Shown: positions 1-64,000 of the stretch, one piece after another
Position numbering within the stretch: position 1 is the first letter of the stretch
How the letters are laid out: each line of letters begins with the position of its first letter
Assembly (NCBI RefSeq): GCF_006483455.1
Contig: NZ_PPPU01000005.1
Coordinates: 62,001-126,000 of the forward strand
From: Methylomonas koyamae
Lineage (GTDB): Bacteria; Pseudomonadota; Gammaproteobacteria; Methylococcales; Methylomonadaceae
Length of the DNA stretch: 64,000 nucleotides
Reading direction: 5' to 3'
Notes under the pieces: generated by a model
What the model was told of the DNA's origin: nothing
Seen by the model: the letters and a program-made list of their open reading frames with translations, nothing else
Databases searched by the model: none
Program-made: the position numbers and the translations under genes

Positions 1-1
1 C

Positions 2-1153
2 CGTCTGGAAGACAGCGTACGCGAAGGCGACACCGTAGCCAGGCTGGGAGGCGACGAGTTCGTCGTGATTTTGAACGGCCTTAACGCCGATCCGGGGCAG
101 GCTTCGGCCCAAACCAAAATGATAGGCAGCAAAATCCTGACCGCGATCAGCCGCCCCTACCCGCTGCAAGGCTACGAGCACCATTGCTCGGCCAGCATGG
201 GCGTCGGCTTGTTTCGCGATCCGGATACCACGGTAGAAGAGCTGCTGAAATGCATCGATACCGCGCTGTATCAGGCAAAACGCAGCGGCCGCAACAGCAT
301 GCAGTTTTACGACCCGGCAATGCAACAAGCGCTGGAGACCAAAGCCGCGCTGGAAAACGACTTACGCCGGGCACTGGAAGAAAACGGTTTCCTGCTCTAT
401 TTTCAGCCGCAAGTCGACCAGGACGGCAACATTGTCGGCGCCGAAGTCTTGATCCGTTGGCAACATCCGCAACGCGGTCTGGTCGGGCCGGCGGAATTCA
501 TCCCGCTGGCCGAGGAAACCGGGCTGATTGTGCCAATCGGCAATTGGGTGGTGGATAGCGCCTGCGCCCAGTTGAAAAATTGGGAGGGCCGAGCCGGATT
601 CGACGGCCTGCAACTGGCGGTCAACGTCAGCGCGCCGCAATTTCGCCAGGCCGATTTCGTCGCCCAGGTCCGCCGGACGATTGCGCGTCACGGACTCTGT
701 CCCAGCCGCCTGAAACTGGAACTGACCGAAAGCCTGGTGTTGGCCGATATCGACGATACCATCGTCAAAATGCAGCAACTCAGGGAAAGCGGCGTCAGTT
801 TTTCGATGGACGATTTCGGCACCGGCTATTCGTCGCTGTATTACCTGACCAAGCTGCCGTTCGATCAGTTAAAAATCGACCGTTCCTTCGTGCACAATCT
901 GGGCGTGAGCCAAAACGACGCGGTCATCGTCCAAACCATCATCGGCATGGCCGACAATTTGGGTATAGAGTGCTTGGCCGAAGGCGTCGAAACCGAAGAA
1001 CAGCTCGCCTTTCTGAAAGCCCACGGCTGCCATTTCTACCAGGGCTTTCTGTTCGGCCGGCCGCTGCCGCTGGAACAATTCCAGGCCCGGTTACAGGAAG
1101 CCAGCGACCAACCGACAAACCTCGACCTACGCCTCTTGGATAGCCGCCCCTAG
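2..1153 (+). CDS. GGDEF-EAL cyclic-di-GMP protein, 5' end outside the window
   Basis: Only the C-terminal part is present; the reading frame is open from base 2, so the gene starts upstream of the window. The visible part begins inside a GGDEF domain with an intact RLGGDEF signature and an RxxD (REGD) inhibitory-site motif before it. A full EAL domain follows, with EVLIRW in place of EALLRW, NVS, ELTES, DDFGTGYSS, LKIDRSF and EGVE motifs. The metal and catalytic positions of EAL phosphodiesterases therefore look intact, so c-di-GMP hydrolysis is likely. The first possible start inside the window, a GTG at 65, lies after the GGDEF signature and is not real. The sensory N-terminus cannot be seen. 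Confidence 0.93.
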   Translation, partial: RLEDSVREGDTVARLGGDEFVVILNGLNADPGQASAQTKMIGSKILTAISRPYPLQGYEHHCSASMGVGLFRDPDTTVEELLKCIDTALYQAKRSGRNSMQFYDPAMQQALETKAALENDLRRALEENGFLLYFQPQVDQDGNIVGAEVLIRWQHPQRGLVGPAEFIPLAEETGLIVPIGNWVVDSACAQLKNWEGRAGFDGLQLAVNVSAPQFRQADFVAQVRRTIARHGLCPSRLKLELTESLVLADIDDTIVKMQQLRESGVSFSMDDFGTGYSSLYYLTKLPFDQLKIDRSFVHNLGVSQNDAVIVQTIIGMADNLGIECLAEGVETEEQLAFLKAHGCHFYQGFLFGRPLPLEQFQARLQEASDQPTNLDLRLLDSRP

Positions 1154-1490
1154 CGGGGTCTTGCCGCTGGGCGTCCTAGTTCCTGGCGTTCTACGGCTTT
1201 GGTCCGGCCGGCGCGCAGACCTCAATCTCTCCGCATCCATCCCGAATTTTCATCCGCTGACGCTTGCATTCGGCCCCGTCCGGCTCGAGCGTTCGCGCGG
1301 GAATATATTTTTGCTTGACTTATAATTGCGAATCATTATCATTTGTATCAAATGCTATTGCTTCTCTCGCGGTGGCATCTCCGCATCTTCGGTCTCGTTT
1401 GGAGAATGCGGTTTTTTAAGCCCGTTAATCCGGTGTCCTCGCTAACAGTAAAGCGGCCGCCGGGTTAGCCCCCCTGACAACGAGGTCTCT
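1154..1490. other. Intergenic region ahead of the heme operon
   Basis: This 337-base gap holds no credible gene. Its only clear content is the Fur-type promoter listed separately at 1315-1344. The roughly 145 bases between that promoter and the first gene would form a long untranslated leader. Confidence 0.6.
1315..1344 (+). promoter_or_regulatory. Fur-box promoter of the heme operon
   Basis: TTGACT at 1315-1320 and TATCAT at 1337-1342 are separated by 16 bases, a plausible sigma-70 promoter. The -10 region is overlapped by GCGAATCATTATCATTT (about 1328-1344), close to the Fur consensus GATAATGATAATCATTATC. The position fits iron-dependent repression of the downstream heme genes. Fur binding itself is inferred. 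Confidence 0.75.
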
Positions 1491-1769
1491 ATGGACGAAG
1501 CCGAAACCACGGCCGGATCACAAGCGGAATTGACCCGTTTGCATGCGACCACCTGCCTGTTGATGACTCAGTTCATCAGCGGCCGGCACTGCCCGAAACT
1601 GTCGCAGCAAATCGTCAGCCAGCTCGGTCATTTGTTATCTCATCCGCAATCGCAAACGCGGTCAGAAAGCCGCGAGCTATACCAACAACTACTGACGCAC
1701 TGGCAAGGAGTGACCCAACAATTGATAGACCATAAGCAGCAACAGCGGCAAACCGCCGTTTACCACTGA
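1491..1769 (+). CDS. Small unknown protein, first gene of the heme operon
   Basis: A 92-residue soluble protein with no signal peptide or membrane segment. It is rich in Gln, Thr, His and Leu and looks mostly helical, with two Cys (C22, C34) and several His, including the last residue. I do not recognise the family. It lies just downstream of the Fur promoter, 8 bases before hemP and in the same direction, so it is probably co-transcribed and iron-regulated. A helper role in heme handling is only a guess from position. Confidence 0.7.
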   Translation: MDEAETTAGSQAELTRLHATTCLLMTQFISGRHCPKLSQQIVSQLGHLLSHPQSQTRSESRELYQQLLTHWQGVTQQLIDHKQQQRQTAVYH

Positions 1770-1777
1770 ACCTTGTT

Positions 1778-1954
1778 ATGAATGAGCTTAACCCTAAAAA
1801 CAAAGACGTTCGAATCTCCGCCACCGTCGCCAACCGCCCGCGCCTCAGTACCCGCGAGTTGTTCGCCGCCCAGAGCGAAGTGATTATCGAGCACCAAGGC
1901 GAAGAATATCGCTTACGCATCACCAGCAACGGCAAATTGATTTTGACCAAATAA
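1778..1954 (+). CDS. hemP: Hemin uptake protein HemP
   Basis: This 58-residue protein has the HemP pattern: a variable N-terminus, then R-x-LSTRELF and a hydrophobic stretch, EVIIEHQGEEYRLRIT, ending in GKLILTK. HemP proteins are small cytoplasmic proteins encoded with bacterial heme receptors, and in some bacteria they are needed for heme-receptor expression or uptake. The gene starts 8 bases after the preceding gene and precedes tonB, in line with the Fur promoter at 1315. Confidence 0.88.
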   Translation: MNELNPKNKDVRISATVANRPRLSTRELFAAQSEVIIEHQGEEYRLRITSNGKLILTK

Positions 1955-2030
1955 ACCGTAGTACCGCATAGCCAGCCAACCGGACGGTAGCCAGCCAAGC
2001 GTAACCAACCCACGCAATAGTCGAGGCTAT

Positions 2031-2810
2031 ATGACCGTCAATCTGTGTTTTCTACAAGCCATCGCCGTAGCAACCAGTCCGCAACGGCAACCCACGTTCC
2101 GCCATGCCGGTTCGCCGCCGCAGCCTTCAGCATCCGGCCATTGGCTCGGTCTGAGCTTGGTCCTTGCCTTGCACATTGCCGGTCTATGCCTGATTCCGGA
2201 CAGCCAGCCCGAACCCAAAATCACGCCGCCGCAGGCCATCATGGTGAACTGGATCGCCGCGCCGGCCGCCAAAGCGCCTACTCCGACTCCGCCGCCGGCA
2301 GCCGCCCAAGCGAAACCGGAAGCGGTCAAACCCAAAGCCAAACCCTTGCCTCAGGTTGCCAAACCGAAACCGATACTGGCCACGCCCAGCGAAACCGCCT
2401 CGCCGATCAGCCTGCCGGCCGATCCGCTGCCCGCACCCGCACCGCCGGCACCTGCCGCCGTTTCGACAGCAGAAGCCGCACCGGCCGCGGCCAAAACCAG
2501 CGAAACCGACAACAATCAGGCGCCATTGACCCTGCCCAATCTGAACGCCGACTACCTGAACAACCCGCCGCCGGCCTACCCGCCGATCTCGCGCCAATTG
2601 GGCGAACAAGGCAAGGTCTATTTGCGGGTCTTGGTCAACGTCGAAGGCAACGTCGATCAAGTCACGTTACGCAAAACCAGCGGCCACGAACGCCTGGACG
2701 CCGCCGCGCAGGAAACCGTCAAAAAATGGCGTTTCGTGCCGGCCAAACGCGCCGAACAAGCCGTCGCCGCTTGGGTGGTAGTACCGATTTCATTCAGCCT
2801 TGAGGGATAA
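2031..2810 (+). CDS. tonB: Energy transducer TonB
   Basis: A 259-residue TonB family protein. An N-terminal cytoplasmic stretch is followed by one membrane anchor (about residues 43-62). A long Pro/Ala/Lys-rich periplasmic spacer (about 75-165) follows, and a C-terminal TonB domain (about 175-258) with YPPISRQLGEQGKVYLRVLV and a KKWRFVPA segment. It couples ExbB-ExbD proton-motive energy to outer-membrane receptors. The gene is four bases from exbB and lies just ahead of the heme receptor, so this is probably a dedicated heme-uptake TonB. The 30-odd-residue N-terminal extension before the anchor is longer than in E. coli TonB. Confidence 0.93.
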   Translation: MTVNLCFLQAIAVATSPQRQPTFRHAGSPPQPSASGHWLGLSLVLALHIAGLCLIPDSQPEPKITPPQAIMVNWIAAPAAKAPTPTPPPAAAQAKPEAVKPKAKPLPQVAKPKPILATPSETASPISLPADPLPAPAPPAPAAVSTAEAAPAAAKTSETDNNQAPLTLPNLNADYLNNPPPAYPPISRQLGEQGKVYLRVLVNVEGNVDQVTLRKTSGHERLDAAAQETVKKWRFVPAKRAEQAVAAWVVVPISFSLEG

Positions 2811-2814
2811 AGCC

Positions 2815-3558
2815 ATGTCGTTCAACCAAAATATCAGTCATTTTTTGTCGCAAAGCGACGCCGTCGGCCAAACCCTGTTCGGGCTACTGCTGTTGATGTC
2901 GGTCACCAGTTGGTATTTCATCGCCGTCAAAGCCTGGCACGGCTTGCAGGCGCGGCGAAACAGCAAACATTTCCTGAACCAATTCTGGAATGCCGCCTCG
3001 CTGGACGAAGTCGCGCACTCGCTGCATCAACACCGCGACGACGAACCGTTTTCGCATCTGGCTTACCACGCGATCAGCGCCAGCCGCCACCACGCCAAGC
3101 ACGGCAAACAACGCCTGCAGGAAGCCGGTTCCGCCAGCGAATTTCTGACCCGAGCCATGCGCCGAGTCATAGACGAGGAAACCGCCAAGCTGGAATGGGG
3201 CCTGACCGTACTGGCCTCGATCGCCAGCACCGCACCGTTCGTCGGCCTGTTCGGCACGGTCTGGGGTGTTTACCACGCCTTGATCGGCATCGGCGAAAGC
3301 GGCCAGGGTTCGCTGGAACAAATCGCCGGCCCGGTCGGCGAAGCGCTGATCATGACCGGCCTGGGCTTGGCCGTGGCGATTCCGGCCGTGCTGGCCTACA
3401 ACGATTGCGTCCGCTCCAACCGGGTATTGCTGGCGCAACTCGACGCCTTCGCCCACGACCTGTTCGCGTTTCTGACCACTGGTTCGGCCATCGCATCCGG
3501 CGCCGCGCCGGCCAATCCCGCCCAAAAACTGACGCTGGTTAGCGTGGGAGCGGAATAA
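2815..3558 (+). CDS. exbB: ExbB/TolQ/MotA-family proton channel protein
   Basis: I place the start at the ATG at 2815; an in-frame TTG at 2800 lies inside tonB and is less likely. The protein has an N-terminal membrane segment (about 20-38). A cytoplasmic helical region follows, then two more membrane segments with the family motifs LASIASTAPFVGLFGTVWG and EALIMTGLGLAVAIPAVLAYN. It forms the inner-membrane motor with ExbD and TonB. Its stop overlaps the exbD start (TAATG), indicating translational coupling. Confidence 0.93.
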   Translation: MSFNQNISHFLSQSDAVGQTLFGLLLLMSVTSWYFIAVKAWHGLQARRNSKHFLNQFWNAASLDEVAHSLHQHRDDEPFSHLAYHAISASRHHAKHGKQRLQEAGSASEFLTRAMRRVIDEETAKLEWGLTVLASIASTAPFVGLFGTVWGVYHALIGIGESGQGSLEQIAGPVGEALIMTGLGLAVAIPAVLAYNDCVRSNRVLLAQLDAFAHDLFAFLTTGSAIASGAAPANPAQKLTLVSVGAE

Positions 3559-3983
3559 TGGCCTTCGGCAACTTCGACCAAAACAAAGCCGGCGGCCATT
3601 CGATGGCCGAAATCAACATGGTGCCGCTGATCGACGTGATGCTGGTGCTGTTGGTGATCTTCATGATCACCGCACCGATGATGACCCACAGCGTCAAAAT
3701 CGACCTGCCCAAGGCCAGCAGCCAGGTGCAACCGCCGACGCCGGTCGAGCCGGTGAATCTGGCGATAAATGCCGACGGCCAATTGTTCTGGAACCGAGAC
3801 GCCGTCAGCCGCGAGCAATTGCAACAACGCTTGCAGCCGCTGGGCCAGCAAGCCGACGCCCCGGAAGTGCATATCCGCGCCGACCGCAACGTGGCTTACC
3901 ACTTTATCGCCGAAACCCTGGCCGACGCGGCGAATGCCGGCGTCAGCAAGATCGGTTTCGTCTCGGAGCCGGAGAAAAAATAG
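3558..3983 (+). CDS. exbD: ExbD/TolR-family biopolymer transport protein
   Basis: A 141-residue protein with a short cytoplasmic N-terminus and one membrane segment, MVPLIDVMLVLLVIFMITAP. That segment includes the conserved Asp (LIDVML) that carries protons in ExbD/TolR. A periplasmic domain with DKN-like RADRNVAYHF follows. It completes the tonB-exbB-exbD set, and its ATG overlaps the exbB stop codon. A 394-base gap follows before the receptor gene. Confidence 0.93.
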   Translation: MAFGNFDQNKAGGHSMAEINMVPLIDVMLVLLVIFMITAPMMTHSVKIDLPKASSQVQPPTPVEPVNLAINADGQLFWNRDAVSREQLQQRLQPLGQQADAPEVHIRADRNVAYHFIAETLADAANAGVSKIGFVSEPEKK

Positions 3984-3999
3984 TACGCAAAATTCCGAC

Positions 4000-4104
4000 C
4001 TTTGCCGGTTTTGGGATGTCTGGCGTAGGCGAGGTAGGGACGCCGCGTTGTCATGGTATGAACAGTAAAACGCCGTTACGTCAGATATCCCAAAGCCGGC
4101 AAAG
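4000..4104. repeat. Imperfect inverted repeat, 26-base arms
   Basis: Arm 4000-4025 pairs with 4079-4104 with three mismatches; the core is CTTTGCCGG(T/C)TTTGGGAT. The 53-base centre contains CGTCCCTACC-like and ACGCCG segments with no clear gene. It follows exbD by 16 bases. It could act as a processing or partial termination hairpin between exbD and the receptor gene, or be a dispersed palindromic element; no second copy is seen in this window. Confidence 0.6.
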
Positions 4105-4377
4105 ACACATGCCGACCGCTTTCGTGCCGCTGCAAACCGGCCGGCGGTGGACAACCGAGCACTGGTAGCAACGATGCCGCCAGCCGTTGCGCCGATCTGC
4201 CCGGCGCCTGGCTGCGCGGCGCAGGACACCGACAAGGACCCGTCGGCCGACAAGGATGTCACCCTACACGGATAAATTAACAGCCGGCACCGAATAGCCG
4301 GCAAGCAGTACCAACCGAAACAACCCGCCAGCCCCCTAGCCGTCGCGCCAGGCAGCCAGCAGTAACCACTGTATGCC
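4105..4377. other. Intergenic leader of the heme receptor gene
   Basis: No gene is seen here. The 13-base string CGCCAGGCAGCCA at 4346-4358 also occurs at 18397-18409 in the leader of the second TonB-dependent receptor gene. No Fur-like box is visible, so the receptor is probably transcribed from the promoter at 1315. Confidence 0.4.
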
Positions 4378-6822
4378 ATGGCAACCAAACTGAATTACTC
4401 ATCGACAACCCTCGGCCGCTGCCCCTGTGCGGCCTGCGCCGAATCTGCCGAGACTTGCAGCCGCGCCGCACTGTGCACGCTGCTATGGCTGCTGGCCGCT
4501 ACGCCGTTGGCGGCCGAGCCCGTCGAAGCCGAAGTCGTCGAGGCGCCCGAAGAACTCGAGCTGGAAACCGTCACGGTCAAAGCTCAAACCGAAAAATCGG
4601 CCGCCACCCCGCCCGGCACCCAATCGACGATAGACGCCAAAACCATCGAGCAACGCATGATCCGCAATATCAAGGATTTGATCCGCTACGAACCCGGCGT
4701 CAACGTCGGTAACGATCCGCAGCGCTTCGGCGCCAGCGGTTTTACGATCCGCGGCCTGGGCGGCAACCGGGTGTTGATGCAGATCGACGGCGTGCGGCTG
4801 CCGGAAGCTTTCAGCATCGGCTCGTTCTCCAACGCCACTCGCAACGCGGTGGACATGGATGCACTGAAGGCGGTGGAAATCGTGCGCGGCGCCGGCCCGG
4901 CCGCTTACGGCGGCGACGCCATGGGCGGCACGGTCAATTTCGTCACCAAAGACCCGCGCGACTACTTGAACGTGTTTGGCAAGGACTATTACACCGGCCT
5001 GAAACTGAACTACAACACCACCGATAACGGCTTTACCCAAACCGCCACCTTCGCCGGGGCGCTGGGCGGCTGGGAGAGCATGGCGCTATTCACGCACATG
5101 GCCAGCAACGAAACCGACAACAAGGGCACTGTCGAAACCCTGGGCAGTACTCGTACCACGCCCAGTCCGCAGGACAACGGCAATTACAACCTGCTGACCA
5201 AACTGCTGTACCGGTTCGATGATGACAACATCTTGCGCCTGAGCGGCGAATGGCTGCACAGCCGTTCCGATGTGGATGCGTTGTATATGCGCGGTCCCGA
5301 CATCAGTCTGCGCACGGTCAACAGCATGCTGACCACGGATACGCAATCCCGCTGGCGATTAACGCTGGACCACACCCTGAAGCATCTGCACACCGCGTTG
5401 TTCGATGACGCCCTGTGGAAGTTTTACACCCAAAAGTCCGCCACCGGCCAAATCACCCTGCAAGACCGCACCGCGAGAACCGACGGCAATACTCTCACCG
5501 AACGGATTTTCGATTTCGCCAATGACGATTTCGGCGGTGAGTTGAAACTGGGCAAAAGCTTCGATTGGGCGGACACACACCACCATCTGCAATACGGCGG
5601 CCAAATCAGCCAAAACAGCATCGCCCAGCTACGCGACGGCAGCTATGCCTGCATCAGCGGCTCATTCCATCCGGTCAGCGGATTACCGACCGCCACTTGC
5701 CCCCAAGGCCGGATCAGCAAAACGGTCACACCCGACGAATTTCCGGTGCGGGATTTTCCGCTGTCCACCGTCACCAAGGCCGGTGCTTACCTGGAAGACA
5801 CGATCGAGCTTTTCGACAAACGCATCGAGCTGATACCGGGCGGCCGCTGGGAATACTTCCGCTTATTGCCAAAAGTGGATTATCTGTTCCAGAAAGCCTC
5901 CGATGCCGCGGTCGCGGAAGGTGCCGATCCGGTCATTCCCAGCATCATCGACGCCTCGGCCTTTTTACCCCGGTTCGGCGCCCTGTTGCACCTCAACCAG
6001 GTGTTCACCGTGCATGGCCAATACAGCCACGGCTTTCGCGGCCCGAACTTCAGCGAGAGCAACCTGGGCTTTACCAATGTCACCGGCGGCTACAGCAATC
6101 TGCCTAATTTCAACATTCAGGCCGAGACCAGCGTCGGCGCCGAGGTTGGCCTGCGCGGCCAAGGTGCGGCCGGCCGGTTTGATGTCAGCGTCTACCGTAA
6201 CGATTACCAAAACTTCATTTATAACGCGGTGATTTGCAACCCAGCCAGCGCAGTTTGTCCGCCGCTGGGCTTCACCACCTATCAGAACATCAACAGCCCC
6301 GACCCGATCCGGATTCAAGGCGTCGAGTTGAAAAGCCAGTGGTTTCTGGACTGGCTGCACCCGGCATTGATTGGCAGCAGCCTGTTGTTCAGCGGCGCTT
6401 ACACCCAGGGCAAGAATCTGCGTACCCAACAACAAAACGACGATGCCCTGCGACAAATCAGCCCGATGAAAGCGGTCGTCGGCCTGCGCTACGACCAACC
6501 CGACGGCGATTGGGGCAGCGAACTGAATCTGACCCTGGTCAGCGCCAAGCGAGGTCAGACCGCACCCAGCGACGCCCTGTTTCTACCCAACGGCTATGGC
6601 GTACTGGACTTCAATGCCTACTACAACGTTAGCCAGCATCTGTCTTTCAACGTCGGGGTGTTCAATTTGCTGGACAAAAAATATATCGACTGGGAAGACA
6701 TCAACACCCGCGCCGGCGACCCGCATACCACCTTGGGCAATTTCGCCGACGCCCGTTATTGGGCCGACCGCTATTCCCGGCCGGGCCGCAACCTCGGCGT
6801 CTCCATGAAACTGGCATTTTGA
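4378..6822 (+). CDS. hmuR: TonB-dependent heme/hemoglobin receptor
   Basis: An 814-residue outer-membrane receptor of the hemoglobin/transferrin/lactoferrin type. Signal peptide: a long N-region, then a hydrophobic core (about 32-45) ending ATPLAAEP. A TonB-box-like ELETVTVKA is followed by the plug (about 75-200, RIRGLGGNRVLMQIDGVRLP-type and VEIVRGAGPAAYGGDAMGG) and a 22-strand barrel ending GVSMKLAF, with the C-terminal Phe typical of barrel proteins. Near residue 550 FRGPNFSESN replaces the FRAP box, and no His lies between it and the LPNF segment, unlike well-studied HmuR receptors. Heme as substrate is inferred from the operon. No Shine-Dalgarno is obvious at the chosen ATG. Confidence 0.9.
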   Translation: MATKLNYSSTTLGRCPCAACAESAETCSRAALCTLLWLLAATPLAAEPVEAEVVEAPEELELETVTVKAQTEKSAATPPGTQSTIDAKTIEQRMIRNIKDLIRYEPGVNVGNDPQRFGASGFTIRGLGGNRVLMQIDGVRLPEAFSIGSFSNATRNAVDMDALKAVEIVRGAGPAAYGGDAMGGTVNFVTKDPRDYLNVFGKDYYTGLKLNYNTTDNGFTQTATFAGALGGWESMALFTHMASNETDNKGTVETLGSTRTTPSPQDNGNYNLLTKLLYRFDDDNILRLSGEWLHSRSDVDALYMRGPDISLRTVNSMLTTDTQSRWRLTLDHTLKHLHTALFDDALWKFYTQKSATGQITLQDRTARTDGNTLTERIFDFANDDFGGELKLGKSFDWADTHHHLQYGGQISQNSIAQLRDGSYACISGSFHPVSGLPTATCPQGRISKTVTPDEFPVRDFPLSTVTKAGAYLEDTIELFDKRIELIPGGRWEYFRLLPKVDYLFQKASDAAVAEGADPVIPSIIDASAFLPRFGALLHLNQVFTVHGQYSHGFRGPNFSESNLGFTNVTGGYSNLPNFNIQAETSVGAEVGLRGQGAAGRFDVSVYRNDYQNFIYNAVICNPASAVCPPLGFTTYQNINSPDPIRIQGVELKSQWFLDWLHPALIGSSLLFSGAYTQGKNLRTQQQNDDALRQISPMKAVVGLRYDQPDGDWGSELNLTLVSAKRGQTAPSDALFLPNGYGVLDFNAYYNVSQHLSFNVGVFNLLDKKYIDWEDINTRAGDPHTTLGNFADARYWADRYSRPGRNLGVSMKLAF

Positions 6823-6836
6823 TCGAGGACAAACCG

Positions 6837-7082
6837 ATGAGCACAACAGCCAGGGCCAAACAGGCGGCCCAACGCAAACTGGAAACCCTGTTCGGCGATC
6901 TGCTGGATCACGACGGTTACGGCGACTTGCGGGTAGAAATGCGCCTGCTAAAACGCGGCCAGAAGGAAGTCATCATTTACTGCGGCAAACAGTATCGCTA
7001 CGTCGTGGACTTTCAAGCACGGGATACGGCCAGCGTAAATCGCTCGGCGAAATCCGCTGCGGAGCCCGGAAAACCGGATTGA
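6837..7082 (+). CDS. Small conserved-looking protein between receptor and VPLPA-CTERM gene
   Basis: An 81-residue protein starting at ATG 6837, 14 bases after the receptor stop, with GAGGAC as a ribosome site; a longer in-frame GTG start inside the receptor gene is rejected. It has a helical Lys/Arg/Ala-rich N-terminus, then a compact core GDLRVEMRLLKRGQKEVIIYCGK with YRYVVDF. It has no signal peptide and is probably cytoplasmic. Family unknown. Its position makes it part of the heme operon; a regulatory or heme-trafficking role is possible but not shown. Confidence 0.75.
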   Translation: MSTTARAKQAAQRKLETLFGDLLDHDGYGDLRVEMRLLKRGQKEVIIYCGKQYRYVVDFQARDTASVNRSAKSAAEPGKPD

Positions 7083-7222
7083 TTTTTAAATTTCCGCCAC
7101 CGCAACCACAGACGCGGATCGCCGGCACGGGGCCGAAGCGGCGGAAACAATTTTTGGCAAAACCAGCGCGGCGTCTTCACGGCGAAGAGCAACGCTAATT
7201 CAATCAAGCATAGGAAAGCATT

Positions 7223-7954
7223 ATGAAAACGACTCATCAACTGACTTTGATCTCCGGCCTGTTATCGCTGTCCGGCGCGGCCTTCGCGGATATCACCAAC
7301 GGTCCGAATCCCTACGCCGCCGGCTACGGTTTCGACACCCCCACCGAAGCGACTTGGGGCGGCTGGACTCGCGGCGATGCCGGCACGCTCTACGCCGAAT
7401 GGGATACCTTTATTGACAGTACCTATCCCGGCACTCGCACCGCCGCACCCGATGTCGGCAGCGCCGGCACCAGCAACGCCAATATCGCCTGGAATGCCGG
7501 TACCTTCGCCGCCGGGTCGGGCAATCTCTACAGCTTCAGTGTCATTGAAGACTTCACGGCGTCGTTAAGCGGCAGCACGGCGTCAGGCCCGCTACGCGTA
7601 GCCCTGCAATTCGAAACCTGGGGCGTACCAATGGATTACGACAGCATTTTGCTGAACGGCGCTGCGCCGACCTATGTCGACACGACCTATTTCGAGGCCA
7701 ACTATGCCAGTTCTTTCGGCCCTGTCGATCTGGTCCAGTATCTGGCGATCTGGGATCTGCCAACCGCGGCGGCCAGTTACGCATTCGACTTCAACAGCGC
7801 CGAACACAGCATGAGCCTGGCCCAGATCGCAATCGACATCGGCCCGAATACCGGCCCAATTTCCGGGGTACCGCTGCCGGCCGCAGTGTGGATGTTCGGC
7901 GCCGGACTGATGGCCGTACTGGGCGTCAATCGTAAAAAAGGCTTGGCGGCCTAG
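7223..7954 (+). CDS. VPLPA-CTERM (PEP-CTERM-type) exported protein in the heme operon
   Basis: A 243-residue protein with a cleavable signal peptide (about 1-22, ending GAAFA) and a C-terminal sorting tripartite signal: VPLPAAVWMFGAGL, a hydrophobic helix and a basic RKKG tail. This is the VPLPA variant of PEP-CTERM, recognised by exosortase in known systems. The central 190 residues are Gly/Ala/Ser/Thr/aromatic-rich and beta-like, with one AEHSM segment offering His and Met. No known domain is recognised. SD-like AGGAAAG precedes the ATG. Its place between heme receptor and hmuS suggests a surface role in heme capture, an inference from context. Confidence 0.88.
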   Translation: MKTTHQLTLISGLLSLSGAAFADITNGPNPYAAGYGFDTPTEATWGGWTRGDAGTLYAEWDTFIDSTYPGTRTAAPDVGSAGTSNANIAWNAGTFAAGSGNLYSFSVIEDFTASLSGSTASGPLRVALQFETWGVPMDYDSILLNGAAPTYVDTTYFEANYASSFGPVDLVQYLAIWDLPTAAASYAFDFNSAEHSMSLAQIAIDIGPNTGPISGVPLPAAVWMFGAGLMAVLGVNRKKGLAA

Positions 7955-7988
7955 GCCGCCGTTTGCGCTTGGCGCCGTCGGCGCCAAG
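7945..7988 (+). terminator. Paired GC-rich hairpins after the VPLPA-CTERM gene
   Basis: A perfect 16-base palindrome, GGCGGCCTAGGCCGCC (7945-7960), spans the stop codon. A second hairpin follows, CTTGGCGCC (7968-7976), a GTC loop and GGCGCCAAG (7980-7988). No U-run follows, so this is more likely an mRNA-stability or attenuation element that lowers expression of hmuS and later genes than a full terminator. Confidence 0.5.
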
Positions 7989-8045
7989 CCCGACTACCGC
8001 GATGCCCGCCACAGCGGCATCGCATTTTAGCAACCGGAGTTAAAC

Positions 8046-9062
8046 ATGATGCTGAATACGACCGCTACCCAAAACGCCAGCGCCGCCTACGAATTGAAAC
8101 TGGCCTGGCGCGACCTGTTGGCCGACCACCCCCATCTGCGGCCGCGCGACGCAGCCAGCAGCCTTGGCGTCAGCGAGGCCGAACTGGTCGCGACCGGCTG
8201 CGGCGACAACGCCGTCCGGCTGCGTCCGGACTGGCCGGCTCTGATCGATGCCGTCGGCGGGCTCGGACCGGTGATGGCCTTGACCCGCAACGACGTTGCC
8301 GTACACGAAAAAACCGGCCGGTACGAGCGGCTGCGTTTGTGCGGCGATCTGCTGTTGGTGTCCGGGCATAACCTAGAACTGTGTCTGCTGACCGGCCGCT
8401 GGCATTCCGGCTACGCGGTGACCGAGCAAAGCCGGATCGGTCCGCGGCAGAGCCTGCAGTTTTTCGACGCCGAAGGCGAGGCCGTGCACAAGATCTACCT
8501 GACCGAACAGTCCGATGCCGGGCGTTACCGGCGCTTGGTCGCCACCTTCGCCGCCGCCGACCAAGCGCCGACGGTGGAGCCCCTGAATATTTCCAGACCC
8601 GCCGATATCGACTGGGCGACAACCGAGCGCCTGCCGGAGTTATGGCAACGTCTGAGCCGGCCGCTGGCCGGCAGGCTGCAAACAGTCGGCTTCATCTCCG
8701 GGCAACAATTCCGGGAACTGCTGCAGCAATTGGCGCGGCTGGCGATGCCGCTGCAAATCCTGGTCCCCAGCCCCGGCACGCTGCAGTTGCACACCGGCCC
8801 GGTGCAGAACCTGCGGATTACCGAGCCTTGGTTCAACGTGCTGGATCAGGGCTTCAATTTGCATCTGAACGAAAAAGGCGTGGCCGAGACCGCCATCATC
8901 CAGCTCGGCCACGGCCGGCACACGCTGCGCGGTTTGCTGTTACGCGACCGCCTCGGCTACACCGCGGCGACCGTTTTCGGCGCTTACGACCCCGTCGACG
9001 GTGAGAGTCTGTTGTGGCAGGAATTCATCGACGCCCTGCCCGGCAATCGTATTTTCAATTAA
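8046..9062 (+). CDS. hmuS: HmuS/ChuS-type hemin-degrading factor
   Basis: A 338-residue cytoplasmic protein made of two similar halves of about 160 residues, as in HemS/HmuS/ChuS. The first half has LADHPHLRPRDAASSLGVSEAELVA, a typical N-terminal motif, then VMALTRNDVAVHEKTGRYE. The second half has GRLQTVGFISGQQFRELLQQ and WFNVLDQGFNLHLNE. These proteins bind heme delivered by HmuTUV and, in several bacteria, release its iron. Position just before hutZ and hmuTUV supports this. The chosen ATG is the first of two adjacent Met codons. Confidence 0.9.
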   Translation: MMLNTTATQNASAAYELKLAWRDLLADHPHLRPRDAASSLGVSEAELVATGCGDNAVRLRPDWPALIDAVGGLGPVMALTRNDVAVHEKTGRYERLRLCGDLLLVSGHNLELCLLTGRWHSGYAVTEQSRIGPRQSLQFFDAEGEAVHKIYLTEQSDAGRYRRLVATFAAADQAPTVEPLNISRPADIDWATTERLPELWQRLSRPLAGRLQTVGFISGQQFRELLQQLARLAMPLQILVPSPGTLQLHTGPVQNLRITEPWFNVLDQGFNLHLNEKGVAETAIIQLGHGRHTLRGLLLRDRLGYTAATVFGAYDPVDGESLLWQEFIDALPGNRIFN

Positions 9063-9095
9063 CGGCCCGGTCGTCTCCGGGCACAGGATAAGACC

Positions 9096-9632
9096 ATGAA
9101 TCCAAAAACGATAGACCTCGACCAAATCCGCCAAAGCTACAACGCGTTGGCGCAAAGCTTTTCCTCGGTCTTGCTGGCCACCGTCAGCGCCGACGGCGAG
9201 CCCGAAGCCAGTTATGCCGCCTATCTGCAACACGACGGCGACTACTACATCTACGTCAGCGAGTTGTCGGCCCACACCCGTAACCTGCTCGCCAACGGCA
9301 AGGTCTGCTTGCTGTTCCTTGAGGACGAGGACAAGGCCACGCATCTGTTCGCCCGCCAGCGCGTCACCTACCACTGCAAGGCCGGCGAAATTGAGCGCGA
9401 CAGTGCTGCCTTCGACGACCTGATGAGTCTGTTTGAAGAAAAATTCGGCGCCTTCATCCGTCAGTTGCAGAGCATGCAGGACTTCCATTTGTTCCGCATC
9501 CAGCCGCAGCGCGGCAGCTTTGTGCAAGGCTTTGCCAAGGCATTTGCGATAGAAGGCGACGATCTGAGCCAAATCCGCCACATGAACGATGTCGGTCACA
9601 AGTCCCGCGCACCGGTTGAAGCGCCGGCATAA
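9096..9632 (+). CDS. hutZ: HutZ/HugZ heme-utilisation protein
   Basis: A 178-residue protein of the pyridoxamine-5'-phosphate-oxidase-like split barrel family. Typical features are SSVLLATVSADGEPEASYAAY near residue 22, YIYVSELSAHTRNLL, and FHLFRIQPQRGSFVQGFAKAF. A C-terminal stretch carries RHMNDVGH. HutZ and HugZ bind heme and degrade it or store it in the cytoplasm. Placement between hmuS and hmuT fits. Having both HmuS and HutZ gives two candidate heme-iron release proteins in one operon. Confidence 0.9.
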   Translation: MNPKTIDLDQIRQSYNALAQSFSSVLLATVSADGEPEASYAAYLQHDGDYYIYVSELSAHTRNLLANGKVCLLFLEDEDKATHLFARQRVTYHCKAGEIERDSAAFDDLMSLFEEKFGAFIRQLQSMQDFHLFRIQPQRGSFVQGFAKAFAIEGDDLSQIRHMNDVGHKSRAPVEAPA

Positions 9633-9649
9633 GCGGCAGGGATTTGCAG

Positions 9650-10549
9650 ATGAAACTCAGCCTATCGCTAAGACTTGCCGGCCGAAGCGCACTCGCCGCG
9701 CTGGTCTGGCTGGCGGCCGCCACGCCGGTATCGGCCGCCGCACCGGCCCGCATCGTTTCGGTCGGCGGCGCGTTGACCGAGATTGTCTACGCCCTGGGCG
9801 GCGAGGCGCGTCTGGTCGGCGTCGACAACACCAGCCTGACCCCGGACGCCGCCAGAGCGCTACCGCAAGTCGGCTACATGCGCACGCTGTCCGCCGAAGG
9901 CGTGCTGTCGCTACGCCCCGACTTGCTGCTGGCCAGCGCCCACGCCGGGCCACCGGCGGTGTTGGCGCAATTGCACGCAGCCGGGCTGCGGATCGAAACC
10001 CTGGCCGAGGATTATTCCGCCGCCGGCATCGCCGCCAAAATCGATACGATTGCCGGCTTGCTGGAACGGCCCGAACGCGGCCGGGAACTGGCCGGGCAAG
10101 TGCAAGCGGACTTCGCGCGGCTGGCGCAGTGGCGTGCGCAACACAGCGAGCAACCCAAGGCCTTGTTTTTGATGGCGGTCGCCCACGGCGCACCGCTGGC
10201 GTCGGGCCGCGGCACCGCCGCCGATGCGGTGTTGGAACTGGCCGGCGCCCGCAATGCCGCCGCTGAATTGCAAGGTAACAAACCTATCAGTACCGAGGCG
10301 ATGATCGCTGCCGCGCCGGAGGTGATTTTGTTGACCGACGTCGCAGCCAATGCCATCGGCGGCCTGGACGCGTTCTACCGACAACCCGGCATTGCTCAAA
10401 CTCCGGCCGGACGGAACCGCAACATCCGGGTTGTCGATACCTTGGCCTTGCTCGGCTTTGGTTTGCACAGCGGTCAGGCCATCCTGGATCTGGCGATGCA
10501 ACTGCACGGCGAGCCGGCGGTTGCCGCCGACGCGGGAGCCAATCGATGA
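9650..10549 (+). CDS. hmuT: Periplasmic heme-binding protein HmuT
   Basis: I start at ATG 9650, with AGGGA upstream; a TTG six bases earlier is less likely. The 299-residue protein has a signal peptide (about 1-33, ending PVSAAAPA). Next is RIVSVGGALTEIVYALGGE, the HmuT/ShuT N-terminal motif whose Tyr is the usual heme ligand. A GVDNTSL segment and a C-terminal lobe around GNKPISTEAMIAAAPEVILL complete the cluster-A-III binding protein fold. It passes heme from the receptor to HmuUV. Its stop overlaps the hmuU start (ATGA). Confidence 0.92.
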   Translation: MKLSLSLRLAGRSALAALVWLAAATPVSAAAPARIVSVGGALTEIVYALGGEARLVGVDNTSLTPDAARALPQVGYMRTLSAEGVLSLRPDLLLASAHAGPPAVLAQLHAAGLRIETLAEDYSAAGIAAKIDTIAGLLERPERGRELAGQVQADFARLAQWRAQHSEQPKALFLMAVAHGAPLASGRGTAADAVLELAGARNAAAELQGNKPISTEAMIAAAPEVILLTDVAANAIGGLDAFYRQPGIAQTPAGRNRNIRVVDTLALLGFGLHSGQAILDLAMQLHGEPAVAADAGANR

Positions 10550-11640
10550 CTGCCTGTTCCGCAACCGAGGCCGCAAGACCGAGCCAGTGGCTGAAACCGG
10601 CCTTGAGCCGGGCCGGCCTGTGTTGGCTGCTGGCGCTACTATTGGGTTTGGCGGCCTTGGCTGCGCTGGGTAGCGGCGCGGTGGCGATCTCGGCCGGCCA
10701 GGCCGCCGCGATTGTTGCCGACCGCTTCGGTATCGCCCTGCCCTGGCCCTTCGCCGCCGAACAACAAGCGGTGCTGTTGGCGATCCGCGCGCCGCGTCTG
10801 GTGCTTGGCCTGCTGGTCGGCGCCGCCTTGGCCGCATCCGGCGCGGCGATGCAGGGCTTATTCCGCAACCCGCTGGCCGATCCGGGCTTGATCGGCATCT
10901 CCAGCGGCGCGGCGCTGGCCGCGGTGGCGGTGATCGTGCTGCGCGACAGCTGGTTCGGCGCGCTGGCCGGCGCATTCGGCGCCTATTTATTGCCGGTCGC
11001 GGCCATCACCGGCGGCTTTGCCGTCAGTTGGCTGGTCTACCGGCTGGCCGACAGCGGCGACCGGCTGGACGTGGCCTCACTGCTATTATCCGGCATCGCC
11101 ATCAACGCCCTGGCCGGCTCCGCCACCGGCCTGCTGGTTTATCTGGCCGACGACGACCAATTGCGCAGCTTGACTTTCTGGAGCCTGGGCAGCCTGAACG
11201 GCGCCGGCTGGGACGGCGTCATGTTGGGTGCGCCGTTTTTACTGGCGAATCTGCTGCTGTTACCGTGGCTGGCCGACGCGCTGAACGCATTGCTGCTCGG
11301 CGAGGCCGAAGCCGGCCATCTCGGATTTCCGGTGGAACGGATCAAGACCGGGGTGGTGGCCTTGGTCGCGCTCGGCGTCGGCACCGCGGTGGCCTTGTCC
11401 GGCGTGATCGGTTTCGTCGGCCTGGTGGTGCCGCATTTGTTGCGGCTGGCGCTGGGTCCGGATCACCGCTGGTTGTTGCCGGCTTCCGGCTTGCTCGGCG
11501 CCTTGTTGCTGATCTGCGCCGACTATCTGGCCCGCAGCTTGGCGGCGCCGGCCGAGATTCCGATCGGCATCGTCACCGGCCTGCTCGGCAGTCCGTTTTT
11601 TCTGTGGCTGCTGTTTCGGCAAAAACTGATGGGGCGTTGA
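10546..11640 (+). CDS. hmuU: Heme ABC transporter permease HmuU
   Basis: A 364-residue FecCD/BtuC-family permease with about ten membrane segments. Family motifs include IRAPRLVLGLLVGAALAASGAAMQGLFRNPLADPGLIGIS (about residues 79-118) and GVIGFVGLVVPHLLRL (about 286-301), the latter being the ATPase-contact loop. The N-terminus has a cytoplasmic tail of about 25 residues. It overlaps hmuT by four bases and is one base from hmuV, so the transporter is translated as a unit. Confidence 0.93.
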   Translation: MTACSATEAARPSQWLKPALSRAGLCWLLALLLGLAALAALGSGAVAISAGQAAAIVADRFGIALPWPFAAEQQAVLLAIRAPRLVLGLLVGAALAASGAAMQGLFRNPLADPGLIGISSGAALAAVAVIVLRDSWFGALAGAFGAYLLPVAAITGGFAVSWLVYRLADSGDRLDVASLLLSGIAINALAGSATGLLVYLADDDQLRSLTFWSLGSLNGAGWDGVMLGAPFLLANLLLLPWLADALNALLLGEAEAGHLGFPVERIKTGVVALVALGVGTAVALSGVIGFVGLVVPHLLRLALGPDHRWLLPASGLLGALLLICADYLARSLAAPAEIPIGIVTGLLGSPFFLWLLFRQKLMGR

Positions 11641-11641
11641 C

Positions 11642-12457
11642 ATGCTGCAAGCAATCGATCTGAACTTGCGCGCCGGCCCGAAAACCTTGCTGGCCGGCGT
11701 GACGCTGGAACTGCGTCCCGGCGAAGTGCTAGCCGTGGCCGGCCCCAACGGCGCCGGCAAATCCAGCCTGCTGCGGGCCTTGAGCGGCGAACTGGCGCCA
11801 AGCGCCGGCCAAGTGCTGATGAACGGCCGGCCGCTGGCCGACTGGCCGCCCAAGCAAGCGGCGCGCTTGCGCGGGGTGTTGCCGCAAAGTTCCGGTCTGG
11901 CCTTTAGGTTTAGCGTGCGTGACGTGGTTTTGATGGGCCGCAGCCCGCAACGTAAAACCCACAGCGCCGCGCGAAATCTAGCCATCGCCGAACAAGCTTT
12001 GGCGCTGACCGACACCGGCCATCTGGCCGAGCGCATCTACACCACGCTGTCCGGCGGCGAGCGGCAACGGGTGCAATTGGCGCGAGTGCTGGCGCAAATC
12101 TGGGAGCCGCAACACCCGCTGCAGCGCTACTTGCTGCTGGACGAGCCGACCTCGGCGCTGGATCTGGCCCACCAACACGCCGTGTTAGCCATCGCCCGCC
12201 GTTTTGCCGACCGGCAACAGGCCGGGGTATTGGCGGTGTTACACGACCTGAACCTGGCCGCGCTCTACGCCGACCGCATCGCCCTGCTGCGCCAAGGCCG
12301 CTTGGCCGCCATCGGCACCCCGGCACAAACCTTGAACAGCACGTCGATCCGGCAAGTGTTCGACTACCCGGTCAGCATCGCCAGCCACCCGCAACACCCG
12401 CAGGCGCTGTTAGTAATACCGCAACGGCAAGCCGCGCCCGGCATGCCGGCGCAATGA
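11642..12457 (+). CDS. hmuV: Heme ABC transporter ATPase HmuV
   Basis: A 271-residue ABC ATPase. It has Walker A GPNGAGKSS (about residues 37-45), a Q-loop at LPQSSG, the LSGGERQRVQLARVL signature, Walker B RYLLLDEPTSALD, and the switch His in VLHDLNLAALYADR. The length and the LLRQGRLAAIGTP segment match the heme branch (HmuV). It is the last gene before the terminator at 12534. Confidence 0.93.
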   Translation: MLQAIDLNLRAGPKTLLAGVTLELRPGEVLAVAGPNGAGKSSLLRALSGELAPSAGQVLMNGRPLADWPPKQAARLRGVLPQSSGLAFRFSVRDVVLMGRSPQRKTHSAARNLAIAEQALALTDTGHLAERIYTTLSGGERQRVQLARVLAQIWEPQHPLQRYLLLDEPTSALDLAHQHAVLAIARRFADRQQAGVLAVLHDLNLAALYADRIALLRQGRLAAIGTPAQTLNSTSIRQVFDYPVSIASHPQHPQALLVIPQRQAAPGMPAQ

Positions 12458-12533
12458 GAGCGTCGGTCCATGCGGCTGGCGCTCACTTGAGCCGAGGAAT
12501 ACCCGTTTTAGCGTGTTCGGAGGAATACGTTAA

Positions 12534-12566
12534 CAAAAGCCGCCAGGGATGGCGGCGACTTTTTGT
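12534..12566 (+). terminator. Intrinsic terminator of the heme operon
   Basis: GCCGCCA (12539-12545), a GGGA loop and TGGCGGC (12550-12556) are followed by GACTTTTTGT, with ACAAAA before the stem. This is a good rho-independent terminator about 80 bases after the hmuV stop. Confidence 0.8.
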
Positions 12567-12802
12567 GAGAGACCAACGGCTAACGGGCGTGGGGGCGGTG
12601 GATTGGAGGTGGAGCAGATAACGAAGACCGTGACGCGAACGACCCAAAGCAGCCGTAGGCATCAAAACAATACCAACGACAGCTCTATACTCGGAAACAG
12701 ACAAATAGTTTATAAATCTCGGCACTGTTATTTGTACTCGTTACAACTAGAAGCAATTACAAATAAAGTCTGAAAATGTTAATGTAAGTTTCTGTAGTTT
12801 TC
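12567..12802. other. Intergenic boundary into the AT-rich island
   Basis: Base composition falls sharply from about 12640 onward. No gene or terminator with a clear stem is seen. It lies between the convergent ends of the heme operon and the patatin-like gene. Confidence 0.4.
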
Positions 12803-14782
12803 TTATTCATGGTTTGTAGAAGGTTCTCTATTCATAATCGCTTTGAGTTGCTCACCTAAATCGCTACCAAGAGAAATATACGCGCTAGCTTGATCAGGTT
12901 CAAAAAATATATCTCCGGTGCTATCGTGGGGAAAATCTTTGTTACTGAAAATATCCAATAGGCCAGCAGTTTGAGTTGGAAAATGATCTGGACCATAATT
13001 CAACGTAACGCAAGAATAGCCATAGCCTTGGGAGGGCCTTCCAGAATTTGAGCACCCCTTGTCGACCAACTGTTGCGTTGAAGCTGTATTAAGATTTTTT
13101 TTATTCACCGACAATTTTACGTACCACAATTTCTGGGTTTTCTCATCATTACGATTACAATGTTCTCCTACATTCTTGGCGTTACAAATCCACCCTTGAA
13201 AAACCGAGACTGGTGCATCCAGATAATCAAATAGTCCCATTTTCAACTCAGGAATATCAATTAAGATATTATGCTCACTCCATAAATGTTGGCTGGTCTT
13301 CGATAGACTAGAAAAAACAGCGTAGTGCCCATTGTATTCGCTTGGACTTTCCTGTTCGGCATCTAAAACAATAATTTCTTTCGTGCCCCTTCTTATTAAA
13401 GAATATAATCCAAGATTATCATCCGAATGAGCGCCATCAGATAGATACAAAAACGGTGCATTTGTATCGTAACCGCCGTTATGTAGCCAAGCTAGTGGCG
13501 CTGGTAACAGTCGATGTAAATATCTATCATTATCAGGTACTCTTGGATTATTAACATATTGCCCTAAACCTAAATTCAAAAAGCTAAGGGCTAAATTTGA
13601 TAACGTACCAACACTATCAACCGCCGCGCCAGAAATTGCCACTTGGCGCGATAATTTGATTTCTTCAAATCCAGGACAACTTTGGTTGTCACGTTCTTTA
13701 CAATAACTCCACCAAGGCGAGCCTTGGTATGCTGGTGTAAATTCATAAACGGTTTGTTGCAATTGATGCTGTGTACCAAATAAATCAGAATCCCTAAACC
13801 ATTTAAAGCTCAACATGCTAGGGTCGTAAACCGCCGTAGTATTCATGATCCAAAATGGTAAATGCTTGCTTTTCATTATGGCGTAAAGATCAGCTAATTT
13901 CTTTGGGTCTTCGCCACCAGAACGAGCCACTGGGAGATTGTCTGCATTCGCATAGCTTTTTAGTGGTTTACCAGGAATTGGATATAATCCATAATCCCTT
14001 TCGATACCTTTTCGATAGTAGAACTCCGCTAAGTTCATATTAATCTTCATATCAAAAACGCCATTTGCTAACCAACTGATTGGTGCAACAGGTAAAATAG
14101 CTAAGCCCTTTGCGATAAGCTCAGGAAAAAATAACCATTCATTATCCTGGGACCAAGTTACTAGGCGGCCATGGGTATCCAGATGATGAAAGAATGGAAA
14201 TTCGTTATATGTATCCTGCTCATCTTCGAATCGACAATATACTGATCCGTTTTTGTCAATATCATTCCTATCCAAATTAGCTAATTTAACATCTTTACAA
14301 AAGTAATCACGTTCATTCGTCTTATATCCATAGCGCCTAAAAAATAGATTTCCTAAAGGGTTATCCCAGTTCGGATTATTATCCTCCTTCTGCTGTAGAT
14401 ATTTCTCGGACCAATAATGCTTGCTATAAAACCAATATGCTGCATAACTACCTCCAGAGACAGTAGACATCACATCGACTTTATCCAGTAAACCTCCCCT
14501 ATTTAGCGCCTCTAGAAAACCAATTCCAACAGATGCTGCGCGCTGCCCCCCACCAGAAAGAGCTACTCCAAGCTCTGGAATACTGTCTAATTTACCTGAC
14601 TGGGATCTAGTTTGGTAATATTCTTTCTCGATTGAAGTTATGTTGCGCCAACAATGTTTATCAGTTGCTGAACAATCTTTTACTTCATCCAGCATTAATA
14701 ATGCTTGCTTAGCTGAAGAACCACATCCCGAAAGACTTAAGAAAACTAAAGTCAAGGCAATTCTTATTTGAGTGGATGTCAT
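12803..14782 (-). CDS. Patatin-like phospholipase lipoprotein
   Basis: A 659-residue protein with a lipoprotein signal (hydrophobic 7-17, lipobox LSGC, Cys20), so it is probably membrane-anchored. The patatin/cPLA2 core is visible: GVALSGGGQRAA (about residues 72-83, oxyanion hole), STVSGGSYAAYW (nucleophile Ser about 109), and a later LSDGAHSDDNLGLYSLIRR with the DG of the Ser-Asp dyad. A long insertion and an unrecognised C-terminus make it longer than ordinary patatins. The gene is clearly AT-richer than its neighbours, suggesting transfer. It lies 31 bases downstream of the LecA-like lipoprotein gene. Substrate and target are unknown. Confidence 0.85.
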   Translation of the reverse strand: MTSTQIRIALTLVFLSLSGCGSSAKQALLMLDEVKDCSATDKHCWRNITSIEKEYYQTRSQSGKLDSIPELGVALSGGGQRAASVGIGFLEALNRGGLLDKVDVMSTVSGGSYAAYWFYSKHYWSEKYLQQKEDNNPNWDNPLGNLFFRRYGYKTNERDYFCKDVKLANLDRNDIDKNGSVYCRFEDEQDTYNEFPFFHHLDTHGRLVTWSQDNEWLFFPELIAKGLAILPVAPISWLANGVFDMKINMNLAEFYYRKGIERDYGLYPIPGKPLKSYANADNLPVARSGGEDPKKLADLYAIMKSKHLPFWIMNTTAVYDPSMLSFKWFRDSDLFGTQHQLQQTVYEFTPAYQGSPWWSYCKERDNQSCPGFEEIKLSRQVAISGAAVDSVGTLSNLALSFLNLGLGQYVNNPRVPDNDRYLHRLLPAPLAWLHNGGYDTNAPFLYLSDGAHSDDNLGLYSLIRRGTKEIIVLDAEQESPSEYNGHYAVFSSLSKTSQHLWSEHNILIDIPELKMGLFDYLDAPVSVFQGWICNAKNVGEHCNRNDEKTQKLWYVKLSVNKKNLNTASTQQLVDKGCSNSGRPSQGYGYSCVTLNYGPDHFPTQTAGLLDIFSNKDFPHDSTGDIFFEPDQASAYISLGSDLGEQLKAIMNREPSTNHE

Positions 14783-14813
14783 GGGCTAAATATTTCCGAT
14801 CAATAATTATGAT

Positions 14814-15374
14814 TTAGTTTTTACGGGTAATTAATAATTTTATAGCTCCCTTATTATTAAAGTAGCGCCCCGTCATATCGTTAGCGAAAAAGTATAGTTT
14901 TCCGCTTTGTTCAATTTTCGTAATGTTACCATCTTCGTTAAAAACAGGAAAAGTATATTCGTCATTATTTACTGATCCAACCAAAGCATACCAAGGCGCC
15001 TCACTAGATCTCTTATATGCTGATCCAAACCAGCCAATAATTTTCATGAATGGATTAGTCCAACCGCCCTCAGGATCATCTAAGCTGGATGCGATTGAAC
15101 CATCTTTCCAGCCCTCACCAAGTTCTATAATTTGAAATTGGTACTCTTGATCCTTTTCTACAGTAATATGGCTATTATTTAATGGCTTACATGCACAAAT
15201 ATCTATATGCTTTTCAGAGTTTATTGTATCTAAAACAAATGGCTCTTCATTATTAAGCTCGCGAGAGCAGGAAGGATGAGAGTGATCACAAGTATCTGGA
15301 TGAGGCTGAAGATAACTACATCCACAAATAAACATTAAAATTAGAAGAAGAAATCCAAAAACAATCGACCTCAT
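14814..15374 (-). CDS. Lipoprotein with LecA/PA-IL-like domain
   Basis: A 186-residue protein with a lipoprotein signal ending FICGC (Cys19), followed by a Cys/His-rich linker. From about residue 70 the pattern resembles LecA/PA-IL-like beta-sandwich domains: a W..GS.A turn, then PWYALVGSVNNDEYTFPV, SGKLYFFANDMTGRY and a final AIKLLITR strand. These domains often bind sugars or decorate surface proteins. It is AT-rich, is transcribed first and is followed closely by the patatin-like lipoprotein, so the two are probably one unit. The domain call is from pattern similarity and is moderately sure. Confidence 0.65.
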   Translation of the reverse strand: MRSIVFGFLLLILMFICGCSYLQPHPDTCDHSHPSCSRELNNEEPFVLDTINSEKHIDICACKPLNNSHITVEKDQEYQFQIIELGEGWKDGSIASSLDDPEGGWTNPFMKIIGWFGSAYKRSSEAPWYALVGSVNNDEYTFPVFNEDGNITKIEQSGKLYFFANDMTGRYFNNKGAIKLLITRKN

Positions 15375-15832
15375 ATATTATCCTTAAATTTTTTTAATAA
15401 TTTTAAATAAGTGTTTTGTTTCCGGTTAAGCCATGATAAATATCCAAAAATCTTTCGATTACCAGCTACAATAGAAGCAAATACAACTTACCCATCATTT
15501 TAACGAATTACCCACTTGGAAGGTAAATTCTGTAAATTTTTTCACAAAAAAAATTTCGACACAGATTATAAATGCCTAATCATCTAAATGGTAGTTTTGG
15601 CGTGGAATAAACGATAAATGTATTAGTCATTGTTTAGTGGCCGTTTATGGTCTGAAAATTGACATTCACATGAATAGTTTTGGGTTGATGCAATGACGGC
15701 TCTTGACCGATCACTGCCCTCGGCAGCCGTAAGATGCACTTATCGGATGTACCGCGCAACGAGAGACGTATCGTTCGCGAGCTACCTCGATTGAAACACC
15801 TCGCCACCCGCCACATCCTTTAGCTCCATGCG
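15375..15832. other. Non-coding flank of the AT-rich island
   Basis: Bases 15375-15640 are very AT-rich and probably hold the promoter of the lipoprotein pair on the minus strand. From about 15650 the composition returns to GC-rich. Open frames in 15634-15816 have no start context or recognisable protein. No integrase, tRNA or clear direct repeats mark an insertion boundary. Confidence 0.4.
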
Positions 15833-16405
15833 TCATTTCGCCTCATAAACGGTGTAAGCCCAATAGTCCTTGCCGGGGCGCAGGCTGCAGCGCCAGCCCT
15901 GGGCGCGCAGTTCGCGGCCGATCAAATGATTCATCACGCCGTGTCCCACCAACGCTACGCTGCCGTGAATATGGGCATAATCGATCAATCGCTGCGCGGC
16001 CGAGCGGGCACGGCGTTTGGCTGCGGCGTAGGATTCGCCGTTGCGGGAAAAGCCGGCCAGCCATAGCAGGCGCAACACGGTCAGCCACACGGCCGCCGGC
16101 AGGCGAATCCGGCCATGGCGAAAGTGCGGCAATTGGGCTTCGCCGAACAGGGCATCGGCGACCGGATTTTCGCCGAATCCCAGTGCCTGGGCCGATTGCC
16201 GGGAACGCGGCAGATCGCTGCATAAGGCCATGCCAATGTCTTTTAGCGCTGCACTGGTTGCCGGCGGCGGCGCATCGACGATGCCGGCGGCGCGGTAAGC
16301 ATCGGCCAAGCGCGCCAGATCGGTCGCCCGCAAAACGCCGGTCAGCGCTACGCTCGGCCGGCCGTGCCGCAGCAAAACGATGCGTACGGGTGGTGGCGCC
16401 GTCAT
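15833..16405 (-). CDS. Histidine phosphatase family protein
   Basis: A 190-residue protein of the phosphoglycerate-mutase-like superfamily. The N-terminal catalytic motif is LLRHGRPS (about residues 11-18) and the C-terminal motif is VALVGHGVMNHL (about 150-161). A DLPRSRQSAQAL segment supplies the usual Arg. Function in this superfamily ranges from cobalamin-pathway phosphatases to general phosphatases, so the substrate cannot be named. Its start overlaps the stop of the upstream cupin gene by four bases (ATGA), so the two are co-translated. Confidence 0.85.
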   Translation of the reverse strand: MTAPPPVRIVLLRHGRPSVALTGVLRATDLARLADAYRAAGIVDAPPPATSAALKDIGMALCSDLPRSRQSAQALGFGENPVADALFGEAQLPHFRHGRIRLPAAVWLTVLRLLWLAGFSRNGESYAAAKRRARSAAQRLIDYAHIHGSVALVGHGVMNHLIGRELRAQGWRCSLRPGKDYWAYTVYEAK

Positions 16406-16896
16406 GGATACGGCTCGCCGTTGTTATGGGTAAACTGCCAACCGCCGGCCGTGCCGACTGCTCGCAAGTCGTCGTCCGGATATTCGACCCGGTCGCCCGG
16501 CGTGCGGTCGCCGATTTCCAGATAGAGCACGTCGTCCGCCGATTCGTTGACCAAGCGATGGGCGTTGCCGCTGCCGGCCTGGAAGCCGGCGCACATGCCC
16601 GGCGCCAGCGGTGTCGCGCCCTCGTCGGTATACAGCGTCGGCGTGCCTTGCAGTATGTAAATAAATTCGTCCTGCTTGGCGTGGGCGTGGCGCAGGGCGG
16701 AAATCGCGCCGGGTTCCAGTTTGGTCAGGTTAACGCCGAAGTTTTGCAGCCCGAACGCGTCGCCGAGCGGCGTCTTTTCCCGCCCCGCCAAGCGGGTGCC
16801 ATGTAGATCGAGAATGGCTTGGGGATACAAGGATTTTCGCGGCCGCGGCGGCACTTGCTCGGCGGCAACGGCGACGGGGAACGGTAGTTCGGTCAT
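16402..16896 (-). CDS. Cupin-domain protein
   Basis: I start at the ATG at 16896, preceded by GGAG nine bases upstream; a longer frame to 16923 lacks this. The 164-residue protein has a single cupin barrel with GVNLTKLEPGAISALRHAHAKQDEFIYILQGTPTLY (motif 1 with H-x-H and E) and GMCAGFQAGSGNAHRLVN (motif 2 His), so a metal site is likely. It belongs to the small cupins that bind sugar or other small molecules; the reaction is unknown. It is coupled to the histidine phosphatase gene. Confidence 0.85.
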   Translation of the reverse strand: MTELPFPVAVAAEQVPPRPRKSLYPQAILDLHGTRLAGREKTPLGDAFGLQNFGVNLTKLEPGAISALRHAHAKQDEFIYILQGTPTLYTDEGATPLAPGMCAGFQAGSGNAHRLVNESADDVLYLEIGDRTPGDRVEYPDDDLRAVGTAGGWQFTHNNGEPYP

Positions 16897-17187
16897 ATGG
16901 ATAACTCCGGAAACGAGCGGCAAGGCGACAGATTAGCCGACAAACCGGGCGCAGGTAAAATCGGTCTGGCGGCAGTTGTAACTATACTGCGGCTTGTTCG
17001 CGCCGTTATGGGTGGGTTCGAGGCGGGGATTGCTTGGTGTTGGACTCGGTCTATGCGCTCTATTGGCGATCTACCCGCTGCAAGAAAGCAGCGCGAGGGT
17101 TTGCGCGATTGAGACGGCGCTGTTGCAGGACGATTTGCAGGGGTTGCTGCCATTCGGGCAGCAGCGGCCAACCACGAATAGCATCCG
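16897..17187. other. Intergenic region with no supported gene
   Basis: Several short frames cross this stretch on both strands, but none has good start context. A plus-strand frame from 16994 begins with a membrane-helix-like run before dissolving into the antisense of the next gene, so a decayed gene cannot be excluded. Confidence 0.35.
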
Positions 17188-17481
17188 TTATTTCGGATCG
17201 CGGCGGCGGGCAACACTGGGTTTGAAAAACACGCGCCATACTTCCGCCGGTTCGGCGCGGCCGGTCAATACCCGATCGATGGTGCTCCTGTTGGACTTAA
17301 CAAAAAGTCCCAGGGCGATCAGCACCAGTACCGCGGCGACACCAAGCACTGGCGCTGTATCGCTTTGCAATGCCTCGGCGATTTTGGCGCCGGCTTCCGG
17401 AAACAGGATCTTAACGACGAAGTTGCAGCCTATCGTTGCCGATAAAATGGCGATGACAAGCGCCTGCGGGTGGTAGCGCAT
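17188..17481 (-). CDS. Small two-helix membrane protein in a Fur-linked trio
   Basis: A 97-residue protein with two hydrophobic segments (about 8-26 and 43-61), a linker and a basic C-terminal tail. The second segment is followed by KSNRSTIDRVL. It is the last gene of a three-gene minus-strand unit that starts beside a Fur box and is divergent from a siderophore receptor. The family is not recognised. It lies 12 bases after the upstream gene. Confidence 0.7.
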   Translation of the reverse strand: MRYHPQALVIAILSATIGCNFVVKILFPEAGAKIAEALQSDTAPVLGVAAVLVLIALGLFVKSNRSTIDRVLTGRAEPAEVWRVFFKPSVARRRDPK

Positions 17482-17493
17482 CGCTTCGCCCGG

Positions 17494-17742
17494 TCAATTC
17501 AAACGCTGGCTGGGCTTGATCACGGTAAAGCCGGCGCGGCTGGCCTTGTCCTTATCGCCGCCGGTTCTGGCTTGGATTGCCGCATCGGCCAACGTGTCCG
17601 CCAGCCCGAGAAAATCGGCCACTTCAAACCGCATCGTCAAATTCTGCACGTGGAAGTGGACGACGCCGCATTCGCGGCAAATCTGGACTTTACCGAATTC
17701 GGTGGCCGCCAGGTATTCATGGTTGCAGGGTTTCTTGCTCAT
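17494..17742 (-). CDS. Small Cys-rich protein, zinc-ribbon-like
   Basis: An 82-residue protein beginning MSKKPCNHEYLAATEFGKVQICRECGVVHFHV. The C-x2-H and C-x2-C pattern suggests a small metal-binding ribbon, followed by a helical segment. AAGGAG lies nine bases before the ATG, and the start overlaps the previous stop (ATGA). The genomic setting is iron-regulated. It may sense or bind a metal, but no function is known to me. Confidence 0.75.
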   Translation of the reverse strand: MSKKPCNHEYLAATEFGKVQICRECGVVHFHVQNLTMRFEVADFLGLADTLADAAIQARTGGDKDKASRAGFTVIKPSQRLN

Positions 17743-17972
17743 CGCTCGCTCCTTAATTTAAGAGAAAAATCCGCCAAAGCTTGCCGACCACCCAGTTTTG
17801 CAGCGGCCAGCGATAAAAACATCTTCCAGACAATTTGCTTGGACCCCAGATCCAGACAACGAAAATCGGTGGCGTGCAGTTGGCCTGTTTCGACCAGCGT
17901 TGCAAGTACGTCCGGCGCAATCGCCAGATTGACGCAATCCGTTTTGTCCCAAAATGAAAATAGTCGTTTCAC
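17739..17972 (-). CDS. Small unknown protein, first of the Fur-linked trio
   Basis: A 77-residue soluble protein that starts with GTG; no better start exists in frame. Features are LFSFWDKTDCVNLAIAPDVL and a helical SKQIVWKMFLSLAAAKLGG segment, with two Cys. Family unknown. The gene begins about 30 bases from the Fur box at 18001 and overlaps the next start by four bases, so it is likely derepressed under iron limitation with its two followers. Confidence 0.65.
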   Translation of the reverse strand: MKRLFSFWDKTDCVNLAIAPDVLATLVETGQLHATDFRCLDLGSKQIVWKMFLSLAAAKLGGRQALADFSLKLRSER

Positions 17973-18000
17973 GATTGCTAACAGGCAGTGAATTTAAATT

Positions 18001-18022
18001 AAATGATAATTATTCTCATTTA
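18001..18022 (-). promoter_or_regulatory. Fur box for the small-protein trio
   Basis: AAATGATAATTATTCTCATTTA at 18001-18022 is a near-palindromic match to the Fur consensus. It lies about 30 bases upstream of the minus-strand gene ending at 17972, fitting repressor control of that unit. Confidence 0.75.
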
Positions 18023-18262
18023 AGTCGTAAAGCACTTTTCCTTCTCTCCGCGAAATTATTTTTTTCAAAGCGCGCAACAATGCCAAATCAGGCCCAGGTG
18101 CGAACGAAGCGATAGCGGCCAAGCTTCAGGTAATCTCTGATTTTGGCGGCAGATTTTGCACTCCGAGCGGACTCTGGTGCCGGCGTATCTGAAATGGAAA
18201 TTTGGGGTCTGGGCCAAGCCGTTGCGACTCAGCAACAATTGACAAGCAAATCGAAACACATA
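18023..18262. other. Intergenic stretch between two Fur boxes
   Basis: A minus-strand frame at 18065-18259 would encode 64 residues with a CKIC motif and a CC pair near its end, but it lacks a clear ribosome site and I do not call it. The gap is unusually long for a divergent promoter pair. Confidence 0.4.
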
Positions 18263-18283
18263 AAATGAGAATCGTTATTATTT
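18263..18283 (+). promoter_or_regulatory. Fur box for the siderophore-receptor genes
   Basis: AAATGAGAATCGTTATTATTT at 18263-18283 resembles the Fur consensus, with a GAGAACGATTTC half-match directly after it. It precedes the TonB-dependent receptor gene at 18439 by about 155 bases. Confidence 0.65.
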
Positions 18284-18438
18284 GAGAACGATTTCAATTA
18301 CGCTCCGTGCAGCACCGTTCTCAGAGCATTGCGCTCCCGCCCGAATTAGTGCGCGAGACCAGCATTGCAACGCCTTTATAGCCACCCAGCGTTCCTCGCC
18401 AGGCAGCCAACCGAATTTATGCCAACTTAGGGGAACGT

Positions 18439-20643
18439 ATGTCCGACACCAAACCACTCCGTAGCAAATCCGGCAACGCCAAATGGCGGCTGGGCGCCCT
18501 TCTGCCGCTCGGCGCCGCCCTGAGCGGCATGGCCCTAGCCGAACCTACAGCCAACACCGTTGCCGACAAGGACCAGGAACTGGTGCTCGACGACGTTAAA
18601 GTCAAAGCCAACCGTGATAAGCCGGTCAACCGTTTCAAGGCCGACACGTCTACAACCGGCAGTAAAACCGAAATGGCGATTCGCGATATCCCGCAATCGA
18701 TCAGCGTGGTCAAGGAAGAGCTGATCGAATCGCAAAACGCATTCAACCTGCGCGATGCGTTGCGTAACGTTAGCGGCCTGACTATCGCCGCCGGCGAAGG
18801 CGGCCGCACCGGCGATTCGATCACGCTGAGGGGCTTTTCCGCCAATTCCGACCAATATCTGGACGGCGTCAAGGACAACGGCCAATACGCCCGCGATACG
18901 TTCTTCATCGAACGCGCCGAAGTGTTGAAAGGTGCGTCGTCGATTCTGTTCGGCCGCGGCGCCACCGGCGGCGTGATCAACCAAGTGTTCAAGAAACCCA
19001 CCGGCAAAACCGGAGTCACCGGCAGCTTCACCTATGGCCTGTACGACTTCAAACGCACCACCATCGACGCCGAGACCAAATACCAGGACCTGGGCGCGCG
19101 CTTGAATGTGTTGTACCAAGATGCCGATTCGTTCCGCGACTACAACTACACCAACCGTTGGGGCATTGCGCCGTCGTTCAAATGGGATATCAGCGCCGAC
19201 ACCGACTTGACCTTGAATTTGTTGCACCAACAGGAGGACGGCGTATTCGACTACGGCGTACCGATGTATAAAGGCCGACCGGCCGACGTGCCTATCAATA
19301 CCTTCTACGGTTATTACGACAACCGGATGATGGACACCGATGTCAACGTCGCCACCGTGGCTTTAACGCACAGATTTAATCAGGACTTTTCGGTGAAAAA
19401 CACCGTGCGTTACGGCGACTACGAACGTAAATACCTGACTCACTTATTCTCCTGTCCGAATACAGGCATCTGCGTACCCACCAGCGGCGCCAACGCCGGC
19501 ACCATCAACCGTAGCCAGGCGCTAAGGTTGAATACGCAGGAAAATATCTATAACCAGACCGACTTCGTTTACAAGAAACCGTTGTTCGGCCACGTCAATA
19601 CCTTGATGTTCGGCAGCGAGTTCGGTTGGGAGGAGTACGATTTCAAATCCAAAAACTCGACCGGCTTGACCCGGATATCGGTGTTCGATCCGCGTATCAC
19701 GGCCAGCACCAGCGGCTTGGCTTACGATTTCAGCGGCTTTCTGGCAACCAACCGGCTGACCCGGGCCCAAACCTATGCCGGCTATTTGATGGACCAATTT
19801 GAAATTACACCGGAATGGAAAATCCTCGGCGGCACCCGTTACGACGTGTTCGAAGCTCAGCAGATCGACCGGATCAGCACCGGCAATTTCGATACCAGCG
19901 TGTCGCAATGGAGCCCGCGCGGCGGCATCATCTGGCAACCCAGCAAGGAGCAGTCTTACTACTTCAGCTACGGCAAGTCCTTCAATCCGTCGGCGGAAAG
20001 CTTGAGTTTGTCGGCCAACAACGCCAACCTGCCGCCCGAACAAAATAACAACTATGAAATCGGCGCCAAGTGGGACTTGTTCGACGGCCAACTGTCGGCC
20101 ACTGCTGCGGTATTCCGTCTGGAAAAAACCAATGCCCGCACCACGTCGCCTGCCGACCCTAACTTACAAATTCTGGCCGGCGAGCAACGCACCGACGGCT
20201 TCGAGCTGGGTTTGGCCGGACAAATCATGCCGAATTGGGATGCGTCGATCACCTATGCCCACCTGGATGCCGAAATCACCAAGTCAACCTCTACCGCGAA
20301 CGGATCGGTCAGCGGCGCGGTCAAGTCGTTCCTGGGCATGACGCCGGTCAACGTACCCGAGGATAGCGGCGTGGCCTGGACCACTTACCACCTGACCGAC
20401 AACTGGGAAATCGGCGGCGGCGTGTTTTACGCCAGCCACCGTTACGCCGATAACGTCAACGAAGCGGTTTTGCCCGGCTACGCCCGCTTGGATGCGGTGG
20501 TGGCTTACCACCAGAAACATTACGATGTGCAACTGAACGTGTTCAACCTGACCGACACGGTGTATTACGAGTCCGGCCAACAAAACTCGGCGCTGCCAGG
20601 GACACCGGTATCCGGCCAGTTGACCGTCAGTTTTAAATATTAA
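18439..20643 (+). CDS. TonB-dependent siderophore receptor
   Basis: A 734-residue receptor with a signal peptide (basic start, hydrophobic 21-33, ending GMALA), a TonB-box-like ELVLDDVKVKA, a plug with RDIPQSISVVKEELI, LRNVSGLTIAAGEGG, LRGFSANSDQYLDGVKDNGQYARD and VLKGASSILFGRGATGG, and a barrel ending QLTVSFKY. The plug motifs match the siderophore branch (Fiu/FhuE/BfrD type). AGGGGAACGT precedes the ATG. The followers, a PepSY protein and PiuC, are the usual partners of catecholate-type receptors. Exact ligand unknown. Confidence 0.92.
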   Translation: MSDTKPLRSKSGNAKWRLGALLPLGAALSGMALAEPTANTVADKDQELVLDDVKVKANRDKPVNRFKADTSTTGSKTEMAIRDIPQSISVVKEELIESQNAFNLRDALRNVSGLTIAAGEGGRTGDSITLRGFSANSDQYLDGVKDNGQYARDTFFIERAEVLKGASSILFGRGATGGVINQVFKKPTGKTGVTGSFTYGLYDFKRTTIDAETKYQDLGARLNVLYQDADSFRDYNYTNRWGIAPSFKWDISADTDLTLNLLHQQEDGVFDYGVPMYKGRPADVPINTFYGYYDNRMMDTDVNVATVALTHRFNQDFSVKNTVRYGDYERKYLTHLFSCPNTGICVPTSGANAGTINRSQALRLNTQENIYNQTDFVYKKPLFGHVNTLMFGSEFGWEEYDFKSKNSTGLTRISVFDPRITASTSGLAYDFSGFLATNRLTRAQTYAGYLMDQFEITPEWKILGGTRYDVFEAQQIDRISTGNFDTSVSQWSPRGGIIWQPSKEQSYYFSYGKSFNPSAESLSLSANNANLPPEQNNNYEIGAKWDLFDGQLSATAAVFRLEKTNARTTSPADPNLQILAGEQRTDGFELGLAGQIMPNWDASITYAHLDAEITKSTSTANGSVSGAVKSFLGMTPVNVPEDSGVAWTTYHLTDNWEIGGGVFYASHRYADNVNEAVLPGYARLDAVVAYHQKHYDVQLNVFNLTDTVYYESGQQNSALPGTPVSGQLTVSFKY

Positions 20644-20699
20644 CCGCTGCGGAAAATGTCCGAATCGACGTATCCCGCTGACTAATTTTGCTCTTACCC

Positions 20700-21419
20700 A
20701 TGATTGCCATGAATAGCATCGCCGACACTGCACCCACGCCAGCCAACCGCCCGCCGAAAAAAACCAACGGCGGCTATTTATTCCTGCCCAAAAATCTTTC
20801 GCGCGGCGCTTTTTTGAAATGGCTGCGCCGCACCCACGCCTGGTTCGGGCTGTGGGGCGCGGCGATGGGTTTGCTGTTCGGTTTTACCGGGATTTTGATG
20901 AACCACCGCGAGGTGATGAAAATTCCGATCGGCCGGATGGAGCCCAAGGAAATCCAAATCGCCTTGCCCGAGCCGAAACCGACCGATCCGAAAGCGCTGG
21001 CGGCCTGGCTGGGCCAGACGCTTAACGTCGACACCAGCCACGCCAGAGCGCGAAAAGAACCGGGCAGGACCGTGACCTGGAATAACCAGGCCGTGCAACA
21101 GCCGGCCTCGTGGCAGATCAATCTGCGCAACCCACAACATATGTTGTCGGCCGATTACTGGGAAGGGAATGCTTTTGTCACGGTTAAACAAAGCGACGCC
21201 AATCTGCTGCAAACCCTGAACAATCTGCACAAGGGCGTCGGGATGGGCGTGGGCTGGGTGTTGCTGGTCGATACCCTGGCCGGCGGCCTGATTCTACTCA
21301 GTCTGACCGGCACGTTATTGTGGACGCGATTGCACGGTAATCGGCTGGCCGCGGCCGGTTTGGGCTTGGGTTCGTTGAGCCTGATGCTGTATTTCGCCAT
21401 CGATGCGATCGGAGCTTGA
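20700..21419 (+). CDS. PepSY-associated membrane protein
   Basis: A protein of about 239 residues; the start could be ATG 20700 or 20709, neither with a clear ribosome site. It has FLKWLRRTHAWFGLWGAAMGLLFGFTGILMNHRE (first membrane segment with the PepSY-TM family His residues). A periplasmic domain follows, then NLHKGVGMGVGWVLLVDTLAGGLILLSLTGTLLW and a last membrane segment. Proteins like this accompany siderophore receptors and are thought to take part in ferri-siderophore reduction at the inner membrane. It ends three bases before piuC. Confidence 0.88.
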   Translation: MIAMNSIADTAPTPANRPPKKTNGGYLFLPKNLSRGAFLKWLRRTHAWFGLWGAAMGLLFGFTGILMNHREVMKIPIGRMEPKEIQIALPEPKPTDPKALAAWLGQTLNVDTSHARARKEPGRTVTWNNQAVQQPASWQINLRNPQHMLSADYWEGNAFVTVKQSDANLLQTLNNLHKGVGMGVGWVLLVDTLAGGLILLSLTGTLLWTRLHGNRLAAAGLGLGSLSLMLYFAIDAIGA

Positions 21420-21422
21420 GCC

Positions 21423-22106
21423 ATGTTGATCGAAATTCCGCAGGTGCTGAACCCGGACGAACTCAGCCGAGTCCGCGGGATTCTGGCCGATGCGACTTGG
21501 GCCGACGGCCGGATCACGGCCGGCAGCCAGTCGGCACAAGTCAAAAACAACTGGCAGTTGCCGGAACACTCCGGCCAAAGCGCGGCGGCCCGCACTATTT
21601 TGCTGGACGCGCTGAACCGCAACGCCTTGTTCCTGTCTGCGGCGCTGCCGAAGCGCATCTTCCCGCCCCTATTCAACCGTTACGAAGGTGAACACAACAC
21701 CTTCGGCAACCATATCGACAATGCGGTTCGGCATTGTCCGGTCACCGGCCAGCGGGTACGCACCGATTTGTCGGCGACGATTTTTTTGGCCGATCCGGAC
21801 AGTTACGACGGCGGCGAACTGGTGATCGAAGACACCTACGGCCAGCATGCCGTCAAGCTGGCCGCCGGCGACATGGTGCTGTATCCCGGCTCCAGTCTGC
21901 ACCGGGTGGAGCCGGTGACGGGCGGCGCCAGGGTGGCGTCGTTTTTCTGGCTGGAAAGCATGGTGCGCGAAACCGAACGCCGCCGGCTGCTGTTCGAAAT
22001 GGACATGGCCATCCTGCAGTTACGCAACACCGGTGGCGACAGCGAGCCGGTGGTCAATCTGACCGGCTGCTACCACAACCTGCTGCGAATGTGGGCTGAG
22101 GTTTAA
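21423..22106 (+). CDS. piuC: Fe(II)/2-oxoglutarate-type hydroxylase PiuC/YbiX
   Basis: A 227-residue PKHD-type dioxygenase. The metal triad is visible as H-x-D in FGNHIDNAV (about residues 97-105) and the distal His in SSLHRVEPV, with the 2-oxoglutarate-binding Arg in GARVASFFW. The C-terminal half ([17 protein letters not shown]) matches PiuC/YbiX. These proteins are encoded with siderophore receptors and are iron-repressed; their substrate is not established. It is the third gene of the receptor-PepSY-piuC unit. Confidence 0.92.
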
Positions 22107-22236
22107 GCGCGCGTCCCGACTTTCTAGCGGCGGCGGCCCCGGATTCGGTTTCGAGCCGTGCAACGTATTGTGCCGCTATCGGCTAAACTTGCCGACATCC
22201 GCAACCCGCGCTCGAAGCTTCGCAGACATCCCGCCA

Positions 22237-22746
22237 ATGAACCCGTTTATTTTCGCCGCAACGGCATTCGCGGCCGCGATGGCCCTAGGCTACTTGCTGA
22301 TCAAGCGCCGGATCAAGCAGAAGCGGGAGAAATCGCCGAAACCGGCCGTAGCCAAGCCCAATCCCAACGACCGGGTCATCTCCTGCCCGGCCTGCGCTCA
22401 GCAAATCAAATTCACGCTACCGGTCAAGAGCAACAAGGCCCAATGCCGCAAGTGCGCGGCACAATTCAAATTGGACGTCGACGCGCATAACAACGTCTAT
22501 ATCACCGAAATCAAGCTGCCGGACGACGATACCGCGGTCAAAACCTTGGACGAATGCTTTGCAATTCTGGAAGTGAAGCCGGACGCGATTCCGCTGGACA
22601 TCCGCGCTGCTTACAAGAAGAAAATTTCGGAATACCACCCGGACAAGGTCGAAAACCTGGGCGCGAAAATCAGGCAAGTGGCGGAAGAAGAAACCCGACG
22701 AATCAATGCCGCCTATGCGATGTTGCAGGAAGACGACCGGGTTTAA
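22237..22746 (+). CDS. Membrane-anchored zinc-ribbon J-domain protein
   Basis: I start at ATG 22237, giving 169 residues; an earlier in-frame start adds a non-conserved stretch. There is one N-terminal membrane segment (about 4-20), a basic linker, then a ribbon with CPAC and CRKC pairs. The C-terminal J-domain has the HPD motif in SEYHPDKVENLG. It would recruit and stimulate an Hsp70 at the cytoplasmic face of the inner membrane. No DnaK neighbour is seen, so the client is unknown. Its end overlaps the convergent VOC gene by four bases. Confidence 0.85.
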   Translation: MNPFIFAATAFAAAMALGYLLIKRRIKQKREKSPKPAVAKPNPNDRVISCPACAQQIKFTLPVKSNKAQCRKCAAQFKLDVDAHNNVYITEIKLPDDDTAVKTLDECFAILEVKPDAIPLDIRAAYKKKISEYHPDKVENLGAKIRQVAEEETRRINAAYAMLQEDDRV

Positions 22747-23051
22747 TCGTTGGCCATCTTTGCCAGCCGAATCATCTCGATCTGATTGCCGGCCGGGTCT
22801 TGAATGTACACCGATGCAGTGCCGTCGCGATGGGTTTGCAATGGGCCGTAGTCCTCCGCATGTTCGGAGACGATGGCAAAATGCGGCGGGTGTTGGTTTG
22901 GCAGCACCAATGCCAGCGCTACGTTGGCAAATTGCAGCAAGGCCCAGGTTTGGTCCTGATACGCCACACGCACTTGGTAACGGCTGGTGTACCAGTCCAC
23001 GCTTTGTTGAATATCGTCGACTTGAATCGCGATGTGGTGAATGGTGTCCAT
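22743..23051 (-). CDS. VOC (glyoxalase/bleomycin-resistance) family protein
   Basis: A 102-residue single-module VOC protein. MDTIHHIAIQVDDIQQSVDWY opens it with the first metal-ligand His region. PPHFAIVSEHAEDYG and ASVYIQDPAGNQIEMIRL, with the terminal Glu, complete a beta-alpha-beta-beta-beta half. It is at the short end of the family and probably works as a dimer. The reaction cannot be inferred. Confidence 0.85.
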   Translation of the reverse strand: MDTIHHIAIQVDDIQQSVDWYTSRYQVRVAYQDQTWALLQFANVALALVLPNQHPPHFAIVSEHAEDYGPLQTHRDGTASVYIQDPAGNQIEMIRLAKMAND

Positions 23052-23219
23052 GTTTTATCCTCCAGCGGCCTGTTTCCAGTCAGTTGCCAGGCCATTTATA
23101 CCGCACAAAAGTTCGGCGGCAAATTGAAGCAAATCAAACTGCGGCCGCGACTTGCGAACAGGATTTAAGCGCCGAACAAAACCCTTAAATTTATTATGCG
23201 ACAAATTGTCGCGTTTTTC
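23052..23219. other. Intergenic region upstream of the candidate small RNA
   Basis: A short palindrome GCGACAAATTGTCGC followed by GTTTTT occurs at about 23198-23217 and may be a weak terminator on the plus strand. No gene is seen. Confidence 0.4.
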
Positions 23220-23248
23220 TGGACAAGTGCATTTTTCTTCACTAGAAT
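23220..23248 (+). promoter_or_regulatory. Strong sigma-70-type promoter
   Basis: TGGACA (23220-23225) and TAGAAT (23243-23248) are separated by 17 bases, each one mismatch from consensus. Ten bases downstream lies a symmetrical TTGACTTAGGTCAA (23258-23271), similar in layout to FNR/CRP-family sites and placed where a repressor could act. Confidence 0.65.
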
Positions 23249-23254
23249 GCGCCC

Positions 23255-23443
23255 ACCTTGACTTAGGTCAATACGCCTTGCAAGGGCGTATCTTTAAAAA
23301 GGGGGAGGAGGTAAGCGACCGTTTCGGCGGTATAACAAGAAAAACAGCGCAACACTTTAACCTACCGCTACATCGGGTAGGCGTCCATCAAAAAAACATA
23401 AAAACACCGGACGGAGCCCACTACAATGTGGGCTTTTTTATGT
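23255..23443 (+). ncRNA. Candidate small structured RNA
   Basis: Predicted transcript of about 190 bases from the promoter at 23220. It contains a stem ATACGCC/GGCGTAT (about 23271-23291), a purine-rich GGGGGAGGAGG segment and a stem CCTACC/GGTAGG (about 23361-23382). It ends in an intrinsic terminator, GCCCAC TACAAT GTGGGC then TTTTTTAT (about 23418-23441). No credible reading frame lies inside. It could be a free small RNA or a leader ending in a terminator ahead of the gene at 23472. It matches no riboswitch or known RNA that I recognise. Confidence 0.55.
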
Positions 23444-23471
23444 TCTTATACTTTCAATTCTACTTGTCGTT

Positions 23472-23669
23472 ATGCTGATGAAAGAAAAGCCAGACTCCAT
23501 ACCCGCCGAACTGATGGAATACGAGCGGTTTATCGAGGAATTGCTCAACGATACCAAGCATCCGGTCCATAACCGCGCTCACCCGCTCCACAAAGAATCC
23601 GTCAAAGCGCTCGACGAGATGATGCGGCGGGTGGAAGAAATGCGCAACGAGTGGCTATCAAAGGGCTGA
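23472..23669 (+). CDS. Small acidic helical protein
   Basis: A 65-residue (or 63 from the second ATG) protein, helical and charged, with LMEYERFIEELLNDTKHPVHNRAHPLHKESV and a terminal VEEMRNEWLSKG. Family unknown. It starts about 30 bases after the terminator of the candidate small RNA, so readthrough could control it. The coding call rests on composition and an undisturbed frame. Confidence 0.55.
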   Translation: MLMKEKPDSIPAELMEYERFIEELLNDTKHPVHNRAHPLHKESVKALDEMMRRVEEMRNEWLSKG

Positions 23670-23780
23670 GCCCTGCGTCCCGGACTGGGACGATCGGCTC
23701 GGTTGCTTGGCGCCTCGCATCGGCTCCAAACATCGGCCTCTCCTGCCAGCCATCAGCAAACCAAGCCATGCTGGCTTAAA

Positions 23781-23987
23781 TCAGTGCACCTCGGTCGAAA
23801 CCACCATCGGACAATTTAATTTGCCCGGATACTGACTGACCATCTGCACTAATTCCTGCGCTAACTGTAACCGGCGCTGGTTTTCCAGCAAGGCTTGCAG
23901 CCAAATCAATTGGCTTTTCAATTCTGCGATCTGGCCTTCCTGTTCGGCCACGGTTTGCAATAAAGCCTCGAAAGTCATCGTGGACAT
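23781..23987 (-). CDS. Small coiled-coil protein
   Basis: A 68-residue protein with a heptad-like region LQTVAEQEGQIAELKSQLIWLQALLENQRRLQLAQELV over most of its length and a variable C-terminus. GGGGGA lies upstream of the ATG, supporting the start. Probably a dimeric adaptor or regulator; function unknown. Confidence 0.6.
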   Translation of the reverse strand: MSTMTFEALLQTVAEQEGQIAELKSQLIWLQALLENQRRLQLAQELVQMVSQYPGKLNCPMVVSTEVH

Positions 23988-24421
23988 TTCTGTATCCCCC
24001 GTTTCGTGAAATAACCGCGACAGCGGTTTTTGAGTTCAATGCCGGACTTGGCGACGATCACGCTGTTTTTCAATGCCGCCCCGTTCAACAGCGACATCGT
24101 CGTTATTGCACCGGCATCGCGTACTCAATTAAGCGGCCGGAACTGAAAAACCTGCAATCCGCCCTTTTGCAAATTGTGACTGCGATCCGCAAAGATTTCG
24201 CTTCCCCCCGTGCCAACGAAAACCGGGTTGGTTGGTGTCGTTACAAGCCAAACCGCTATACCAATCCGGATCGCAGCACGCCTGAACATTGGAAACTACA
24301 AAACGACTCGCCGCTTTACACCGACACGGCTAAATAGTCTATTCTGAAGCCACGCGCCATAAAGACACCAGGCCAAACTGTGCGATAGAATGTTGAATTG
24401 ATTCTACCCGGAGGATAGGCA
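23988..24421. other. Intergenic region before the fhc operon
   Basis: It holds the promoter area of the C1 operon, and CGGAGGATAGGC just before the next gene is a strong ribosome site. A plus-strand frame without ATG runs through much of it to a TAG at 24335 and may be a gene remnant; it is not called. Confidence 0.4.
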
Positions 24422-24799
24422 ATGCCTCACGATACACTCAAAGTTTATAGCGAAGCCGAAATTGCCGAACGATTGAGTCGCGACTTGCCGCACTGGTATT
24501 ACGAGAACGGCTGGATTCGGCGCAAATTCAAAACCAGCGGCTGGAAAGCCACGTTGATGGTCGTCAATACCGTCGGCCATCTGGCGGAGAAAGCCTGGCA
24601 CCATCCGGATTTAACGGTTTCCTACGCATTCGTGATCGTCAAACTGGTCACCCATGCCGCCAAAGGCGTGACCGAAATGGATTTCGCACTGGCAAAAAAA
24701 ATCGAGCAGGTGGTGTTGTGGGACGCCGCCGCCGAATCCGACGGCATTTTCGAGGGCACGCCGGACGATCCGCGTTTCAAATACATTAAAAAAGACTGA
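24422..24799 (+). CDS. PCD-like pterin carbinolamine dehydratase family protein
   Basis: A 125-residue protein with the PCD signature: EKAWHHPDLTVSYAFV (H60-H61-P62) and KLVTHAAKGVTEMD (H78). PCD enzymes dehydrate 4a-hydroxytetrahydropterins. Here, directly upstream of fhcB and likely in the same transcript, a role in tetrahydromethanopterin-linked chemistry is more plausible than phenylalanine hydroxylation, which is inference. The C-terminal tail (about residues 98-125) is longer than in the classical enzyme. Confidence 0.82.
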   Translation: MPHDTLKVYSEAEIAERLSRDLPHWYYENGWIRRKFKTSGWKATLMVVNTVGHLAEKAWHHPDLTVSYAFVIVKLVTHAAKGVTEMDFALAKKIEQVVLWDAAAESDGIFEGTPDDPRFKYIKKD

Positions 24800-24809
24800 G
24801 GACAGCACG

Positions 24810-26069
24810 ATGACTGAAATCACCGAGGTACCCAGCCCGTTTTGCGGCATCGGCACCGACGATCTGAGTATCAAGGTGGAAGGCTTGGCCGTGACAGTAA
24901 CCGCCAACGGTTGCGCGGTCAACACCCCCGCCTTCGAACAGCCGATTAGCGATACCGCGCCGCGCATCGCCGGCCAAACTGCCAGCCTGGAGGCTGCCGT
25001 CGCCAAAGCAGCCGAATTGCTGCGCGACACCCGGCAACCAGTCATCGGCGGCTGCGCGACCGACGTCAACGGCATGCGCGCCTTGCTGGCGCTGGCGGAC
25101 AAGGCTGGCGCGGTGGTCGATAACATCAACTTCAACGCGGCTCGCCGCAATTTGCTGGCGATGCAGGATTCAGGCTGGATGAACACCACTTTGGCCGAGG
25201 TCAAGAATCGCTGTGATTTGCTGTTGATCATCGGTACCGATCCCGAAGTCTTTGCACCGCGCTTTTTCGAACGCTTTTTATGGAACGAACACGCGATGTT
25301 CCTAGAAAGCACTGATCAACGTGACGTGATTTATCTTGGCAAGACACCCGCGGGCAAAGCCGCTGTTTCGCCTGCTGGCAAAACACCAACCGTGCTGGCC
25401 TGCGACGACGCCGACCTACCTGACGTGGTGGCGGTGCTGTCTGCTCTGGTCAGGAATCAACCATTACAGGTTGAAACCGTCGGCAATATTGCAGTTTCGG
25501 CACTGCAAAAAGTAGCCGACAGATTACGCCAGGCACGTTATGGCGTCGTATTGTGGAGCGCAGGTAAACTGGCATTCGAACACGCTGAGTTAACTGTTCA
25601 AACGATCTGCAATATCGTCAAAGACATCAATATGCAGGCCACCCGTTGCTCCGGCCTGCCGCTGGGCGGCAAGGAAGGCGATTACACCGCCAATCAGGTT
25701 TGCGGCTGGACCACCGGTTATCCAGCACGAGTCAATTTCGCCAGAGGCTATCCGGAATACGATCCGTTTCTGTTCGATAGTCAGGCCATGATTGCCAACG
25801 GCGAAGCCGATGCCTTGGTATGGGTGCAGGCCTATAACGCAACGGCGACGCCACCACGAACAGGCTTGCCGACCATCGTTGTCGGCCGTTCCGGCATGCA
25901 ACTCGAACCCGAGCCCGACGTATTCATTCCGGTCGGTACGCCGGGGATCGATCACGCCGGTCATGTTTATCGGATGGATAGTGTAGTGGCCTTGCGCTTG
26001 AAAAAATTGCGCGATTCCGGTCTGCCTAGCACCGCCGAGGTGCTGAATGCCATTGAACAAGCACTTTAG
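24810..26069 (+). CDS. fhcB: Formyltransferase/hydrolase complex subunit FhcB
   Basis: A 419-residue homologue of archaeal formylmethanofuran dehydrogenase subunit B. The N-terminal SPFCGIGTDDL keeps only one Cys where archaeal FwdB has a CPFC-x3-C-type iron-sulfur motif. The later region (WSAGKLAFEHAELTVQTICNIVKDIN, LPLGGKEGDYTANQVCGW) is typical. Bacterial Fhc has no dehydrogenase activity and uses FhcB as a structural part. The gene starts ten bases after the PCD-like gene. Confidence 0.9.
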   Translation: MTEITEVPSPFCGIGTDDLSIKVEGLAVTVTANGCAVNTPAFEQPISDTAPRIAGQTASLEAAVAKAAELLRDTRQPVIGGCATDVNGMRALLALADKAGAVVDNINFNAARRNLLAMQDSGWMNTTLAEVKNRCDLLLIIGTDPEVFAPRFFERFLWNEHAMFLESTDQRDVIYLGKTPAGKAAVSPAGKTPTVLACDDADLPDVVAVLSALVRNQPLQVETVGNIAVSALQKVADRLRQARYGVVLWSAGKLAFEHAELTVQTICNIVKDINMQATRCSGLPLGGKEGDYTANQVCGWTTGYPARVNFARGYPEYDPFLFDSQAMIANGEADALVWVQAYNATATPPRTGLPTIVVGRSGMQLEPEPDVFIPVGTPGIDHAGHVYRMDSVVALRLKKLRDSGLPSTAEVLNAIEQAL

Positions 26070-26078
26070 GATACCGAC

Positions 26079-27743
26079 ATGCTGATAAAACTCACAGGTG
26101 GCACCATTTATGACCCGGCCAGCGGCATTGCCGGTCAGCAACAGGATATTTACATTCAGGACGGCCGTATCGTCGAAGCGCCCAAGGACGGCCGTCCGGT
26201 AGATCGGGAATACGACTTGCGCGGCAAAGTCGTCATGTCGGGCGCCATCGACATGCACACCCACATCGGCGGCGGCAAGGGCAACATCGCCCGTACCCTG
26301 CTGCCGGAAGATCACCGAGCCGATCCGGTGCACCGCACTCATTTGACCCGTTCCGGCACCGGTCATGCGATGCCTTCAAGTTTCGTCACCGGTTACCGTT
26401 ACGCCGAAATGGGCTACACCGCCTGCTTCGAACCGGCGGTATTGCCGATCAACGCCCGTCAGGCCCACATGGAAATGGGCGACACGCCCATCATCGATAA
26501 AGGCGGCTACGTCATGCTGGGCAGTGACGACTTTTTGCTACGCATGCTGACCGCCAAAAAAGACCAGAAAGCCGTCAACGATTACGTGGCCTGGACGCTG
26601 AACGCCGCCAAAGCCATCGGGGTCAAAGTGGTTAACGCCGGCGGCATCAACGCCTTCAAATTCAACCAACGCAAGCTGGAGCTGGACGAGCAAAACGCTC
26701 ATTACGGCGTCACTCCGCGGCAAGTGCTGCAAAACCTGGCCCGCGCGGTCAATGAACTGGGCGTGACTCATCCCCTGCACGTGCACGGCTGCAACCTGGG
26801 CGTCCCCGGCAACGTCGATACCACCTTGAACACCATCGAAGGTATCGACGGCCTGCCCATGCATCTGACTCATATTCAGTTCCACAGCTACGGCACCGAA
26901 GGCGACTTCAAATTCTCCTCCGGCGCGGCGCAAATCGCCGAGGCGATCAACAAGAATAAAAATATCACCGCCGACGTCGGCCAAATCTTGTTCGGCCAGA
27001 CCGTCACTGCCTCCGGCGACAACATGCGCCAACACGCCAACCACAAGTTCGCCAGTCCGAACAAGTGGGTGTGTATGGACATCGAATGCGATGCCGGCTG
27101 TGGCGTGGTGCCGTTCAAGTATAAGGACCAGAACTTCGTCAACGCCTTGCAATGGGCGATTGGCCTGGAAATCTTCCTGCTGGTCGAAGACCCGTGGCGG
27201 ATCTTCCTGACCACAGACCACCCCAACGGCGCGCCGTTCACCAGCTATCCGCATTTGATCCGTTTGCTGATGGACCGTAGTTTCCGCAATGACATGCTGG
27301 CGACTATTCATCCGGAAGCACAAAAGATGACCACGTTGGCATCGATCGAGCGCGAATACAGCTTGAACGAAATTGCCATCATGACCCGCGCCGGCGCCGC
27401 TCGGATCATCGGCCTGAAAGATCGCGGTGCGCTCAGCCCCGGCAACTTCGCCGACATTACCGTCTATACCGAAAACGACAATCGGGAGACCATGTTCTCG
27501 AAACCGGATTACGTATTCAAAGACGGCGAACTGGTGGTGAAAGACGGCGAAGTCGTCAAAGTCACCTGGGGTACCACCCACATCGTCAGACCCGACTACG
27601 ACCTGTCTATCGAAAACGAACTGAAACCGTATTTCGATAAATACCTGACCATGAAACTCGGCAACTTTAAAATCAGCGACGACGAAATCAGCGAAGACGG
27701 CCGCGGCAGTTTGACGGCGCATCCGTTGCGCGACGGCGTATAG
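26079..27743 (+). CDS. fhcA: Formylmethanofuran hydrolase subunit FhcA
   Basis: A 554-residue amidohydrolase-fold subunit equivalent to archaeal FwdA. The metal-binding HTHIGGGKGN (H60, H62) is near the start. Later His-containing segments HPLHVHGCN and MHLTHIQFHSYG, and the Asp-bearing TTDHPNGAPFTSYPHLIRLLMD, supply further ligands. It hydrolyses formylmethanofuran-type formyl groups to formate. It follows fhcB after nine bases and precedes the inserted methyltransferase gene. Confidence 0.93.
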   Translation: MLIKLTGGTIYDPASGIAGQQQDIYIQDGRIVEAPKDGRPVDREYDLRGKVVMSGAIDMHTHIGGGKGNIARTLLPEDHRADPVHRTHLTRSGTGHAMPSSFVTGYRYAEMGYTACFEPAVLPINARQAHMEMGDTPIIDKGGYVMLGSDDFLLRMLTAKKDQKAVNDYVAWTLNAAKAIGVKVVNAGGINAFKFNQRKLELDEQNAHYGVTPRQVLQNLARAVNELGVTHPLHVHGCNLGVPGNVDTTLNTIEGIDGLPMHLTHIQFHSYGTEGDFKFSSGAAQIAEAINKNKNITADVGQILFGQTVTASGDNMRQHANHKFASPNKWVCMDIECDAGCGVVPFKYKDQNFVNALQWAIGLEIFLLVEDPWRIFLTTDHPNGAPFTSYPHLIRLLMDRSFRNDMLATIHPEAQKMTTLASIEREYSLNEIAIMTRAGAARIIGLKDRGALSPGNFADITVYTENDNRETMFSKPDYVFKDGELVVKDGEVVKVTWGTTHIVRPDYDLSIENELKPYFDKYLTMKLGNFKISDDEISEDGRGSLTAHPLRDGV

Positions 27744-27774
27744 CCTCAATACATACCAGGCAGTAAGGAATCAG

Positions 27775-28440
27775 ATGACCGATACTACAGTGACTATCGC
27801 CGACCGAGAAGCGGAATTGGCAGACTATCTGGCGCGCCAACCGTATTCGGTTGAACAAGACGGCATCAAGCTGACAATTGCCAAAAACGTGTTTCCGTCG
27901 GATTTCGGCTTGACCAGTTCGTTTTTCGGCGACTTCATGCTGCAGCAAAATCCGGCGAAGAACGGGCTGGATATGGGCTGCGGTAGCGGCTATTTCGCGT
28001 TCATATTGAAAAAAATCGGCTGCGAAGAGGTTATCGGTGTCGACTTCAATCCCGATGCTGTTGCCTGCGCCCGCCACAACGGCTTGCAGAATCCGGATAT
28101 AGCGCCGAGCGCCTTCATCCATAGCGATTTATTCGCCTCGGTTCCGGCCAAACGTTTCGGCATGATTGTTTTCAATTTCAATTATTACCCCTCCAACGGT
28201 ACATTCGGCTTGAACGAGGACGGCGGTCAACAAATACTGCGCCGCTTTTTTCGCGAAGTGCCGGATTATCTGGAGCCGGACGCGCAGATATTTATTCCCT
28301 TTTCCGATTTTGTCGGCGCCGAACACGATCCGAAACACGTCGCGCCCGAGTATGGCTTTAACGTAAACACCGTTGCCGAAACTTATAACCACGCGGGGCG
28401 GCACGTGATCTACCAAATCAATCAAAACCAATTCGATTAA
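27775..28440 (+). CDS. SAM-dependent methyltransferase inside the fhc operon
   Basis: A 221-residue class I methyltransferase. Motif I LDMGCGSGYFAFILKKIG (about residues 65-82) is followed by an acidic end of strand 2 in VIGVDFNPDA. A post-motif IVFNFNYYPSNG sits where N-methyltransferases of the PrmC group have NPPY, here altered to NYYP. Co-directional spacing (31 bases after fhcA, 49 before fhcD) makes it part of the operon. It may act on a protein or a cofactor of the pathway; the substrate cannot be inferred. Confidence 0.82.
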   Translation: MTDTTVTIADREAELADYLARQPYSVEQDGIKLTIAKNVFPSDFGLTSSFFGDFMLQQNPAKNGLDMGCGSGYFAFILKKIGCEEVIGVDFNPDAVACARHNGLQNPDIAPSAFIHSDLFASVPAKRFGMIVFNFNYYPSNGTFGLNEDGGQQILRRFFREVPDYLEPDAQIFIPFSDFVGAEHDPKHVAPEYGFNVNTVAETYNHAGRHVIYQINQNQFD

Positions 28441-28489
28441 ACCACCGCGGCAAATCGATATACAGAACTCCGGACTATGAGTAACCACG

Positions 28490-29386
28490 ATGATAATTAA
28501 CGGCGTCACCATAGATAAAACTTTCGCCGAAGCCTTCCCGATGAAAGCGACGCGCGCCATCATCACCGCCCAGAACGAAAAATGGGCGATGATTTCCGCA
28601 CAGGCCATGACCGGCTTCGCCACCTCGGTCATTGCCTGCGGCTGCGAAGCCGGCATCGAACGGGTGTTGAGTCCGGACGAAACCCCGGACGGCCGCCCCG
28701 GCGTCGCGATCATGATTTATGCGATGGGCGGCAAAGGCTTGGCCAAACAATTGGAAACCCGAGCCGGCCAGTGCGTGCTGACTTCGCCGACGTCTGCACT
28801 ATTCGCCGGCATCGAAGGCGGCAAGCCGATTCCGCTGGGTAAAAACCTGCGCTTCTTTGGCGACGGCTTTCAGATTGCAAAAAAAATCGGTGGCAAACGT
28901 TACTGGCGGGTGCCGGTAATGGACGGCGAATTTCTGACCGAAGCGACGACCGGCATGGTTGACGCGGTCGGCGGCGGTAACTTTCTGGTATTGGCAGAAT
29001 CACAACCGCAAGCCCTGACGGCCTGCGAAGCGGCGATCGAAGCGATGAAAAAAATCCCCAACGTGATCATGCCCTTCCCCGGCGGCGTGGTTCGCTCCGG
29101 ATCGAAGGTAGGCTCCAAATACAAAGCCTTGAGCGCCTCGACCAACGATGCGTTTTGCCCGACGCTGAAAGGCGTGACCAAAACCGATCTGTCGCCGGAA
29201 ATCGAATCGGTGATGGAAATCGTCATCGACGGTTTGAGCAAGGAAGACATCGACAAGGCGATGCGGGTCGGCATTCAGGCGGTTTGCGATCTGGGTGCGG
29301 CCAACGGCATCAAGCGCATCAGCGCCGGTAACTACGGCGGCAAACTCGGCCCATTCCACTTTCACTTGCAGGAGATCATGGCATGA
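28490..29386 (+). CDS. fhcD: Formylmethanofuran:tetrahydromethanopterin formyltransferase FhcD
   Basis: A 298-residue Ftr-family enzyme. MIINGVTIDKTFAEAFPMKATRAIIT opens it as in the archaeal enzyme, and VMPFPGGVVRSGSKVGSKYKALSASTNDAFCP is a family hallmark. It moves the formyl group between tetrahydromethanopterin and methanofuran inside the Fhc complex. Its stop overlaps the fhcC start (ATGA). Confidence 0.95.
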   Translation: MIINGVTIDKTFAEAFPMKATRAIITAQNEKWAMISAQAMTGFATSVIACGCEAGIERVLSPDETPDGRPGVAIMIYAMGGKGLAKQLETRAGQCVLTSPTSALFAGIEGGKPIPLGKNLRFFGDGFQIAKKIGGKRYWRVPVMDGEFLTEATTGMVDAVGGGNFLVLAESQPQALTACEAAIEAMKKIPNVIMPFPGGVVRSGSKVGSKYKALSASTNDAFCPTLKGVTKTDLSPEIESVMEIVIDGLSKEDIDKAMRVGIQAVCDLGAANGIKRISAGNYGGKLGPFHFHLQEIMA

Positions 29387-30198
29387 CCTCGTTGACATTT
29401 ACTTTGATCGAAACGCCGCCGGCGCAGCGCATCGACATGTCGCCGCTGGTCTGCCACAAACTGGCCGGCCTGAGTCTGGACCAAATTGCAGCGATCGAAC
29501 TGCAATGCGGCAAGCAAAAGCTGCGGGTCGCTCAATTGTTTCATATTACCGGTAGCAATGCCGACGACATCAGTATCGTCGGTAGCATCGGCAAGCTGGA
29601 TTTCATCGGCAAAGAATTGGCAAACGGCAGCATCAGCGTACAGGGTGAAGCCGGCGCCTATTTGGGCATGCAGATGAAGGGCGGCACGATCAACGTGATC
29701 GGCGATGTAGGCCTTTATGCCGGCTGCGAAATGAAGAACGGTCTGATTCAAATCGAAGGCGATGCCGGAGATTTCCTCGGCGGTGCGCTGCCTGGCAACA
29801 AGCAAGGCATGAAAGGCGGCACGATCCTGGTCAAAGGTAACGTCGGCCAGCGTTGCGGCGACCACCTGCGCCGCGGCCAAATTTTGATCGAAGGTAATGC
29901 CGGCGACTATTGCGGCTCCCGCATGGTCGCCGGAACCATTGCCGTGATGGGCCAAGTTGGCCGTTACGCCGGTTATGCCATGCGGCGCGGCACTTTGCTA
30001 TTGTGGAACCAACCGCAATTGCCTGCCACGTTCAACGATTGCGGCTCGCATACGCTGGCCTTCCTGCCGATGCTGTTCGCGTCGTTCAAATCGCTGAACT
30101 CCCGCTTCGCCGACAAAGCTATTGCCTTCAATCGGGTGCGCCGCTTCGGCGGCGATATGGCCGAAGCCGGGCGCGGGGAAATTCTGGTCAAACTTTAA
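29383..30198 (+). CDS. fhcC: Formyltransferase/hydrolase complex subunit FhcC
   Basis: A 271-residue subunit with the repeating beta-helix of the GltB C-terminal/FwdC family. Repeats such as GGTINVIGDVGLYAGCEMKNG, GGTILVKGNVGQRCGDHLRRG and AGTIAVMGQVGRYAGYAMRRG occur at about 18-22-residue intervals between residues 90 and 210. It has a structural role in the Fhc complex. It overlaps fhcD by four bases. Confidence 0.93.
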   Translation: MTSLTFTLIETPPAQRIDMSPLVCHKLAGLSLDQIAAIELQCGKQKLRVAQLFHITGSNADDISIVGSIGKLDFIGKELANGSISVQGEAGAYLGMQMKGGTINVIGDVGLYAGCEMKNGLIQIEGDAGDFLGGALPGNKQGMKGGTILVKGNVGQRCGDHLRRGQILIEGNAGDYCGSRMVAGTIAVMGQVGRYAGYAMRRGTLLLWNQPQLPATFNDCGSHTLAFLPMLFASFKSLNSRFADKAIAFNRVRRFGGDMAEAGRGEILVKL

Positions 30199-30250
30199 GC
30201 GGCCAGTCAATGCCGGCCGGCTCCCGCCCGGTCGGCAGTAGCTATTTTGA

Positions 30251-31102
30251 ATGCCGAAAACTCTCAGCACCAACGACCACGACCGGAACATTGCCGGCCT
30301 GCGCTACGTTTATCCGGTAATTTCCCGCCGCGCCGGCGGCCTGTCGATTGGGATTAATTTCAATCCCAACAACGCCTGCAACTGGCATTGCGTCTACTGC
30401 CAAGTCCCCGGCCTGCAGCGCGGTAATGCGCCGGAATTGGATTTTGCGTTGTTGGAGCAAGAGCTGCGAGAGTTCCTGAATCAGGTCTTAAACGGCGACT
30501 TTTATCAGCGCTTCAATATCCCGGAACCGCAGCGCGTGATTAAGGACATCGCCATCTCCGGTAACGGCGAACCCACCAGTTTGAAGAATTTCGACCGCGC
30601 CGCCGACCTCATAGGCGGGATCGCCAGTCAAGCCGGCCTGTTTCCGGAAAGTCGTTATGTACTGATCAGTAACGGCAGTTTGATTCATCAATCCGCGGTC
30701 CAACAAGGACTGAGAACCTTGGCGCGTTACAACGGCGAGCTTTGGTTCAAGCTGGATAGCGCGACCGAGTCGGGCCGCAAGCTGATCAATCAGACCGGGC
30801 AAAGCCAGCAGAAACTGTTGGAGCACTTGCGAATCGCCGCAAAACTTTGCCGAACCAAATTACAGACCTGCGTTTTCAGCTATCGATTTGCGTGGTCAGA
30901 CCAAGAGAAACAAGCTTATTTGAGTTTGTTAAAACAATTGCGGCAGATGGATATAAAGATCGAGCAGGTCATGCTTTACAGCTTGGCACGACCGTCTCTA
31001 CAAGCGGAAGCGGCGGAATTGGCCAAAGCATCCACAGCTAGCATGGATGCTTTGGCAGCCGACGTCAGCGCCCTGGGCTATGACGTCAGCGTCAGTTATT
31101 AA
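30251..31102 (+). CDS. Radical SAM protein next to the fhc operon
   Basis: A 283-residue radical SAM enzyme with the cluster motif C43-N-W-H-C47-V-Y-C50, followed by a GNGEPTS motif (GGE-like) and LISNGSLI. The preceding NFNPNNACNWHCVYCQVPGL resembles the TYW1-like/COG0731 branch. It starts 52 bases after fhcC in the same direction, so a link to methanofuran or tetrahydromethanopterin metabolism is suggested by context only. Its end overlaps the convergent 31099 gene by four bases. Confidence 0.8.
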   Translation: MPKTLSTNDHDRNIAGLRYVYPVISRRAGGLSIGINFNPNNACNWHCVYCQVPGLQRGNAPELDFALLEQELREFLNQVLNGDFYQRFNIPEPQRVIKDIAISGNGEPTSLKNFDRAADLIGGIASQAGLFPESRYVLISNGSLIHQSAVQQGLRTLARYNGELWFKLDSATESGRKLINQTGQSQQKLLEHLRIAAKLCRTKLQTCVFSYRFAWSDQEKQAYLSLLKQLRQMDIKIEQVMLYSLARPSLQAEAAELAKASTASMDALAADVSALGYDVSVSY

Positions 31103-31353
31103 GCGCGAATATCTAATATCGAACCCAGCATTTTTTCGTGGGCCTTGATGATTTTGACGCCGGCCGAAGTTTCCAATTCGGCTTCTTTCAAACTCAACAC
31201 CGGCTTGAACATCTCTGCCGAGCCGACATCTTTGGAACCACCGACCTCCTGCTCCTGAACCGGCAGACTTGCGATAGTTTGCGCAGCGGTACTGGCCTTT
31301 TGCTGAGCTTGCGAGATCAGGCTGGTGGCACTATTCAGAGCGTTGGTAATCAT
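31099..31353 (-). CDS. Small protein with flagellar rod/hook C-terminal motif
   Basis: The start is set by AGGAGGTG seven bases before ATG 31353, giving 84 residues. The last part, SAGVKIIKAHEKMLGSILDI, matches the C-terminal motif of flagellar rod and hook proteins (VIKTADEMLGTLLDI type). The N-terminal ITNALNSATSLISQAQQKAS is also flagellin/rod-like. No flagellar genes are nearby, and the middle domain of FlgE/F/G is absent. It may be an assembled small filament component or a stand-alone protein of unknown use. Confidence 0.75.
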   Translation of the reverse strand: MITNALNSATSLISQAQQKASTAAQTIASLPVQEQEVGGSKDVGSAEMFKPVLSLKEAELETSAGVKIIKAHEKMLGSILDIRA

Positions 31354-31462
31354 GGTTACACCTCCTGCAAAACAGGTTTGCATCATACCGCTTAGCGTAG
31401 CGGCCGACAGCCCATAACTTTAATTTTTGTCAGCATTTTGCAGACGCAATCACACTCGTTAA

Positions 31463-32386
31463 CTATTTGTCTTTTTTAAAGATTTTTGCACACCAACCTT
31501 GCAGGTAAGGCGCCAACTTGCTTTGGCAGAGCGCGCAGCCAGACGAGCCCGTCCGCTTGGCCCAAGCGGCCAATTTGCGGTAAGCATCAATGCCGCCTAA
31601 CTCCTCGAATTTGGTTTCGACGATGGTACTCCACTGCGGCCTGGGTTGGCCCTGCCCATCCAGAAACACTTTGTCGAATAGCCACATTTCCGCCACCGAC
31701 ACCGTCCACATAAACGCAAACGATACCGCCATGCCGCCGCCGGCCAATACCACCAGCCAAGCAAATATCGGATGCAATTTGGTCAACCACCACGACAAAA
31801 TATCCACTAGCAGGAAAACATATGGCATGCCGATCGCGATCGACTTGTATTTGACGGTACTGGTTTCGGCAAAACTGAAAATCAAGCCGACAAACATGAA
31901 TATGAAACTGATGCCGAACAAATGGATATGCGACACCCGAGTCAACGAGCCGAAGGTGGCGCCTTCGTCCTCTTTGGTCAACTCCTTCAGAACCTTGAAA
32001 TCGGTGAAATCCGGCAGCGACGATTCCTTGTTGTGGCACATCACGCAGCGTTCCTGAATGATCTTGGCCACGCCGGACTCTTCGTATTCGTCCTGGTCGG
32101 CGCCGTCGCGCACCCATTGAATGATTTGAAACCGCTCCTGTTCCGAGGCGTTTTCCTTCATCGAACCATTCAGTTTGGTCTCCAACACCGTGCCGGAGCG
32201 GTTCCCGTAGTAGCTGTACACGATGTCGTCTATCGACAGGCCGAATTTACCGTCGGCCATCCCGTGGGTAAACAGGATCTGAATCAACGCCACCAGATAA
32301 CCGACCGCCACCGTTGTCAAATAACCGGTGAACAGCACTTTAACCGGGATATCCAATTGTTTTAACGATGAAAATTCGCGTGCCAT
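31463..32386 (-). CDS. Membrane-anchored c-type cytochrome-like protein
   Basis: A 307-residue protein with a membrane segment near residues 21-38, then a periplasmic stretch with one heme c site, C114-VM-C117-H118. At least three membrane helices follow (about 150-235). A C-terminal region carries a second C-x2-C pair without His (CALC). I do not recognise the family. The covalent heme and helix bundle suggest electron transfer or gas sensing at the inner membrane. It lies between the flagellar-like gene and the csp terminator, apparently monocistronic. Confidence 0.75.
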   Translation of the reverse strand: MAREFSSLKQLDIPVKVLFTGYLTTVAVGYLVALIQILFTHGMADGKFGLSIDDIVYSYYGNRSGTVLETKLNGSMKENASEQERFQIIQWVRDGADQDEYEESGVAKIIQERCVMCHNKESSLPDFTDFKVLKELTKEDEGATFGSLTRVSHIHLFGISFIFMFVGLIFSFAETSTVKYKSIAIGMPYVFLLVDILSWWLTKLHPIFAWLVVLAGGGMAVSFAFMWTVSVAEMWLFDKVFLDGQGQPRPQWSTIVETKFEELGGIDAYRKLAAWAKRTGSSGCALCQSKLAPYLQGWCAKIFKKDK

Positions 32387-32471
32387 ACTCTAATCCCAGT
32401 TTAGAAAAGGAGTCTGCATTATAGCTTGCTGGACGGGCCGTCCCCTAGCGAAACGGCTTTGTTTCGCGCAT

Positions 32472-32505
32472 AAAAAAGGCCCTTGAACAATCAAGAGCCT
32501 TTTGT
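32472..32505 (-). terminator. Intrinsic terminator after the cold-shock gene
   Basis: An inverted repeat AAAAGGCCCTTGA/TCAAGAGCCTTTT with an ACAA loop, flanked by A and T runs, so it can work in both directions. It lies 19 bases after the csp stop codon on the minus strand. Confidence 0.85.
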
Positions 32506-32523
32506 TTCCGTAACCGTTAAGGT

Positions 32524-32727
32524 TTATCTGGGCGACACATTGGTGGCGGTCAAGCCTTTGGGGCCGGATTCGATATCGAACTGGACCGATTGGCCAGGCG
32601 ACAAGGTTTTAAAACCTTCTCCCAAAATCACGGAATGATGTACGAACACATCTTCTTTTCCTTCGGAAGGCTCGATAAATCCAAAACCTTTGGTGTTGTT
32701 AAACCACTTTACAGTGCCTGTTGCCAT
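32524..32727 (-). CDS. csp: Cold-shock domain protein
   Basis: A 67-residue CspA-family protein with RNP1 KGFGFIEP and RNP2 VFVHHSVI, binding single-stranded RNA or DNA. AGGAGTTTTAAG precedes the ATG. It is followed by the terminator at 32472 and is divergent from clpB. Confidence 0.95.
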
Positions 32728-33002
32728 CTTAAAACTCCTACAAAATAAAACTATTGGTTACGCAGACCGACATTAATGGCAACCGTTGCTGCCTGAAGCA
32801 GTGGCGATAAGCCGCAAACATCTATTATCTGAGCGCGGGCATTGTACTTTGAATCAATGGTCTAAGCTACCGGCGATATTCGGGCATTCCCCTGAAGACT
32901 AAGCGGAAATTTTGTCCAGCCCAAGCCTCGACGCTTGAAAACCGATTCAGGCCGCCCCATGTCGGTCGCAACCAAACTTATTTTCCTAACGAGGTACGCT
33001 GC
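32728..33002. other. Divergent control region of csp and clpB
   Basis: The region contains the sigma-32-type promoter for clpB (32934-32962) and the leader of csp on the opposite strand. No gene is seen. Confidence 0.6.
32934..32962 (+). promoter_or_regulatory. Sigma-32-type heat-shock promoter of clpB
   Basis: CTTGAAA (32934-32940), a 14-base spacer, and CCCCATGT (32955-32962) match the RpoH consensus CTTGAAA-N13-15-CCCCATNT almost perfectly. It lies about 40 bases upstream of the clpB ATG, leaving a short leader. Confidence 0.88.
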
Positions 33003-35576
33003 ATGCGAATGGATAAATTAACCAGTAAATTTCAACAGGCTCTCGGCGACGCGCAAAGTCTGGCGCTCGGCAAAGACCACCAATTCATTGAGCCGTTGCA
33101 TGTCATGCAGGCCTTGATCGACCAGGAAGGCGGCAGTATCAAACCTTTGTTGCAGCAGGTCGGGGTTCAGGTCAACGCCTTGCGCAACGATCTGTTGAAA
33201 GAGATCGACCGTTTGGCCAGCGTTTCAGGCGCCGGCGGCGATGTGCAAATTTCCAATGAATTGTCGCGGACGCTGAATTTGACCGACAAATTGGCGCAAA
33301 AACGCAAAGACGCCTACATCTCCAGCGAACTGTTCCTGTTGGCGGCGCTGGACACCAACGGAACCTTGCAGAACCTGCTGAAAAAGGCCGGCGTCACCGC
33401 ATCGGCCGTCGAAAAAGCCATCGACAACATGCGCGGCGGTCAGAACGTCAACGATGCCAATGCCGAAGACCAGCGCCAGGCTTTAAAAAAATACACGATC
33501 AATCTGACCGAGCGGGCCGAGCAAGGCAAGCTGGATCCGGTGATCGGCCGCGACGACGAAATCCGCCGCACGATACAAGTCTTGCAACGCCGCACCAAGA
33601 ACAATCCGGTGTTGATCGGCGAGCCCGGCGTCGGTAAAACTGCGATCGTCGAAGGCCTGGCCCAACGCATCGTCAACGGCGAGGTGCCGGAAGGCATCAA
33701 GGGCAAGCAATTGTTGTCGCTGGACATGGCCGCGCTGATCGCTGGCGCCAAATTCCGCGGCGAGTTCGAGGAGCGCCTGAAAGCGGTCTTGAACGACATC
33801 GCCAAGCTGGAAGGCCAGGTGATTCTGTTCATCGACGAGTTGCATACCATGGTCGGCGCCGGCAAAGCCGAAGGCGCGATGGACGCCGGCAATATGCTCA
33901 AGCCTGCCCTGGCGCGCGGCGAGCTGCATTGCGTGGGTGCGACGACGCTGGACGAATACCGCCAATACATCGAAAAGGACGCCGCATTGGAACGCCGTTT
34001 TCAAAAAGTCTTGGTCGACGAGCCCAGCGTCGAAGACACCATCGCCATCCTGCGCGGCTTAAAGGAACGTTACGAAATCCACCACAGCGTCGACATTACC
34101 GACCCGGCCATCGTCGCCGCGGCGATGCTGTCGCACCGTTATATCTCCGACCGGCAATTGCCGGACAAGGCCATCGATCTGATCGACGAAGCCGCCAGCC
34201 GGATTCGGATGGAAATGGATTCCAAACCGGAAGCGATGGATAAACTCGACCGCCGCCTGATTCAGCTGAAAATCGAACGCGAGGCGATGAAAAACGAAAG
34301 CGACCCAGCCTCGAAAAAGCGCCTGGAAACCTTGCAGGAAGACATTGCCGAGCTGGAGAAAGAATATTCCGATCTCGACGAAATCTGGAAAGCTGAAAAG
34401 GCGGCGCTGCAAGGCACGGCCACCATCAAAGAGCGGCTGGAACACGCTCGCCTGGAGTTGGAAGCTGCCCGCCGCAATCAGGATTACACCCGGATGTCGG
34501 AGCTGCAATACGGCGAGATTCCGAAACTGGAGAAGGAGCTGGACTTGGCATCGCAAGCCGAAATGCAGGAAGCCAAATTATTGCGCAGCAAAGTCACGGA
34601 TGAGGAAATCGCCGAAGTCGTATCGAAATGGACCGGCATCCCGGTCTCGAAAATGATGGAAGGCGAGCGGGAAAAACTGTTGCGGATGGAAGAAGAATTG
34701 GGCAAACGCGTGATTGGCCAAACGGAAGCCTTGAAAGCCGTCAGCAATGCGATCCGCCGCTCCCGCGCCGGGCTTTCCGACCCGAACCGGCCGAACGGTT
34801 CGTTCCTGTTTTTGGGGCCGACCGGCGTCGGTAAAACCGAGTTGTGCAAGGCCTTGGCCGAATTCATGTTTGACACCGAAGAAGCCATGGTCCGCATCGA
34901 TATGTCGGAATTCATGGAGAAACATTCGGTCGCGCGTTTGATCGGTGCACCGCCGGGTTACGTCGGCTACGAAGAAGGCGGTTACCTGACCGAAGCCGTG
35001 CGCCGTAAGCCCTACTCTGTGATCCTGCTCGACGAGATCGAAAAAGCCCACAACGACGTGTTCAATGTCTTGCTGCAAGTGTTGGACGACGGCCGACTGA
35101 CCGACGGCCAGGGCCGCACCGTGGATTTCAAGAACACGGTGGTGGTGATGACGTCCAACCTGGGCTCCAGCGTGATTCAGGAACTGGCGGGCGAAGACAA
35201 CTATGCCGAAATGAAAGACGCGGTAATGGACATCGTCGGCCAGCATTTCCGGCCGGAATTCATCAACCGGGTCGACGAGGCCGTGGTGTTCCATCCGCTG
35301 GAACAAGACCAGATTCGGGCAATCTGCAAAATCCAGATCGATTTGCTGCGCCGTCGTCTGCAAGAGAAGGAGATCGGCTTGGCCGTCAGCGAACCGGCCT
35401 TGGATCTACTCGGCGAGGCCGGCTTCGATCCGGTCTACGGTGCACGGCCATTGAAACGGGCGATACAACGCCAATTGGAAAATCCGTTGGCTAACGAAAT
35501 ATTGGCCGGCCGTTTCTTGCCGGGCAATACGATAAAAATCGATGTTGCCAACGACGGCCTGACCTTCAGCAAATAA
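33003..35576 (+). CDS. clpB: ClpB disaggregase
   Basis: An 857-residue Hsp100 chaperone. It has an N-domain (1-145), a first AAA+ module with [15 protein letters not shown] and [14 protein letters not shown], a coiled-coil middle domain (about 405-530) and a second module with [19 protein letters not shown] and [11 protein letters not shown]. It solubilises protein aggregates with DnaK. The start [11 protein letters not shown] agrees with the family. A heat-shock promoter precedes it. Confidence 0.97.
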
Positions 35577-35577
35577 G

Positions 35578-35619
35578 CCCGCCGCGCCGGCCCGGATTCA
35601 AGTCCGGGCCGACGCGGGT
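35578..35619 (+). terminator. GC-rich hairpin between clpB and the oxidoreductase gene
   Basis: GGCCCGGA (35589-35596) pairs with TCCGGGCC (35603-35610), extended outward by CCCG/CGGG-type pairs. No long U-run follows. It is probably a shared terminator for the convergent genes. Confidence 0.55.
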
Positions 35620-35623
35620 TCCG

Positions 35624-36640
35624 CTAAATTTTTACCGTCCGCCCTTCGGCGGCCGCTTGCAACGCAGCGACAATCGTCCGGCAATTGTCGCGGGCATCGT
35701 CGAACGACAATTGCGGCGGCTTGCCGTTTAGCACGCAATCGCTGAAATGTTCGATCTCCAAACGAAAATGGTTCGCTGCCGGCATCCGTTCTTCGGCGAA
35801 GCGGCCGTCCTCGGTCCACCAGGAAATAATCGGAATATCGCCCGGCAATTGCCAGACGACGTGGCATTTTATGCCGCCCCGGGTGCCGATGATCTCGTAT
35901 TCGCAACGTCGCGCCCGCTCGAAACTGAAATCGAAGTGGCCAAATTTGCCGTCTCCAAAATCCAGCACCCCGCTGGTGGTAATGTCGGCACCGCTTTCGA
36001 CATACTTGGATAAAGCAGTAACCGTGCGCGGCGCCTGCTGAAAAAACATCCGCAACGAATGGATCGCATAACAGCCGATATCCCACATCGCACCGCCGCC
36101 GCGCGAAACATCCTCCGCCAACCGGTACATCCGCGCCGGCCGCATCATGAACGAATAGCTAGCTCGTACCGAACGCACCTCGCCGATCAAGCCGGAGCCG
36201 ATCAATTCCAATACCCGAGCATGCTGCGGATGGAAACGGTACATAAACCCTTCCATGACCGTCACCCGATAGCGGCGGGCAGCGGTTTCGATGGCATCGA
36301 TGTCGGCCACGGTCAAAGCCATCGGTTTTTCGCAGAGTACGTGTTTGCGGTGCTCGATGGCTCGTAGGGTCCATTCCGCGTGTTCGTGGTTGGCCATCGG
36401 CAAATATATGGCTTGCACGTCGTCGTCGTTGAGCAGGCTGTCCAAATTGTCGTAACTTTGAATATTGGGATGGCAAGGAGCGTATTGGGCCAAAGTTTGC
36501 GCGGCGGCTCCCGGCCGCCGGCTGGCTATCCCGACCAATTCGGAATTCTGAGCCTCGACTATAGCCGGCAGCAGGCGCTCGTTGATACGCGCCGCCCCGA
36601 GTATTCCCCAGCGCAGCTTGGCTTGATCTTGGTTATTCAT
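35624..36640 (-). CDS. Gfo/Idh/MocA-family oxidoreductase
   Basis: A 338-residue NAD(P)-dependent enzyme. The N-terminal Rossmann motif is GILGAARINERLLPAI. KHVLCEKPMALT carries the catalytic Lys of the EKP motif, and the C-terminal substrate domain has GGGAMWDIGCYAIHSLRMFF, as in the D-xylose/trans-dihydrodiol dehydrogenase branch. The substrate is likely a sugar or inositol derivative, not resolvable from sequence. It is convergent with clpB. Confidence 0.9.
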   Translation of the reverse strand: MNNQDQAKLRWGILGAARINERLLPAIVEAQNSELVGIASRRPGAAAQTLAQYAPCHPNIQSYDNLDSLLNDDDVQAIYLPMANHEHAEWTLRAIEHRKHVLCEKPMALTVADIDAIETAARRYRVTVMEGFMYRFHPQHARVLELIGSGLIGEVRSVRASYSFMMRPARMYRLAEDVSRGGGAMWDIGCYAIHSLRMFFQQAPRTVTALSKYVESGADITTSGVLDFGDGKFGHFDFSFERARRCEYEIIGTRGGIKCHVVWQLPGDIPIISWWTEDGRFAEERMPAANHFRLEIEHFSDCVLNGKPPQLSFDDARDNCRTIVAALQAAAEGRTVKI

Positions 36641-36810
36641 GGCGATTACCTTTTACTGATATTCTTAAGCAGTAACAGATTAGCAGCTTGTTTAACAGCC
36701 GCAAACGCGGCTGGAAAAAAGTCTTCCGCGGCAAGCAAACGATTGTCCGAAAACGTGGCGCCAAGTGCGGCGACTAAAACATCACTCGGCAACTGAAAAA
36801 ACGCCAGGCA

Positions 36811-36845
36811 CAAAAAAGGCCCGGACGTTTCCATCCGGGCCTTTT
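36811..36845 (-). terminator. Intrinsic terminator after rpsT
   Basis: AAAAGGCCCGGA (36814-36825) pairs with TCCGGGCCTTTT (36834-36845) across an eight-base loop. Transcribed from the minus strand it ends in a U-run, 26 bases after rpsT. Confidence 0.88.
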
Positions 36846-36870
36846 GCAATCGATTATGCCTAAACCAAAA

Positions 36871-37134
36871 TTAAGCCATGGCGCGCAGTCTGTTATTCAA
36901 TCTGCTTTTACCGCGGGCGGCTTTATTTTTGTGGATCAAGCCTTTGTTGACGGCTGAATCGATAACAGGGACAGCCACTTTGAACGCGGCTTGCGCTTGC
37001 TCTTTATCGCCTGCTCTAACAGCGGCGATCACTTTTTTGATGAAAGTGCGTAAGTTGCTGCGCTGTCCGGCATTGCGAATACGGCTTTTCTCTGCCTGAC
37101 GCGCTCTTTTTCTAGCTTGTGGTGAATTCGCCAT
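36871..37134 (-). CDS. rpsT: 30S ribosomal protein S20
   Basis: An 87-residue S20 with [18 protein letters not shown] at the start and [16 protein letters not shown] near the end, binding 16S rRNA. It is divergent from murJ, the usual neighbour in proteobacteria. Confidence 0.97.
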
Positions 37135-37234
37135 AGTCTATCAATTTGTTTCAGTGAATTTGGAACCGCATATTATCTTTTTGAATGCTATGATTGTCAA
37201 ATTTTTAGCTGCGTCTGAATAGACGGGAAGATTC

Positions 37235-38782
37235 GTGAGTAAACAGCTTTTCAAATCAACCGCCATTGTCGGCAGTATGACATTGATTTCGCGGTTGATG
37301 GGCTTCGCCAGAGACATGCTGTTCGCCAATATTTTCGGGGTTAATGCTGCCACCGATGCTTTCTTCGTCGCGTTCCGGATTCCCAATTTTTTACGCCGTT
37401 TATTTGCCGAAGGCGCTTTCGCTCAAGCCTTCGTACCGCTGCTGTCCGATCACCATCAAAAAGGTACTAGAGAAGCATTACGCCAGTTCATAGACCGCAG
37501 CTCAGGCACCTTGGCAGCCCTACTGGCTCTGGTCGCGCTAGCCGGAGTCGTTGCAGCCCCCTTGTTAATCCTGGTGTTTGCGCCGGGATTTTTGTGGGAA
37601 GGCAGCCAATACGAGTTGACCGTACAAATGCTGCGCATCACATTTCCTTACCTGTTTTTCGTCACATTGGTCGCTTTTGCCGGCGCAATATTGAATGCCC
37701 AAGGCCGATTTGCGGTTCCGGCTTTGACACCGGTGATCTTGAACCTCGCGATGATCGCTGCCGCAATCTGGCTGGCACCGCTAATGGACCAACCGATTGT
37801 CGCGCTGGCCTGGGGCGTACTCGCCGCCGGCGCCATCCAGTTGGCATTTCAAATTCCGCCGTTATTACGCCTCGGCCTACTACCGCGGCCACGCTGGGCC
37901 TACCGCGACCCGGACGTAAGACGCATGCTGACGCGGATGCCGTCGGCTATTTTCGGCGTCTCGGTGGTGCAGGTCAACTTGCTGTTTGGCACTTTGGTAG
38001 CTTCTTTTCTGGCTCCGGGCAGCGTGTCCTGGCTGTATTACTCAGACCGCCTGGTCGAATTCCCGCTTGGAATCCTCGGCATTGCCGTCGCTACCGTGAT
38101 TTTGCCGCATCTGTCGGCACATCATGCCACGTCGGACCAGCTTGGATTTTCCAAGGCATTGGATTGGGGCTTGAAACTGACACTACTAATTGGCATGCCG
38201 GCCACTTTGGGATTGGCATTTCTGGCCGAACCTTTACTTTCCACCTTGTTCCAATACAACGAATTCGACAGTGGCGACGTCAAGATGGCTGGCCGCAGCC
38301 TGATCGCGTATTCCCTGGGCTTGTTGGCTTTTATGCTAATTAAAGTGCTGGCCCCCGGCTTTACCTCCCGCCACGACACCCGCACACCGACAAGATTCGG
38401 GGGGTATTCGATGCTTGCCAATGTGGCCTTCAACTTGATTTTGGTCTGGCCTTTGGCTCATGCCGGAGTCGCCTTGGCGACCACCTTATCCGCCTATCTC
38501 AACGCACTGCTATTGTTACGCAACCTGGTTACGACGCGCATTTACCAACCTTGCGCCGGTTGGTACGGTTATATTGGACGGATTGTGGCGGCCAATGCAG
38601 CCATGTCGGCATTTTTGTACTATTTTGTCGATGCCGGCTTATGGCTGAATTGGAACGCCGCTCAACGCGGCCTGAACTTGGCGGCAACAATCGGCTTGGC
38701 AATAATCGTTTACGGCAGCGCTCTGCTACTATCCGGTTTCCGCCCGCGGCATATCGGATTCCGAGAATCGGTCACGGCTTGA
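37235..38782 (+). CDS. murJ: Lipid II flippase MurJ
   Basis: A 515-residue membrane protein of the MATE-like MurJ/MviN family with about 14 helices. RLMGFARDMLFANIFG and AFFVAFRIPNFLRRLFAEGAFAQAFVPLL are family hallmarks with the essential Arg residues. It starts with GTG at 37235; no better start is available. It flips lipid II for peptidoglycan synthesis. Confidence 0.95.
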   Translation: MSKQLFKSTAIVGSMTLISRLMGFARDMLFANIFGVNAATDAFFVAFRIPNFLRRLFAEGAFAQAFVPLLSDHHQKGTREALRQFIDRSSGTLAALLALVALAGVVAAPLLILVFAPGFLWEGSQYELTVQMLRITFPYLFFVTLVAFAGAILNAQGRFAVPALTPVILNLAMIAAAIWLAPLMDQPIVALAWGVLAAGAIQLAFQIPPLLRLGLLPRPRWAYRDPDVRRMLTRMPSAIFGVSVVQVNLLFGTLVASFLAPGSVSWLYYSDRLVEFPLGILGIAVATVILPHLSAHHATSDQLGFSKALDWGLKLTLLIGMPATLGLAFLAEPLLSTLFQYNEFDSGDVKMAGRSLIAYSLGLLAFMLIKVLAPGFTSRHDTRTPTRFGGYSMLANVAFNLILVWPLAHAGVALATTLSAYLNALLLLRNLVTTRIYQPCAGWYGYIGRIVAANAAMSAFLYYFVDAGLWLNWNAAQRGLNLAATIGLAIIVYGSALLLSGFRPRHIGFRESVTA

Positions 38783-38867
38783 GATTTAATCCGCCGCCAC
38801 CATTGTCATGTAGAATGCGCTGCCAACAGCGGTTTCCATCACGATACAATTTATTTTTCAGTAAGCT

Positions 38868-39695
38868 ATGAACACTAAAACAATCGGCTTTATCGGCGGC
38901 GGCAACATGGCAACCAGCTTGATGCGCGGCCTGATAGCCAGTGGCCACTCGCCCCAGCAAATCTGGGTATCCGATGCCGCTCCCGACATCCTGAAGTCCC
39001 ACGCCGATCAATTGCACGTCAATATTTCCGCCGATAACGCTAATATCGCCAACGAAGCCGACGTCGTGGTTCTGGCGGTCAAACCGCAGATTCTGCGAGA
39101 CGTCTGCTTGCAAATCGCACCGCAACTGAAACAAAAGAACGTTCTGGTAGTGTCGATCGCCGCCGGCATCGGTCAACAAAGCTTGGCGCTATGGCTGGGC
39201 GCAAACACCGCCATCGTCCGTTGCATGCCCAACACCCCGGCTTTGGTTCAAACCGGTGCCACGGCATTGCACGCCAATCCGCAAGTCAACGAGGAACAGA
39301 AAGACCTGGCCGAGAACATCCTGCGCGCCGTCGGCTTGACGTTATGGTTCGGGGACGAGGCCAAACTCGACGCCGTTACTGCCGTCTCCGGCAGCGGCCC
39401 GGCCTATTTTTTTCTGTTAATGGAAGCGATGGAGCAGGCCGCTTTGGAACTGGGTCTGGACGAACATTCCGCGCGTTTATTAATTCAGCAAACTGCGTTG
39501 GGCGCGGCGAAAATCGCCCTGGAATCCGCCGAATCTCCGGCACAACTGCGGGCCCGAGTAACATCGCCAGGCGGTACAACGCAGCGAGCCGTCGAGACCT
39601 TTCTGCAACACGGCTTCGTCGATTTGGTATCGAAAGCCCTGCATGCCGCCAGGGACCGCTCGATTGAAATGTCAAAACAACTCGGAGCCGACTGA
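38868..39695 (+). CDS. proC: Pyrroline-5-carboxylate reductase
   Basis: A 275-residue NAD(P)H enzyme of proline synthesis. The nucleotide motif GFIGGGNMATSLMRGLI is at the N-terminus, VKPQ is at about residue 69, and the signature AVSGSGPAYFFLLMEAMEQAALELGL is near residue 170. Its stop overlaps the start of the YggT gene by one base. Confidence 0.96.
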   Translation: MNTKTIGFIGGGNMATSLMRGLIASGHSPQQIWVSDAAPDILKSHADQLHVNISADNANIANEADVVVLAVKPQILRDVCLQIAPQLKQKNVLVVSIAAGIGQQSLALWLGANTAIVRCMPNTPALVQTGATALHANPQVNEEQKDLAENILRAVGLTLWFGDEAKLDAVTAVSGSGPAYFFLLMEAMEQAALELGLDEHSARLLIQQTALGAAKIALESAESPAQLRARVTSPGGTTQRAVETFLQHGFVDLVSKALHAARDRSIEMSKQLGAD

Positions 39696-40270
39696 TGGGC
39701 AGTAACTACATGACAGATCCCTTGGTGTTTTTGATCGACACCCTGTTCTCGCTCTACATCCTGGCGGTCGCTTTGCGGTTTTTGCTGCAATGGACCCAAG
39801 CCGATTTTTACAATCCGATTTCGCAGTTTCTGGTCAAAATCACCCATCCGCCGTTAAGGATCATGCGGCGCTTTATCCCGGCGATCGGCCGTATCGACAG
39901 TTCCTCGCTGGTTCTGGCTCTGGTACTGCAAATGATCGCCAATTTTTCGATTCTGGCACTGAAGAGTTTATCGATCAGCGTAGTCGCTTTGCTGTTGCTG
40001 TCGTTTACCGACCTAGTAAAAATGCTGTTGGACATTTTTGTCTACGCCATTTTTGCCGCAGCGATCCTGAGCTGGTTCGCAGCGGGCAGTTACAGCAGCG
40101 CCTCATCGATCTTGTACAGTTTGACCGAACCGCTGCTGAACGTTTGCCGCAGAGTATTGCCCGATTTAGGCGGCATTGACTTGTCGCCTTTGGCAGCACT
40201 GGTGTTGTTGCAACTGGCAAAAATGATGATATTACCGCCATTACATCAGCTGGCCACGATCTTGGGCTAG
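39695..40270 (+). CDS. YggT-family membrane protein
   Basis: A 191-residue protein with two YGGT repeats and about four membrane helices: LYILAVALRFLLQWTQADFYNPISQFLVKITHPPLRIMRRFIP and a later VYAIFAAAILSWFAAG with EPLLNVCRRVLPDLGGIDLSP. YggT proteins are linked to osmotic or division-related processes, and the gene commonly follows proC. Confidence 0.92.
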   Translation: MGSNYMTDPLVFLIDTLFSLYILAVALRFLLQWTQADFYNPISQFLVKITHPPLRIMRRFIPAIGRIDSSSLVLALVLQMIANFSILALKSLSISVVALLLLSFTDLVKMLLDIFVYAIFAAAILSWFAAGSYSSASSILYSLTEPLLNVCRRVLPDLGGIDLSPLAALVLLQLAKMMILPPLHQLATILG

Positions 40271-40288
40271 GTCGGATCGCCGAAAAAT

Positions 40289-42184
<1,896 letters not shown>

Positions 42185-44689
42185 TTAAAATGGCAAATGA
42201 AGGTCGGGATTCACTTTCAGCAGCAGTTGCCTGAACTGCGCCTGAATTTGCTGCATCGCTTCCTGGGTGTCGGCTTCGAACCGGACGGTCAACACCGGCG
42301 TGGTATTCGAGGCGCGGACCAAGCCCCAGCCATCGGCAAACTCGACGCGCATACCGTCGATATTGACGATTTTCCCGCCCTTGAACTCGGCTTGAGCGAA
42401 CAAGCGTTCCATCAAACCGGCTCCTTCGCCTTCCGCCACCGGCACGTGCAGTTCCGGGGTGTTGATACTGTCGGGCAGCTCGGCAAACAACTCGCCGCTA
42501 CTTCGCATATCGTTGGAAAGGATCTCGACCAGCCGGGCGCAGGCATACAGCGCATCGTCGAAACCGAACCACCGATCGTTGAAAAATATATGGCCGCTCA
42601 TTTCTCCGGCCAGGGCCGCCGCAGTTTCTTTCAGCTTGGCTTTCATCAGCGAATGGCCGCTTTTCCACATCAAGGGCCGACCTCCGCGTTTAACAATCTG
42701 ATCGTGCAAATGCCGGGAGCATTTCACGTCGTAAATGATCTCCGATCCAGGCTTATGCGTCAGCACATCGCGGGCAAACAACATCATTTGCCGGTCCGGC
42801 CAGATAATTTTACCGGTCGAATCCACCACGCCCAAACGGTCGCCGTCGCCGTCGAAAGCCAGGCCGATATCGGCCGCGTAATGTTTGACGGCAGACATCA
42901 AGTCGCTCAGGTTTTCCGGCTTGCTGGGGTCCGGATGGTGATTGGGAAAATTGCCGTCGATCTCGCAAAACAGCTCGACCACTTCGCAACCCAGGGTTTT
43001 CAGCAACATCGGCGCCAACCGTCCGGCCGCACCGTTCCCGCAATCGACGACGACCTTCATCGGTCGCACCAGATGCAGATCTTCCGTAATCATGCCGATA
43101 TATTCGTTGCCGAACAGGCTGTTGCGTTGAATCGAGCCGGGCTCGGTCTGGCTGTAGTCGCCTGCTTCCAGACGCTGTTTCAATTGTTGCAACTTTTCGC
43201 CGGATAAGGTCTCGCCGTTCAAAACCAGTTTGAGGCCGTTGTATTCTTTCGGATTATGGCTGCCGGTCACCATCACGCCGCTAGCGCCTTCGCTGTGGTG
43301 AGCGACAAAGTACAACAGCGGCGTCGGCACCAAACCGATGTCGAGCACATCGCAGCCGCCGGCTGTCAAACCTTGAGCCATGGCATCCGCTAACTCGGGA
43401 CTGGTCAAACGGCCGTCTCGGCCCAACACGATGGTCCTGACCTGCTGTTGCCGAGCCTCGTTCGCCAGCACCAAGCCGATCGCCCGCACCGTTTCTGCCG
43501 TCAGGTCGCGACCGACTACGCCGCGAATGTCGTAAGCTTTAAAAATATCGCCGCTCTTGACCGCGGGCTTGGCAGGCTTTACCTCGGCCGCAGGCGTCAG
43601 CTCGGGCAGACTAACCGGCGCCGAGGACAACGCTATCGGCACGCTGGCGTACTGGTCCGCAGCCGCGGCAGACTTTGAGGGCTCGACAAAATCCATATCG
43701 AACGATTCCTCGAAAAAATCGAAGTCCTCGTCGACTTCGACCGGCTTCTCGGGTTGCTTTTCATGTTCCAGAATGCGTTTGAATTGGGCCAAGGTGGACA
43801 CGATCGGACGCATCTCGTCCAGTTGCACCGGGTAATGCCCCGCACTTTTGCCGGTCATCATATCCTTGGCAGCCTTCAATATACTGCTCTGGTCGTGCCG
43901 CAAATAGTCGGCCAACTTTCGGTAACCGATAAAAAACGCCAGACTCACCAACAACGCCGGGATCAGGATAATGCACAGAAACAGCACCACATCGGCAGGC
44001 TCGGTAGCTTCACCTGTCCACAAATCCAGTTGCCAGCGACTGTTAAGCAACGGCAGGGTCTGGGGATCGTCAAGTTTTGCAGCGGAATTGCCGGCAGTGG
44101 CCAATACGGCACTGTCTTGGCGAACTTCGACAAAACCGCCGCTGAAACTGGTTTTGCCGATTAACAATTGCAATGCATCAGGTTTCAAACTGACCAGTAT
44201 CACGCCGATCGGCTGCTGATCTTTAATGACCAAGCTGGTTATCGCCAGGTGCCGGTGTTCGCCCTCGCCTTGCACCGACGGCTTTTGTTTGGCGGCGAGC
44301 GTCGCCCTGACCATTTCCAAGTCGGCAAACCCCATGTTCGGTGCTTGAGTCAAATCCGGTTCGCTGACATTCGCCGGCAGCAAACGCACTTTCAATGCGT
44401 TCGGGATCACGCTCTGCAATCTGGCTGCCACGCTAATGCGGTTTGCAGCATCCTGCGTCTCGGGGCTGAACACGGCAATTACGTCCGGCGCTAGTGCCAG
44501 GCCATCGACAACGTGTTGCAAGGTGTCGATTTGGGTCGACAAACTGACGGCCATGCCGTTCGCTACGGCTGTAACGCTGGCTTGTTGCGTCTCTGCAACT
44601 TTGGCCGCCGAGAACCAATATGCGCCGCCGCCGGCCAATAAGACCATAAAGACGGCAATGCCGGCGACGATGCTGAATATGCGCCCCAT
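42185..44689 (-). CDS. algC: Phosphomannomutase/phosphoglucomutase with membrane-anchored N-domain
   Basis: An 834-residue protein. The first ~270 residues form a membrane-bound extracytoplasmic region with segments near 7-26 and 235-255, then an acidic linker. The C-terminal ~455 residues are a complete AlgC-type mutase: FKAYDIRGVVG, catalytic-Ser motif GVMVTGSHNPKEYNG, metal-binding AFDGDGDRLGVVD, sugar-binding MSGHIFFNDRWFG and phosphate-binding RASNTTPVLTVR. It makes mannose-1-P and glucose-1-P for polysaccharides. The membrane-anchored form is also known in Pseudomonas. Confidence 0.93.
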   Translation of the reverse strand: MGRIFSIVAGIAVFMVLLAGGGAYWFSAAKVAETQQASVTAVANGMAVSLSTQIDTLQHVVDGLALAPDVIAVFSPETQDAANRISVAARLQSVIPNALKVRLLPANVSEPDLTQAPNMGFADLEMVRATLAAKQKPSVQGEGEHRHLAITSLVIKDQQPIGVILVSLKPDALQLLIGKTSFSGGFVEVRQDSAVLATAGNSAAKLDDPQTLPLLNSRWQLDLWTGEATEPADVVLFLCIILIPALLVSLAFFIGYRKLADYLRHDQSSILKAAKDMMTGKSAGHYPVQLDEMRPIVSTLAQFKRILEHEKQPEKPVEVDEDFDFFEESFDMDFVEPSKSAAAADQYASVPIALSSAPVSLPELTPAAEVKPAKPAVKSGDIFKAYDIRGVVGRDLTAETVRAIGLVLANEARQQQVRTIVLGRDGRLTSPELADAMAQGLTAGGCDVLDIGLVPTPLLYFVAHHSEGASGVMVTGSHNPKEYNGLKLVLNGETLSGEKLQQLKQRLEAGDYSQTEPGSIQRNSLFGNEYIGMITEDLHLVRPMKVVVDCGNGAAGRLAPMLLKTLGCEVVELFCEIDGNFPNHHPDPSKPENLSDLMSAVKHYAADIGLAFDGDGDRLGVVDSTGKIIWPDRQMMLFARDVLTHKPGSEIIYDVKCSRHLHDQIVKRGGRPLMWKSGHSLMKAKLKETAAALAGEMSGHIFFNDRWFGFDDALYACARLVEILSNDMRSSGELFAELPDSINTPELHVPVAEGEGAGLMERLFAQAEFKGGKIVNIDGMRVEFADGWGLVRASNTTPVLTVRFEADTQEAMQQIQAQFRQLLLKVNPDLHLPF

Positions 44690-44701
44690 GGTTGCCCTCG
44701 A

Positions 44702-45157
44702 TCAATGCCGACCGCTATGTCCGAAACCGCCGCTACCGCGATGGCTGGCATCGAATTCGGCAACGCATTCGAATTCCACTTGCGCAACCGGTACGAACAC
44801 CATTTGGGCGATGCGTTCTCCCACTTCGACGGTGAACGGCTCAGCGCCGCGATTCCAACAGGACACGAACACCTGGCCCTGGTAATCCGAATCGATCAAA
44901 CCGACCAGGTTACCCAACACGATGCCATGTTTGTGGCCCAAGCCGGATCGAGGCAGCAGCATTGCCGCCAAATGCGGATCGTCGATATGGATCGCCAGAC
45001 CGGTCGGAATCAATGCAGTCTGGCCGGGCTGCAACGTCAACGCCTGTTCCAGACAGGCGCGCAAATCCAGCCCGGCCGAACCCGGCGTGGCGTAAGCCGG
45101 CAACGGGATCTGCTCGCCCAAGCGTGAATCAAGGATTTTTAATTGGATTTTTCTCAT
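44702..45157 (-). CDS. dut: dUTP diphosphatase
   Basis: I use ATG 45157 ([10 protein letters not shown]), which gives 151 residues and the usual family start. Motifs: [46 protein letters not shown] and [10 protein letters not shown]. It hydrolyses dUTP to dUMP. It overlaps coaBC by 29 bases, as in the conserved coaBC-dut-algC gene order. Confidence 0.96.
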
Positions 45158-46349
45158 GCATTTTCTCGGCAATCAATTGCAACAACTGCACCGCCAGACT
45201 GGTTTTGTCGGCCATCTCCAGCGTTTTTCGGCCATCCCGCCAGAACACCTGCAAGGCGTTGCGCTCGGAATCGAAGCCGCCTTCGGCCCGCCCTACCCAG
45301 TTAGCGGCAATCATGTCCAGATTTTTACTGTGCAGCTTGCCCAGCGCGTAGTTCTCAAGGTCGTCGGTTTCGGCGGCAAAACCGACGACCCAAGGTCTGG
45401 GCAGTAGTCGTGCAACCGCGGCGACGATATCCGGATTCTTTTCCAACTCAATCACGCTGCCTTCGGCTTCACCTTTCTTCAGTTTGCGCCCGGCGACCTG
45501 TTTGGCTCGATAATCAGCCACTGCCGCCGCACCGATATAAAGGTCTACATCAGCGCAAGCGTTCAGCACGGCTTGGTACATCTGCAATGCAGTCTCGACC
45601 TGAATGAATTTGGCGCCGGCCGGCGCTGGCAGATGTACCGGACCGCTAACCAAAGTCACATCGGCGCCGGCGGCGACAGCGGCTTTGGTCAACGCATAAC
45701 CCATCTTGCCGGAACTACGGTTACTGATAAACCGCACCGGGTCCAACGGCTCGCGGGTCGGACCGGCGCTGACCACCAGTTTCAGGCCGGCAAGTAAACC
45801 GCTAGTGGACTGAATCAATACGCTTTGGACGATTTCGGCCGGCTCGACCATGCGCCCGTATCCCTGCTCGCCGCAGGCTTGCTCGCCCGCGGCCGGGCCA
45901 ATCATCGTCACTCCGTGCTGTTGCAAACGAGCGATATTTTCTTGGGTAACCGGCTTGCCCCACATCGCCTGATTCATGGCCGGCGCCACGTAAACCGGAC
46001 ATTCGGCGGCCAGATACAAAGTCGACAACAAATCGTCGGCCAATCCGTGCGCCATTTTGGCCAATGTATCCGCAGTTGCCGGTGCAATCAGGAGCAGATC
46101 GGCCCAGCGCGCCAGATGGATATGGCTCATCGCCTGTTCCTGCTCCGGATCGAGCAATTCGCTGTGCACGCTATGTCCGCTCAGGGCCTGAAAAGTCAGC
46201 GGAGCCACGAACCGGGCGGCGGCGGCGGTCATCACCACCCTGACCTCACAGCCTTGCTTGCGCAGCAGGCGCAGCAATTCCGCCGCTTTATAGGCCGCGA
46301 TACCGCCGCAAACTCCCAGTAAAATTCGCTTGTTAATAACACGCCCCAA
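45129..46349 (-). CDS. coaBC: Bifunctional CoaBC
   Basis: A 406-residue protein for coenzyme A synthesis. The N-terminal decarboxylase part has [18 protein letters not shown] and PAMNQAMW; the C-terminal synthetase part has [25 protein letters not shown]. The only in-frame start near the family's N-terminus is a TTG at 46349, because a TAA lies just upstream and no ATG or GTG fits. It is divergent from radC. Confidence 0.95.
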
Positions 46350-46430
46350 AATGGCTAATTAAGGAATTATGGCAAAGTCGGTCCGATTCTTCTACGCTTA
46401 AAACCGTTTCTTAACGGCCGGAGCGAGTTG

Positions 46431-47105
46431 ATGAGCATTAAAAATTGGCCAGCCGACGAACGCCCGCGGGAAAAACTGTTGCAGCGCGGCGCCGGCGCCT
46501 TGACAGATGCCGAATTGCTGGCGATTTTCTTGCGTACCGGCACGGCCGGTAAATCGGCGGTGGATATGGCACGGGAACTACTCAGCGAATACGGTTCGTT
46601 GCGCGCGCTGCTAGGCGCCGACCAGCAGCGATTTTGCCAGAGCCACGGCCTGGGCGACGCCAAGTATGCGCAACTGCAAGCGGTGCTGGAAATGGCCCGC
46701 CGCCATTTTGCCGAAATTCTGCAACGCGGCAACGCGCTGACCAGCCCGGATATCACCCGCGCTTACCTGAGCGCGCAACTACGCGGCCACAGTTACGAAA
46801 TTTTCGCTTGCCTATTTCTCGACAACCAGCATCGGGTGATCCAATGGGAGGAATTGTTCCGCGGCACGATAGACGGCGCCAGCGTCTATCCGCGCGAAGT
46901 CGCCAAGCGGGCGTTGTTTCACCATGCTGCGGCGGTGATATTCGCTCATAACCATCCTTCGGGGATCAACGAACCCAGCCAGGCCGACCGGCAGATTACC
47001 GAGAAACTGAAACAAGCCCTGGGTTTGTTCGATATCCGGGTGTTGGACCATTTCATCGTCGGCGACGGTCCGCCGTTCTCGTTCGCCGAACACGGCCTGC
47101 TGTAA
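46431..47105 (+). CDS. radC: RadC-family JAB-domain protein
   Basis: A 224-residue protein from ATG 46431, with GGAGCGAG ahead; a TTG three bases earlier is rejected. Features are [29 protein letters not shown], a helix-hairpin-helix-like region, and the metalloprotease-like core [16 protein letters not shown]. Biochemical role is unresolved; not a proven DNA-repair enzyme. Confidence 0.92.
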
Positions 47106-47111
47106 CCGGCT

Positions 47112-47843
47112 TTATTGGCTATCCTGACCTAGCGGTCGATACTGGCTTAACACCCGTTCCGCCAACCGCGAAAACGGCATGCTTTGAATCCAAACCGATC
47201 CCGTGCCTTTCAAGGTTGCCAGAAACAAACCCTCACCACCGAACAGCATGCTTTTCAGGCCGCCGCTCAAGGCGATGTTGTAATCGATGTTGCCGCTGAA
47301 AGCGACCAGACAACCGGTATCCAACCGCAGGGTTTCGTTACGCAATTCTTTACGCACCACCGTACCGCCGGCGTGGATGAAGGCCATCCCGTCGCCGCGC
47401 AGGCGCTGCAAAATAAAACCTTCGCCGCCAAAAAAACCGCTGCCCAATCGTTTGTTGAAGGCGATGTCGACCTGGGTACCGAACGCCGCCGCCAAAAATG
47501 CCGATTTCTGGCAGATCACTTCCTGCCCCAACTCAGCCATATTTAACGCAATGATGGTGCCCGGAAACGGTGCGGCAAAAGCCACTTGCCGTTTTTGGCC
47601 GCCGCGGTTGCTGAAATGAGTCAGAAAAACCGATTCGCCAGTCAACAAGCGCTTGCCGATACCGAACAGCTTATCCATGACGCCGCCGGAACCGTCGCCC
47701 ATTTTGGTTTCGAATTCGATATCCTGTTCCAGATAGGTCATCGCGCCGGCTTCGGCAACAACGGTTTCGTTCGGATCCAATTCGATTTCGACCATCTGAA
47801 TATCGTGGCCGACAATCCGGTAATCAACTTCGTGGCAATTCAT
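47112..47843 (-). CDS. AIM24/TIGR00266-family protein
   Basis: The start at ATG 47843 has GGAG eight bases upstream, giving 243 residues. The protein has the family's beta-rich repeats: [55 protein letters not shown] and [22 protein letters not shown]. Function is unknown in bacteria. It is convergent with radC. Confidence 0.88.
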
Positions 47844-47860
47844 AAACTCTCCGCAAAAAA

Positions 47861-50233
47861 TCAACTCTGATTGGAAAACGCCTGATCGGGCTGCACCGAC
47901 TCCCCATTGCAGCCGGCCTGATAAAACTCGAAACGATTGCGGCCCTGTTGCTTGGCGATATACATGGCTTCATCGGCATGCCGCAACAAATAATCCGGAT
48001 TGCTGGGATCGTAAGGATAAATGGTCACGCCGCTACTAACCCCTACTTGTACCTGCTGCCCGGCAATCGGGTAGCTGCGGGCAACGTTCTGGTGAATCCG
48101 CTCCAGCGCCTGTATGCACTGCTGCTTCGATTCGACGCCGCACATCAACACTGCAAACTCGTCGCCACCCAAACGGCACACGGTATCCTCTTCGCGCAAG
48201 CCGGCCCGCAACCGCGCCGCGACTTCCACCAACAACTGATCGCCGGCCTCGTGGCCCAGATTATCGTTAATTTGCTTGAAGCCGTCCAAATCCATGTACA
48301 CCACGCCCAGCAAGGAATTGTCTCGCTTGCAGCGTGCCATGGCCTGCTGAAAACGGTCGGTAAACAAGGTTCGGTTAGGCAAGTGTGTCAACGGGTCGTG
48401 ATGTGCCATCTCCTCCAATGCCTGTTGATGCAACTTCGACTGGGTAATATCGGAGAACAAACCGACGTAATTGACCGCCTCACCTTTCTGGTTGCGCATC
48501 GCCGAGATCGTCAACAGTTCCACATACAATTCCCCGTTTTTCTTGCGGTTCCATATCTCGCCCTGCCAACAGCCCTCGGTTTGCAGGGTTTGCCACAGGT
48601 TTTTATAAAATTCGGCATCGTGTTTGCCGGATTTGAGGAAGTTGTGGTTGCGGCCGATCACTTCGTCGCGCGGATACCCGGTTATCGCACAAAAGGTCGG
48701 GTTGGCGTCGATGATAATCCCGTCGGCATCGGTGATGGTGATCCCTTCGTGCGCATCGGCAAACACGCGTGCCGCCAACTGTAATTTGCCCTCGGCGCGC
48801 TTACGCTCGGTAATATTGGTCAAAATACAGTGAATGATCGCCGGCCCTGATTTACGGCTTTGCAGGCGGCCGTCCAATATCACCGTGATGGCACCGCCGG
48901 ATTTTCTGCGCAGCATCAGTTCACACTCCAACACGCCGTAATGGTTCAACATTTGCAGTTTCAGGCCGAAATCGGCCCCGGCATCGGCGTCGTCAACTAA
49001 AAAATCCGGCAATTTTTTCCCTATCAACTCGTCGCCCGGGTAATCCAACAATGCGCACAATTGCGGATTCGCATCCAGCAGGCAACCGTGCCGGTCCAAT
49101 GCCATATAGGCCACCGGCGAGTTCTCGAACAGACTGCGGAAGCGACGTTCGCTTTGTTTCAAGGATTCGGTGAGATGTAACGCGATCAGACTGCTGCGGC
49201 GGGCCTTGATATAGGCCGCGCAGAAAAATACCGGCAGAAAACTGATAAACGCGGCGGCCAGAAATTCGCCCCAAGGCGGTTCCAATTTACTCGCTTTACT
49301 GAAGCCGGCCAATTCGGTGAAGCGCAAAGTCCAATGCCTCCCCGCCAGCTCCAGCCGCCGCTCCAGACGCAAATGGCCAAATCCGAGACTTTGCTGCTGA
49401 AAATCGAGGGTATCGCTACTGTCGTACAACAAACTTTCCGCGTCGGCACGGTCGGAATCGAAAATTTCCAGCCGCAACGCCGACAATTGCTTTCCGAGTA
49501 TCGCCCGAAGCAAATCATTCATCCGGTAAGGTATATAGACCCAACCCTGGATGGCAATTCGGCGTTGTTCCGGCGTTTGCGGAATGCTCCCATGACGGTA
49601 AACCGGAAAAAACGCCAACATTCCGGCCTGAGGATTGGCTTTGGAATCCTGCACCAAGGTGACCTTACCGGAGTAAGCCAAGTCTCCGCTATCCCGCGCC
49701 CGTTCCATCGCCTCGCGCCGTACCGGCTCGGAAAACATGTCGAAGCCGAAGGCCCGCAAATTGCGCCCGTAGAACGGCTCCAGGTAAACGATACTGCTGT
49801 AATGAGGCCGCGGAGTCGCCGGAGCAACGACGTAATCCGGAAATCCCTGGCTGCGAATCTGCAAAATATGACTTTGCAACTCATTCGCCGGAATCCACTG
49901 TGCGTAACCGACGCCTTGCACGCCGGGATGGTTTTGGTCCAAGCCCAACATTTCGACGAAAGCCCGCCAGTCGGCGCGGCTCACTTCCTTGCTGGCGGCA
50001 AAGACGCCGGCCGCACTCCGCAGTGTTAGCGCATGCAATGCCATGCGTTCGCTGATATTCGAGGTGATGCGCTCGACTTCGAATTCGAAATATTCGCGAA
50101 GTCGTTGTTGATAATGCCGTTCGAGAGCTTGCCACGCAAAAAATAAAAACGCTGCCGAAACCGATAGCACCAACAGCACCGGCATATAGTGCCGGTAACG
50201 CAACGTCGAAAGCTTCCCGACTGAGCTTACCAT
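47861..50233 (-). CDS. CHASE-PAS-PAS diguanylate cyclase
   Basis: A 790-residue membrane sensor. Membrane helices near 17-34 and 328-346 flank an extracytoplasmic CHASE domain (about 75-290, including [13 protein letters not shown] and the YLEPFYGRN loop). Two PAS domains follow (about 365-485 and 490-605), then GGDEF (about 620-775) with an intact RLGGDEF and an inhibitory RxxD (REED) before it. It should make c-di-GMP in response to a periplasmic ligand. No EAL domain. It overlaps nothing but ends 17 bases before the AIM24 gene start. Confidence 0.93.
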
Positions 50234-50503
50234 GGCATACCCCCACGCCTTATCAGCTGCTTATTGGGTGGTTTTCTAGGACTTGTCTCGAATCACCAGC
50301 GCACGCAGCGCTTCGACCATCATGGCAGACGGACGGTAACCAAATCAACGACCCGTTTTGCGATCAAACAAACGCCGCGGTATCGGCTTGGCACCAATGA
50401 ATTTTCGGCAAATTTTCAGGATTTAAGAGTATATGATTTTCGAAGCATGGCTAGGTCCGGCACAACGTTCTTTCGTTGTGCCGACCAGTCGGCGCAGGCC
50501 CGG
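50234..50503. other. Intergenic region with one hairpin
   Basis: Apart from the inverted repeat at 50458-50483 and the promoter area of the CHASE-GGDEF gene, nothing is recognised. Confidence 0.4.
50458..50483. terminator. Ten-base-pair hairpin after dapE
   Basis: CGGCACAACG (50458-50467), a TTCTTT loop and CGTTGTGCCG (50474-50483) form a perfect hairpin 20 bases after the dapE stop. No U-run follows on the minus strand, so it is a weak terminator or a stability element. Confidence 0.5.
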
Positions 50504-51969
<1,466 letters not shown>

Positions 51970-51975
51970 TGCCGG

Positions 51976-52218
51976 TTATGCCTCGCCGGCCAACAGTTCG
52001 TCCAGGCTAGGCAAGCTTTTATCGGCCTGCGCGCGGGCTTTGTAGACATCGACGAACTCCATAAACGCTTGTTCGAGATCGTCCAACACTTCCTCCTCGT
52101 CGGCCACTTCGTCTTCCGGAATCTCGTCGGATTCCAAATAGTCTTTCTGGATCGCGATTTCGCCGTTCAAAGACAGCAGCGCAAGGATCAAGGCATTATT
52201 CGAAATATTTTCTGGCAT
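51976..52218 (-). CDS. Small acidic protein
   Basis: An 80-residue strongly acidic protein with an EIPEDEVADEEEVLDDLEQAF segment. Family unknown. It is six bases upstream of the ArsC-like gene, so it is likely the first gene of the dapE operon. Confidence 0.7.
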   Translation of the reverse strand: MPENISNNALILALLSLNGEIAIQKDYLESDEIPEDEVADEEEVLDDLEQAFMEFVDVYKARAQADKSLPSLDELLAGEA

Positions 52219-52387
52219 GGTGTGCTCGCAGGTTGAAATGGAAGAACAGAACTGAGCAGGAGGCCGCTAGGATTGGCGCCGAGCTAACCCGGCAATAGTC
52301 GTTGCATGCATGCAAGTACCGCCTCCATCGAATTTGGCCGCATTGTAACGCATTGCCGTCGAGCGATGTTAACCGCGGCGTTCGGCG

Positions 52388-53701
52388 TCAAATGTTTTTC
52401 AACAAGCGGTTGCCCGGACTATCCGCCATCGCCCGGCGGAAATGGTCGACGGCCTCGGCAAAAGCCGGTTCCGGCTGGATATCCGGCAACTGGTTTTGAC
52501 CGCAGCTTTCCAGTGCATCGGCTACATAGCCGATACTGAGAATATTGATGTCGACCGCCGGCTGGTAGACCGAAACGGTTTGTTCCGGATGGCAGAATTC
52601 GACGACGATGCGACTGACGATCAGCTTATGCAACAACGCCTGGACCAAGGCCAACGGAATCATCAAATCCCGGGCCAATTCCTCGGCCGACGGCGGCGCG
52701 TCCTGGTTGACGAAGCGTTTAACCAGGGCATGTGCGATTTGCAGCGCCAGGATTTTCTTCAACGAAAAACTCAGATTGCGGAAACGGTCACCGTGGCGGT
52801 GAATCGGGTAGTTCTGGATATAAAACGCCATCTCGCAACCGAACAACACGATCATCCAACAGCTTTGCAGCCAGACCACAAACAGCGGCAAGGCGGCGAA
52901 ACTGCCGTAGATCGCGTTATAGCTGGACACGCCGATTTGCAGGCTCAAATAGGCCCACTGCAAACCGTGGTAGAGCATGCCGGTCACGGCGCCGGCAGCC
53001 AGCCCGGCCCGGTAGTCGATGGCGTGGTTCGGCATGAATACGAATACCACCGTGAACAGCACGATCATCAGCAGCAACGGCGACAGCCCCAAGGCTTTCA
53101 ATACCAGCCAGACGCCGAAAGCCGGCAGATGTATCGCCCCGGCCAACCAGCCTACCTGGGTTTGCAGGAACACGGTCAGGCCGCTGGCAGCCATCAGCAG
53201 TACCGGCCCCAGCAACATTAGCGACAAATAATCGCTGCATTTGCGCCCCCAACTGCGGCCCTGATCGATTTTCCAGATGTAGTTGAACGATTCTTCGATA
53301 TTGGCGATCAGGCTGACCACGGTCCAAAACAAAACCGCGATACCGATGCCGGCCACCACTTCGCCCTGAGTCTTGGCCAGCAAATTTTGGGCAAAGCCGA
53401 TCAAACGCAACATCAGCTCGTCCTGCTGCGGCGCCCGCTCCAGTAATTGTCGCTGCAGCAGCTTTTCGAAACCGAAGCCCTTGGCGATGCCGAACAACAT
53501 CGCAATCACCGGCACGATAGACAGGATGCTATACAAGGTCAGCGCCGAGGCTCGCAATTGACATAAATCGCGGCGAAAGCCTTGCACCGCCAACAACGCG
53601 ATTTTCAAACAGCGGATGCCAAGCGCCGGCCAGCAAGTCAGGCTCCGTTCATCCAGCCGCCAAATGTCTTCTTTGCAGAACAGCAACAGGTTCAATGCCA
53701 T
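52388..53701 (-). CDS. YihY/BrkB-family membrane protein
   Basis: The start is ATG 53701 (MALNLLLF), giving 437 residues; the open frame continues upstream to 53923, but that stretch has no family features. About six membrane helices, with LRASALTLYSILSIVPVIAMLFGIAKGFG at the first and YLSLQIGVSSYNAIYGSFAALPLFVVWLQSCWMIVLFGCEMAF later. A long C-terminal cytoplasmic domain (about 300-437) resembles a winged-helix segment. Once misnamed ribonuclease BN; probably a transporter. Confidence 0.9.
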   Translation of the reverse strand: MALNLLLFCKEDIWRLDERSLTCWPALGIRCLKIALLAVQGFRRDLCQLRASALTLYSILSIVPVIAMLFGIAKGFGFEKLLQRQLLERAPQQDELMLRLIGFAQNLLAKTQGEVVAGIGIAVLFWTVVSLIANIEESFNYIWKIDQGRSWGRKCSDYLSLMLLGPVLLMAASGLTVFLQTQVGWLAGAIHLPAFGVWLVLKALGLSPLLLMIVLFTVVFVFMPNHAIDYRAGLAAGAVTGMLYHGLQWAYLSLQIGVSSYNAIYGSFAALPLFVVWLQSCWMIVLFGCEMAFYIQNYPIHRHGDRFRNLSFSLKKILALQIAHALVKRFVNQDAPPSAEELARDLMIPLALVQALLHKLIVSRIVVEFCHPEQTVSVYQPAVDINILSIGYVADALESCGQNQLPDIQPEPAFAEAVDHFRRAMADSPGNRLLKNI

Positions 53702-53828
53702 ACAAGTCTCTATTGTTGGGGCCGATCGGCAAGTGCGAACGATACACCGCGCCGTTGAACGGCAGTATGCCGGATAAAACCGGCAAAATCCCGGCATTCC
53801 GAGTACATTGATGGCCGAGTTTGTCGGG

Positions 53829-54269
53829 TCAGGCCAAACGCCGCAAGTGCAACCGCCGATTGCGCCAGAAAAATTGGCATCGACTGAGAAAACCGGGCAG
53901 CCATTTGACGGGGCCCATGACACGTAACGCCCATTTTCGATCTGGATAATAGTTCAGGCGCAATTCGTCCGGGCCGAAGATTTCCATACCCTCCAACACC
54001 AACGACGCATACGGCAGGCCCAGGCTGCGCCGGGCCAGAACCTGCAATTCCCGGCTCAGCAACACGAATTCGCTGGCTTCTTCGAACGGGCAATCCCAAT
54101 CGCAAATCAGCAAATAGTCGCCGGCTTCGGTTTGGAACTGATGTAACAGCCGATAGCCGGGGACATGGCAAGCAGTCGGCACACCATGCCGTAATAGCCG
54201 GGTTTGCAGCGGCCAATTCCGGTAATCGCCGGCATGGCTGGCCAGAGAAAAAAACTCGATCACGCGCAT
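53829..54269 (-). CDS. Unknown protein, 146 residues
   Basis: AGGAATTGC precedes ATG 54269. The protein has HVPGYRLLHQFQTEAGDYLLICDWDCPFEE and a basic C-terminus with FWRNRRLHLRR. No signal peptide or membrane segment. Not recognised; it lies between YihY and a divergent epimerase-like gene. Confidence 0.7.
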   Translation of the reverse strand: MRVIEFFSLASHAGDYRNWPLQTRLLRHGVPTACHVPGYRLLHQFQTEAGDYLLICDWDCPFEEASEFVLLSRELQVLARRSLGLPYASLVLEGMEIFGPDELRLNYYPDRKWALRVMGPVKWLPGFLSRCQFFWRNRRLHLRRLA

Positions 54270-54503
54270 GCAATTCCTATAGAAAAACAGCGGCAACAAT
54301 CACGAATGACAGTCGGGTTTAATTCGCCTAAGTAAATTATTCTGCATTCGATTACCTGATATGAATGCTTGCAGTTTACAATAATCGGCTGCGAGCCGGC
54401 ACCTAACGGTTTAAACACAACGCGACAGCTCTTGTTACGCACTATGCAAGCCCCGACACCGGCTGTATCCCAAATCCAGCCAAAGACAAGGACAAACTTC
54501 ACC

Positions 54504-55241
54504 ATGCAATTCACCGATACCGGCACTCTGATCAGATGGCAACTGGACGATATCGACGTTGTCGCACCGCTCCACGACAAGCCGGGCGGCGGCTCGCGCG
54601 GCGGGGTATATCTTTGTATCCCCAATTTCGAGGACCTGTCGCCGCCGTTCAGCATCAAGCACGGCGAATACCGCACCACGGTTTGCGACGTCAAGCTGCC
54701 GCATCAAAAGAATCTGGCAGCATCCAACGAAAACGACTGGGGCAACATCGAGGTGGTTACCGATTGGGAAGAAACCGACGAACAACACAACAAAACGCTG
54801 AAAGTCACCACCACCATCCGCGCCCTCTCGGAAACCGCGCTGGTAAGACCCGGCTTTCACCCGTATTTTTCGATTACACCGAACAGTTTCGTGGATATTG
54901 CCGGCACCCGGATAGACGTGACCACGCTGCCGCACGACAGTATGCGGGCTTATCCGGCAGTAACACCGAGTGACCCGGTCAAACTCAACACCGAGGAATT
55001 TGCCGTATCTATGGCCTGCGAGATCAGCCCGCTGTCGCAGCCGATAGCACTGGCGTTCGGCGTGTGGAGCGATAAAAAAGCGGAGTATGTTTGTATAGAG
55101 CCGATTATCGGCAAGCAACTCGGCGCAGATGGCCTGCCGACGCCATTGGAGCTAACACAGAGCGAGGAGTTATTGATGGTGTTTACGATTCGGGCGGAGA
55201 GTACAAAAATTGCCGTTACGTTACCAAACGCCAAACGGTGA
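54504..55241 (+). CDS. Aldose-1-epimerase-like protein
   Basis: I start at ATG 54504, preceded by AAGGA, giving 245 residues; the longer frame from 54369 is unlikely. The galactose-mutarotase fold is suggested by PGFHPYFSI (catalytic-type His) and YVCIEPIIGK (catalytic-type Glu). It is at the short end of the family, close to the YeaD-like branch. Likely sugar or sugar-phosphate epimerase; substrate unknown. Confidence 0.8.
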   Translation: MQFTDTGTLIRWQLDDIDVVAPLHDKPGGGSRGGVYLCIPNFEDLSPPFSIKHGEYRTTVCDVKLPHQKNLAASNENDWGNIEVVTDWEETDEQHNKTLKVTTTIRALSETALVRPGFHPYFSITPNSFVDIAGTRIDVTTLPHDSMRAYPAVTPSDPVKLNTEEFAVSMACEISPLSQPIALAFGVWSDKKAEYVCIEPIIGKQLGADGLPTPLELTQSEELLMVFTIRAESTKIAVTLPNAKR

Positions 55242-55286
55242 TTCGCTAGCCTTGTTGTGCGAAGCGCAATGTCACTGAAACTCGCG

Positions 55287-55326
55287 GTCGACATTCTTCC
55301 CGCATTCTAAGCGGGAGAATGTCGAC
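55287..55326. terminator. Long perfect-armed hairpin between convergent genes
   Basis: GTCGACATTC at 55287-55296 pairs with GAATGTCGAC at 55317-55326, with an inner TCCCGC/GCGGGA stem and a loop ATTCTAA. It is positioned to stop transcription from both sides. Confidence 0.7.
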
Positions 55327-55334
55327 TGGGTAAA

Positions 55335-55748
55335 CTAAAAAAACGAACGTATAAGTAGTAACCCTGGAATGGAAAGCAGGGCCGATAATCCAGCAATTGC
55401 CATGCTCGGTTTGAAATCTAGACCAAGACTTATCTTATATCCGAGCGTATAGGCTGCAAAAAGACCCATCGGAAAAATGACTGAACCAACGCCAGAAAGC
55501 TCAATATTAGCCCCAAGACTGCCTAAGGTCGCCACCAGCCAAATTAGCCCGACGACAGGTAGACACAATGAAAGAGTAACTGCTTTAAAAGCTTCGCCAA
55601 AGGAAACATCAAGTCCTGTTATTAACTTTGCACTGTAGCGAACTACCATAGGGATCAGAAGTAGGACGAGTCCAGTAATTATCGACACATTTACCGGCGC
55701 CCAGATCAGAAAAATTAATCCTGCAAGCGTGATTAACAAATAAAACAT
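55335..55748 (-). CDS. Small four-helix membrane protein
   Basis: A 137-residue protein (ATG 55748, with AAAGGATTGGCC ahead) that is almost entirely hydrophobic, with four or five helices. Features include a short GLDVSFGEAF loop. Family not recognised. The gene and its left neighbour are AT-richer than the surroundings. Confidence 0.65.
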   Translation of the reverse strand: MFYLLITLAGLIFLIWAPVNVSIITGLVLLLIPMVVRYSAKLITGLDVSFGEAFKAVTLSLCLPVVGLIWLVATLGSLGANIELSGVGSVIFPMGLFAAYTLGYKISLGLDFKPSMAIAGLSALLSIPGLLLIRSFF

Positions 55749-55876
55749 GGCCAATCCTTTAATTTTTTCATTTTGAAAGCCCTAAGCTCCAAGCCGATTG
55801 GAAGCCAAAAACGCTCGACTCCACTCTTCTTCATCCAGACTACTTGCTAGCCTTAAGAACTTGGCAAAGATCGGAA
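55749..55876. other. Intergenic stretch with an out-of-frame coding remnant
   Basis: A minus-strand frame ending at 55782 would give EEEWSRAFLASNRLGA but starts inside the next gene in another frame. It may be a frame-shifted remnant; no separate gene is called. Confidence 0.35.
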
Positions 55877-56140
55877 TTAAATCAAACGCGCTATTTTCAG
55901 CAACACCGCGACGATAACAGTAGTTTGCAAGAAACCGGCGGCAATAATCCAGCTGGTCAAATCGGCTTTGGTTACCGCTTGGTTGCAACTGGTGTCGGCC
56001 CTGAGCAATTCTATTTTGTAGACTAACTCGGACTCTAGCGCTTTGATTTCACTACGCAATACACCTTCCAAGTCTTTTAAATCGCGTTTGGTGGCAACAT
56101 CGTCGAGATGAAGCGTGTTATCTACGACTTCTTTTTGCAT
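55877..56140 (-). CDS. Small coiled-coil membrane protein
   Basis: An 87-residue protein with a coiled coil (about residues 15-50, TKRDLKDLEGVLRSEIKALESELVYKIELL) and one C-terminal membrane helix (about 65-83). The layout resembles short bacterial DUF1640/CCDC90-like proteins. Function unknown; AT-rich locus. Confidence 0.65.
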   Translation of the reverse strand: MQKEVVDNTLHLDDVATKRDLKDLEGVLRSEIKALESELVYKIELLRADTSCNQAVTKADLTSWIIAAGFLQTTVIVAVLLKIARLI

Positions 56141-56298
56141 TTCAGTAGTGACTTCGGCTTGAGCCTCGTTAAAACCGGCTGATTTTAAAGTAGCACAAAT
56201 TTCGAGGCATCAATGGTATCACGCGCTTAACAAGAAATCGGTAACCGCTTTGTAGCGCATGCCACCCAAACGAGCACCATGCGCCGGAGGGCGAGCGG

Positions 56299-57117
56299 TT
56301 AATCCCGCAACAACTCGTTAATACCGGTTTTACTGCGGGTTTTCTCGTCCACTTGCTTGATAATCACCGCGCAATACAAGCTGTGGCTGCCGTCTTTGGA
56401 TGGCAGGTTGCCGGAGACTACCACCGAGCCGGCCGGGATGCGGCCGTAAGTCACTTCGCCGGTCATCCGGTTGAAGATCTTGGTGCTTTGGCCGATGTAG
56501 ACGCCCATCGAGACCACGCAGTTGTCTTCGACGATCACACCTTCGACGATCTCGGAGCGGGCGCCGATGAAGCAGTTGTCACCGATGATGGTCGGGTTGG
56601 CTTGCAACGGCTCCAAAACGCCGCCGATGCCGACGCCGCCGGACAAATGCACGTTCTTACCAATTTGCGCGCAAGAACCCACTGTTACCCAGGTGTCGAC
56701 CATGGTGCCGCTATCGACGTAAGCGCCGATGTTGACGTAAGACGGCATCAGGATCGCGCCGGGGGCGACGTAGGAACCGTAACGGGCTACCGCGTTAGGC
56801 ACGACGCGAACGCCGGCTTGCGCAAAATCAGCCTCGCTATAGCTACCAAATTTGGTCGGCACTTTGTCGTAATAGCGCAGATCGCCGCTTTCGATCACTT
56901 TGTTTTCGTTGATCCGGAACGATAGCAACACGGCTTTTTTCAGCCATTGGTTGGTAACCCAATCGCCGTCTTTTTTCTCGGCGACGCGCATTTCGCCCTT
57001 GTCGAGCATGTTCAACACTTCGGCAACCGCATTGCGGACTTCGGCGGAAACGGTAGACGGGCTGATTTCGGCGCGGTTTTCGAAGGCGTCGTTGATGATG
57101 TTTTCCAGGTTTGACAT
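56299..57117 (-). CDS. dapD: Tetrahydrodipicolinate N-succinyltransferase
   Basis: A 272-residue protein from ATG 57117 (MSNLENII); the extra 18 residues upstream come from the repeat region. A left-handed beta-helix of hexapeptide repeats spans about 105-225, with [24 protein letters not shown] and [19 protein letters not shown]. It succinylates tetrahydrodipicolinate in the lysine/DAP pathway. The DAP genes dapC, dapD and dapE all lie within 8 kb. Confidence 0.96.
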
Positions 57118-57125
57118 GGTATTTC

Positions 57126-57240
57126 GTAGGTTGGATAAAAATAATGTAGGTTGGGTATACCGGCAGGGCATAAAAGCGAAGCGTAACCCAACAATTAAGG
57201 CCTCTCGTTGGGTTACGGCTTACGCCTAACCCAACCTACG
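57126..57240. repeat. Palindromic intergenic repeat between dapD and dapC
   Basis: Repeated GTAGGTTGGG units appear at 57126 and 57146, with their complement CCCAACCTAC at 57230-57239, and a nested GTAACCCAAC/GTTGGGTTAC pair at 57183-57192 and 57207-57216. Elements of this GTAGGTTGGGTTA type are widespread in bacterial genomes. The dapC stop codon (57236-57238) lies inside the element. Confidence 0.85.
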
Positions 57241-58438
57241 CGCTGTTTTCATTGAGAAAATCTTTAATACGCTGCGCAGCCTCGACACATTCTTCGATAG
57301 GCGCAACCAACGCGATACGGACATGATTGGCGCCGGGATTGATGCCGCCGCTATCACGGGATAAGTAACTGCCAGGCAGCACCGTGATGTTTTGCTTGGC
57401 AAACAGTTTTTGGGCAAACTCGGTATCGGACATCGGCGTTTTCAGCCATATGTAAAAGCTTGCCGGCGGCCGCTCGATTTCGCAGACGTCGTGCAATATC
57501 TCGATAAACGCGGTGAATTTAGCGCGGTATAACTGGCGGTTGTGCTTGACGTGTTCCTCGTCGTTCCAGGCGGCGATGCTGGCGTGCTGAGTCGGCACCG
57601 GCATCGGGCAGCCGTGATAGGTGCGGTATTTGAAATACTGCTTTAACACTTCCGCGTCGCCGGCCACAAACCCTGAGCGCAGACCCGGCGCGTTCGAGCG
57701 TTTGGACAGGCTATGAAAAATCACGCAACGTTTGAAATCCGTACTGCCGGCCGCGTAAGCGCTTTGCAGCAAACCTTGCGGCGGATTGGCTTCGTCGTCA
57801 TAGAGTTCGGTGTAACACTCGTCGGAGGCGATGACAAAATCGTACCTGTCGGCCAAGGCCAATAATTTCAGATGGTCGGCCTGTGTCAGCACCGTGCCGG
57901 TCGGATTGCCGGGCGAGCAAATAAACATCAGTTGGCAGCGTTGCCAAATCGTTTCCGGCACGCTGTCAAAATCCGGCAAATAACCATCGGCCTCAACCGT
58001 GTTCAGATAATACGGCTCGGCACCGGCCAACAGCGCCGCGCCTTCGTAGATCTGATAAAACGGGTTGGGCATGATCACTACCGGCTTGTCGGCCGGATCG
58101 ACCAGGGCTTGCACTAGCGAAAACAAGGCCTCGCGGGTGCCATTTACCGGCAGCACTTGGGTTTCGGCATCCACACCACCCGCCGAAATCCCAAAACGAC
58201 GGCAAGTCCAATCGGCTATCGCTTGACGCAGTTCCGGCAGGCCCTTGGTGGTGGGGTACTGAGTCAGGCCATGCAAATGCCGCAGCAAGGCCTCCTGGAT
58301 GAAATGCGGCGTAACATGCTTAGGCTCGCCAATCGACAAAGCGATATGAGCTTTGTCGGCCGGCGGCGTAATGCCTTGCTTCAGCGTTGCCAGCTTTTCA
58401 AACGGGTACGGGTGTAAGGCGGATAAATACGGATTCAT
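57236..58438 (-). CDS. dapC: Succinyldiaminopimelate transaminase
   Basis: A 400-residue class I/II aminotransferase. MNPYLSALHPYPFEKLATLKQG opens it as in DapC. FHSLSKRSNAPGLRSGFVAG carries the PLP Lys, and FICSPGNPTGTVL the NP motif. It acts after DapD in the succinylase DAP branch. It starts three bases after the M48 gene stop, and its stop codon is provided by the palindromic repeat. Confidence 0.95.
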   Translation of the reverse strand: MNPYLSALHPYPFEKLATLKQGITPPADKAHIALSIGEPKHVTPHFIQEALLRHLHGLTQYPTTKGLPELRQAIADWTCRRFGISAGGVDAETQVLPVNGTREALFSLVQALVDPADKPVVIMPNPFYQIYEGAALLAGAEPYYLNTVEADGYLPDFDSVPETIWQRCQLMFICSPGNPTGTVLTQADHLKLLALADRYDFVIASDECYTELYDDEANPPQGLLQSAYAAGSTDFKRCVIFHSLSKRSNAPGLRSGFVAGDAEVLKQYFKYRTYHGCPMPVPTQHASIAAWNDEEHVKHNRQLYRAKFTAFIEILHDVCEIERPPASFYIWLKTPMSDTEFAQKLFAKQNITVLPGSYLSRDSGGINPGANHVRIALVAPIEECVEAAQRIKDFLNENSA

Positions 58439-58441
58439 GCT

Positions 58442-59227
58442 TTATTTGCTACAACGCGGTTGGCGTCCTTGGCTCCAGGCTTGCTGTTGAATTTGCAACG
58501 CGCGGTTCATGTTCTGTTGCAGATTGTCGATGCGGCTGGCATGCGACGGGTGGGTCGACATGAATTCGATCGGCTGCCCCCCTTGCGCGGCCTTGTCCAT
58601 CTTCAACCACAAATTAATGCTTTGCCGCGGGTCGAAGCCGGCGCGAGCCATCAAATCCAAACCAATGGTATCGGCTTCGGTCTCGTGAATCCGACTGTAA
58701 GGCAGGATCACCCCGTACTGGGCGCCAACACCGAGCAAGCCCAATGCAGTTTGCCCCATGGCTGTCTGCGGCTGCGTCACGGCCTGTACCATCGCCAGAC
58801 CGGTGCTGACCGCGGTTTCCTGCGACAAACGCTCGTTACTGTGGCGCGACAACACGTGGCCCACTTCATGGCCGACGACCGCCGCCAGCTGGTCGGCATT
58901 GTCGACCAGATTGATCAAACCGGTATGCACGCCGATTTTATTACCGGGCAACGCGAATGCGTTCAGGGTTTCGTCTTCGAACACAACCACTTCCCACTGG
59001 CCGCCGGTTTGTTGGGTAATTGCATAAGCCACGCACTGGGCAAATTGGTTGACGCGAGAATTGCGGCTGACCGGGTTTTTGCTCTTCATGCTGTCGAAGG
59101 CCTGCAAACCCATTTGGTCGACTTGGTTGTCGGGCATGTAAATAAACTGGGTGCGGCCGGTCGGACTGGTTGCACAACTATTGAGCAATACGAAACCGGC
59201 AGCGATAAGCAAATTTCTAGTCAACAT
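58442..59227 (-). CDS. M48-family metallopeptidase lipoprotein
   Basis: A 261-residue protein with lipoprotein signal ending LLNSC (Cys18). Zinc motif HEVGHVLSRH near residue 119, and the third ligand in RIHETEADTIGLDLMARAGFDP. It resembles the LoiP/YcaL outer-membrane proteases. It is co-directional with dapC, spacing three bases. Confidence 0.92.
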   Translation of the reverse strand: MLTRNLLIAAGFVLLNSCATSPTGRTQFIYMPDNQVDQMGLQAFDSMKSKNPVSRNSRVNQFAQCVAYAITQQTGGQWEVVVFEDETLNAFALPGNKIGVHTGLINLVDNADQLAAVVGHEVGHVLSRHSNERLSQETAVSTGLAMVQAVTQPQTAMGQTALGLLGVGAQYGVILPYSRIHETEADTIGLDLMARAGFDPRQSINLWLKMDKAAQGGQPIEFMSTHPSHASRIDNLQQNMNRALQIQQQAWSQGRQPRCSK

Positions 59228-59380
59228 GGCTTAACTACCCGCAGAGAAATGGCCGGCCATTTTAGCCTAACTCGCCAGGGGGTTACACGCTTTTTGGCTA
59301 TGCCAGCTGGAGGGGATAGCGCACAATAAACTGAGCACTCAGATGACCTTACGAAAAGCCGAACCGACGCCGGTTTGCGC

Positions 59381-59875
59381 CTACCCCGCCCGCACCAGCT
59401 GCAGAAGTTGCTGCAAACAAAACAACACGGTCTGCTGCCGAATGTTTTGCCTGTCGCCGGAAAACTGCTTTCTTACGCACACAGCTTCCTCGCCCCCCCG
59501 CTGCCGCCAGGCGACGAAAACCGTCCCCACCGGCTTTTCGGCCGTGCCGCCATCCGGGCCGGCGATGCCGGTAACGGCCAAAGCCAAGTCAGCCGAGCTG
59601 TGTTCGAGGACGCCGGCCGCCATTTCTCCGGCAGTCTCGGCGCTAACCGCGCCGTAACGTTGCAATGTCTGCGGATGTACCCCCAGCAGTTCGACCTTGG
59701 CCGCATTGCTGTAGGTGACAAAACCGCGGTCGAACCAAGCGGAACTGCCCGGCACATCGGTGATCGCCGCGGCGATACCGCCCCCGGTACAGGACTCTGC
59801 CAAACCCAATACCCGGTTCAAACCTCGCAAACCCTCGCCGAGCTGCTCGGACAACAGATAACCCGGATCGCGCAT
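59381..59875 (-). CDS. pncC: CinA C-terminal-domain nicotinamide-nucleotide amidohydrolase
   Basis: A 164-residue stand-alone PncC/YgaD domain. LAESCTGGGIAAAITDVPGSSAWFDRGFVTYSN and VTGIAGPDGGTAEKPVGTVFVAW are the family signatures. It deamidates NMN to nicotinate mononucleotide. Start at ATG 59875; it lacks the N-terminal MoaB-like domain of full CinA. Confidence 0.93.
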   Translation of the reverse strand: MRDPGYLLSEQLGEGLRGLNRVLGLAESCTGGGIAAAITDVPGSSAWFDRGFVTYSNAAKVELLGVHPQTLQRYGAVSAETAGEMAAGVLEHSSADLALAVTGIAGPDGGTAEKPVGTVFVAWRQRGGEEAVCVRKQFSGDRQNIRQQTVLFCLQQLLQLVRAG

Positions 59876-59930
59876 CAACGCCCCAAGCCCTGCCCACAGC
59901 AGTATCGTCTCCCGGCACTATTACCGGTCA

Positions 59931-60509
59931 TCATTGCGGCAGCTTTTTGACTTCGCCGACTTTTTCGAAGTCGGCACCGACACTGATGATGAAGCTGGTG
60001 ACCTGTTCGATGCTCATTTCGGATTTAACCACTTTCGATTCGTGGACGATGATGGCAAACCCGGATGTCGGATTTGGAGAAGTCGGCACAAACAGTACGT
60101 ATCGATCGTCGGTTTTGTTGGTCACGTAAGCCGGCACCCAAATGCCCTCTTTCGGATACTCGACATAAACCACTTCGCGCGGTTCCTGCAACTGGTGGCC
60201 GGCAATCATGTTCACCAGTTTTTTGGTGACCCGGTAAATCGTACTCAACAGCGGAATGCGTTCGATCAGATGCTCGAACATTGCGATAATCGAAAAGCGG
60301 CCGAGGCTTACGCGGTGGCCGACATAAGTGATGGTGGCGAAGCTGGCCGCAAATAGCAGAAAGGTCACCAAGTAGTTGTCTGAATAACCGTATACGAACT
60401 GGAACAAATCGGTCAGCCGGTCTTTAACGAACAGCACGATTTGCACGATCACCATAATCGGAATGAACGCTAATACGCCGATCAGGGTGTGGTTCAGAAT
60501 TTTCTTCAT
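59931..60509 (-). CDS. DUF502 membrane protein
   Basis: A 192-residue protein with two N-terminal helices (about 9-28 and 47-66), then a soluble domain with RIPLLSTIYRVTKKLVNMIAG and VLFVPTSPNPTSGF. These are DUF502 hallmarks; function is unknown. Confidence 0.9.
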   Translation of the reverse strand: MKKILNHTLIGVLAFIPIMVIVQIVLFVKDRLTDLFQFVYGYSDNYLVTFLLFAASFATITYVGHRVSLGRFSIIAMFEHLIERIPLLSTIYRVTKKLVNMIAGHQLQEPREVVYVEYPKEGIWVPAYVTNKTDDRYVLFVPTSPNPTSGFAIIVHESKVVKSEMSIEQVTSFIISVGADFEKVGEVKKLPQ

Positions 60510-60610
60510 GATGCGCCTACCTCATTAGTTATTGTTGTTATCGATACACGGTTTTATCAAAGTTAAGCCTGATTAGAAAGCGCCAGTTAGCCCGGCTCCG
60601 TCAAAACGGC
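60510..60610. other. Short gap downstream of cydB
   Basis: No CydX-like small membrane protein gene is visible here. Confidence 0.4.
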
Positions 60611-61699
60611 CTAACGCAGAATTCTGAACAGCCCCCGCGTCGCTACCGCCATAACCAGCAGAGCCGGCCCGGCAAACCCCAGCAACCCCGTCAATGCGGT
60701 TTGACTGGCGCTGGCGTCCCAAAGCGTCAGCGAACTGTTTAACGATATATTGGACGGCGCCAGAAACGGGAACATGGATACGCCTAAGGTCAGCACTGCC
60801 AGCGCCAGCGCCAGCGCCAGCGCTAACAACGCCCAATACGCCCGATCGAACTTACACAGCACCCAGGCACCGATGCCGGCCAGGAAAGCCAGACCGGGGA
60901 TCACCCACAACGCCGGCTCGTGTTCGTAATTATCCAGCCACAAGCCGTCGCCGCGCTTGACGAATTTAGCCAACGGATTGGAAACGCCGTCCGGCAGGAT
61001 TTCGGTAGTGACGTGGTAGCCTTCCAAATGGGTAATCCAACCGCCACACAAAGCAAATAACAATAAAAACAGAATTACCGTAGTTTGCGCCACCGCTTTT
61101 GCGCGTAACTGTAACGCAGGATCGCCGTGCAATTGCAAATAGACTGCTGCGTAAGCGGCCAACAACGCCAGACAACAGGCCGCAACCAACATTGCAAACG
61201 GGTTGAACAGGCCGGCCAGACTACCCAAAAAAGCGATATGCATGTCGCTGCTCAGATGAAACGGAAAGCCCTTCAACAAATTTCCCGCCAGCAGGCCCAA
61301 CACGACGACGGGCAATAATCCACTGAGAAATAGCGCCTTATCCCAATACGGCAGCCAATCCGGATGCTCAAGGCTATTTCTAAAGTAAAGACCGATCGGC
61401 CTGATACAGACGGCCAGTATCACGCACAACAGCAAATTCTGGAAGCTGGAAAACACCACGGCATAGACCGTGGGCCAGCCCGCATACAACACCGCGATCA
61501 CTGCAGCCAGCCAGGCTTGATTTCCCGCGCTGAGCGGCGCCAGTCTGGCAGCGATCTGCCGCCGTTGGGGTTCGGACAACTGCAAAAACGGCAACAACAG
61601 CGCCACGCCCATTTCCAGACCGCTACTCAACGCAAAACCGACCGTAAACAAACCGAGCAGTCCCCAGCACAACAAGCGCAAAATATCGTAATCAAGCAT
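60611..61699 (-). CDS. cydB: Cytochrome bd-type oxidase subunit II
   Basis: A 362-residue membrane protein of the CydB family, about eight helices. The N-terminus MLDYDILRLLCWGLLGLFTVGFALSSGLEMG aligns with E. coli CydB, where FAVTDGFDMG carries D26 and D29; here these are Ser and Glu. GNQAWLAAVIAVLYAGWPTVYAVVFSSF follows the family. It overlaps the upstream cydA gene by eight bases. Confidence 0.88.
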   Translation of the reverse strand: MLDYDILRLLCWGLLGLFTVGFALSSGLEMGVALLLPFLQLSEPQRRQIAARLAPLSAGNQAWLAAVIAVLYAGWPTVYAVVFSSFQNLLLCVILAVCIRPIGLYFRNSLEHPDWLPYWDKALFLSGLLPVVVLGLLAGNLLKGFPFHLSSDMHIAFLGSLAGLFNPFAMLVAACCLALLAAYAAVYLQLHGDPALQLRAKAVAQTTVILFLLLFALCGGWITHLEGYHVTTEILPDGVSNPLAKFVKRGDGLWLDNYEHEPALWVIPGLAFLAGIGAWVLCKFDRAYWALLALALALALAVLTLGVSMFPFLAPSNISLNSSLTLWDASASQTALTGLLGFAGPALLVMAVATRGLFRILR

Positions 61700-63086
61700 C
61701 GCCGCCCTCCTGAGCTGACGCCGCTCCCTGTTTTATCAATTGCATCGCCAGCAGAATCGCCAGGGCCAGTAACCCGGAATACGCTAAGGCGTAAACAGCC
61801 AAACCGAGTACCAAGTCGCTAGTCGTTAAAGTCGATACCGCCAACCACGTCGGCAAAATGTCGACCACAATCCAAGGCTGGTCGCCGAATTCGGAGATGA
61901 ACCAACCGCCAACGCTGGCCAACCAAGTAGCAGGCAATGCGTACATCGCCGACTTCAGCACCCACGGCTGCCGGCTGCCGGTCACGACACCGAAACCGGC
62001 TGTCAAAAATGTCACTAATGCCAACACACCGAACACGATCATGGCCTTATGCCCCCAATACAGGGGCGCTGCCGGCGGCAAACTGGCTTGCGCCGCCTGC
62101 TCAATTTGCGTCGGACTAGCATCGACCACACCGTCTCGCCAACGTTTCAGCAACAATCCGTAACCAAGATCGGCTTTAGCGGCACCGAATTCCTCCCACA
62201 ATTGCGCTTGCGGGTTATCGTCGCGCAATTGTTGCAACATGGCGTAAGCGCGGACACCGTTTTCGATTCGTTGCCGGTTTTGCGCCAGAATGTCGTCGGC
62301 AGGCAGGCCGTTAATTGCCATCAGCTTGCCGCGCTGAAACGAACTTTGTTTGTAAATGCCGGCGTCTCCCAACAACAAGGTAGCGACAATCGCCAGCAAG
62401 CCCAGCCCCACTGCAATGGAATACGACGGCCCAGACAACCCCGTTTCGGCCGACCTTAGCCGGTAATAGGCGCTGATAGCCAACACGAACCCGGCTGCCA
62501 ACGCATAGCTGGAAAGCAAGCTATGGGCGAATTTGGCCAGCGCCACCGGATTGCATAACACGGCACGCCAGTCTGCCATCTCCATCCGCAACGCCTGCAC
62601 GTCGAATTCGGCACCGACCGGATATTGCATCCAGCCGCTGGCGACCGAAAAGCCAAACAATATCAAATGGCAACCCAAGCACACCGCCAGGGTAGCGAGT
62701 AGATGCGCAAAGCCACCCAACCTGTCCCAGCCGTACAACATCCAGCCCAAAGCGTTCGCCGCCGTAAACAAGCCAGCCAAAACTCCGACCAGCACCGGCC
62801 CGGCAAAGGCATCTCCGGCATAGTGAGCAAAATACGACCAATTGCCACCGAATTGGAACAGCATGGCCACACTCGACGCTAGACTCAATCCGAAACTGAG
62901 TGCGAACAACTTGCCCCAAAACCGGCATAAGGTTTGGTAATCGCCCCGGCCGCCAGCCAGCCCCCAAGTTTCCAATACCAGTAAGAAAAACGATAAGCCT
63001 ACCGTCAGCGGTACAAACAGAAAATGCTGTACTGCATTGATCGCAAACTGCGAGCGAGACAATTCAATAACCGTTTCGGAAACCAT
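61692..63086 (-). CDS. cydA: Divergent cytochrome bd-type oxidase subunit I
   Basis: A 464-residue CydA homologue. Heme ligands equivalent to E. coli H19 (NAVQHFLFV), H186 (KFAHSLLSSY) and M393 (GHKAMIVFG) are kept. In contrast E99 and E107 are replaced by Gly and Ala (LVGVLAGLFTAANALG), the quinol-site E257 by Asn (KLMAINGLP) and R448 of the GRQPW motif by Asp (FGDQPW). The Q-loop is about 46 residues shorter than in E. coli. It is thus an unusual bd-type oxidase whose electron donor may differ. Followed by cydB with overlapping frames. Confidence 0.88.
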   Translation of the reverse strand: MVSETVIELSRSQFAINAVQHFLFVPLTVGLSFFLLVLETWGLAGGRGDYQTLCRFWGKLFALSFGLSLASSVAMLFQFGGNWSYFAHYAGDAFAGPVLVGVLAGLFTAANALGWMLYGWDRLGGFAHLLATLAVCLGCHLILFGFSVASGWMQYPVGAEFDVQALRMEMADWRAVLCNPVALAKFAHSLLSSYALAAGFVLAISAYYRLRSAETGLSGPSYSIAVGLGLLAIVATLLLGDAGIYKQSSFQRGKLMAINGLPADDILAQNRQRIENGVRAYAMLQQLRDDNPQAQLWEEFGAAKADLGYGLLLKRWRDGVVDASPTQIEQAAQASLPPAAPLYWGHKAMIVFGVLALVTFLTAGFGVVTGSRQPWVLKSAMYALPATWLASVGGWFISEFGDQPWIVVDILPTWLAVSTLTTSDLVLGLAVYALAYSGLLALAILLAMQLIKQGAASAQEGGDA

Positions 63087-63249
63087 TCCTACCTCTAGGC
63101 CAAGCTCAAAATGGCGGCAATTATAAAATTATCCGCCCGTTTGTCTGCGTTTTTCTCGATCAAGTCGCATTATATCGGCCGCCAGACCATGGAGAATAAG
63201 CGGCACTGATATACACTTTGACGGACTACGGCCGCGTTTACGACACTCC

Positions 63250-64000
63250 ATGAAGCTCCCGCCCCGCTGGATAATCGGACTGAAAATCATTGGCTTGGCG
63301 CTACTTTACGCCGGCTTGGCCAAGCTGGTATTGGCTTTTTTTTCCGACCGCGGAAACGTCACACTGATCTGGTTTCCGGCTGGCCTGGGGCTGGCAGCAT
63401 TTTTGTTGAATGCCAAACATTATTGGGCCGGCGTACTGTCAGGCGCTTTCATAGCGGGTTTATTGGTCGGCGACTCGTGGACAATCTCGGCCTTTATTGC
63501 GGCCGGCAACACTCTGGAATCGTGGATTGGCGCTTGGCTCCTGCTTGGCAACCCTGGTTTTTCGATCAAACTGCGCCACCCGAGCGACTTCGCGTGGCTG
63601 GCCGTCACCGGCGCGGTTGCCGCCTGTTTCAGTGCGCTGATCGGGCCGATGGCGTTGTTGCTGGGCGGTTATCTGACTCAAGACCAGTTGTTTCCGAGCA
63701 TGCTGCATTGGTGGATGGCCGATTTGTTTGGTATCGCTTTAGTAACCCCTTGCATTCTGATTTGGCGAAAATGGCCAACTGGCTGGTTCATCGTCAAACG
63801 TCTGCCGGAAACTGCCGCCTTCTTGGCGCTGAGTTTTTTCAGCGGCCAAGCGATATTTCTGAGTTGGTGTCCGGATGTAATCAGCGGTTACGCCCGCGGG
63901 TATTGGACTTTTCTGTTTGTGGTTTGGGCGGCGGCTCGCTTCGGGCGCCACGGCGTCATGCTCCTGATTGGCATGACCGCGATCCAGTCTCTGTGGGGAT
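63250..64000 (+). CDS. MASE1-domain membrane protein, 3' end outside the window
   Basis: The frame is open from ATG 63250 to the window end, about 250 residues visible. It has about seven or eight membrane helices with NVTLIWFPAGLGLAAFLLNAKHYWAGVLSGAF near residue 36, typical of MASE1 sensory domains, and WWMADLFGIALVTPCIL later. MASE1 is usually followed by PAS, histidine kinase or GGDEF/EAL domains; which one cannot be told here. It is divergent from cydAB. Confidence 0.85.
   Translation, partial: MKLPPRWIIGLKIIGLALLYAGLAKLVLAFFSDRGNVTLIWFPAGLGLAAFLLNAKHYWAGVLSGAFIAGLLVGDSWTISAFIAAGNTLESWIGAWLLLGNPGFSIKLRHPSDFAWLAVTGAVAACFSALIGPMALLLGGYLTQDQLFPSMLHWWMADLFGIALVTPCILIWRKWPTGWFIVKRLPETAAFLALSFFSGQAIFLSWCPDVISGYARGYWTFLFVVWAAARFGRHGVMLLIGMTAIQSLWG

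Follow-up and report, generated by a model that had tools for sequence, protein, structure and literature searches.

Cytochrome bd reportedly has two groups of relatives, OR-N and OR-C, set out by Murali in 2021, and to our knowledge OR-N systems contain no CydB. Parts of PMC10839748, PMC12342949 and PMC13189123 present OR-N as CydAA', which is thought to form from two CydA-type subunits, and a section of PMC10839748 proposes cytochrome c as the electron donor of these OR-N relatives. The nearest solved relatives of the gene pair described here are E. coli bd-I and bd-II, the former a quinol oxidase of the long-Q-loop (qOR1) type. As outlined in a portion of PMC13189123, the Q-loop lid spans residues 259-306, the quinol is contacted by Tyr243 and Arg298, the proton path consists of CydA K53, K57, E107 and E74 together with CydB D105 and D58, and short-Q-loop bd enzymes function without the lid extension. 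The cytoplasmic proton path is also described in part of PMC6853902.

The locus lies in the window, by which we mean the whole 64,000-nucleotide stretch of Methylomonas koyamae DNA that was analysed, within one contig (C54) of a 4.5 Mb genome (G000). On the minus strand, cydA' (61692..63086) encodes a degenerate cytochrome bd subunit I of 464 amino acids that matches the Pfam family Cyt_bd_oxida_I at 309.8 bits and is 35% identical to E. coli CydA. The adjoining cydB' (60611..61699, minus strand) encodes a subunit II of 362 amino acids that matches TIGR00203 at 264.2 bits, above the family cut-off, and has lost the proton-path residues D58 and D105. The two reading frames overlap by 8 bp and form a two-gene operon. 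This pair is a full-length cytochrome bd paralog: the same genome carries a second, intact cydAB on another contig (C8), with a CydA that is 67% identical to that of E. coli. The locus is also found in records of M. fluvii EbB, LW13, SURF-1 and M. koyamae R-45383. Titles and abstract openings yielded no literature on this paralog. Words starting with "cyd" are absent from the main texts of PMC12607906, PMC6373157 and PMC13274454, and a search of PMC8951039 for residue names found none.

AlphaFold2 models of both subunits have E. coli CydA and CydB as their best structural matches. The CydA' model (pLDDT 83.5) aligns to the CydA of E. coli bd-II and bd-I with a TM score of 0.90, and the CydB' model (pLDDT 83.1) aligns to E. 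coli CydB (6rko_B) with a TM score of 0.92. Stretches with pLDDT below 50 fall at residues 81-85, 412-417 and 461-464 of CydA' and in loops of CydB' at 238-242 and 314-323. The models thus predict that both subunits retain the bd fold, with a bias in that direction because the input alignments contained intact homologs.

Beyond the fold, the pair shares with E. coli bd-I the two-gene operon and its descent, and in the window species the heme ligands are also the same. Mapped onto E. coli CydA, the window CydA' keeps the heme ligand H19 (H21 of CydA', 63024..63026, minus strand, as for the following), the heme b558 ligands H186 (H188, 62523..62525) and M393 (M349, 62040..62042) and the heme ligand E445 (E399, 61890..61892), and it also keeps D239, Y243, K252 and W441. 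Elsewhere it departs from the qOR1 pattern: E74 is Leu, E99 is Gly, E107 is Ala, R391 is Lys and R448 is Asp, and the qOR1 combination of K252 with E257 is broken by Asn at position 257. Since the alignment to E. coli CydA runs without gaps over residues 6-259, these changes are substitutions rather than shifted residues.

In CydB', D26 is replaced by Ser and D29 by Glu, although the first change is uninformative because 26 of the 70 intact rows have Gly at that position. More telling replacements, absent from the original prediction, are those of D58 by Ala and D105 by Tyr; of the 70 intact rows, 68 have Asp or Glu at position 58, and 68 have Asp at position 105. In the CydA comparison set, which comprises 74 rows and includes E. 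coli and one CydA' (L056), E107 is present in 73 and R298 in 72. All four acidic residues of the six-residue proton path (E74, E107, D58 and D105) are therefore replaced in the window pair, by Leu, Ala, Ala and Tyr. The prediction that the losses strike residues of quinol oxidation and proton delivery thus holds, and it extends to nearly the whole CydA'B' family; that the capacity-bearing residues for both steps have been lost is well supported by the alignments.

The predicted shortening of the Q-loop is likewise borne out. The 50 residues between E. coli positions 257 and 308 are reduced to four, GLPA (residues 260-263, 62298..62309, minus strand), which stand in place of E. coli 258-307. 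The deletion removes the lid with Arg298, and Tyr243 is retained in the window CydA'. The junction has four residues in 35 of 36 CydA' and none in the other (G043), whereas 72 of the 73 rows in the intact set have the 50-residue lid. The exception, L056, is a mis-sorted CydA' that we kept in the residue table and excluded from the trees and from the identity and conservation comparisons.

A profile built from 14 lid-less CydA', applied to 237 genomes of the taxonomic family, returned at least 36 one-piece, lid-less CydA' among the matches listed (to E of about 6e-103). Of these 36, 34 belong to the genus, which has 37 genomes in the set, and two to another genus (g9), and the idea that the paralog is limited to the species of the window was rejected. 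A CydB' profile finds CydB' in 36 of the 37 genus genomes; the genome without a match (G033) is 81% complete. In a class-level search of 369 genomes, the window genome had the only one-piece lid-less match among the matches listed, and in a phylum-level draw of 398 genomes, where the window genome was the sole representative of its genus, the window CydB' scored 570 bits and the runner-up CydB 374. One g9 genome, G043, is an outlier in which the CydA-like gene keeps E107 and has no adjacent CydB; its CydB' is encoded on that contig at a distance of about 217 kb.

In an unrooted CydA tree of 36 CydA', 36 sampled intact enzymes and E. coli, all CydA' rows fall on one side of a single branch with support of 98/99. 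The 38 CydB' also group in the unrooted CydB tree, with support of 88/87, which is below the strong mark. Both trees set the degenerate group beside intact enzymes, and several rows are long-branched in both. A single loss event at the base of the group is the simplest reading.

We next turn to selection on the pair. Nei-Gojobori estimates of dN/dS across 11 genome pairs, one of them within the window's species, range from 0.034 to 0.244 for cydA' and from 0.015 to 0.200 for cydB'. Judged from these 22 comparisons (0.015-0.244), both genes are shown to be under purifying selection, and the pair is thus maintained. The balance between the subunits is reversed relative to intact enzymes: CydB' is the more similar subunit, by identity, in 567 of 595 degenerate pairs (35 rows), whereas CydA has the higher identity in 2270 of 2278 intact pairs (68 rows), the roughly 70 intact rows being mostly returns of a search with a CydA' query and so not an even sample. 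The intact pattern also holds for Methylococcales-type pairs (818 of 820), a set picked by record titles that includes a few MAGs named only to class. The genome's own intact pair (L001), whose CydB is incomplete in the stretch used, was left out of the identity and Methylococcales-type sets.

Conservation is also distributed unevenly across the membrane. Sides were assigned from hydropathy topology, with the CydA boundaries partly set by hand on the nine-helix layout of CydA. Mean consensus in CydB' is 0.81 in periplasmic segments compared with 0.71 in all intact CydB, 0.65 compared with 0.76 in transmembrane segments and 0.58 compared with 0.71 in cytoplasmic segments, a contrast equalled in 2 of 361 circular shifts. 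Against Methylococcales-type intact CydB only, periplasmic consensus is equal rather than higher (0.809 in both), and transmembrane (0.649 versus 0.841) and cytoplasmic (0.577 versus 0.845) consensus are lower; against this control, only the drop outside the periplasmic loops distinguishes the CydB' group. The periplasmic side of CydA' also drops least, with a weaker effect (11 of 463 circular shifts). Relative to qOR1 enzymes, constraint has thus shifted to the periplasmic loops of CydB', where it is tightest and which the original prediction does not consider. Like the OR-N and OR-C relatives, the pair is without a quinol site; unlike OR-N CydAA', it has a CydB', which is encoded by a gene overlapping cydA' and is the better conserved subunit.

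This pattern extends to divergent members. In the most degenerate pair (G019, L227:3526-5900), CydB' still has the consensus residue at 63 of 69 periplasmic, 37 of 52 transmembrane and 8 of 23 cytoplasmic positions. G001 shows less of a contrast (53 of 69, 35 of 52 and 15 of 23). Across ten divergent CydB', periplasmic retention runs from 43/69 to 66/69 (the latter in G021 and G029), and the lowest value belongs to a CydB' interrupted by a contig end (G010).

Within the constrained surface, eight loop residues (window numbering) are fixed in 38 of 38 CydB', that of G019 included. Two of them, K143 and H148, lie in the TM4-5 loop (61235..61285, minus strand; GNLLKGFPFHLSSDMHI), and six, E226, H229, K245, R249, D256 and H260, in the TM6-7 loop (60914..61027, minus strand; LEGYH...SNPLAKFVKRGDGLWLDNYEHEP). 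A further loop, TM8-9, occupies 60704..60772 on the minus strand (FPFLAPSNISLNSSLTLWDASAS). The fixed histidines H148, H229 and H260, with their acidic neighbours, could form a metal site, a candidate suggested by residue conservation; the constraint could also be structural, for instance reflecting loop packing. We considered whether the three-histidine signature was unique to the degenerate group and rejected this: among 69 intact CydB, His occurs at the three positions in 38, 21 and 24, respectively, and at all three together in 9. The signature is also present in four CydB of sister genus g26 and in both phoBR-linked CydB of sister genus g16, though not in a third g16 genome, G050, which has Asn at position 148.

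From where selection acts, we infer a non-oxidase with a periplasmic function of CydB'. The reading that we favour, with confidence somewhat above even, is that a bd oxidase has been repurposed as a membrane complex that no longer works as an oxidase and whose remaining task is located on the periplasmic surface of CydB'. The pair would descend from an intact long-Q-loop (qOR1-type) methanotroph quinol oxidase and would have been repurposed in Methylomonas. The sequences show that the lid with Arg298, E74, E107, E257 and CydB D58 and D105 disappeared at the root of a single group or close to it, and that the heme ligands drift and have been lost in several lineages. The proteins presumably still fold and pair up into a bd-like heterodimer of the inner membrane that, going by its residues, would neither oxidize quinol nor feed cytoplasmic protons to O2. 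The retained function would sit on the periplasmic face, in CydB' loops 4-5, 6-7 and 8-9 and what remains of the CydA' Q-loop, where CydB' may bind a putative periplasmic partner or ligand.

Intact enzymes of sister Methylomonadaceae bear on the age of this surface. The same eight CydB loop residues occur in intact cydAB of g26 (G467, G466 and G060) and g16 (G552 and G548), and these enzymes have the checked CydA catalytic residues and the 50-residue lid that CydA'B' has lost. As these residues already occur in intact enzymes, they predate the loss, and the CydB surface is thus older than the loss of oxidase function. In the CydB tree, g26 rows lie nearest to the degenerate group and g16 rows further off. 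A more far-reaching version, which we hold tentatively, is that CydB, commonly regarded as the structural subunit, has a function in binding a periplasmic ligand or partner that does not depend on oxidase activity, that was present beforehand in the intact bd oxidases of certain methanotrophs and that has persisted after the oxidase in Methylomonas, with CydA' becoming a heme-poor scaffold. As to gene arrangement, intact cydA and cydB are not adjacent in G466 and G060 (about 4 kb apart in the latter, L217:5460-12197), and G467 has two intact cydAB pairs in tandem (L214:5295-11859).

The lid with Arg298, E74 and CydB D58 and D105 are absent from every aligned member of the degenerate group, and E107 and E257 are each kept in 1 of 37 CydA'. 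The heme ligands have a looser distribution. The original prediction that they are kept describes the window CydA' well and fails as a family hallmark, as H19, H186, M393 and E445 occur together in 18 of 37 CydA'. H19 is replaced in 12 of 37, by Tyr in nine and by Gln (G030), Asn and Pro in one each; E445 is lost in 6 of 37; and G019 has Pro, Ala and Ala at H19, H186 and M393, with Glu kept at 445. Retention of H186 with M393 (29 of 37), D239 (28 of 36) and K252 (29 of 36) makes a heme b558 role possible for most of the family. In the window species the hemes are probably still bound, yet they are probably not the reason that the family persists; a residual redox role is possible in that one species, where every axial ligand is present.

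It had also been suggested that the protein takes electrons from another donor or has a gas-related role. For the window clade either is possible, but the ligands are not family-wide, which speaks against both as the conserved reason for keeping the genes. In an alternative-donor oxidase, loss of the lid would expose heme b558 to a periplasmic cytochrome c, much as for the donor proposed in OR-N, and O2 would be reduced at the other heme pair. The window CydA' keeps the four axial ligands, D239 and K252, H186 and M393 persist together in most of the family, and at 9 of 20 loci phoB is preceded by a gene belonging to one sequence cluster, whose single scanned member is a fusion of SCO1/SenC, MauG peroxidase and cytochrome c. 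However, the proton path is without E107, E74 and CydB D58 and D105, H19 and E445 are lost in the members counted above, and no cytochrome gene of this kind was found at the window locus, so we consider this oxidase unlikely.

Handling or sensing of NO, CO or H2O2 by heme, uncoupled from energy conservation, would fit the high-spin heme ligands retained in the window clade. The nine CydA' with Tyr in place of H19 come from related genus genomes (G023, L038; G028, L039; G025, L040; G006, L041; G013, L043; G011, L194; G024, L201; G031, L204; G035, L205), and a Tyr-ligated heme is possible in these. Tyr-ligated heme occurs in catalases. A gas or peroxide role is nonetheless quite unlikely for the family: its ligands are not kept throughout, with G019 lacking H19, H186 and M393, and no known gas-stress gene is among the recurrent neighbours of CydA' loci, namely phoBR, a GGDEF gene, DUF502, pncC, an M48 peptidase, dapC/dapD and phosphoketolase.

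The pair might instead remain a quinol oxidase with a rebuilt quinol pocket, given that Y243, D239 and K252 are kept in the window CydA' and that short-loop enzymes work without the extension, according to the portion of PMC13189123 cited above. Across the family, Y243 is found in only 16 of 36 CydA', alongside the near-complete loss of E257 and E107, and this makes retained quinol oxidation improbable. A decaying pseudogene pair, as the fast evolution of CydA' and the lost catalytic residues might suggest, is scarcely credible given dN/dS of at most 0.244, CydB' in 36 of 37 genus genomes, a common -10-like element, no internal stop in any of the 36 listed CydA' matches, and single stops in the CydB' matches of G639, G034 and G005 that by coordinates are the ends of the reading frames themselves.

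If, as we favour, a former oxidase now serves as a membrane complex acting through the periplasmic surface of CydB', the group would provide a natural separation-of-function series, running from intact enzymes through pairs that have lost catalytic residues and kept heme ligands to pairs that have lost most ligands, with the later stages still under selection. It would show what cytochrome bd can do besides respire and point to a new role of CydB. It would also make cydAB genes in methanotroph genomes unsafe evidence of low-oxygen respiration.

Upstream of cydA', a -10-like hexamer, TATAAT (63120..63125, minus strand), lies 39 nt before the start codon and by its consensus match is a putative promoter. 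TATAAT occurs at -34 to -41 in 33 of 36 CydA' loci, against an expectation of 1.0 when these 80 nt are plainly shuffled. In this respect, too, CydA'B' differs from sister intact enzymes, as no TATAAT near -40 was found in five intact operons of four relatives (G552, G548, G467 and G060).

A MASE1-PAS-GGDEF gene (63250..64000, plus strand) is divergent from cydA' and extends past the window end; after it, beyond the window edge, come phoR and phoB on the cydA' strand. Of the 36 CydA' loci, 30 have phoR upstream in the same orientation as cydA', starting within 5.2 kb, and in 29 it is joined by phoB. phoB-phoR also lies directly upstream of intact cydAB in G552 and G548. At 16 of the 36 loci the GGDEF gene separates phoR from cydA'; these loci all belong to that half of the CydA' tree in which the window CydA' falls. 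We rejected Pho-box control by PhoBR, as an 18-letter Pho-box pattern matched shuffled sequence as well as it did the real one at its best, and likewise set aside phoBR linkage as a cause of function, the surrounding gene order being conserved anyway and no regulatory site having been found. PhoU-family genes are present elsewhere in the genome. The sequence cluster upstream of phoB is represented by the scanned fusion gene (L035:2698-4725) and by members in L036-L043.

Directly downstream of cydB' is a gene for a DUF502 protein (59931..60509, minus strand), and a DUF502 gene is downstream in 21 of 36 CydA' loci. Of 71 intact cydA loci, 6 also have a DUF502 gene nearby (L063, L066, L068, L071, L098 and L101), and the link between DUF502 and cydAB may thus be old. 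A gene for phosphoketolase (XFP) follows cydB', in the same orientation, at nine of the 36 loci (L046, L048-L051, L193 and L195-L197).
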